Positions 1-38,164 of a stretch of 38,164 nt of DNA are shown here, piece by piece. Position numbers and translations under genes: made by a program. The stretch is from Serratia sp. Ag1 (lineage in GTDB: Bacteria; Pseudomonadota; Gammaproteobacteria; Enterobacterales; Enterobacteriaceae). Under the pieces are notes generated by a model that saw only the letters and a list, made by a program, of their open reading frames with translations, did not search any database and was not told where the DNA came from. Numbering within the stretch: position 1 is the stretch's first letter; each line of letters begins with the position of its first letter. The stretch spans positions 1 through 38,164 of the forward strand of contig NZ_JQEI01000028.1 of NCBI RefSeq assembly GCF_000743355.1. The letters run 5' to 3'.

Positions 1-29
1 GATCAGGTCTGAGCTAATACAGTTGATGA

Positions 30-2965
<2,936 letters not shown>

Positions 2966-3191
2966 TGTTAAATCCTCATATACCCTGCGTAGGGAAGGTT
3001 TTTTTATATTGGTCGGGTGGAGAGTAAGAATCTGCGGTTGGCTTAGCTTGATCGGGGAGAGCGATTCGTGATCGCTTTCATGGTTTTTATTTGGGCAAAG
3101 TGGTCTATTTTTAACGGAGTTCATAGACACAGTAATTTTGTTGTTAGCTCAGTTCATTTTCATTTTTTTATTGTTTATTAAAAATCAGAGG

Positions 3192-3216
3192 ATTAATCAC
3201 TCACTAGATGATTAAT
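3192..3216. promoter_or_regulatory. Candidate operator palindrome between the agl operon and its regulator
   Basis: ATTAATCA at 3192-3199 is matched by its exact reverse complement TGATTAAT at 3209-3216, with a 9-base spacer. It lies 34 bases before the GntR-type start codon in the shared divergent control region. A dimeric winged-helix regulator could bind here. The family's usual operator is shorter and this one is AT-rich, so chance is possible. A second, weaker repeat (AGCGAT, 5-base gap, ATCGCT) lies at 3060-3076. Confidence 0.4.
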
Positions 3217-3250
3217 TAAATAAAACGCAGAGCGCTAAAGAGGTCTACAG

Positions 3251-3988
3251 GTGATCTATAAATCTATTGCCGATCAGCTGCGAATTCGGCTGAACTCTGC
3301 CGATTACAATATTGGCAGCCCGTTACCGAGCGAAAAAAGATTGGCAGAGGAGTTTAGCGTTTCGCGTATGACCCTCCGTAAAGCGATAGATCTATTGATC
3401 GAATGGGGGCTGGTCATTCGCCGTCATGGCAGCGGAACTTATGTGGCAAATAAGGACGTCCATCACGAAACCACTAACTTGACCGGTTTTATTGAGGTAA
3501 TGAAAAACCAGGGCAAGCAGGTAGTGAGTGAAGTGCTGGAGTTTGTCGTGATGCCAGCACCACCAGCGATCGCCAGCCAGTTGCGGATAAAAATCGATGA
3601 GCGGATCTATTATTCGCGCCGGGTTCGCTCGGTGGATGGCAAACCATTAATGGTGGAAGACAGTTATATGCCCGTGAAGCTATACCGCAATTTATCGGTG
3701 GCTCATCTGGAGGGATCAAAGTTTGCCTACATTGAAGAAGAGTGTCAGATCATCATCTGCGGTAACTATGAAAGCCTGACACCGGTATTGGCGGATAAAA
3801 AAATGGCGACATTATTAAATATTGAACAGCAAACGCCCATTTTGCGAATCACCTCACTATCTTACAGCGACAGCGGCCAGTTTTTGAACTATTCAGTGAT
3901 GTTCCGCAACGCCAGCGAATATCAGGTGGATTATCATTTGAGACGTGAGTCCACTCACCGGCATATTGAGCCTGTGCAAGGGCAATAA
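3251..3988 (+). CDS. GntR family transcriptional regulator with UTRA effector domain
   Basis: DNA-binding regulator of 245 residues in the HutC/UTRA branch of the GntR family. The N-terminal ~65 residues form the winged helix-turn-helix (LPSEKRLAEEFSVSRMTLRKA, then the wing with RRHGSGTYV). Residues ~85-235 are the ligand-binding UTRA domain. The start is a GTG at 3251 with AGAGG about 7 bases upstream; it begins right at the canonical first helix, so no earlier start is needed. It is divergent from the alpha-glucoside PTS operon and most likely represses it until a phosphorylated sugar binds. That role is inferred from position. Confidence 0.88.
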   Translation: MIYKSIADQLRIRLNSADYNIGSPLPSEKRLAEEFSVSRMTLRKAIDLLIEWGLVIRRHGSGTYVANKDVHHETTNLTGFIEVMKNQGKQVVSEVLEFVVMPAPPAIASQLRIKIDERIYYSRRVRSVDGKPLMVEDSYMPVKLYRNLSVAHLEGSKFAYIEEECQIIICGNYESLTPVLADKKMATLLNIEQQTPILRITSLSYSDSGQFLNYSVMFRNASEYQVDYHLRRESTHRHIEPVQGQ

Positions 3989-4135
3989 CCGTTGCCAATT
4001 TAACGTTGTTCAATAAAAATTTATTTAACTCCCGATTGCCAAAATCCGTCTACACTTGCCAGAGACCTTTGCTCACTATTTATCTTCTGATATTGCTCAG
4101 AAAAACTTGGATGCAGGAACGCATTAGGAGCTGAA

Positions 4136-6577
4136 ATGAATACAGAATTAACTAACGTCAAGATGCCCAGTGTCGAAGAGATAAAGAAAAGCGTCATCAG
4201 TAAGCTGCGATACAGTTTGTGTCTGGAAGTTGAAAGCGCAACTAATGTCGACATTTTCAATGCATTGGCATTAACCCTGCGGGATTATCAGCTTGATGGT
4301 TTCTTCAATACCCGCAAATCACAGAAAAAAGCCAAATCCAAGCGCCTCTATTACCTCTCTATGGAGTTCCTGATTGGTCAGTCTCTGCGTAATAACCTGA
4401 TGAACGTCGGATTACTGCAGCAGGCCAGACAGGCAATCAGTGAGCTGGGATTTGATTTTGAGCGCATCACGGCAGAAGAGCCGGACGCCGCGTTGGGTAA
4501 TGGCGGCTTGGGCCGCTTGGCGGCATGCTTTATTGATTCGATGGCTACGCTGGATATTGCGGCATCGGGGCATGGGATCAAATATGAATATGGTCTGTTT
4601 AAACAGGCGATACAGCACAACAAGCAGGTTGAACAGCCAGATGATTGGCATTCGACGCACTCCCCCTGGCTTATAGAACACCACTCGCAGTTGATGCTCA
4701 TCCCCATCGGTGGCCGGATTGAAGAAAGTGAAGATATCGAAGGTAACTACAATCCTATGTGGATGGATTGGAAGGTGATCGTCGGTATCCCGCATGATTA
4801 TCTGGTGACTGGCTACGGTGGCAAAACGGTGAATACCCTGCGGTTATACAGCGCGGGGGCTTCCGATTCATTTGATGTGCATATTTTTAACGGTGGTGAT
4901 TATCTGCGTGCCGTCAGCCAGAAGATCGCGTCAGAGAATATCTCCAAAATACTGTACCCGGCAGATGAGATCCATTCGGGTAAAGAGCTGCGGCTGACGC
5001 AAGAGTATTTTCTGGTAGCTTGTACGCTGCGTGATATTTTCCATGACTATGCGCAGCTCTCTTCCGATATTACGGCATTGCCTGATTTCGTCGCCATTCA
5101 GCTTAATGATACCCATCCGGCGTTAGCCATTGTCGAGATGATGCGTATTCTGGTGGATGAACATCGCTTGGATTGGGATACCGCCTGGGCAATTACGCAA
5201 AAAACCTGCTCTTTTACCAACCATACGTTAATGCCAGAGGCGTTGGAAACCTGGTCGGTCTCGTTGTTCGAGAAACTGCTGCCGCGCCATCTGCAGATTA
5301 TTTGTGAAATCAACCAGCGATTCCTGTCTGCGGTCGCCGAGAAGTGGCCCGACAAGCCGCACCTGCTGGCGTCGCTGTCGCTGTTTGAAGAAGGGTGGGA
5401 GAAAAAGATCCGCATGGCACATTTGGCCATTGTGGGCAGCCACAAGGTCAATGGGGTCGCCAAGCTGCATTCTGAATTGATCACCCAAACGCTGGTGCCC
5501 GATTTCTATTTCATCACGCCGGAGAAATTCACCAACCAAACCAATGGGGTGACGCCTCGGCGCTGGATCCAGCAGGCCAACCCTGGTCTGGCGACGTTTT
5601 TAACCCAGCAGTTGGGCAACGGTTGGGTGACTGACCTCGATAAACTGCAAAAGCTGAAACAGTTGGCGAAAGACAGCAACGCAGTGGAAGAAATCCAGTC
5701 AATCAAACTCAAGAACAAGCAGGCGCTTTGCCGCCAGATTGCTTTCCAGCAAGGTATTCAGGTTGATCCATTGGCCATGTTTGACTGCCAGGTGAAACGT
5801 ATCCATGAATACAAACGGCAATTGCTGAATATTTTGCATGTCATACATTTGTATCTGGAAATCACGGAGTCTGGCCGCAGCCAAACGCCTAAAGTCCATC
5901 TCTTCTCAGGGAAGGCTGCGCCAGGTTATGCGATGGCTAAATTGATCATCCAACTGATTAATGAAGTGGCGAAAACGGTCAATAGCGATCCGCGTACCAA
6001 AGGCCAGCTTAGCGTGCTGTTCCTGGAGGATTATAAAGTTTCGCTGGCGGAGCACATTATCCCTGCCACCGATCTTTCTGAGCAGATCTCGACGGCGGGC
6101 ACCGAGGCTTCTGGTACCAGCAACATGAAGTTTGCCATGAACGGAGCATTGACCATTGGCACGCTGGACGGTGCCAATATTGAGATCCGTGACGCCGTCG
6201 GCGCTGAGAACTTTTATCTGTTTGGTGCCAACGCGGACGAAATTAATCGGCATCGGCAGGCAGGTTCGCATAACCGGATTTATCAAAATAACGATCCCGC
6301 CATGCATGCTGCCGTCGAGGCGCTGATCTCTGGCCGTTTTAATGCAGATACCTCCGTATTCCGCCCTATTTATCAGATGTTGACCGAATATGATCACTAC
6401 TGCCACTTGCTGGACTTTGAGAGCTACCGCATTGCCCAGCATCAGGCACAGGCTGACTTTGCCCAACAGTTGCAATGGCATCAGCGGGCGCTGCTGAACA
6501 TTGCCAACATGGGCAGTTTCTCCAGCGATCGTACTATCAAAGGTTATGCGACGGAAATTTGGGGAATAGGTGCGTGA
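4136..6577 (+). CDS. Glycogen/alpha-glucan (maltodextrin) phosphorylase
   Basis: GT35 enzyme of 813 residues that cleaves alpha-1,4-glucan chains with phosphate, releasing glucose 1-phosphate in the cytoplasm. The pyridoxal-phosphate signature EASGTSNMKFAMN is intact, with Lys665 as cofactor lysine, followed by NGALTIGTLDGANIE. The N-terminal half carries the family markers YYLSMEFLIGQ and LGNGGLGRLAACF. Length fits GlgP (815 in E. coli) and MalP (797), and I cannot assign it to either. TAGGAG sits 7 bases before the ATG. No other glg or mal gene is nearby, so this may be an extra phosphorylase. The neighbouring alpha-glucoside operon suggests glucan use, but no shared transcript is evident. 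Confidence 0.93.
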   Translation: MNTELTNVKMPSVEEIKKSVISKLRYSLCLEVESATNVDIFNALALTLRDYQLDGFFNTRKSQKKAKSKRLYYLSMEFLIGQSLRNNLMNVGLLQQARQAISELGFDFERITAEEPDAALGNGGLGRLAACFIDSMATLDIAASGHGIKYEYGLFKQAIQHNKQVEQPDDWHSTHSPWLIEHHSQLMLIPIGGRIEESEDIEGNYNPMWMDWKVIVGIPHDYLVTGYGGKTVNTLRLYSAGASDSFDVHIFNGGDYLRAVSQKIASENISKILYPADEIHSGKELRLTQEYFLVACTLRDIFHDYAQLSSDITALPDFVAIQLNDTHPALAIVEMMRILVDEHRLDWDTAWAITQKTCSFTNHTLMPEALETWSVSLFEKLLPRHLQIICEINQRFLSAVAEKWPDKPHLLASLSLFEEGWEKKIRMAHLAIVGSHKVNGVAKLHSELITQTLVPDFYFITPEKFTNQTNGVTPRRWIQQANPGLATFLTQQLGNGWVTDLDKLQKLKQLAKDSNAVEEIQSIKLKNKQALCRQIAFQQGIQVDPLAMFDCQVKRIHEYKRQLLNILHVIHLYLEITESGRSQTPKVHLFSGKAAPGYAMAKLIIQLINEVAKTVNSDPRTKGQLSVLFLEDYKVSLAEHIIPATDLSEQISTAGTEASGTSNMKFAMNGALTIGTLDGANIEIRDAVGAENFYLFGANADEINRHRQAGSHNRIYQNNDPAMHAAVEALISGRFNADTSVFRPIYQMLTEYDHYCHLLDFESYRIAQHQAQADFAQQLQWHQRALLNIANMGSFSSDRTIKGYATEIWGIGA

Positions 6578-6624
6578 TTGTTTCTCAATAGTTCAGGGTT
6601 GGGGATTGTCGACAGAACATTGAT

Positions 6625-6652
6625 GGCATGGAGCGTAAGTTGTCGCCATGCC
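6625..6652 (+). other. Hairpin between the phosphorylase and the signalling genes
   Basis: GGCATGG (6625-6631) and CCATGCC (6646-6652) form a perfect 7-bp stem with a 14-base loop, 22 bases before the ATG of the phosphatase gene. No run of T follows, so a standard terminator is not supported. It could act as an attenuator, a transcript-stabilising stem or be incidental. Confidence 0.35.
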
Positions 6653-6673
6653 TTCTGAGGCAAAGGATTTCTT

Positions 6674-7945
6674 ATGGAACAGCTTACCCAGGGTGATTCC
6701 TCCAATACGATGGAGGTAACCATACTGATTGTCGATGATTCAAAAAGTTATCGTCATCTGATGGCGACAATGTTGGCTAAATGGGGTTTCAGCGTCTTTG
6801 AGGCAGAAGACGGTGAATGCGCATTACGCCTGTTAGAACAGCAACCGGTGCATATCGTCATCAGCGATTGGGAAATGCCGGTGATGGATGGGGTTGAACT
6901 GTGCCAGGCGATCCGTAAAAGCGATTTTGGTCATTACATTTATGTCATTCTGGTGACGGCCCGGCAGTCGCTTGACGATCTGCTCACGGGCATGGAGGCC
7001 GGGGCTGACGACTTTCTCTCCAAGCCGGTCAACCAGAGCCAGCTCCGTGCCCGGCTACACGCAGCAGAGCGCGTGCTGTTGCTGGAAAATACCCTGGCAG
7101 CACGTAACGAAAAGATCTCCTCCGCCTATCGGCAAATTGAGTCAGATCTGCAAGCTGCCGCGAAGATCCAGCACAGCGTTTTACCGGCTCATAACCTTTC
7201 GCTGGCCGGGTTCGAGGCCGATTGGATGTTCCTGCCCTCCGCGTATGTCTCTGGCGATTTGTTGAACTACTTCTCGCTGGACGAGCGGCACATCGCATTT
7301 TTCAGTGTGGATGTGGCTGGCCACGGCGTCAGCGCGGCGATGCTTTCTTTAGCCGTCTCGCGAGAGTTTATGACCGGGCGTATCAGTAGCCAACTGCTGA
7401 TCAGCCAGAATGAGGCCGGGGAAAGTACCCCGGTTGCACCGCATCAGGTGGTGGCAGAGCTGAACCAGCGTTTCTGCCTGGATAATGACGAGGTGTTCAG
7501 TTATTACACGCTGATTTATGGCGTGATAGATACCACCAATGGGCAGGGCACGCTGTGCCAGGCCGGGCATCCAACGCCTTTTGTTATTGGTAGCGGCGGT
7601 GAGTTACAGGCTGTGGGGCAGGGTGGCATGCCTGTGGGGTTGTTTCCTGACGCCGAGTATCAGGATAGTCACTTTACTCTCGGCGTTGGCGATCGCCTGT
7701 ATCTGTATAGCGATGGGATTACCGAGTGCGAAAACCACCAACAGGAACTTTATGGGGAGGAGCGCCTGCAACAGCTCTTGTGTGAATACCGAAAGTTACC
7801 GAAAAACCAGCTGTTTCAACGGGTAGAGAAGGCATTAAGCGCCTGGCACAGCGGCGAAACCGATGCCTTGCAAGAGCAGGATAAAAAGCCGTCTCGGCCT
7901 TTTGCCGACGATATCTCGCTGATGGCTATTGAACGCATAACCTGA
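6674..7945 (+). CDS. Response regulator with PP2C/SpoIIE-type serine phosphatase output (RsbU/HsbR-like)
   Basis: A soluble two-domain protein of 423 residues. Residues ~15-130 are a receiver (acidic pair Asp21/Asp22, phospho-acceptor Asp65 in SDWEMPVMDG, Thr95, Lys117). A coiled linker follows (~130-170), then a PPM/SpoIIE phosphatase with metal ligands Asp195 (VSGD), Asp213 (DVAGHG) and the terminal DDISL motif near 412. It should dephosphorylate a STAS-domain antagonist, and such a protein is encoded next. Unlike P. aeruginosa HsbR or Shewanella CrsR, there is no fused kinase domain; the kinase is separate (8548-9009). The usual GGDFYD motif reads SGDLLN. The likely phosphodonor is the Hpt-bearing hybrid kinase at 12814-15507 (inferred from proximity). 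Confidence 0.88.
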   Translation: MEQLTQGDSSNTMEVTILIVDDSKSYRHLMATMLAKWGFSVFEAEDGECALRLLEQQPVHIVISDWEMPVMDGVELCQAIRKSDFGHYIYVILVTARQSLDDLLTGMEAGADDFLSKPVNQSQLRARLHAAERVLLLENTLAARNEKISSAYRQIESDLQAAAKIQHSVLPAHNLSLAGFEADWMFLPSAYVSGDLLNYFSLDERHIAFFSVDVAGHGVSAAMLSLAVSREFMTGRISSQLLISQNEAGESTPVAPHQVVAELNQRFCLDNDEVFSYYTLIYGVIDTTNGQGTLCQAGHPTPFVIGSGGELQAVGQGGMPVGLFPDAEYQDSHFTLGVGDRLYLYSDGITECENHQQELYGEERLQQLLCEYRKLPKNQLFQRVEKALSAWHSGETDALQEQDKKPSRPFADDISLMAIERIT

Positions 7946-7985
7946 AGAGTTTGAGTGGCGGGGAGCTGAATGTTCTTCAGGCTGC

Positions 7986-8100
7986 TGACAAAGTTAGATA
8001 TTAGGGAGAGCGTGCCGATGGGGTCGTAGCGGCGTAAGCCGCCGGAGTGCCCCTCGGTGTGCTAGGCCCGAGTATCTCGGTTTAAAAGACCACTTTGTCA
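7986..8100. repeat. Structured intergenic repeat, MITE-like, with terminal inverted repeats
   Basis: TGACAAAGT at 7986-7994 is the exact reverse complement of ACTTTGTCA at 8092-8100. Inside are two tight hairpins: GCGGC-gtaa-GCCGC (8029-8042) and CCGAG-tat-CTCGG (8068-8080). A further pair, GAGTTTGA at 7947-7954 and TCAAACTC at 8101-8108, lies outside. The element fills most of the 234-base gap between the phosphatase gene and the STAS gene and has no coding frame. The arrangement suggests a non-autonomous palindromic element; copy number cannot be judged here because only one copy is in the window. Confidence 0.6.
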
Positions 8101-8179
8101 TCAAACTCAGAGAGCGGAACGCTCTTACCACGTTAAATATGACGCGTAGATCGACATAGCAAATACATAAGGAGTTTTT

Positions 8180-8518
8180 ATGAATTTTGATATTCAGTCT
8201 GAAGATGGGATCGAAGTGATTGTTCCGCTGACTCGTCGCCTTGATGCTTCGGTGGCGATGGTGTTCAAGCAGGAATTACAGTCTTTCATTCAGCAAGGGA
8301 AACACTACATCCTGTTGGATTTCAGCCACATTGATTTTATCGACAGTAGCTGCCTGGGTGCCTTGGTATCGATACTCAAAACGCTCAATGGCCGTGGTGA
8401 ACTGGCCCTTTGCTCCTTGAACAGCAATATCCAGCACATGTTCAAACTGACACGGATGGACAGAATTTTTACTATTGGCAGCGATCGCGCATCGACGTTG
8501 AAAGCAATGATCCGCTAA
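8180..8518 (+). CDS. STAS-domain anti-sigma factor antagonist (RsbV/SpoIIAA-like)
   Basis: A single STAS domain of 112 residues. The phosphorylation loop IDSSCLG holds Ser56 and Ser57, matching the DS(S/T)GLG loop of SpoIIAA and RsbV. In known partner switches the unphosphorylated form binds and occupies the kinase/anti-sigma protein, and phosphorylation by that kinase releases it. A PP2C phosphatase (upstream) and an RsbW-like kinase (downstream, 29 bases) are both adjacent, so the full cycle is encoded. AAGGAG precedes the ATG by 8 bases. It starts a compact plus-strand cluster that runs through to 12779. Confidence 0.9.
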   Translation: MNFDIQSEDGIEVIVPLTRRLDASVAMVFKQELQSFIQQGKHYILLDFSHIDFIDSSCLGALVSILKTLNGRGELALCSLNSNIQHMFKLTRMDRIFTIGSDRASTLKAMIR

Positions 8519-8547
8519 ACCAGGACATGATCCGTTAGAGGGGCCGT

Positions 8548-9009
8548 ATGGCAAGTGTTAGCACCACACTATGTTTACCGGCATCGCTGGGCAGTTTGGC
8601 TGAGCTGAGCAATGCGCTTTATGATTTCGTTGCGCCTTTTGCGCTTGATTCAGCGGTGGTTTATCAGGTTGATCTGGCTTCCTGTGAGGCATTTACCAAC
8701 ATCGTCAAGCATGCGGTGAACTATGATGATAGTCAGGAGGTGATCATTACGTTGAATCACGATGATCATTGCCTGACGTTAACCTTATCAGATGCGGGTA
8801 TTGCGCTGCCTGATGAAATCCGCCGCGAACTGGGGCACGCGCCTGCCCTGGCTCCCGATCCGCTCGTTGATTCCAGTTGGCCAGAAGGCGGCATGGGGCT
8901 GATATTGATTCAGTCCATGATGGATGGTGTCAGTTATAAAACGGAACAGGGGCGCAATATTCTGACATTAACCAAGCGCTTATCCAACGAGCCTTTGTGC
9001 TCTCAGTAA
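8548..9009 (+). CDS. RsbW-like anti-sigma factor / serine kinase (GHKL ATPase)
   Basis: A stand-alone GHKL ATPase domain of 153 residues, typical of SpoIIAB/RsbW. The N box is CEAFTNIVKHA (Glu47, Asn51). The G1 box is DAGIALP around Asp82, lacking the second Gly of DxGxG. The G2 region is PEGGMGLILIQ at 112-122. It should phosphorylate the preceding STAS protein and, when free, hold a target such as a sigma factor. No such target is encoded in the window. GAGGGG lies 5 bases before the ATG. No membrane segment is visible. The ATPase assignment is firm; the anti-sigma role is by family and context. Confidence 0.85.
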   Translation: MASVSTTLCLPASLGSLAELSNALYDFVAPFALDSAVVYQVDLASCEAFTNIVKHAVNYDDSQEVIITLNHDDHCLTLTLSDAGIALPDEIRRELGHAPALAPDPLVDSSWPEGGMGLILIQSMMDGVSYKTEQGRNILTLTKRLSNEPLCSQ

Positions 9010-9070
9010 GCGGTTTTGACAGGTAGATGAGTGGTTCACGCTTTTTAAGGTGAAGTGGCACGGAGTTTTT

Positions 9071-10948
9071 ATGATTGAGCCTTGTAGTCCTGCCAATGAA
9101 CCGTTGCGTCAACTGGCACTGGATTCGCTTCATGTGCTTGATACCAACGCGCTGGAAAAACTGGACAGAATCACGCGACTGGTGTCCAGTTACTTCAATG
9201 TGCCGATCGCGCTGGTTTCGTTGATCGATCGCGAACGCCAGTGGTTTTTATCGCGTTGTGGGCTGGAAGCCAGAGAAACGCCAAGAAATATTTCGTTCTG
9301 TGGGCATGCCATCTTGCAGAAGGAAACTTTTGTTGTGCAAGACACGGCCACCGATGAGCGATTTTTTGATAATCCCTTGGTGATCGGCGAGCCGAAAATT
9401 GGTTTTTATGCCGGGCGACCACTGTTGTCGCTTAATGGCTTACCGCTCGGCACCTTGTGCATCATTGACCGGCAACCGCGAACATTTTCTCCACAACAGG
9501 TCGCGGATCTGCATGACTTTGCGGCGATCGTCGAGGAACATTTTCACAGCATTGAGCGCAATATTTACACCGAAAGCCTTGAAACCGATCTGCAGCGCAG
9601 CGACGCCCTGTTTGAGCAGACATTTTCGCAAACTGCTGTAGGCATGGCGTTGGTTTCACTTGAAGGCTATTGGCTGCGGGTGAATCCACGTCTTTGTGAC
9701 ATGCTAGGTTACAGCGAGCGGGAATTGCTGGAGCGTTCTTTTCAGGTGCTTACGCATCCAGATGATCTGAATAACGATCTGGCTCTGTTGCGGCGATTAT
9801 TGTCGGGCGAAATGAGCACCTGCTCAATGGAGAAGCGCTTTTTCCGGGCCGATGGGGCGACTATCTGGGCACAATTAACCGTTTCATTAAACCGCTTACC
9901 TGACGGTTCTCCGCACCATTTTATTTCCGCTATTGTGGACATCACCGAGCGCAAAGTGGCGGAAAATAATTTGCGCACCCTGCAGCATGAGCTGGAAGAT
10001 CGAGTTATCCAGCGGACCAAAGAGCTGAATATTGTCGTGAACAAACTGAATCTGGAGATTGAAAGCCGGGTGCATGCTCAGTATTTGCTGAATACAGAGA
10101 AAGAACGCCTGCGTGCGATTACCGACAATGTGCCAGCTCTGATCAGCCAGGTTGGCCCCGATCTGGTGTATCAGTTTACCAACAGCGCTTATATGCATTG
10201 GTTTGGTTTTGACGAAGCGATGCTGAAGAACATGACCATACGGCAGTTGATCGGTGAAAAAGCCTATCTCAACGCTAAACCGCTGATCGAAAAAGCATTA
10301 CAGGGGCAAACGGTCAGTTTTGAAAATGAGTTGCAGACGCTGACCGGTGAACGGATTGTCCACACCACGCTGGTGCCTTGTGAAATCCAAGGGTTTTATA
10401 TTCTGTCGATGGATATCAGCGAGCTTAAACGCTTACAGCGGCGGCTGGAATATGATGTGACGCACGATGTGCTGACCGGCTTACCGAACCGGCGGGCATT
10501 TCTTAGCCAGTTGACACAGAGTATGGCGGAATGCGTGGCCGATAGGCAGTCGATGGCGGTGTTGTTCATCGATCTGGACGGCTTTAAGCAGATCAACGAT
10601 ACCTTTGGGCATGATTTTGGTGATGCCATTTTAAAAACGTTTGCCAAATTACTTGGTGGTTGCATCCAGCGCCTGGGGCTTGTCGCCAGGCTGGCTGGCG
10701 ATGAATTTACCGCCATTCTTTGGCACCTGTCGGAGCCCCGTGCAGCGGTGGGACAGGTTTGTGAAGAGATACTGGCACAGTTAGCCAGGTTGACCCGCAT
10801 TGGCGAACGGCAAATCACCTTATCTGCGAGCATTGGCGCAGTGATTTATTCAGGCGACAGCACCACGGCGAAAATGCTACTGGGGCAGGCGGATACCGCG
10901 ATGTACCGGGCAAAGTTGGCGGGTAAGAATCAGTATTCTATTTACTAA
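9071..10948 (+). CDS. Diguanylate cyclase with GAF and two PAS domains
   Basis: A soluble multidomain sensor of 625 residues that should make cyclic di-GMP from two GTP. Domain order: GAF (~17-160, with the FCGHAIL motif), PAS/PAC (~172-298), a helical linker (~295-340), a second PAS (~345-455) and GGDEF (~460-623). The active-site motif reads AGDEF (542-546), a variant that is usually active. The inhibitory I-site is absent: the RxxD positions hold Gln533 and Gly536, so product feedback through that site is not expected. I use the ATG at 9071, with GGAG 6 bases upstream, over the in-frame GTG at 9050. It is the fourth gene in the signalling row, 61 bases after the kinase gene. Confidence 0.9.
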   Translation: MIEPCSPANEPLRQLALDSLHVLDTNALEKLDRITRLVSSYFNVPIALVSLIDRERQWFLSRCGLEARETPRNISFCGHAILQKETFVVQDTATDERFFDNPLVIGEPKIGFYAGRPLLSLNGLPLGTLCIIDRQPRTFSPQQVADLHDFAAIVEEHFHSIERNIYTESLETDLQRSDALFEQTFSQTAVGMALVSLEGYWLRVNPRLCDMLGYSERELLERSFQVLTHPDDLNNDLALLRRLLSGEMSTCSMEKRFFRADGATIWAQLTVSLNRLPDGSPHHFISAIVDITERKVAENNLRTLQHELEDRVIQRTKELNIVVNKLNLEIESRVHAQYLLNTEKERLRAITDNVPALISQVGPDLVYQFTNSAYMHWFGFDEAMLKNMTIRQLIGEKAYLNAKPLIEKALQGQTVSFENELQTLTGERIVHTTLVPCEIQGFYILSMDISELKRLQRRLEYDVTHDVLTGLPNRRAFLSQLTQSMAECVADRQSMAVLFIDLDGFKQINDTFGHDFGDAILKTFAKLLGGCIQRLGLVARLAGDEFTAILWHLSEPRAAVGQVCEEILAQLARLTRIGERQITLSASIGAVIYSGDSTTAKMLLGQADTAMYRAKLAGKNQYSIY

Positions 10949-10985
10949 ATCAAGCTTGCTACGCGCATGTAAAGGAGCGGGCGGT

Positions 10986-12779
10986 ATGTTGAGAAAACTT
11001 GGCAAAGATGAAGAGGCTAGGCTGGCATCATTGGATGCGCTTGAGGCTCTGGGGGGCCTGAACGATGACGCTTTTCACAATGTTCTGGACATGACCTGTA
11101 TGCTGCTCGATCTGCCGGGGTGCCTGATCTATCTTTTTGGTGTGCAAAGAATATGGATTAAAGCAAAGAAGAATATTGAACTTGAGGTTATTCATTACGA
11201 TAGTCCGTTATTCAATTTTGTCCGTTACAGTGATGGCCCTCTGGTGTGTGAAGATGTGCTGCAAGACCCCCGCTTTGCTGCCGATCCGATGGCCACAGGG
11301 AAAACGCCTATCCGCCAGTTTATTGCGATCCCGCTGCGAACGGCTGAAGGTTATGTGATTGGCGCTGTCTGCGTGATTAACGGTGAACCGGGGCGTTTTC
11401 CTGAGTTCAAAACGGATCAGTTGAATAACATGGCCACGATCGTCACTGAACTGATTGAGGCACAAAGTGAAATTGGTTTGGTCGATGCGGTGACACATTT
11501 CCCCAATCGGCAGCGCTTGATGGGGGATCTCAAGCAGCTTTTGCCGGAGCAGGGTGAGTTTGTCCTGATCTTGATTGATACCCTCGATATTAAATATGTC
11601 TACGAAATTGCCCGTTCATTTGGCATGGCAGAAGTGGAAAGTGTGTTTCATGACATTGGCCACTTTCTAAAAACCACCTTTATGAATGAACAGATGATTT
11701 ACGCTATTTCGCTGGGGCGATTTGCGCTTATCCTGCAGGCAGAAAAGCTGAATCGCTATATAGGGCATATGGAGAATTTTGCGGACAGGATGCAGCGAGA
11801 AGTCCGCAGCATCGTACCGCTAAAACTGGACTTTTACGCCGGTTATGTCTGGTTTTCTCCACCTTGCACTCACCCGCCTGAATTATTGCGGATGGCTACC
11901 AGTGCGCTGCATGATGCTATTGACGGGCGTGGCACGATTGCCGCTTATAATGAGTCTAAAGACGCCACCCGCAAATTTAATCTGAATATGCTCAACGATC
12001 TGGCTGAAAGCCTGAACCAGCAGAGCGGGCTGTATCTGGTATTTCAACCCAAGGTTATTCTGGCAACGCGGAAAATTATCGGTGCAGAGGCATTACTGCG
12101 CTGGCAGCATCCGACCTTAGGTGAGATCCAGCCGGACGCCTTTATCCCGATGGCGGAAAGCACCTCATTGATTAAATTGCTGACCGAGTTTGTTATTGCC
12201 CATTCGGTTATTGAAGCCCAGCGTTTGCGTCAGTTAGGGATCACTATCCCGATCTCGATTAATATCAGCGCCAATAATTTTGCCGAGCAGGGTTTCGCGG
12301 ATAAGTTGGATAATCTGGTGCGTGCGGGTGGCTTACAGCCGCAGGATATTGAAATTGAATGCCTGGAAACACAGCGTATTCTGGAAAGTTGTGAAGCGTT
12401 GGCCTGCGTGAAAGCGTTGCGCCAAAGAGGATACGCGATCGCATTAGACGACTTTGGTACTGGCTACAGTAACCTCAATTATCTGCGTAACATCCCTGCC
12501 GATCTGATTAAAATCGATCGTTCACTGATCGAAAACCTAAGAACGGATCACGATAGCCGGGTCATTGTCCAAAGCCTGATTAAAATGCTGCATGACCTGA
12601 ATTATGTCGTGCTGGCAGAAGGGGTCGAAGACCGTGAAACGCTTAATTATCTGGAGCAATACCAGTGCGACGTTATTCAGGGTTATTTTTATTCTCCACC
12701 GATGAAGCTTGAGAGGCTGATCGCCCTGATCGATGCGGAACAGGATGGCATGTTGGCGTCCTGCCCTGACGAGGATTGA
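10986..12779 (+). CDS. Cyclic di-GMP phosphodiesterase, GAF + degenerate GGDEF + EAL
   Basis: A soluble protein of 597 residues that should hydrolyse c-di-GMP. A GAF domain (~15-160) is followed by a degenerate GGDEF domain (~165-325) whose active site reads SLGRF (242-246), so it cannot be a cyclase, and then an EAL domain (~335-580). EAL key residues are present: Glu368 in EALLRW, Asn426, Glu458, Asp488/Asp489 in DDFGTGYSN, Lys509, Glu545 and Gln565. I start at the ATG at 10986, with AAGGAGC upstream, rather than the in-frame TTG at 10956. It lies 37 bases after the cyclase, so opposing enzymes are co-encoded. Confidence 0.91.
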   Translation: MLRKLGKDEEARLASLDALEALGGLNDDAFHNVLDMTCMLLDLPGCLIYLFGVQRIWIKAKKNIELEVIHYDSPLFNFVRYSDGPLVCEDVLQDPRFAADPMATGKTPIRQFIAIPLRTAEGYVIGAVCVINGEPGRFPEFKTDQLNNMATIVTELIEAQSEIGLVDAVTHFPNRQRLMGDLKQLLPEQGEFVLILIDTLDIKYVYEIARSFGMAEVESVFHDIGHFLKTTFMNEQMIYAISLGRFALILQAEKLNRYIGHMENFADRMQREVRSIVPLKLDFYAGYVWFSPPCTHPPELLRMATSALHDAIDGRGTIAAYNESKDATRKFNLNMLNDLAESLNQQSGLYLVFQPKVILATRKIIGAEALLRWQHPTLGEIQPDAFIPMAESTSLIKLLTEFVIAHSVIEAQRLRQLGITIPISINISANNFAEQGFADKLDNLVRAGGLQPQDIEIECLETQRILESCEALACVKALRQRGYAIALDDFGTGYSNLNYLRNIPADLIKIDRSLIENLRTDHDSRVIVQSLIKMLHDLNYVVLAEGVEDRETLNYLEQYQCDVIQGYFYSPPMKLERLIALIDAEQDGMLASCPDED

Positions 12780-12805
12780 GCTTAGGTTCCTCGTCAGGTT
12801 TCAGT
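12765..12805 (+). terminator. Terminator-like hairpin overlapping the end of the phosphodiesterase gene
   Basis: CCTGACGAGGA (12765-12775) pairs perfectly over 11 bp with TCCTCGTCAGG (12788-12798), with a 12-base loop holding the TGA stop; TTTCAGTT follows. The T-rich 3' side suits termination of the plus-strand signalling transcript before it runs into the convergent kinase gene. Confidence 0.65.
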
Positions 12806-12813
12806 TAATTGAT

Positions 12814-15507
12814 TTATAACGTCTCTCTGGCCGCGATAAGCGAGGTTTGTAACTGTTTACACAGGGCTTCCAAGCCGTCGTATTGCGCCATAATCGCTGG
12901 CAGATTGCTAGCGAGAGCCGCCTGTTCCATCTGGCTGAGCCTGTTTTCCAGCGGGGTACAGGCAAAGTGTAGGCATTCGCCTTTCAGTTGATGAGCGCTG
13001 CGCCGGATAGCATTAAAATCCCGTTTCTCCAGGGCGCTCTGCAACGCGGCCAATAACAGAGGCAACTCTTCGATGAAGATGGTGACCAACTCGTCAAAGA
13101 GCGTTTTATCATCGCTCAACTGTGCCAAGGCTTGTGAGTAATCGAAGATTGGCGCTTCTGGCTCTTCCTGGCTGAGGTGGTAGACGCGCTGAATTTCTGC
13201 CCCCAGGCTTTCCAGCAAAATGGGTTTACTGATGTAACCGTCGAATCCGTGGGTTAAGCACATTTCCCGGTCACCTTTCATGGCGTGTGCGGTCATGGCG
13301 ATGATCGGCTGATGTTTACCCGGCTGCTGTTTTTCTTGGGCACGAATATGCTGCACGGCTTCAATCCCATCCATTTCCGGCATTTGCAGATCCATCAGAA
13401 CCACATCGTACGGCCCCTGGGCCAATTTCTGCAGCGCCAGTTTGCCGTTGCCCACCACCTCAGAGGTATGGCCCAGTTTGCGGATGAAATTGATCGCCAG
13501 TTGCTGGTTGATCAGATTATCTTCGGCCACCAGAATGTGATAACCGTTATGTACTTCTGGCACCGATTCGCTCTGCGCAGGCAGGGTTTTGTTGGCCTCT
13601 TCCGGGATCAGGGTGCGTATGATGATTTCCTGCAGTTCAGCGGTATCGATAGGTTTGGTCAGAAAGCCCGAGACGCCGACTTTTTTCAGCACGGCGGTGT
13701 CTATCCGGTTACCCATGGAACTGAGCATGATCAACTTACAGCGGCGCAAGGCAGGCGTGGACATAATCTCCAGTGACAATGCCATACCATCCATTTCTGG
13801 CATTTGTGAGTCCAACAGAATCAACGGGAAATGCGAGCCATTGTTCAGCACTTCCAAGGCAGCCTTGCCGGAGTTGACGGTGTGAGGTTTGAACCCCATG
13901 TTGCGCAGCATATCGAACAGTAAACGCAGGTTGGTGGCATTATCATCCACCACTAAAACTGGCATACCGACCAGCGCCTTGGGCAGGGCGGTGACAACGC
14001 GAGCAGGGCTTGCGTCAGCACTGGCTTTGGCCGGTAGCGAAAAGTAAAAACAGCTGCCATGCCCTGGCTGGCTGGAGACCTGCAGTTTACCCCCCATCAT
14101 CGCCACCAGGCGGGCTGAGATGGTCAGCCCCAGCCCGGTTCCGCCGTATTTACGCGTGGTGGAAGTGTCCGCCTGGCTGAACGATTCGAAAATAATCGCC
14201 TGCTTGTCTTCGGCAATGCCAATGCCGGTATCGGTAATACTGAATGTCAGCATACCCGGTGGTGAGAGGGAAGGAGTGACGCGCAACACCACTTCGCCGT
14301 CGTGCGTGAACTTAAGTGCGTTGCCAATCAGGTTGGTCAGGATCTGCCGCAGGCGTAGCGCGTCGCTGTAAAGCGTGGTTGGGACATCGGGGTGGATATC
14401 CACGATCAGTTCCGGGCCCTTTTCGGCGAATTTGGACATCAGTGGCCGGGTAATTTCGTGGATCAACGTCCGCAGCGTAAAGTTTTCCGGCTCCAGAACG
14501 ATTTTCCCAGCCTCGATTTTTGAAAAATCCAGAATGTCGTCAATGATCTTCAACAACGCGCGTGCGGACGAGTACACCATGTTGATGTAGTCCCGTTGCT
14601 CTTTGTTGAGATTGGTTTCCAGGCATAGCTGAGTCATCCCCAGGATCCCGTTCATCGGCGTGCGGATCTCATGGCTCATGTTGGCCAGGAATTCACTCTT
14701 GGCCTGGCTGGCGGCGCGGGCCAGTTCAACGGACTGGCGAGACGAAAACTCAGCCTCTTTGCGCTCGGTGATGTCCTGCAGCGTGCCGATTGCCCGTTGC
14801 ACCTCACCTTGCAGACCCAGGCTGATGATTTGCCCCTGAATCAGTACCCAGCGATAGTCACCGCCCTGATGCTTGATGCGCACTTCGCAGTCAAATACGG
14901 GCAAAATCGCGCTATTGGCCTGATGCAGGCTTGCCAGCAACAGCGGTAAATCGTCGGGATGCAGCACCTGTTGCCACAAAGCAGAGGTAAATTGATTGTT
15001 ATCGCGGCTAACCCCCAGCAGCAGTAACAGCGCGTCGTTAACCTGCAACCGATCCTGAGTACAATCCCAGTCCCAAATCCCAATATGAGAGGTTTCTGCC
15101 GCCAGAATGAAATTGTTATGCAATATCTGCCCGGAATGGGTGATCTCGGCATATTGGGTAATATCGGTGTGCAAACTGATAATGCCGCCACCGGGTACCT
15201 GATGATGTTGCACATACAGTGTGCGATCCAGCAGGCTGCGGATTTCGCAATGGCCATCCTGCCGGTAATTATTGAGCACGGTTTCGGCCAACTGTGGTTT
15301 TTTTTGCAGGTGAGAAGGGGTAATACTGGTATTGAGCACGCAGTCGATCACGGCTTTTAGTGGCATTCCGGCCCAAAGCTGCCCCTGTAACCCCGGGTAA
15401 TACTCTACGACTTTACTGTTCCAGTAGGACAGCCGTTCTTCTTCGTCGTAAACCAGCAACGCAGCCTGCAAGGCATCTAAGGCGGGGAGTGACAGGTTAT
15501 TTTTCAT
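12814..15507 (-). CDS. Cytoplasmic hybrid histidine kinase: PAS-PAS-HisKA-HATPase-REC-REC-Hpt
   Basis: A phosphorelay kinase of 897 residues without visible membrane segments, so it should sense inside the cell. Domains: PAS (~8-118), PAS/PAC (~130-250), HisKA with His279 in [12 protein letters not shown], HATPase_c (~375-495; N box at 396, DTGIGI, GGTGLGL), receiver 1 (Asp566), receiver 2 (Asp706), and Hpt with His839 in AHQLKGE. I start at the ATG at 15507, preceded by AGAGG; this overlaps the end of the globin-like gene by 11 bases, so the two are co-translated. The frame open upstream to 15708 is the out-of-frame shadow of that gene. The terminal Hpt could pass phosphate to the receiver-phosphatase at 6674-7945 (inferred). 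Confidence 0.93.
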
Positions 15508-15949
15508 CCATCGCCTCTTTACTGACATCATGATGCAATTCCGCCTGGCGGCGCATAAACTCCAAGCCTGGCGCCATAAAAATTGCCCAGGCGGTGAGCA
15601 CTTCTTCATCACACTGCGGATCCAGATCGCGCACGGTTTGCAGTACCGCGCGTCGCCAGTAGGCAAACACCGAGGCGGGCAGATTGAGACCGTGTTCGCT
15701 TTGCTCACGGGTCACGTGTTCCAGGTAGTCAGAGACGATGTAGCTGGTGGCAACAGACAGCATATAGAAAAATGATTTATAGATTATTTTCTGCTGTACC
15801 TGATGAGCTTCGGGGCTTGGCAAGACATTAAGCGCCTGGGTGCTTTTGATGAACAGCGCATAGAAATGGGAGAAGAAAGCATCCCCTTGATCCGCTGAGG
15901 TAATCCGGTCGTAGCTATCATTGAACAGCACTTCGTAATTTGTGCTCAT
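15497..15949 (-). CDS. Globin-like protein, putative sensor partner of the hybrid kinase
   Basis: A 150-residue all-helical protein that fits the single-domain bacterial globin pattern: an [10 protein letters not shown]-helix (~25-33), a long E-helix region (~50-75), an F-helix region (~76-88), then [14 protein letters not shown] and [18 protein letters not shown] for G and H. In my recalled alignment with related globins (motif RHS...LxIP) the haem-binding proximal His falls at Gln83 here; His78 and His86 are nearby. It may therefore bind haem differently or not at all. I start at the ATG at 15949 (AAGGA upstream) because the sequence open to 16057 does not look coding. It overlaps the kinase gene by 11 bases, which argues for a direct functional pair. 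Confidence 0.65.
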
Positions 15950-16178
15950 CTCATCTTCCTTCAGCCTTGGGGAGGCGGGCTCTTTTCTGTGGTAGGCAAT
16001 GATTTGGCCAATTAAGGTGTACCCAGAATATTGGAGTGGCCTGTAGGCGGCAAGCACGCAGGTTCCATACAGAGTCTAGTTGACCGCAGGGTATGCGCAA
16101 GGTGGCAGGAATAGGGAAATCACATATTATTCATTGCATTAATAAAAAACAGGGGAGCTGCGCTGAATAACGGGTTTT

Positions 16179-16206
16179 TCTGGCAACGGCCTGTGCCGCT
16201 GCCAGA
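16179..16206. other. Strong hairpin downstream of the racemase gene
   Basis: TCTGGCAACGGC (16179-16190) pairs with GCCGCTGCCAGA (16195-16206), 11 of 12 positions, with a 4-base loop. It lies just past the racemase stop codon. On the minus strand the stem is followed by A residues rather than T residues, so it is not a classic intrinsic terminator for that gene. Confidence 0.4.
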
Positions 16207-16215
16207 TTGCTCAGG

Positions 16216-17442
16216 TTAATCTACCAGCACGCGTTTGTTGGTGGCTCCCCAGAGGATCGACATTTCTGTAAATAGTGCTCCGCTGATTTCTTCGACTTCT
16301 TCGGCGGTCACTTCCGCTTGGCCTTGTTTACCGAAGAACACCACTTCATCGCCAGGGCTGATATTTTTCAGATCGGTGACATCGACCATCACGGTGTTCA
16401 TGGAGGTTTTACCCAGGATCGGCACCCGTTGCCCCTGAATCAGTACATGGCCTGCGTTGCTGAATACCCGGCGATAGCCATCGGCATAGCCAACAGGGAT
16501 ATTCGCCAATACCGAATCACGTTTTAGCGTATAAGTGCGATCGTAACCGACGGTATTGCCTTGCGGATAATGATTCAGCGCAGCAATGGAGGATTTGAAG
16601 GTCATTACGCGCCGATATTCTGTGCTGGCGATGGTGTCGCCATAAAATACCCCGCCGACGCGCACCATATCGAGCCAGGATTCCGGCACGGTCAGCGTGG
16701 CGAAAGTGTTGGCGACGTGCAGCGTAACGTCATCGCGCTTGAGCCCGGTGATATCCAGCACCTGCTGGGATTGTACTTTGAAACGGGCAAGGTCTTTCCG
16801 CACCGCGTCGGCATCTTCTTCTGGATAATGCGACATGATGCCGACAATCTTCAGGTGGCTTAATGCAGAGATCGCCTTGGCCTCTTGCAACCCGGCAGCG
16901 TTGCCCACCTCCAGCCCGTTGCGCGACATACCACCAGAGTTGAGTGCCAAGTGGATGCGCAGCATTTTCCCCTGCTGGGCGGCAATGGCGTCCAGGCGTT
17001 TGGCCATCTCCAGATTACCGATCAGTTCTTCAACATCGTAATCCGTTGCCTGACGCATCTCCTGCTCGGTGGCGTTGCGGACGCGCATCAAGCGGCCAGT
17101 GAAACCGAGTTCGCGCACGGTTTTCAGTTCCTGATTGCTGGCTACACCGATGCATTGAACATTATTTTTCAGCATCACTGGGGTGACCAGTGAGAGATCG
17201 TGCCCGTAGGCATCTCCTTTCAGAATGGCGCAGAGGGTGGCTTTATTCCCCAGCAGTTTCTGGATTTTTTGCGTGTTGTATTCCAGCGCGCTGCGCGAAA
17301 TCTCAATCCTGGCATTATCCACTACCGCCAGTTGGCTTTGGGTAGCGAGGGGGAGGGCGCTGGTGGTGACGTGGGTTGGCTGATGGCAGGCGGTGATGAC
17401 CAGCAGAGGTATCAACGCTAAATGACGCAAATGCAGTGGCAT
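16216..17442 (-). CDS. bsr: Broad-specificity amino-acid racemase (Bsr type), exported lipoprotein
   Basis: PLP-dependent fold-III racemase of 408 residues. Lys75 in [10 protein letters not shown] should hold the cofactor and Tyr300 in VGYDRTY is the second catalytic base. Two features separate it from the housekeeping alanine racemases: an exported N-terminus, and the Bsr-type motifs [11 protein letters not shown] (Arg174, Asn175) and [11 protein letters not shown], where Alr usually has Asp after SM. Bsr enzymes racemise several amino acids in the periplasm and supply non-canonical D-amino acids. The signal ends ITAC (Cys19), a lipobox, so membrane anchoring is likely. AAGGAG lies 6 bases before the ATG. 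Genome pipelines may call it alr. Confidence 0.85.
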
Positions 17443-17685
17443 GCTGACTCCTTAGCAAAATACAAGGTAACTTCCTGAGACTAAATCAGTTTTTAGGGGT
17501 TTTGATGGTTGTTGTTATGCCGACGAGTATAGTGAGGTATCGAGATGTCGGTTTGGTGCAATAAACGCTAGAAGCGAGGTGATGTCAATCGGTTATTTAC
17601 CGGATAAAGAAAGGTAATAGTGTTTTGATTGTAAAGCGTTTTTTATCAATGTCGCACTGTCGGTCGATGGAGCTTAGGTTCCGCC

Positions 17686-18291
17686 TTATCTTCTTTTCGC
17701 CAGCCAAACCGTATGCCCCGAACATTGTGGATCTTCCATGACCCTGTCGATAACCTCGAAGCCATTCGCATTCAGTAAGGTGCGGTACTCTTCCAGTGCC
17801 AAGCTGGCATGGAACAGCGGCTCACCTTCAAATTGCCCGATGGCGATACCATTGCTGGGGCCGCTGGTAAAGATCAGCGCACTGCCCGGATGGCTGTGCT
17901 GGGCAAATATCGGGAACATCTTCTGTTGGTCCTGCTGGGTTAAATGGAAGAAACTGTCCCAGGCAATCAGGCCATCAAAGGTTTCGCCGAGCGTTAGTTC
18001 GCGCATATCCTGCTCTAACCAGCGCTGCTCGGGAAAACGCTGACGAGCACGATCCAGCATCGCGGTGGCGCCATCGATTCCGGTGAGTTGAAAACCCTGT
18101 TGAATGAAATACTCGGCAATCGGCTGACCATTACCGCAACCGATATCAAGAATGCGCCCTTTCTTGCCGATCGCGGCGATAAACTTATCCAGCCAGCTTT
18201 TTTCAAACAGCGAGCGTGAACGCTGGCAGGCAAAGGCATCTGCATGGCGTTGGTAGATGGAAAGAATGTTGTTTGCCGCCAGGTTGTTCAC
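17686..18291 (-). CDS. Class I SAM-dependent methyltransferase
   Basis: A soluble 201-residue protein with the Rossmann-type SAM-binding motif ILDIGCGNGQP (motif I, ~47-57), followed by LTGIDGATAMLDRAR (motif II acidic residue) and a LIAWDSFFHL segment like motif IV. It resembles general UbiE/Tam-like small-molecule methyltransferases, and the substrate is not identifiable. The start is a GTG at 18291 with only a weak upstream GCGAG; no better in-frame start is visible. It lies between the racemase and tRNA-Arg, about 240 bases from the former, and is probably its own transcript. Confidence 0.85.
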   Translation of the reverse strand: MNNLAANNILSIYQRHADAFACQRSRSLFEKSWLDKFIAAIGKKGRILDIGCGNGQPIAEYFIQQGFQLTGIDGATAMLDRARQRFPEQRWLEQDMRELTLGETFDGLIAWDSFFHLTQQDQQKMFPIFAQHSHPGSALIFTSGPSNGIAIGQFEGEPLFHASLALEEYRTLLNANGFEVIDRVMEDPQCSGHTVWLAKRR

Positions 18292-18461
18292 TATTTACTC
18301 GCTATTTTTCCGGTTTTTTGTTGAGGAATTAACAGGTTAAGTTAAACGAGTATATACCATGGTTATGGCGGTGCAGACGACAGTGCTTAATGGAACTCGT
18401 GTTCCTGTTCACCAGATACTGTTGTTTGCTTTTTAATGATTTCGGGGCTTGCGGAACTAAA

Positions 18462-18536
18462 TGGTGTCCCCGACTGGAATCGAACCAGTAACTAGCCCTT
18501 AGGAGGGGCTTGTTATATCCGTTTAACTACGGGGAC
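18462..18536 (-). tRNA. argW: tRNA-Arg (anticodon CCT)
   Basis: The minus strand folds as a full cloverleaf of 75 nucleotides including the encoded CCA. The acceptor arm GTCCCCG pairs with CGGGGAC, the T arm contains GGTTCGATTCC, and the anticodon stem AGCCC/GGGCT holds the loop CTCCTAA, anticodon CCT, reading the rare codon AGG. It closely resembles E. coli argW, which also lies close to mlaA-fadL and is a known phage integration site. No integrase or duplicated 3' end is present here. Confidence 0.97.
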
Positions 18537-18855
18537 GTTGCGGCAAGGTTTTAGCCTCAACGCCAAGCATTATACCCTTTTTTTCCCGCAGAATAAGCGC
18601 TTAGCAGTGCGTTTGCTTATTCCCTCACCAATCTGCAGCTAATTTCAGCTTCTACTCGGTATAACCGTCCTTTTAGCAGTCAGTTTCCTTCCTTAGGACA
18701 TAGCTGCATCCTCTCTCAGCCAACTTTTCCTATCCAACCTTGATCTGGTGCGCAATATTACCCCTAATGGAGTAGACTCGTGACCGGGTGCGGGCTACGA
18801 GCCCCATATTGCTTATGTTATGATTCGGTATCCAAAGGAAAAATACGAGCCCCCT
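18537..18855. other. Intergenic region between tRNA-Arg and the ccm operon
   Basis: This 319-base stretch holds the tRNA promoter at its left end and must hold the start signals for ccmABCDEFGHI at its right end, but I cannot pick a convincing -35/-10 pair for the operon. I see no open frame worth calling, no repeat and no integrase remnant next to the tRNA. Confidence 0.5.
18569..18574 (-). promoter_or_regulatory. -10 box of the tRNA-Arg promoter
   Basis: Read on the minus strand this is a perfect TATAAT, followed by a GC-rich stretch (GCTTGGCG) typical of stable-RNA promoters. It lies 32 bases upstream of the tRNA 5' end. The matching -35 region (around 18591-18597) is weak. Confidence 0.6.
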
Positions 18856-19488
18856 ATGCTGGAAGCCAAAAACCTGAGTTGTGTCCGTGATGAACGCACC
18901 CTGTTTAGTGGGTTAAGTTTTGCGGTGAATCCGGGCGAGATCGTTCAGGTCGAAGGGGCTAATGGCGCAGGTAAAACCAGCCTGCTGCGCATTCTGGCAG
19001 GGTTGGCGCAGCCAGAGGCGGGCGTGGTGCTGTGGCATAGCAAAAATACATTACGCCACCGCGAGCAATATCATCAGGATTTACTGTTTCTCGGCCATCA
19101 GCCGGGGATTAAATCGATGCTAACCCCGTTTGAAAACCTGCAGTTTTATCAGGCTGTGCGTCAGGAGCCCGATCGTCAGGCGATCTGGCAGGCCCTGGAG
19201 CAGGTTGGGTTAGTGGGTTATGAAGATTTACCGGTAGCACAGCTTTCTGCTGGCCAACAGCGGCGTGTGGCGCTGGCGCGCTTATGGCTCAGCAATAGTC
19301 CACTGTGGATCCTGGATGAACCGCTGACGGCGATAGACAAGCAAGGCGTGGTTGAGTTAACGGCGCTGTTTGAACAACACGCGCAGAGTGGGGGTTTGGT
19401 GTTGTTGACCACGCATCAGGATTTAACCGGTACCAAACGGGCGGTAGGGAAGATTCGCCTGGCAACTCACAGCTCGGAGGCGCGCTGA
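18856..19488 (+). CDS. ccmA: Cytochrome c biogenesis ATP-binding protein CcmA
   Basis: ATPase subunit (210 residues) of the CcmAB-CD transporter complex that drives release of holo-CcmE, the haem chaperone, at the inner membrane. Walker A is GANGAGKTS (34-42), the ABC signature is LSAGQQRR and Walker B is LWILDEP. I choose the ATG at 18856 because the protein then starts [17 protein letters not shown] like E. coli CcmA; the in-frame ATG at 18820 would add 12 unrelated residues. The ribosome site is weak (GAG only). First gene of a complete ccm operon; its TGA shares one base with the ccmB ATG. Confidence 0.95.
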
Positions 19489-20147
19489 TGTTTTTCACCC
19501 TGCTGCGCCGGGAGCTGAAAATCGCTTTCCGTAAAGGTTCGGAGATCGTGAACCCGCTGTGGTTCTTCCTGATCGTTATCACGCTATTCCCATTGGGCAT
19601 TGGCCCAGAGCCGCAATTGCTGGCGCGTATTGCGCCAGGGATTATCTGGGTGGCGGCGCTGTTGGCCTCGCTGCTGGCGTTGGAGCGCCTGTTCCGTGAC
19701 GATTTTCTGGACGGTTCGCTGGAGCAGCTATTGCTGTTGCCCACGCCGCTGCCGATGACGGTGCTGGGCAAAGTCTGTGCGCACTGGCTTGTTACCGGTT
19801 TGCCGTTGCTGATCCTGTCGCCGCTGGCGGCACTGCTGCTGTCGCTGGATGTCCCGACCTGGATCGCAATGGCGCTGACCCTGCTTTTGGGCACACCGAC
19901 GCTGAGCCTGATTGGTGCTATCGGGGTGGCGCTGACCGTCGGGTTGCGCAAAGGGGGCGTCTTGCTGAGTTTGCTGGTGCTGCCGCTGTATATCCCAGTG
20001 CTGATTTTTGCCACTGCGGCGATTGATGCGGCATCAATGGGGATGCCTGTTGACGGTTATCTGGCGATCCTGGGGGCGATGTTGGCGGGCAGTGTAACTT
20101 TGGCCCCGTTTGCCACTGCGGCTGCGCTGCGGGTGAGTGTGCACTAG
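19488..20147 (+). CDS. ccmB: Haem exporter subunit / ABC permease CcmB
   Basis: Integral membrane permease of 219 residues with about six hydrophobic segments, the partner of CcmA in the CcmABCD complex. The N-terminal RRELKIAFRKGSEIVNPLWFF segment and the following membrane pattern match CcmB. The start codon overlaps the ccmA stop by one base (TGATG), giving coupled translation. A 69-base gap follows before ccmC, the only real gap in the operon. Confidence 0.95.
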   Translation: MFFTLLRRELKIAFRKGSEIVNPLWFFLIVITLFPLGIGPEPQLLARIAPGIIWVAALLASLLALERLFRDDFLDGSLEQLLLLPTPLPMTVLGKVCAHWLVTGLPLLILSPLAALLLSLDVPTWIAMALTLLLGTPTLSLIGAIGVALTVGLRKGGVLLSLLVLPLYIPVLIFATAAIDAASMGMPVDGYLAILGAMLAGSVTLAPFATAAALRVSVH

Positions 20148-20216
20148 CCATCCGCGTAAAAAATTTGTGTCATTCCTTTCGCGAGTGACCACCGAATGAA
20201 TCTTTGACCTTGAGCG

Positions 20217-20963
20217 ATGACGACAATGTGGAAATGGTTACATCAATTTGCCCGGCCTGAACGCTTGTACCATGTCTGTGGCCGCTTTACTCCCTGGCTG
20301 GGGATCGCCGGGGCCATCTGCCTGTTGATCGGTTGGGTATGGGGCTTTGGTTTCGCGCCAAAAGATTATCAACAGGGCGACAGCTTCCGCATCATGTATA
20401 TCCATGTGCCTGCGGCGATGTGGTCGATGGGGATCTACGCGTCGATGGCGATCGCTGCTTTTATCGGCCTGGTCTGGCAGATGAAAATGTCAGATACCGT
20501 AGTCGCTGCGATGGCACCGGTTGGTGCGGTATTCACCTTTATTGCGCTGGTCACCGGTTCTGCCTGGGGCAAACCCATGTGGGGTACCTGGTGGGTATGG
20601 GATGCGCGCTTGACCTCAGAGTTGGTGTTGCTGTTCCTCTATATGGGCATCATTGCGCTGTATAACGCTTTTGACGATCGTCGTCTGGCTGGGCGAGCGG
20701 CTGGCATCCTGGTGCTGGTGGGTGTCGTCAATATTCCGATCATCCATTTCTCTGTTGAATGGTGGAACACCCTGCATCAGGGCTCGACCAATATGCAGCA
20801 GAGCATTGCGCCGAGCATGCGCACGCCGCTGCGTTGGGCGATCCTCGGTTATCTTTTATTCTTTATTACGCTGACGCTAATGCGCTTGCGCAACCTGATC
20901 TTGAGCCAAGAGCGCCTGCGCCCGTGGGTGGCCGAACTGATTAATAAGGAGCGCCAATCATGA
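20217..20963 (+). CDS. ccmC: Haem lyase/transfer protein CcmC
   Basis: Membrane protein of 248 residues that loads haem onto CcmE. It carries the tryptophan-rich WWD motif (WGTWWVWDARLT), periplasmic histidines including the one in YIHVPAAMWS, and six hydrophobic segments. E. coli CcmC is 245 residues and starts at a Met corresponding to the in-frame ATG at 20226; I keep the first ATG because neither has a strong ribosome site. The end overlaps ccmD by 4 bases (ATGA). Confidence 0.95.
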   Translation: MTTMWKWLHQFARPERLYHVCGRFTPWLGIAGAICLLIGWVWGFGFAPKDYQQGDSFRIMYIHVPAAMWSMGIYASMAIAAFIGLVWQMKMSDTVVAAMAPVGAVFTFIALVTGSAWGKPMWGTWWVWDARLTSELVLLFLYMGIIALYNAFDDRRLAGRAAGILVLVGVVNIPIIHFSVEWWNTLHQGSTNMQQSIAPSMRTPLRWAILGYLLFFITLTLMRLRNLILSQERLRPWVAELINKERQS

Positions 20964-21208
20964 ATATGGCCTTCAATTCCTGGCAGGCGTTTTTTGCTAT
21001 GGGGGGATACGCTTTCTACGTTTGGCTGGCGGTGGTTGCTACCTTGCTCCCGCTATTGGGATTGGTGCTGCATACCTTTTGGCAGCGTAAACAGCTGCTG
21101 AATGAAGTCAGTCTCCGCCAAGCGCGTGAACGGCGCATTCGTCAATCACAGCGTTCAAAACAACCAACTGCCGCGCAGTCTGAGGATCAACGGAGGGAGT
21201 CATTGTGA
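20960..21208 (+). CDS. ccmD: Haem exporter protein CcmD
   Basis: Small single-span membrane protein (82 residues), required with CcmA, B and C for release of haem-loaded CcmE. One hydrophobic helix (~20-40, [17 protein letters not shown]) follows a MGGYAFYVW motif typical of CcmD, and the tail is charged and Arg/Gln-rich, facing the cytoplasm. It overlaps ccmC and ccmE by 4 bases each. Confidence 0.93.
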
Positions 21209-21699
21209 ATCCACGTCGTAAAAGCCGCCTTTATCTGGCGATTGTGGTGCTGCTGGGCGTGGTGTTGACCTCCACGCTGGTGCTGTATGCGCTGCGCTCC
21301 AATATCGATCTGTTTTATACCCCAGGTGAGATTCTGCAAGGCAAAGGTGAGAAGCAGGAAAAGCCAGAGGTAGGGCAACGCTTACGCATTGGCGGCATGG
21401 TGATGCCAGGATCGGTGAAACGCGATCAGCAAAGCCTGCAGGTGAGCTTTAAAATATATGACGCCCGTGGGGCGATCGACGTCACCTATAACGGCATTCT
21501 GCCGGATCTGTTCCGCGAAGGGCAGGGGGTGGTGGCACAGGGCGTGTTGGGCGAAGGGAACGTGGTCAATGCCCGCGAAGTGCTGGCTAAACACGATGAG
21601 AAATACACCCCACCAGAAGTGGCCGAGGCGATGAAAGACAATCACCAACGCCCGGCAGAGGCCTACGTCACTCCGCAGGCTGGGAGCAGCAAGTCATGA
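21205..21699 (+). CDS. ccmE: Periplasmic haem chaperone CcmE
   Basis: Membrane-anchored haem chaperone (164 residues) that carries haem from CcmC to CcmF. An N-terminal anchor helix (~9-30) is followed by the beta-barrel domain. His130 in LAKHDEKY binds haem covalently and Tyr134 lies four residues on, exactly as in E. coli CcmE. The start is a GTG at 21205 inside the ccmD stop (GTGA), supported by GGAGG upstream; the protein then begins [10 protein letters not shown] as expected. Confidence 0.96.
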
Positions 21700-23651
21700 T
21701 GCCTGAAGTCGGGAGTTTTCTGCTGTGTTTGGCGCTGGCGATTTCGCTGTTGCTGAGCATTTATCCGCAATGGGGCGCGGCGCGCCTCGATCAACGAATG
21801 ATGGCGGTGGCTCGCCCGTTGAGCTACGGCATGTTTGCCGCTATTGCGTTGGCGTTTTTCTGCCTGGTTCATGCATTTGTCACCAATGATTTCACCGTGG
21901 CTTATGTGGCCGCCAACTCCAATACGCAACTGCCGGTGTATTACCGTATTGCAGCCACTTGGGGAGCCCATGAAGGCTCGCTGCTGCTGTGGGTGCTGTT
22001 GTTGAGTTGTTGGTCGCTGGCGGTGGCGTTGTTTAGCCGCGCGATGCCGCAAGATGCGGTGGCGCGGGTGCTTTCAGTGATGGGGATGATTACCGCTGGC
22101 TTCCTGCTGTTTATCATCATGACTTCCAACCCGTTCACTCGCACATTACCTGGCTTCCCGATCGATGGCAGCGATCTCAACCCGCTGTTGCAGGATATCG
22201 GCCTGATCTTCCACCCACCGTTGCTGTATATGGGCTACGTTGGTTTCTCGGTGGCCTTTGCTTTTGCCATTGCTTCACTGATGGCCGGGCGGCTCGATAC
22301 CGCCTGGGCGCGCTGGTCACGCCCTTGGACGATGGCCGCTTGGGTCTTCCTGACCATGGGCATCGTGCTGGGTTCCGCCTGGGCCTATTACGAGCTGGGC
22401 TGGGGCGGTTGGTGGTTCTGGGATCCGGTGGAGAATGCCTCATTTATGCCGTGGCTGGCGGGAACCGCGCTGATCCACTCGTTGGCGGTCACCGAGAAAC
22501 GCGGCACTTTCAAAGCCTGGACGGTATTGCTGGCGATCACGGCTTTCTCACTGTGCCTGTTGGGTACCTTCCTGGTGCGTTCTGGCGTGCTGGTTTCCGT
22601 CCACTCGTTTGCTTCCGATCCGGCGCGTGGCATGTTTATCCTCGCCTATCTAGTGATCGTTATCGGTGGTTCATTGCTGCTGTATGCGGTGAAAGGCGGG
22701 CAAGTGCGCAGCCGGGTGCAGCATGAAACCTTCTCACGGGAAACTTTCCTGTTGGGTAATAACCTGCTGCTGATTGCCGCCATGCTGGTGGTGCTGCTGG
22801 GGACGCTGTTGCCGTTGGTGCATAAGCAACTGGGCTTGGGCAGTATTTCTATCGGCGAACCGTTTTTCAATACCATGTTTACCTGGCTGATGGCTCCGCT
22901 GGCATTGCTGCTGGGGATCGGCCCGCTGGTGCGCTGGCGGCGCGATGAACCCAGCAAACTTTGGCGTCGCCTGAGCGTTGCGTTGGTGGTGACGTTGCTG
23001 CTGTCGATCCTGTTGCCTTGGCTGTTGCAAGACAGTATTGCAGGCATGACGGTGGTCGGGCTGATGATGGCGGTATGGGTAATCGTGCTGACGCTGATGG
23101 AGTTGCACGAACGTGCCACGCATCGCCACGGTTTTTGGCCGGGGTTGGCACAACTTTCCCGCAGCCATTGGGGCATGGTCTTGGGGCATTTGGGTGTGGC
23201 CGTCACGGTGATTGGCATCGCGTTCAGTCAAAACTATAGCGTCGAGCGTGATGTGCGCATGAAGGCAGGGGATAGCGTGGAAATCCATGATTATCGCTTC
23301 ACCTTCCGCGATGTTCACGATATCCGTGGTTCGAACTATACCGGCGGCGTTGGGATTATCGACGTGACGCGTAACGGCAAGATAGAAGCCACGTTACATG
23401 CAGAAAAACGCTACTACAGCGTGGCGCGCAGCATGATGACCGAAGCGGCTATCGACGGTGGCCTGACGCGCGATCTTTATGCCGCGTTGGGTGAGGAATT
23501 GGACGACGGCTCATGGGCGGTGCGCCTTTATTACAAACCTTTTGTCCGCTGGATCTGGTTTGGCGGGCTGTTTATGGCGCTGGGTGGTGTGTTGTGTATT
23601 CTCGATCCGCGCTACCGCATGAGCAAGAAACTTAAACGTGAAGCTAAATGA
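21696..23651 (+). CDS. ccmF: Cytochrome c haem lyase subunit CcmF
   Basis: Large polytopic membrane protein of 651 residues that, with CcmH and CcmI, attaches haem to CxxCH motifs of apocytochromes in the periplasm. The WWD signature ([17 protein letters not shown]) and the [19 protein letters not shown] segment are intact, with about 14-15 hydrophobic segments and a periplasmic domain near the C-terminus. It starts at ATGATG, overlapping the ccmE stop; the second ATG (21699) is equally possible. It overlaps the ccmG frame at 23648. Confidence 0.96.
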
Positions 23652-23662
23652 GAGGAACAGGC

Positions 23663-24214
23663 ATGAGGCGTAATCTGTTGTTTATTCCGTTAATCTTGTT
23701 CCTGCTGCTGGTGGTGGCCTTGCTGGTGCAACTGACGCGCAACGCCGGGGGCGAGGATCCGACCATGCTGGAATCCGCGCTGATCGGCAAACCCGTGCCG
23801 ACTTTTAAGCTGGAGTCGCTGGAACAACCCGGCAAAACCTTCGATCAGGCCGTGCTGCGCAACGGTAAGCCGATGTTGCTTAACGTTTGGGCAACCTGGT
23901 GCCCCACCTGCCGTGCAGAGCATCAATACCTCAATACACTGGCAGCCCAAGGGGTGCGTGTCGTAGGGCTCAACTACAAAGACGATCGTACCAAAGCGAT
24001 AACCTGGCTCAATCAGTTGGGTAATCCTTATGCCCTCAGTCTGTTCGATGGTGACGGTATGCTGGGGCTGGATCTCGGTGTTTATGGTGCGCCGGAAACT
24101 TTCCTGATCGACGGTGACGGTATTATTCGCTATCGCCACGCTGGGGATATGAATGAACGTGTCTGGCAGCAAGAGGTTTTACCGCTGTACCGTAAGTACG
24201 GGGGTGATGCATGA
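23663..24214 (+). CDS. ccmG: Thiol:disulfide interchange protein CcmG/DsbE
   Basis: Membrane-anchored periplasmic thioredoxin-like protein (183 residues) that keeps the apocytochrome cysteines reduced for haem attachment. An N-terminal anchor (~5-25) precedes a thioredoxin fold with the active site WCPTC (Cys80, Cys83) and a GAPETFLID cis-Pro region. I pick the ATG at 23663 (AGAGGAA upstream), giving MRRNLLFIPL like E. coli. The ATG at 23648 overlaps the ccmF stop and would add 5 residues. It overlaps ccmH by 4 bases. Confidence 0.94.
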   Translation: MRRNLLFIPLILFLLLVVALLVQLTRNAGGEDPTMLESALIGKPVPTFKLESLEQPGKTFDQAVLRNGKPMLLNVWATWCPTCRAEHQYLNTLAAQGVRVVGLNYKDDRTKAITWLNQLGNPYALSLFDGDGMLGLDLGVYGAPETFLIDGDGIIRYRHAGDMNERVWQQEVLPLYRKYGGDA

Positions 24215-24678
24215 GGTTGATGACTCTGATGCTGGGCATATTGCTGAGTTGGAGTGCAGCGGCGGCGATCGACACCTATCAATTCAAGACGGTAGAGCAA
24301 GAACAGCAGTACCGCGAATTGACTGAGCAGCTACGTTGCCCCAAATGCCAGAACAACAGCATTGCTGATTCCAACGCCATTATCGCGGCGGATATGCGCA
24401 ACAAAGTGTATGAATTGATGATGCAGGGTCAAAGCAAGCAGCAGGTGGTCGATTATATGGTGGCGCGCTATGGCAATTTCGTGACCTATGAGCCGCCGGT
24501 CACCCCTGCAACGCTGATTCTGTGGGTTGGGCCATTACTGTTTGTGCTGATCGGTGGTGCGGTAGTGATCATGCGCACCCGCCGTCGCCAGGCAGATGTG
24601 GGGCATGAAGACTTCTCCGTGCAGGAGCGGAAGCGCCTTGCTGCGTTGCTGGAAGAGACTGAAAGGAAGAAACCTTAA
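24211..24678 (+). CDS. ccmH: Cytochrome c maturation protein CcmH (short form)
   Basis: Periplasmic thiol oxidoreductase of 155 residues. A signal peptide/anchor (~1-19) is followed by the LRCPKCQNNSI motif (Cys43, Cys46), a helical domain and a C-terminal membrane span (LILWVGPLLFVLIGGAVVIM). It exchanges disulfides with apocytochrome c before haem ligation by CcmF. In E. coli the equivalent protein is fused to CcmI; here the gene stops after the first half and ccmI follows with a one-base overlap (TAATG). Confidence 0.95.
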   Translation: MRLMTLMLGILLSWSAAAAIDTYQFKTVEQEQQYRELTEQLRCPKCQNNSIADSNAIIAADMRNKVYELMMQGQSKQQVVDYMVARYGNFVTYEPPVTPATLILWVGPLLFVLIGGAVVIMRTRRRQADVGHEDFSVQERKRLAALLEETERKKP

Positions 24679-25889
24679 TGGCTTTTTGGCTGATGGTTAT
24701 AGTGCTACTGGTTGGGGCTGCCGCGTTACTGGTGATCCCCACGCTGCGCCAGAGCAAAGAGAGTGCGGCTGCCAGCCGTGATGCGTTGAATAAGGCATTT
24801 TATCAGGATCGCCTCAGTGAGTTAGAGCAGGATGAACAGCAGGGCGTCGTGGCGGAACGGCCTGAAATGGTCAAGGAACTGCAGCAGAACCTGCTGAATG
24901 ACATCCCTGGGCAGCAGGAAGAGCATGCGCGGCCAATCAGCCGTTGGGCGCTGGTACCCGGTGTGGCACTGTTGGCGGTGGTGGCGGTCGGTCTTTATCT
25001 GAAAACCGGTGGACTGGATCAGGTTAAGGCTTGGCATCAGGTAGAATCCCAGATGCCTGAATTGCGTCAACGCGTGGCTGACGAACGTGCGCAGCCACTC
25101 ACCAAGGAAGAGATTGCCCGCCTTGGGCTGGGGTTGCGTACCGCTTTGCAGGACGATGACAGGAATATTAACGATTGGATGATGCTTGGCCGCGTTGGCA
25201 TGGCGTTGAATAATGCTACCACTGCGACGCAGGCTTTTGCCCATGCCTATCGGCTGGAGCCAAATAACATGGATGTGCGTCTCGGTTATGCCGAAGTGTT
25301 GACGCGATCCAGCGATCCACAAGATAATCAGCAAGCTACCGAGATGTTGCGCAAGATGGCGGCGGAAGATCATACCAATCTTCGGGTATTCAGCCTGCTG
25401 GCGTTTAATGCGTTTGAGCAAGAGAATTACCCGCAGGCGATCGCAGCCTGGCAGGTGATGCTGAAACTGCTACCGGCTGACGATCCGCGTATTCAAGTGA
25501 TCAAGCGCAGCATTGAACAAGCAAAAGTACAGACAGGTGAAGAAACTGTTAAACTTGTCGTGAATGTCACGTTGTCGCCAGAGGCGGCAAAAGCATTACC
25601 GCAACAAGGAGCACTGGTCGTTTCGGTTACTGATGGTGCTAACCCGGTGCCGGTCGCGGTTAAACAATTGCCGCTGAGCCGTTTCCCGCTGTCATTTTCT
25701 CTGGATGACAGTAACGCGATGATGCCTGAGCGCCTGCTTTCTGCGTTGTCTCAGGTCAAGGTACGCGTCCGTCTTTCACAAGATGGTCTGGCCACTCCAC
25801 AAGCGGGTGACTGGTTTGGGGAAAGCGGAGTGCAGAAATTCAGCGGCAAAGAGCAGGTCAGTGTCCAGATAGACAAGCAGGTTCCCTGA
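24678..25889 (+). CDS. ccmI: Apocytochrome c chaperone CcmI
   Basis: Membrane protein of 403 residues that holds apocytochrome c for the CcmFH ligase. Two N-terminal membrane helices (~3-20 and ~94-112) flank a loop with the NKAFYQDRLSELEQDE motif. A TPR-containing periplasmic region follows (~140-290), then a beta-rich C-terminal domain. It corresponds to the second half of E. coli CcmH. It is the last gene of the ccm operon; mlaA starts 31 bases downstream, so read-through is possible. Confidence 0.93.
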   Translation: MAFWLMVIVLLVGAAALLVIPTLRQSKESAAASRDALNKAFYQDRLSELEQDEQQGVVAERPEMVKELQQNLLNDIPGQQEEHARPISRWALVPGVALLAVVAVGLYLKTGGLDQVKAWHQVESQMPELRQRVADERAQPLTKEEIARLGLGLRTALQDDDRNINDWMMLGRVGMALNNATTATQAFAHAYRLEPNNMDVRLGYAEVLTRSSDPQDNQQATEMLRKMAAEDHTNLRVFSLLAFNAFEQENYPQAIAAWQVMLKLLPADDPRIQVIKRSIEQAKVQTGEETVKLVVNVTLSPEAAKALPQQGALVVSVTDGANPVPVAVKQLPLSRFPLSFSLDDSNAMMPERLLSALSQVKVRVRLSQDGLATPQAGDWFGESGVQKFSGKEQVSVQIDKQVP

Positions 25890-25920
25890 TCAAAACTGAA
25901 TGGGTTTCATGGAGAAGAGT

Positions 25921-26682
25921 ATGAACTTTCGCCTGACTGGGCTGGCTTTCGCAACGGTACTGCTGGTGGGCTGTGCCAGCACACCAGCTAATGAGCCGCA
26001 AGGGCGTTCGGATCCCCTTGAAGGGTTTAACCGGGCGATGTTTAATTTCAACTACAACGTGATGGATCCTTATGTAGTTCGCCCAGTAGCGGTGGTATGG
26101 CGTGATTATGTGCCAATGCCAGCACGTAATGGTTTAAACAACTTTACGTCCAACCTGGAAGAACCTGCCAGCATGGTGAACGAATTCCTGCGTGGTAACC
26201 CTTATCAAGGCATGATCCACTTCAACCGTTTCTTCCTGAATACATTATTGGGTATGGGCGGGTTGATTGACGTAGCCAGCATGGCGAACCCGAAACTGGC
26301 GCGTGAAGAGCCGCGCCGCTTTGGTGGCACGCTGGGTAATTACGGTGTGGGTTATGGTCCGTATGTTCACTTGCCGGTTTATGGCAGTTTTACTATTCGT
26401 GAAGACGGTGGCGACTGGGCTGATAGCCTTTATCCGGTATTAAGCTATCTGACTTTCTGGATGTCGGCGGGCAAGTGGGCGGTGGAAGGGATCGAAACGC
26501 GTGCGCGGTTGCTGGATTCCGACGGTTTGCTGCGTAACTCTTCCGATCCTTATGTGATGACGCGCGAAGCTTACTTCCAGCGCCATGACTTCAAAGCCAG
26601 CGGTGGGGTGCTTAAACCACAAGAAAACCCGAATGCCAAGGCGATTGAAGGCGAGCTGGATGAGATCGATTCAGCGAAATAG
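25921..26682 (+). CDS. mlaA: Outer-membrane phospholipid-removal lipoprotein MlaA (VacJ)
   Basis: Outer-membrane lipoprotein (253 residues) that removes mislocalised phospholipids from the outer leaflet and passes them to MlaC with the MlaBDEF transporter. The lipobox is LVGC (Cys18). The conserved DPLEGFNRAMFNFN segment and GYGVGPYVHLP-type loops match E. coli MlaA (251 residues) throughout. I start at the ATG at 25921 with GGAG 6-7 bases upstream, since the in-frame start at 25900 would spoil the signal peptide. Its other pathway genes are not in the window. Confidence 0.96.
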   Translation: MNFRLTGLAFATVLLVGCASTPANEPQGRSDPLEGFNRAMFNFNYNVMDPYVVRPVAVVWRDYVPMPARNGLNNFTSNLEEPASMVNEFLRGNPYQGMIHFNRFFLNTLLGMGGLIDVASMANPKLAREEPRRFGGTLGNYGVGYGPYVHLPVYGSFTIREDGGDWADSLYPVLSYLTFWMSAGKWAVEGIETRARLLDSDGLLRNSSDPYVMTREAYFQRHDFKASGGVLKPQENPNAKAIEGELDEIDSAK

Positions 26683-26705
26683 CCTGTTTTCTATAAAAGT
26701 GACAT

Positions 26706-26733
26706 AAAAAAAGCGCCGTTGCAGGCGCTTTTT
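26706..26733. terminator. Bidirectional intrinsic terminator between mlaA and fadL
   Basis: AAGCGCC (26711-26717) and GGCGCTT (26724-26730) form a GC-rich stem with a 6-base loop, flanked by A-run on the left and T-run on the right. It can stop transcription from both convergent genes, mlaA (plus) and fadL (minus). Confidence 0.9.
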
Positions 26734-26749
26734 CGTATGGCAGAATCTG

Positions 26750-28027
26750 TTAGAAACTGTAGTTGAAGTTGGCACCAGACAACCAGGCAGAACCTTCAGA
26801 ATCGAAGGTATAAGGGCCTTCGTTGATGGTCACTTTCTGGCCGTGCATATAGGCGAGGCCGAAGTCAACAGACGCATCTTTGTTGAAGGCGTAAGTTGTA
26901 CCTACGCTGAACCAGGTACGGTTCTGATCCGGGATGGAGATCGAACGGTTAGCCGCAGGAACCGGGCTTTGGTCGAAGGCGACACCGGTACGGAAAGTCC
27001 AGTTGTCGTCATAGAAATACGTGGTACCCAGCGCCATGCGGTAAGCGTCGCGGAAGCCTTCATGCTTCAGGAACAACGTCTGGCCATCATTACCGGTAGC
27101 GCGCAATTCTTGGAACTGGCTCCAACTGGTATAAGCCATGCTGTAGTGCATTGCCCATTGTGGTGCGACTTTGTTATAACCTGAAACTTCCCACATTTCT
27201 GGCAGATTCAGATCCAGCGAACCAGGAATGGTGCTGCCGTTGGTGCCCCATGGCAAACCGGTTCTTGCCTGAGCTGGGTTCAAGCTGGAAGGTAAGTCAC
27301 TCGAGTAATCGCCATCGAAGCTAATCTTCACTTTTGAACGATAGGTGAAGCCATAGCGGTTATTCTCATCGACTTCATACAGCAAGCCAGCATTCCAGCC
27401 ATAACCCCATCTGTTGCCTTCCAGCTTGGAGATTTGTGTCGTCGCAGGAATACCCAAGAGAGCACCGCTTTCACCAGCGTGACGCTCAAGTTTTGCATCG
27501 GCATTGACGGCATCAAAGCCTAACCCGAAGCTGAAGTGCTGATTCAGGCGGTAAGCCGCACTCAGGTTCAAGTTGACAGTGGTCAGCTCGGTTTTACCGC
27601 CGTAAGGGCCAGCAGGGTAGCTGTCGCTGAACTCTGTGGACAACCCGTAGTTACTGACGACAGACCCGCCCACCGCCCACTGCTCGTTCAGCGGTTGGAT
27701 ATAGTGCAGGTTTGGCACCCAAGCTGTTGGCGCGATGTTCTTCGCGTCCAGATTGGCTCCTGAAGGAGATGTACCGCTGATATCAACGTTTGGGTTGATG
27801 AAGACGGCACCGGCAGATACAGATGGGCGGGCAAACATCATCATGGTAGCTGGGTTACGGCTACCAGAGGCGGCTGAATCTGCCATTGCGCCTTCGCCAG
27901 AATAAGCACGCCCTAAACCGACTGATGAAAACTCATTCAGTTGGAATCCTGCGGCATATACGTTTGAAGAGATAATCGCCACTGCAACTGCAAGAGCTGA
28001 TTTAGTGAACAGGTTTTTCTGGCTCAT
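26750..28027 (-). CDS. fadL: Long-chain fatty acid outer-membrane transporter FadL
   Basis: Fourteen-strand outer-membrane barrel (425 residues) that imports long-chain fatty acids. The signal peptide ends SNVYA before the mature [19 protein letters not shown] hatch region, typical of FadL, and the chain ends in Phe. The ATG at 28027 follows GAGG by about 9 bases; the upstream TTG in the same frame is not needed. It is preceded by a good sigma-70 promoter overlapped by a FadR-like site, so acyl-CoA should induce it. It is convergent with mlaA. Confidence 0.96.
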
Positions 28028-28089
28028 GACCAAAACCTCATTTTATATTTTTATTTAAACTATGTTACACAGGGTAACAATGAAAAATA

Positions 28090-28118
28090 ATTGTAGAGGT
28101 CTGTTCTCAATTAGACAA
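28090..28118 (-). promoter_or_regulatory. Sigma-70 promoter of fadL
   Basis: On the minus strand, -35 TTGTCT (28118-28113) and -10 TACAAT (28095-28090) are separated by 17 bases. Transcription should start near 28083, giving a leader of about 56 bases. The upstream FadR-like site touches the -35 box. Confidence 0.65.
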
Positions 28119-28130
28119 ATCAGACCAGTG
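28114..28130 (-). promoter_or_regulatory. FadR operator 1 at the fadL promoter
   Basis: Minus-strand CACTGGTCTGATTTGTC closely follows the recalled FadR consensus AGCTGGTCCGAYNTGTT, with the CTGGTC-N-GA core intact. It overlaps the -35 box of fadL, the right place for repression. Confidence 0.7.
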
Positions 28131-28137
28131 GCTGAAT

Positions 28138-28154
28138 TATAGGTCTGACCTGTT
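28138..28154 (+). promoter_or_regulatory. FadR operator 2 upstream of fadL
   Basis: The core AGGTC-T-GACCT (28141-28151) is a perfect palindrome and the site continues TGTT as in the FadR consensus. It lies about 20 bases upstream of the first site, so two dimers could bind cooperatively. Confidence 0.7.
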
Positions 28155-28430
28155 ATGTTGTTGCAAGTTTGTTTTGTGTTTATTTCAAAGTTGATATCAA
28201 AAAAGAGATCTGCATTACAAAAAAAACGAAACAATAATGAAACTTTTACTATTTCTTAGCAGAGAGTCATTTCTATTCGGTGTTTTTTACCTGTTGAAGC
28301 ACTTACAAAAAGTAAGGCTAGTGATTGGCCTGCACGCGGCGTAAAATAACCACAGTATTTTATTTACTTGCGCCAGATCATCAATGGCTTTTGGGGCGAG
28401 TTTGAAGCAGCCCGTGAGGAGATTTTAAAC

Positions 28431-28727
28431 ATGTCAGATGCAATTAATAAATGCAGTACTCAGGAAACCGCAGCCTGTTGCTGTATGGATGTCGGCACCA
28501 TCATGGATAATACCGATTGCACCGCGTCTTATAGCCGGGTATTCACCAGCCAGCAAGAAGCAGAGGCTACTCTGGCAGCCCTGACAGAGAAAGCACGCGG
28601 TGTTGAATCGGATCCTTGTGATATTAGCAGCAGCATTAAGCCGGTTGACGGCGGCGTGCAGTTGGATATTGATTTTACTTTCGCTTGCCAGGCTGAAACC
28701 CTGATCTTCCAGCTCGGTCTGCGTTAA
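28431..28727 (+). CDS. yfcZ: YfcZ/YiiS family protein
   Basis: Small cysteine-rich protein of 98 residues, function not established. It matches E. coli YfcZ over its length: CCCMDVGTIMDNTDCTASYSRVF near the start and IDFTFACQAETLIFQLGLR at the end. The ATG at 28431 has AGGAG 9 bases upstream; the in-frame start at 28368 would add 21 residues not seen in the family. It lies between fadL and fadI as in E. coli, so a link with fatty-acid use is possible but unproven. Confidence 0.93.
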   Translation: MSDAINKCSTQETAACCCMDVGTIMDNTDCTASYSRVFTSQQEAEATLAALTEKARGVESDPCDISSSIKPVDGGVQLDIDFTFACQAETLIFQLGLR

Positions 28728-28737
28728 TTGCTGTGCA

Positions 28738-28765
28738 AACCTGCACAAAGTTCTTTGTGCAGGTT
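28738..28765 (+). terminator. Hairpin terminator after yfcZ
   Basis: AACCTGCACAAA (28738-28749) pairs over 12 bp with TTTGTGCAGGTT (28754-28765) around a 4-base loop, 11 bases after the yfcZ stop. The stem is very stable but the following T-run is poor (CCGTTATCC). Confidence 0.6.
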
Positions 28766-28822
28766 CCGTTATCCCCTTCAAGCGGAAAGTTGCTCCCGCT
28801 CCCAGTTTTCACTTCCGTTGGT

Positions 28823-28850
28823 TTGCCAAATATAAACATTCGGTTAACAA
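28823..28850 (+). promoter_or_regulatory. Sigma-70 promoter of fadIJ
   Basis: TTGCCA (28823-28828) and TAACAA (28845-28850) are spaced by 16 bases; AACAAT one base later gives 17. Transcription would start near 28858, exactly where the FadR-like site begins. Confidence 0.5.
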
Positions 28851-28857
28851 TGACTCC

Positions 28858-28874
28858 ATCAGGTCAGACCTCTT
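28858..28874 (+). promoter_or_regulatory. FadR operator at the fadIJ start site
   Basis: The core AGGTC-A-GACCT (28861-28871) is a perfect palindrome that fits the FadR consensus. It lies just downstream of the predicted promoter, 40-56 bases before the fadI ATG, so FadR would block transcription until acyl-CoA is present. Confidence 0.72.
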
Positions 28875-28913
28875 TTTGCCCGTTGTGTTGACGGCCCATT
28901 TTCAGGAGTGTTT

Positions 28914-30224
28914 ATGAGTAAGGTACTGCCGTTGGTTACCCGCAATGGCGATCGCATCGCCATCGTTCATGGATTACGCACGCCTTTCGCCAAACAGGCG
29001 ACCGCTTATCATGGTATTCCGGCGGTCGATCTCGGCAAAACGGCGGTGAGTGAGTTGCTGGCACGTGCGGGGATCGATCCGGCGTTGATCGAACAACTGG
29101 TGTTTGGCCAAGTGGTGCAAATGCCAGAGGCTCCAAACATCGCGCGGGAAATCGTGCTTGGCACCGGCATGAATGTGCATACCGATGCTTATAGCGTTTC
29201 ACGTGCCTGCGCGACCAGTTTCCAGGCGATTGCCAACGTGGCTGAAAGCATCATGGCTGGCAGCATCAGTATTGGGATTGCTGGCGGTGCCGATTCCTCT
29301 TCGGTGCTGCCGATCGGCGTCAGCAAAGCGCTGGCACGCACGCTGGTAGACGTCAATAAGGCCCGTACCTTGCCGCAACGGCTGAAATTGTTCAGCAAGC
29401 TTAAATTCCGTGATTTGTTGCCGGTGCCACCGGCTGTCGCCGAGTATTCTACCGGTCTGCGCATGGGGGATACCGCCGAGCAAATGGCAAAAACCCACGG
29501 CATCACCCGCGAACAGCAGGATGCGCTGGCGCATCGTTCGCACCAGCTTGCCGCTAAAGCCTGGGAGCAGGGGTTACTTCACGATGAAGTGATGACGGCT
29601 TACGTTCCTCCCTATAAAGCGCCGATGGCTGAAGACAACAATATTCGTAAAGATTCCAGCCTGGAGTCCTATGCCCGTTTGAAACCGGCATTTGACCGCA
29701 AGCACGGTAGCGTAACCGCAGCCAACAGCACCCCGTTGACCGATGGAGCCGCCGCCGTATTGCTGATGAGCGAATCCCGTGCAAAAGAGCTTGGTTTGCA
29801 GCCGCTGGGTTATTTGCGCAGCTTTGCTTTTGCCGCTATCGACGTCTGGGAAGATATGCTGCTCGGCCCCTCTTATGCCACACCGCTGGCGCTGGATCGT
29901 GCCGGTATTAGCTTGGCGGATCTCACCCTGATCGATATGCACGAAGCCTTTGCCGCACAAACGCTGGCCAACCTGAAAATGTTTGCCAGCGCCGAGTTTG
30001 CCCAGCAAAAACTGGGGCGTGACCGGGCGATTGGTGAAGTCGACATGGAAAAATTCAACGTACTGGGGGGCTCGATTGCCTACGGCCATCCGTTTGCGGC
30101 GACCGGAGCGCGCATGATTACCCAGACGCTGCACGAACTCAAACGCCGTGGCGGCGGTTTGGGGTTAGCAACGGCCTGTGCGGCGGGTGGATTGGGTGCG
30201 GCGATGATTGTGGAGGTGGAATGA
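28914..30224 (+). CDS. fadI: 3-ketoacyl-CoA thiolase FadI
   Basis: Thiolase of 436 residues, the same length as E. coli FadI. It cleaves 3-ketoacyl-CoA to acetyl-CoA plus a shortened acyl-CoA, as the beta-subunit of the FadIJ complex used mainly without oxygen. The nucleophile is Cys99 in SRACATSFQ; the second active site has DMHEAFAAQ and [10 protein letters not shown], and the C-terminal [10 protein letters not shown] carries the acid/base Cys. I start at the ATG at 28914 (AGGAG 6 bases upstream), not the GTG at 28908. It overlaps fadJ by 4 bases. Confidence 0.97.
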
Positions 30225-32371
30225 TGAGCTTCGAGAATGCGTTACATGAGCAGTGCGCCAAAGCGTCGGCATTTCATCTGACGTTGCGTCCCGACAATAT
30301 TGGCGTGATCACCATTGATGTGCCGGGGGAAAAGGTCAATACGCTGAAAGCGGAGTTTGTCGAGCAGGTGAATGACGTGCTGATCAAAGCTCAGCAGTTC
30401 CCGGCGCTGGAAGGGCTGGTGATCCTGTCAGGTAAACCGGATTCTTTTATCGCCGGTGCCGACATCACCATGATTGCCGCCTGCAAGAGTGCCAAAGAGG
30501 CCGAGGCTCTAGCCAAAAAAGGGCAGAGCACCTTGGCGCAGATTGCCGCGTTCCCGGTGCCGGTGATTGCCGCCATTCACGGGGCGTGCCTGGGCGGTGG
30601 GCTGGAGTTGGCATTGGCCTGCCATGGCCGCGTCTGCTCGCTGGATGACAAAACGGCGCTCGGCCTGCCGGAGGTGCAATTGGGCCTGTTACCGGGTTCA
30701 GGGGGCACACAGCGTTTGCCACGCCTGATTGGCGCACGTCATGCACTAGATATGATCCTGACCGGCAAGCAGATTCGTGCACGGCAGGCGCTGCGTATGG
30801 GGCTGGTGGATGATGCGGTTCCTCAATCGATTTTGTTGCAGGCCGCCATTGAACGTGTGAAACAAGGCTGGAAATCCCGCCGTGAACTGCCGTGGCAGGA
30901 ACGCCTGCTTAATGGCCCACTGGGCAAGAGCCTGCTGTTTAAGATTGTGCGTAAAAAAACGCTGGAGAAAACCCACGGTAATTATCCGGCGGCAGAACGT
31001 ATTATTCAGGTTGTTCGCACCGGTTTGGATCAGGGTAACGCCAGCGGTTACGAAGCCGAGGCCCGCGCGTTCGGTGAATTGGCGATGACGCCACAGTCGG
31101 CTGCGTTGCGCAGCCTGTTCTTTGCTTCGACAGCCTTGAAGAAAGAGCGTTGGGGCGATGCACAACCGCATTCGTTGCAGCGTATTGGCGTGCTTGGTGG
31201 TGGCCTGATGGGCGGCGGTATTGCCTGCGTGACGGCCACGCGCGGCGGTTTGCCCGTGCGCATCAAAGATGTGAACGAGCAGGGAATCAATCATGCCTTG
31301 AAATATACCTGGGATCTGCTGGGGAAGCGGGTACGCAGCAAGCGCATGCGCCCGGTTGAACGGCAAAAGCAGATGATGCTGATTTCCGGTACAACCGATT
31401 ACAGCGGTTTTGAACGCGTCGATATCGTGGTTGAGGCGGTATTTGAAGATATCGCCCTCAAGCAGCAAATGGTGGCGGACATCGAGCAGCATGCGGCCCC
31501 GCATACCGTTTTCGCTTCTAATACCTCATCGCTGCCAATCAGCCAGATTGCCGCCAAGGCGGCCAGGCCGCAGCAGGTGATCGGCCTGCACTACTTCAGC
31601 CCGGTGGATAAAATGCCGTTGGTGGAAGTGATCCCACACGCGGCTACCAGTGAAGCAACTATTGCCACCACCGTGGCCTTGGCGCAACAGCAAGGTAAGA
31701 CGGCAATTGTGGTGGCCGATCGCGCGGGTTTTTACGTCAACCGTATTCTGGCTCCTTACATTAATGAAGCGGCGCGCTGCCTGCTGCAAGGTGAGCCGAT
31801 CGAGTCGCTGGATAAAGCGCTGGTAGACTTCGGTTTCCCGGTCGGGCCCATCATGCTGTTAGACGAAGTAGGGATCGACGTCGGCACCAAGATTATCCCG
31901 ATCCTGACTGCCGAGTTAGGTGAGCGTTTTGCTGCCCCGGCGGCGTTTGATGCGGTGCTGAAAGATGGCCGCAAAGGGCGTAAAAATGGCCGTGGATTTT
32001 ATCTGTACCCGGCTAAGGGTGGGAAGCGCAAGCTGGTGGATAGCAGTATTTATGCGTTGCTGGGGGTCACCGCCAAAGCCCATATTCCACAGGCAGAAAT
32101 CGCTCAGCGCTGTGTGATGCTGATGCTGAACGAAGCGGCACGCTGCCTGGATGAGGGCGTCATCCGCTGTGCGCGTGATGGCGATATCGGGGCGGTCTTT
32201 GGTATCGGCTTCCCACCGTTCCTCGGGGGGCCGTTCCGTTATATGGATGAGCTGGGCGCGGAGAAGGTGGTCAACACGCTGCGCCAACTGCAGCAACAAT
32301 ACGGTGAACATTTCGCACCGTGCGAACGCTTGCAGCGCATGGCTGAGCAGGGCGAACGTTTTTATCCGTAA
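30221..32371 (+). CDS. fadJ: Multifunctional fatty-acid oxidation alpha-subunit FadJ
   Basis: 716-residue fusion enzyme with enoyl-CoA hydratase (~20-200; [34 protein letters not shown]) and L-3-hydroxyacyl-CoA dehydrogenase (~320-600; Rossmann [13 protein letters not shown], catalytic region [16 protein letters not shown]) plus the C-terminal 3HCDH repeat. It forms the anaerobic beta-oxidation complex with FadI. It starts at ATGATG, overlapping the fadI stop by 4 bases; the second ATG is equally possible. Regulation is through the fadI promoter. Confidence 0.97.
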
Positions 32372-32695
32372 GAAGCTGGTGAGCACGGCGGCCCGGTTTG
32401 CGCTACAGTTTGATCAGGGTCGCACTGTGATCGTTATCACTCCTGTACTCTTGGCGTCTATACAGCAGGAAAAGGGAAGGGTAACGTAAGGAAATAGCGT
32501 TAGGGCGTTGTTGATGCAAAAAACAGCGTTTTCTTTACGTGAACTTTCAGGCAAAATGCCCGGCCGCCATAGAGAGACGGCGCATTATCGTTTTAAAGCT
32601 CTTTGCTTTGGGCTTGTGCTCTTGAGTGCAACTCGGCGATACAGCACGCTCGGCGTTTCTGTATGGTGTTATTTTGTCAACAACAGCGGTGCAAT
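32372..32695. other. fadJ-sixA intergenic region
   Basis: 324 bases with a CRP-like site (32426-32441), a plausible promoter just after it, and a long apparent leader before sixA. A 66-residue frame (32508-32708) crosses into sixA in another frame and looks non-coding. No strong terminator for fadJ is seen. Confidence 0.5.
32426..32441 (+). promoter_or_regulatory. CRP-like operator upstream of sixA
   Basis: TGTGA-TCGTTA-TCACT fits the CRP consensus TGTGA-N6-TCACA at 9 of 10 core positions. A TATACA box at 32459-32464 lies where a class II CRP promoter would place its -10, with the site centred roughly 38-41 bases before the expected start. Regulation by CRP is inferred from sequence only. 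Confidence 0.5.
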
Positions 32696-33178
32696 ATGCA
32701 AGTTTTGATTATGCGTCACGGAGAGGCGGTACTTGATGCAGCCAGTGATTCAGTAAGAGCGCTTACTGAGTGTGGTCGTGATGAGTCGCGTCAGATGGCG
32801 GCCTGGTTGAATACCAAGTCTGTGAATATTGAACGCGTGCTGGTTAGCCCTTATCTGCGGGCAGAACAGACGCTGGAAGTGGTACGTGAAGCGTTAGTAC
32901 TGCCAGAGGGCGCAGAGGTTTTGCCCGAACTGACCCCGGGCGGTGATGCCGCGCTGGTGAGCAGTTACCTGCAGGTATTGGCAAAAGAAGGGGTGAGTGC
33001 GGTGTTGGTGGTTTCTCACCTGCCGCTGGTCGGTTATTTAGTGGCCGAACTGTGCCCAGGCGAATGCCCACCGATGTTTGCTACTTCAGCGATTGCGAAT
33101 GTTGAACTGTCGGCGGATGGCAGCGGTGGTACTTTTGCATGGCAGGTCGGTCCGTTGCAGGTGATGGCGAAGGTCTGA
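32696..33178 (+). CDS. sixA: Phosphohistidine phosphatase SixA
   Basis: Cytoplasmic histidine-phosphatase-superfamily enzyme of 160 residues that removes phosphate from phosphohistidine; in E. coli it acts on ArcB Hpt and on the nitrogen PTS protein NPr. The RHG motif (MRHGEA, His8) is at the N-terminus and the SHLPLVGYLVAELCPGE segment matches SixA closely. The ATG at 32696 is chosen from alignment (MQVLIMRHGE); its ribosome site is weak, and an in-frame extension to 32603 does not resemble the family. An Hpt-type hybrid kinase is encoded elsewhere in this window. Confidence 0.95.
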   Translation: MQVLIMRHGEAVLDAASDSVRALTECGRDESRQMAAWLNTKSVNIERVLVSPYLRAEQTLEVVREALVLPEGAEVLPELTPGGDAALVSSYLQVLAKEGVSAVLVVSHLPLVGYLVAELCPGECPPMFATSAIANVELSADGSGGTFAWQVGPLQVMAKV

Positions 33179-33198
33179 TCCCCGCGTTGGCACAATTG

Positions 33199-33222
33199 AA
33201 GGGCGATCTCATCATCGCCCTT
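33199..33222. terminator. Terminator hairpin between sixA and smrB
   Basis: AAGGGCGAT (33199-33207) and ATCGCCCTT (33214-33222) form a 9-bp stem with a 6-base loop, followed by TTTGTCATTTC on the plus strand. It separates the convergent genes sixA and smrB. Confidence 0.75.
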
Positions 33223-33238
33223 TGTCATTTCTGCGAAC

Positions 33239-33769
33239 CTACTCTTCCAGTTCAATCAGCACCAGTACCGCTGCATTGCCACCCCATTCTTTGGGGGCCT
33301 GATGAAATGCCAGCACGTCTGGGTGCTGTGCCAGCCACAAAGGGGTCTGTTGTTTGAGGACGTGTTTACCGTGGCCGTGCATCACACAGGCACAATGAAC
33401 GTGCTCACGTTTGCAGGCGGCGATCATGGCCCCGAGCTCCTGCTTGGCCTGTAACTGCGTCAGGCCGTGCAGATCGAGAAACAGATCCGGCACGTAATCT
33501 CCACGGCGCAGCTTTTTCAACTCATAATGGTCATAGCTCGGGCGAACGTAGCGCGTCGGCCCTTCATCATCTAACAGTGGCTGAAATTCGTCAGAAAAGT
33601 AAAAGCTGGCATCAACCTGTTCCTGCAATAAACGCTGCGGGGAGATTTGCCGGGTCTTCATTTTAGCTTTGGAATGGACGATGGTGTCCTGCCGCAACTT
33701 CCTTGCTCCGGCGACCGACTCCCTGAAGAGTTGCAATTCATCTTTGCTCAGTGGGTACTTTTTCTTCAT
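33239..33769 (-). CDS. smrB: Ribosome rescue endonuclease SmrB
   Basis: Smr-domain protein of 176 residues (E. coli YfcN/SmrB, 183). In E. coli SmrB recognises collided ribosomes and cuts the mRNA between them, starting rescue. The C-terminal Smr domain (~95-175) has the DLHGLT and GHGKHVLK motifs; the N-terminal ~50 residues are basic and ribosome-binding in relatives. It is divergent from prmB, a release-of-protein-synthesis gene pair arrangement kept from E. coli. Confidence 0.94.
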
Positions 33770-33995
33770 TATTTTCTCACCGGATACCTATACACTGCTG
33801 AGAGTGACTCTTACGCGCGTTAGAAAACCTGAGTCTCTTTATAAGACCGCGCCTAGTTTACCTTGTCGAAGGGTTCTGTCGACGCAAAACTGGGGCTGAA
33901 TGTTAACCAGAAGGGTTTGACACCACTATTGCTGCTGATTTGTTGCAGGCTTCATGGCAAACTGTGGCGCTAAATCATGAACTAGCGCGCCTGCT

Positions 33996-34000
33996 GGAGG
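33996..34000 (+). promoter_or_regulatory. Ribosome binding site that fixes the prmB TTG start
   Basis: A perfect GGAGG lies 5 bases before TTG at 34006. No ATG in frame nearby has a comparable site, so this decides an unusual start codon. Confidence 0.75.
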
Positions 34001-34005
34001 GCACA

Positions 34006-34938
34006 TTGGACAAAATTTTCGTCGAAGAAGCAGTGAACGAGCTGCACACCATTCAGGATATGCTGCGTTGGGCCGTAAGCCGGTTCAACGCTGCGAATAT
34101 CTATTATGGTCACGGAACCGATAATCCGTGGGACGAAGCGGTGCAATTGGTTTTGCCCAGCCTGTTCCTGCCGTTGGATATCCCCGAAGACATGCGCACT
34201 GCACGCTTGACCTACAGCGAGCGGCAGCGCATCGTCGAGCGGGTAATCCGCCGGGTTAACGAACGTATTCCGGTGGCTTATCTCACCAACAAAGCCTGGT
34301 TCTGCGGTATGGAATTCTACGTTGACGAACGCGTGCTGGTGCCGCGTTCGCCAATCGGGGAGTTGATCGATAATCGCTTCAACGCGCTGATCCCACACCC
34401 GCCGCGCCATATTCTGGATATGTGTACCGGCAGCGGCTGCATTGCTATCGCCTGCGGTTATGCCTTCCCGGAAGCGGAAGTGGACGCGGTGGACATTTCT
34501 GCAGACGTGCTGGCCGTGACCGAACGCAATATTCAGGCGCACGGTGTTGAGCATCAGGTGATCCCGATCCGCTCCGATCTGTTCCGCGACGTTCCGGCGA
34601 TCAAATACGATCTGATCGTCACCAATCCGCCGTATGTCGATGCCGAAGATATGTCCGATCTGCCACAGGAATTCCGCTTTGAGCCAGAGCTGGGCCTGGC
34701 GGCAGGCAGTGATGGCCTGAAATTGGTGCGCCGCATTCTGGCTTGTGCGCCGGACTTCCTGAGCGATGATGGCGTGCTGATTTGCGAAGTGGGCAACAGC
34801 ATGGTGCATCTGATGGAGCAATATCCTGACATCCCGTTCACCTGGCTGGAGTTTGACAACGGCGGTGACGGCGTGTTTATGCTCACCAAACAACAACTGA
34901 TTGACTGCAAAGATCATTTCAGTCTCTATCGCAGCTGA
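34006..34938 (+). CDS. prmB: Ribosomal protein uL3 glutamine methyltransferase PrmB
   Basis: SAM-dependent methyltransferase of 310 residues that methylates a Gln of ribosomal protein L3 during 50S assembly. It has the SAM motif [14 protein letters not shown] and the catalytic NPPY motif ([12 protein letters not shown]). The start is TTG at 34006, giving [13 protein letters not shown] and exactly the E. coli length; the frame is open further upstream to 33940, but that part has no family match. A TTGACA at 33917-33922 may be its -35 box, without a clear -10. The aroC gene follows 34 bases on and is probably co-transcribed. Confidence 0.95.
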
Positions 34939-34972
34939 TTAATCCAACGAATATTAACAGTAAGGAGCCGTG

Positions 34973-36058
34973 ATGGCAGGGAACAGTATTGGGCAGTTTT
35001 TCCGCGTCACTACATTTGGTGAATCTCACGGTGTGGCGCTGGGATGTATCGTAGATGGTGTGCCGCCGGGTATTCCGTTGACCGAAGCCGATTTGCAGCA
35101 CGATCTGGATCGTCGTCGCCCAGGCACTTCACGCTATACCACGCAACGCCGCGAGCCGGATCAGGTACGGATCCTCTCCGGCGTGTTTGAGGGGGTCACC
35201 ACCGGGACCAGCATCGGCCTGATGATTGAAAATACCGATCAGCGCTCGCAGGACTATGGTTCGATCAAGGATGTCTTCCGCCCAGGGCATGCTGATTACA
35301 CCTACGAGCAGAAATATGGCGTGCGTGATTATCGTGGTGGTGGCCGTTCTTCGGCGCGTGAAACCGCGATGCGCGTGGCCGCTGGGGCGATCGCCAAAAA
35401 ATATCTGGCACAGAAATTTGGCGTCAAGGTGCGCGGTTATCTGGCGCAGATCGGCGATGTGAGCTGCGAACTGAAAGATTGGGAGCAGGTGGAACAGAAC
35501 CCGTTCTTCTGCCCGGATCCCGACAAGCTGGAAGCGTTAGACGAACTGATGCGCGCGCTGAAAAAAGAGGGCGACTCCATCGGTGCCAAAGTCACGGTGG
35601 TGGCAGAGAATGTGCCGGTGGGGCTCGGCGAGCCGGTGTTTGATCGCCTGGATGCCGATCTGGCACATGCGCTGATGAGCATCAACGCGGTAAAAGGCGT
35701 GGAGATTGGCGACGGTTTTGCCGTTGTGACCAAGCGCGGTAGCGAAAACCGCGATGAAATTACCCCTGAAGGGTTCCAGAGCAACCATGCGGGCGGCATT
35801 CTTGGTGGGATCAGCAGTGGTCAGCCGGTGGTGGCGCATCTGGCGCTGAAACCGACTTCCAGCATTATGGTGCCGGGCCGTACCATCAACCGCCAGGGCG
35901 AAGCGGTGGAAATGGTGACCCGTGGCCGTCACGATCCCTGCGTCGGTATCCGTGCGGTACCGATCGCCGAAGCGATGATGGCGATCGTGCTAATGGATCA
36001 CCTGCTGCGCCAGCGTGCGCAAAACGGTGATGTGGTTTCTCAGGTTCCACGTTGGTAA
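34973..36058 (+). CDS. aroC: Chorismate synthase AroC
   Basis: Last step of the shikimate pathway: 5-enolpyruvylshikimate 3-phosphate to chorismate, needing reduced FMN. Protein of 361 residues, the same as E. coli. The N-terminal [18 protein letters not shown] signature, [21 protein letters not shown] and the C-terminal [18 protein letters not shown] motifs are intact. The ATG at 34973 has AAGGAG upstream; the GTG one codon earlier is an alternative. The stop overlaps the mepA ATG by one base. Confidence 0.98.
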
Positions 36059-36891
36059 TGTCGATGAATAAATGGATATTAGGCATCGTTACCCTGATGG
36101 CCTCAGGGGCCGCCATGGCACTCACGCCATGGCAGAAAATCGAGCACCCGGTGGCAGGTAACCCGCAAGCGATTGGTGGTTTCTCCAATGGCTGCATCGT
36201 CGGGGCGCAGCCGCTACCGTTGAATTCCCCAAGTTATCAGGTGATGCGCACCGATCAGCGGCGCTATTTTGGCCACCCGGATCTGCTGGCCTTTATTCAG
36301 CGCTTGAGTGATAAAGCGCACCAAAAGGCGCTGGGCACGGTGCTGATTGGGGATATGGGGATGCCTGCCGGTGGGCGTTTCAGCAGCGGCCACGCCAGCC
36401 ATCAGTCTGGGCTGGATGTGGACATCTGGCTGCAACTGCCGCGCCAGCGCTGGACTGCGCAGCAACTGCTCAAACCGCAGCCGATCGATCTGGTGTCTGC
36501 CGATGGCAAACGCGTGCTCGATAGCCAGTGGCAACCGCAGATTGAATCTTTGATCAAGATGGCGGCACAGGACAGCGAAGTCACGCGTATTTTCGTCAAC
36601 CCGGCGATTAAGCTGCGTCTGTGTCAGGATGCAGGGGCAGATCGTAACTGGTTGCACAAAGTTCGCCCCTGGTTTGCCCATCGCGCGCACATGCACGTTC
36701 GCTTGCGTTGCCCAGCGAATAGTCTGGAATGCCAGGATCAGGATGCTCCACCGGCTGGTGATGGCTGTGGTGCAGAGTTGTTAAGCTGGTTCAAGCCGCA
36801 ACAACCGAACAATAATCCGGTCAAGAGTGAACCACCACCGTTGCCACCGGGTTGCCAAGCGTTGCTGGATAACCATTTTACCCGCCGTTGA
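36058..36891 (+). CDS. mepA: Penicillin-insensitive murein endopeptidase MepA
   Basis: Periplasmic LAS-family zinc peptidase of 277 residues that cuts D-Ala-meso-DAP cross-links in peptidoglycan. A signal peptide ends near GAAMA before [10 protein letters not shown]. Zinc-site motifs are [14 protein letters not shown] and HRAHMHVRL. Cysteines conserved in MepA are present ([31 protein letters not shown]). I use the ATG at 36058, one base overlapping the aroC stop; the ATG at 36064 (MNKWILG) matches the E. coli start and is equally possible. The tail is Pro-rich. Confidence 0.95.
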
Positions 36892-36933
36892 TAGGGTGGT
36901 AAGAAGTGTAGGGCTATTTACATTTACCGTAAT

Positions 36934-36959
36934 GCGAGCTGCCCGCAGGGGCAGCTCGC
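36934..36959. terminator. Hairpin between mepA and the autotransporter
   Basis: GCGAGCTGCCC (36934-36944) and GGGCAGCTCGC (36949-36959) form a perfect 11-bp stem with the 4-base loop GCAG, between two convergent genes. Neither side has a strong T-run, so termination efficiency is uncertain. Confidence 0.6.
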
Positions 36960-36975
36960 CTTCTCACGGGGAGTG

Positions 36976-38164
36976 TTAGAAGCGGTATTTCACCCCCAGC
37001 ATCGCCGCCTTGTCATCGTACCCTTTCTGCCCCAGCTGCTGCGTCAGGTTGCCCCATACGCTGACATTCTCACTCAGCTGACCTTCCGCCCCCACTTTCA
37101 CCTCCACCAGATGGCGGTTACCGCTCTGCTGGACCCCCAGACCGTCTGCCGTCACCCCCGGCAGGCGGGTGTTGTGTATCCAGTTCAGGTCCAGGTAGGT
37201 GGTCAGGATACGTGACCGGTCTTTCCCCAGGTGCGTGTCGTTCGACAGCTTGGCCCCCAGACGCGTCTGCAGGTTGTTGTTGCCATTCTGCTGCACCAGG
37301 GAACCGTTGTTCTCCAGGTCGCCCATCTTCGCCCCGTTCACCGTCAGTTGTGCCTGTGGTGTGACGAAGAGGTCATTCACCTCACCCTGGTACAGGGAGA
37401 CCGGATAGCCCCCCTCCAGCGAAGTGCTCACCCCACGCAGCCGATAGTTCCCGCTGTCGTAGGCACTGCTGCTCACCGACGCATTGAACCAGTCGTACTG
37501 CAGCCAGCCGTGCACATACGGGCTGTGGCGTTCACGGGCATTCGCATACCAGGTGCCGTACATCCCCACCGTGTACCCCGTCAGGCTGTTATCGGCCTTG
37601 TAACTGGTTTCATGCGAATCGCTGGTGCCGGTGGCACGGCCATACCCCGCCATCACCCCCAGCCCGAAACGGTCCTGACCGGTAAACTGCGTCTCCAGCA
37701 CGTCCCCCCCCAACTGCACCACGTAGCGGTTGCTGGTGTTGGACAGTTGCCCCGATGCATCCTCGAACGTGTTGCGCGAGCCCACCTGACGCAGCCACAG
37801 GCTGGAGTGCGGCGCCGCACCGCTCACGTCACCGCTGTCACGGTGCTCCCCGGTGTGCAAATCGTCCAGCCGGGTGTTGAACAGCGTCTTGGCCGCCGCC
37901 AGGTTGGCGATAAAGGCCCCCGCTTCCGGGTTATAGGTCACCACCTTGTCCTGATAGTTCGAACGCAGGTACCAGTTGCCGTCGGTCGGGGCCGTTGGGG
38001 TCCCCTGGTACAGGAAGTACTCCAGCACCCCGGCCTGGGCACGGCCATTCAGGGTAAAGGTCCCCGCCGACGTGCCCCCGACGTGAATGACCTGGATACC
38101 GTTGATGTTCTTCGCCCCGTCACCGCCGATGTTGTTGACGGTCACCGTACTGGTGCCCGCCGTG
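36976..38164 (-). CDS. Autotransporter (type Va), C-terminal part only
   Basis: The gene runs off the right end of the window; the frame is open to the last base, so only the C-terminal ~396 residues are visible. The part seen includes the end of a pertactin-like passenger (TFTLNGRAQAGVLEYFLYQG, DGNWYLRSN) and the 12-stranded beta-barrel (~270 residues) ending in Tyr-Arg-Phe, the usual outer-membrane assembly signal. It should deliver a surface-exposed passenger, of unknown function. The third-codon positions look richer in C and G than in the neighbouring genes, and no autotransporter is at this place in E. coli K-12, so it may be an acquired gene. Confidence 0.9.
   Translation of the reverse strand, partial: TAGTSTVTVNNIGGDGAKNINGIQVIHVGGTSAGTFTLNGRAQAGVLEYFLYQGTPTAPTDGNWYLRSNYQDKVVTYNPEAGAFIANLAAAKTLFNTRLDDLHTGEHRDSGDVSGAAPHSSLWLRQVGSRNTFEDASGQLSNTSNRYVVQLGGDVLETQFTGQDRFGLGVMAGYGRATGTSDSHETSYKADNSLTGYTVGMYGTWYANARERHSPYVHGWLQYDWFNASVSSSAYDSGNYRLRGVSTSLEGGYPVSLYQGEVNDLFVTPQAQLTVNGAKMGDLENNGSLVQQNGNNNLQTRLGAKLSNDTHLGKDRSRILTTYLDLNWIHNTRLPGVTADGLGVQQSGNRHLVEVKVGAEGQLSENVSVWGNLTQQLGQKGYDDKAAMLGVKYRF

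Follow-up and report, generated by a model that had tools for sequence, protein, structure and literature searches.

A five-gene partner-switch core with a globin-fold protein and changing neighbours in Serratia sp. Ag1 and its relatives

The window, a stretch of 38,164 nucleotides from Serratia sp. Ag1, a relative of Serratia oryzae (contig NZ_JQEI01000028.1), carries a signalling locus whose stable core is a set of five genes, encoding a globin-fold protein, a hybrid histidine kinase with an Hpt domain, a REC-phosphatase, a STAS antagonist and an RsbW-like serine kinase. On balance, we favour the reading that a polysaccharide locus has here been reduced to its signalling skeleton by loss of the polymer genes and has been supplied with c-di-GMP enzymes; the conserved core, the missing polymer genes, and the bare or intermediate loci in relatives together point to such a re-equipped skeleton. 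The original prediction, which joined a partner switch, c-di-GMP turnover and a globin-linked phosphorelay in one seven-gene block, is partly supported overall. It had staked itself on a conserved neighbourhood, and the gene order is indeed kept in relatives; the seven genes are, however, not the natural unit, the c-di-GMP enzymes being accessory and the usual linked partners being polysaccharide genes.

Genes of the locus

All seven genes between 6674 and 15949 are present as intact reading frames, with purifying selection on every gene measured, and their domain make-up according to Pfam is that first described. On the forward strand, a REC-PP2C (SpoIIE-type) phosphatase, the response regulator of the switch (6674..7945; PDB relative 3eq2, which we take to be PA2798, E = 1.4e-44), is followed by a STAS antagonist with the motif IDSSCLG (8180..8518; Pfam STAS; PDB relatives TM1442, E = 7e-12, and SpoIIAA) and an RsbW/SpoIIAB-like serine kinase as a separate protein (8548..9009; Pfam HATPase_c_2; PDB relatives RsbW 6m36, E = 1.3e-6, and SpoIIAB 1til). 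Two accessory enzymes assigned by Pfam come next, a GAF-PAS-PAS-GGDEF diguanylate cyclase with an AGDEF motif and without an I-site (9050..10948) and a GAF-degenerate GGDEF-EAL phosphodiesterase (10956..12779). The reverse strand holds the PAS-PAS-HisKA-HATPase-REC-REC-Hpt hybrid kinase (12814..15507; Pfam) and the single-domain globin-fold protein (15497..15949), recognised by profile and structure comparison and carrying Gln83 at the position of the proximal histidine. A tRNA was the sole Rfam match, and scans for promoters (11 vs 9.5 ± 3.3 expected) and terminators (14 vs 9.3 ± 2.7 expected) gave no usable signal.

Polysaccharide neighbours and c-di-GMP enzymes

GT2 and DUF3131 polysaccharide genes flank 26 of the 35 phosphatase loci, as read from the fetched flanks, unlike the window locus, which is without these polymer genes; DUF3131 is absent from the window genome (G000) and the other six genomes of the genus in a search that matched three known DUF3131 genomes. 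Locus L172 (genome G372) is intermediate, with GT2, three DUF3131 genes, globin, hybrid kinase and GH2 converging on RsbW, STAS, PP2C, barrel and glgP genes. At L173 (G483, with the same genus code as G372), globin and hybrid kinase converge on RsbW, STAS, PP2C and glgP, the five core reading frames being full length and the polymer genes absent. The core of G677 (L239) likewise consists of five full-length reading frames, with the polymer genes absent within about 20 kb, the span searched in this genome and in the g224 genomes; in its genus mate G437 (L182) the polymer genes are present. The window clade groups with L172 and L173 in the kinase tree (support 100/100), which is midpoint-rooted and bears a long-branch warning on these two loci. 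The phosphatase tree was built without L199 (whose phosphatase is broken), L183 (which has none) and the false row L076; its root is left unsure by the long outgroup L044, on a branch of about 6-10 changes per column. Because the roots are unsure, the preference for loss of the polymer genes over gain rests on the identical gene order in distant genera as well as on the trees. Apparently, the losses were separate events.

Among the loci examined, the cyclase/phosphodiesterase pair accompanies the switch in the window and in three relatives only, which makes four of the six loci of the closest clade, and in the intermediate locus its place is occupied by the GH2 gene. L042 and L171 lack both enzymes, so the core manages without them, and the link of the pair to the switch could be one of mere proximity. 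Outside the genus, the best phosphodiesterase homologues among the 392 genomes reach 40-41% identity across the N-terminal 335 residues, and none of the 18 whose 1.5-kb flanks were read has a cyclase of this type there. The pair might be an independent GAF-sensing c-di-GMP module that shares just the operon promoter with the switch, a reading that we doubt but take seriously. Its absence from the same two clade loci fits such a module, as do the GAF or PAS input domains that both enzymes possess; set against this, the pair lies between switch and kinase in four genomes and is under purifying selection, and HsbA-HsbD provides a direct precedent (excerpts of PMC5085249).

Relay and switch residues

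With the exception of one degenerate locus, the residues predicted to carry phosphate from the Hpt domain to the REC-phosphatase and the STAS protein are conserved. Asp65 is expected to be the phosphate acceptor of the REC-phosphatase, and an Asp is kept here in 39 of 40 real phosphatase rows (the false row L076 was dropped). The PP2C metal-site aspartates are intact, D195 and D213 in 40/40 and D347, D412 and D413 in 39/40 with a gap in L199, which is also the exception among the 39 rows for the serines of the STAS DSS motif (56 and 57, kept in 38). In the RsbW-like kinase, E47 and N51 (N-box), D82 (G1), G84 and G115 are found in 38/38 rows and G117 in 37/38, while His, Asn, Asp, REC1 Asp, REC2 Asp and Hpt His of the hybrid kinase are present in 28/28 orthologues, receiver matches from loci without the kinase being excluded from the count.

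The globin-fold protein, probably heme-less, would bind the PAS-PAS end of the hybrid kinase and set its activity, as suggested by gene overlap and co-inheritance. Phosphate would pass from His via REC to Hpt within the kinase and then to Asp65, in keeping with the conserved residues. From what is known of the SpoIIE/RsbU, RsbV and RsbW families, the phosphatase would dephosphorylate the STAS protein and the RsbW-like kinase would rephosphorylate it, and either the STAS protein or this kinase would bind an output protein according to the phosphorylation state. In most relatives the candidate output is the linked GT2/DUF3131/OpgC/GH2 polymer machinery, which glycogen phosphorylase could supply with glucose-1-phosphate in some loci; in the S. 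oryzae group it would be the GAF-containing cyclase and/or the EAL enzyme, in analogy to the action of HsbA on HsbD.

A sigma factor as output, which had been offered as an option, finds no support among the genes scanned at these loci. Under this option, an anti-sigma switch of the stress type, a sigma factor such as RpoS would be held by the RsbW-like protein and released by the STAS protein. This we regard as rather unlikely: homology to RsbW/SpoIIAB, the best NCBIfam match of the REC-PP2C protein (Pseudomonas RssB, NF045505; 174.7 bits, below the 700-bit cut-off) and the action of HsbR-HsbA on RpoS and FlgM (excerpts of PMC6482189) are in line with it, but no sigma factor or FlgM occurs among the scanned locus proteins or annotated plasmid copies, the genes found alongside are those for polymer or c-di-GMP functions, and the kinase scores far under the cut-off of the Bacillus RsbW equivalog NF003144 (48.3 vs 145 bits).

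The globin-fold protein

Pfam and NCBIfam yielded zero matches for the globin-fold protein and its orthologues L076, L101 and L102. The fold was assigned by a structural match covering the domain, obtained in a VIA-align second pass over Foldseek's best 1000 chains, with kinship to the single-domain globin PA3967. The protein is free, with 150 amino acids, and unfused to an output or STAS domain. Alignment to 1tu9 sets Gln83 under a histidine that is presumably the F8 ligand; among 27 orthologues, 23 have Gln at this position and 2 have Ser, while Arg and His occur once each (His in L175), a count that leaves out L171 (match in another frame), whose species is represented by L100. Since the proximal histidine is lost, gas sensing through heme cannot be assumed, and the protein is likely, judging by its sequence, a non-heme sensor partner of the kinase. 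Heme bound via another ligand for sensing O2 or NO is an unlikely alternative, in line with the globin fold, the kinship to PA3967, the His of L175 and the His kept by eye in 15/15 distant single-domain relatives (L077-L091; false match L092 dropped), but at odds with the non-His residue in 26 of the 27 orthologues and with the finding that none of the histidines of the window protein is invariant across the 27 rows. A heme gas-sensor reading by analogy with NosP/NahK was dropped, the proximal His being missing in the alignment.

Co-inheritance of the two halves

Among 392 family genomes the globin (E<1e-30) is present in 24 and the phosphatase (E<1e-20) in 35, with both in 23; the phosphatase thus occurs in 23/24 globin genomes vs 12/368 globin-less ones (Fisher P = 2e-27, ancestry ignored and without phylogenetic correction), and the pairing of kinase and globin with the partner switch that had been proposed holds across genomes. 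Left out were weak globin matches in G059 (E 1.3e-4) and G453 (8.6e-4), a short second fragment in G337, and 32 of 67 phosphatase genomes with a best E worse than 1e-9. Genes for STAS and the RsbW-like kinase adjoin the phosphatase in 35/35 loci. The globin, absent from 12 of the 35 phosphatase genomes, is therefore not essential to the switch. Where both are present, globin and phosphatase lie within about 11 kb in 22 of 23 genomes, and the halves are arranged either convergently or divergently about 10 kb apart. G277 has globin and kinase, the phosphatase match being absent genome-wide; two ORFs that by eye resemble transposase parts occupy the expected place of the other half. That two unrelated operons are neighbours here, one with partner switch and c-di-GMP enzymes and one with globin and hybrid kinase serving a regulator elsewhere, would suit the separate strands and the genomes with one half only (the 12 globin-less ones and G277), but is very improbable in view of the co-occurrence at short distance in differing arrangements, of an Hpt that ends the kinase and a REC that begins the phosphatase, of halves that stay together where intervening genes are missing (L173, L239), and of the putative transposase parts in place of the missing half.

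Relation to known systems

In Pseudomonas aeruginosa, phosphorylated HsbA binds the cyclase HsbD, and ErcS' (PA1976) is listed as a proposed upstream sensor of the HptB pathway (excerpts of PMC5085249); NCBIfam treats NahK/ErcS' as one kinase. The locus shares with HptB-HsbR-HsbA-HsbD a hybrid kinase input, an Hpt, a REC-PP2C protein, a STAS antagonist and a diguanylate cyclase, and by analogy would work like this pathway without being a member of the family. Unlike there, the Hpt is fused to the hybrid kinase with no stand-alone Hpt gene, the serine kinase is separate, sensor and kinase genes share one locus, an EAL enzyme is added, and a sigma/FlgM partner is not seen. Members of the HsbR/CrsR family hold REC, PP2C and kinase in one polypeptide; the phosphatase of the window, whose last residue is 423, has no kinase domain, the kinase being encoded by a gene of its own.

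The Vibrio-type globin stressosome (RsbR-RsbS-RsbT-RsbX) likewise has an input with a globin fold, a STAS component and serine kinase/phosphatase chemistry, and c-di-GMP or phosphorelay outputs were proposed for it in some species (excerpts of PMC9237108 and PMC4976288). Its globin is STAS-fused and heme-binding, unlike the free globin here, which has a histidine kinase partner and no proximal His. To our knowledge, SypE-SypA of Vibrio fischeri has no linked globin kinase, and its locus differs from that of the window. The likeness lies in a STAS-based switch over a polysaccharide locus (excerpts of PMC10120452 and PMC4517449).

In K. pneumoniae, accessory 'block 3b' is presented as a gene list without tested function that marks population structure, and the text describing it makes no mention of globin, STAS domain or SpoIIE (PMC12974863); the published list itself suggests that the block is the switch locus. 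Excerpts of PMC12355678, on a K. pneumoniae cyclase, contain nothing on this locus, and among the open-access articles searched none joined four of the five terms OpgC, SpoIIE, STAS domain, cellulose synthase and Klebsiella, while DUF3131 was named in three. A Klebsiella-like genus has a second, orphan STAS gene, with glgP and an EAL gene as neighbours and the main locus >0.4 Mb away; orphan and main switch STAS co-occur, with both in 2 of 20 genomes and neither in 18. It is a tentative idea, to which we give limited credence, that the portable switch fed by a non-heme globin is, in enterobacteria, a detachable control head for the biofilm matrix, swapped between polymer machine and c-di-GMP enzymes and working with more than one STAS protein. 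If true, the published linkage of the distant K. pneumoniae blocks 3a-3b would be explained, one kinase/phosphatase pair serving two antagonists. Partner switches have, as far as we know, usually been described with one fixed output; here the same five-gene core stands next to a polymer locus in some genomes, next to c-di-GMP enzymes in others and next to neither in still others, and so offers a way to ask how switches change targets. It also places a likely non-heme globin in a two-component pathway and gives the K. pneumoniae accessory block annotated, testable content (excerpts of PMC12974863).

Interspersed repeat and glycogen phosphorylase

A palindromic interspersed repeat between the phosphatase and STAS genes (7976..8113, no strand assigned), recognised by its genome copies and its hairpin (-57.8 kcal/mol, z -4.1), is outside the conserved locus. 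Besides two contig-end copies, the genome has no fewer than 39 others, 4 of which are short, a lower bound with 40 of 83 candidates scored; at the S. oryzae locus L039 the phosphatase reading frame runs to 7967 and the match to STAS starts at 7977. The specialised glycogen phosphorylase on the forward strand (4136..6577; Pfam PF00343) belongs to the switch locus. It is the third phosphorylase of G000, the block-less G002 and G005 having two each, and glgP adjoins the switch in the window, L039-L042, L171-L173, L191-L194 and L196-L198. In G437, a glgP 69% like that of the window is placed away from the switch.

Gene content and order

The host genome of the window (5.35 Mb, 109 contigs) carries, at 6674-15949, the seven signalling genes of the original prediction, all located where it had placed them and with the domains it had named, as gene calling and domain search confirmed. 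The gaps are 234 bases between the phosphatase (REC-PP2C) and STAS genes, 29 between STAS and RsbW-like kinase, 40 from there to the cyclase, 7 between cyclase and phosphodiesterase, and 34 between phosphodiesterase and the convergent hybrid kinase, whose gene overlaps that of the globin by 11 bases. The order is complete in four genomes, that of the window and those of L039 (S. oryzae), L040 and L041; L042 (H1w) and Edaphovirga (L100/L171) are without the cyclase and the phosphodiesterase. The proposed seven-gene block was supported in part, and what is conserved is a core of five genes: globin, hybrid kinase with Hpt, phosphatase, STAS and RsbW-like kinase. Upstream of glgP, the glycogen phosphorylase gene (4136-6577), window 30-3988 holds a GntR/UTRA regulator (domain search) and, judging from the sequence, a 6-phospho-alpha-glucosidase-like gene and a putative PTS transporter gene; these are present in L039 and L040 and missing from L041.

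Among 392 family genomes, searched twice, the globin was found in 24, the phosphatase in 35 and both in 23 (Fisher P = 2e-27, with ancestry ignored). The two genes are no more than about 11 kb apart in 22 of the 23; the exception is G475, where they are on two contigs, each ending inside a GT2 gene. STAS and RsbW-like genes accompany the phosphatase at all 35 loci. Neither a globin nor a PP2C match was found in G002 and G005, two of the seven genomes of the window genus, where the best matches to the full-length phosphatase cover the receiver part only.

A polysaccharide locus and the probable loss of its polymer genes

The window block is better described as a conserved core of five signalling genes from a polysaccharide locus which, in the lineage of the window, probably lost its polymer genes and was fitted with cyclase and phosphodiesterase (the names 'polymer genes', 'EPS locus' and 'barrel' are our own, the last standing for a protein of about 300 aa with no Pfam match in L102). 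GT2 and DUF3131 genes flank 26 of the 35 phosphatase loci (19/23 with globin, 7/12 without), usually as two divergent operons, OpgC-barrel-phosphatase-STAS-RsbW-like and GT2-DUF3131x3-globin-kinase-GH2. Plasmids of Chimaeribacter arupi and Salmonella enterica carry, according to public annotation, the same genes in the same order, and the locus can therefore travel on plasmids; the S. enterica plasmid (L224, CP074295.1) is typed conjugative, the 353-kb C. arupi plasmid (L225, NZ_CP119396.1) non-mobilizable. G054, of another family, shows the order phosphatase-STAS-(374 aa)-RsbW-like-GT2-DUF3131x3. At L192, STAS and RsbW-like are separated by a gene similar to sugar-1-phosphate nucleotidylyltransferases, all matches being below curated cut-offs, and glgP adjoins the switch in several of the phosphatase loci; together these genes suggest a polymer fed from glycogen-derived glucose-1-phosphate.

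The frame of the window can be followed through L172 (G372), where the full polymer set is present and globin-kinase-GH2 converges on RsbW-STAS-phosphatase-barrel-glgP. L173 (G483), of the same genus code, has this frame with the polymer genes missing, and Edaphovirga and H1w agree with its bare form; in the S. oryzae group, cyclase and phosphodiesterase occupy the place of GH2 in L172. In the kinase tree the window clade groups with L172/L173 at 100/100, at a node where long branches meet, and the phosphatase tree, whose rooting is insecure, is compatible, giving the same pairing at 76/65. Furthermore, in another genus, G677 (L239) retains phosphatase-STAS-RsbW and globin-kinase as full-length ORFs with no polymer genes at the locus, whereas its genus mate G437 (L182) has them. 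On the basis of these frames, the kinase tree and the comparison of G677 with G437, we infer that the polymer genes were lost and the core retained in the window clade, G483 and G677. At least three changes of polymer state are needed on the phosphatase tree, and DUF3131 was not found in the seven genomes of the window genus. The cyclase and phosphodiesterase, present in L041 but absent from its sister L042 and from L171, require more than one gain or loss. At L191 (G458), the OpgC and barrel matches are broken into pieces, GT2/DUF3131 were not found in the 20 kb fetched, and after the switch come a hybrid-kinase-like gene and a gene for a REC-GGDEF protein, possibly another change of output.

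Conserved residues and proposed signalling

In the alignments, His279, Asn396, Asp426, REC1 Asp566, REC2 Asp706 and Hpt His839 of the hybrid kinase are conserved in 28/28 orthologues. Of the 40 real phosphatase rows, 39 have Asp65 and 39-40 the PP2C Asp residues; Ser56 and Ser57 of STAS are conserved in 38/39 rows, and E47, N51, D82, G84 and G115 of the RsbW-like kinase in 38/38; the departures belong to L199, whose phosphatase gene is split in two pieces. At all four of their loci the cyclase has AGDEF with RxxD absent, and the phosphodiesterase has EAL, DDFGTG and the other motifs sought. Values of dN/dS against L039 run from 0.03 (glgP) to 0.15 (RsbW-like). The first PAS domain of the kinase is not essential to the arrangement, since it is missing in L041 and L042 (match starting at residue 124-127).

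On the favoured reading, the globin would modulate the hybrid kinase, whose Hpt would phosphorylate the phosphatase; phosphatase and RsbW-like kinase would then set the state of STAS, and STAS or the kinase would control the linked output. What is shown is which genes are present, how they are linked, their fold and their conserved residues; every step of the pathway is inferred. Among characterized pathways HptB-HsbR-HsbA-HsbD comes closest, and in it phosphorylated HsbA binds a cyclase (available part of PMC5085249). The window falls outside it on two features: there the kinase is fused and the Hpt a separate protein, whereas the window is reversed on both. Output through a sigma factor is possible, but the genes of the locus lend it no local support.

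Orphan STAS genes

About 0.5 Mb from its switch, G437 carries a glgP (69% to that of the window), a STAS gene (58%, DSSCLG motif intact), a CSS-EAL gene, a GGDEF gene and a three-gene ABC transporter set, at a guess kfuABC, with all NCBIfam matches below cut-off. Orphan and switch STAS occur in the same two of 20 genomes of this genus and in neither form in the other 18 (P = 0.005, uncorrected; the two are close kin, their DNA being about 91-95% identical over the regions concerned). In the part of PMC12974863 available, K. pneumoniae block 3a/3c comprises kfuABC, EAL and GGDEF proteins and glycogen/PTS genes; block 3b has cellulose synthase, three DUF3131, OpgC, hybrid kinase, anti-sigma factor and antagonist. 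The blocks occupy two genome places yet are grouped by linkage. Judged by gene content, G437 may be a Klebsiella whose two regions correspond to blocks 3a and 3b. Orphan STAS genes lie beside glgP and CSS-EAL genes at L230:9025-9363 and L238:11103-11435 (two genomes, one genus), with no phosphatase or RsbW-like gene found within the 20 kb fetched.

Repeats and fragments

A palindromic interspersed repeat about 140 bases long (window 7976-8113) is inserted between the phosphatase and STAS genes, with at least some 40 genome copies, 77-96% identical to that of the window and dispersed on many contigs (e.g. L052-L056). Folded as RNA, it gives a strong hairpin (z -4.1). It could shift the ratio of phosphatase to STAS in Serratia sp. 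Ag1, and might be a mark of the window genus. Terminal segments of two other contigs in the same assembly, G000:C30:1-589 and G000:C24:58573-59092 (the last base of C24), correspond to window 7525-8113; they end at the same gene base, match the 3' portion of the phosphatase gene at 99-100% identity, carry all or part of the repeat, and probably reflect mis-extension at a repeat during assembly. In Edaphovirga, a second, short globin-like fragment (L171:15673-15765; 58% over about 31 residues) is perhaps the remnant of a duplication; the intact globin gene lies some 5.4 kb away.
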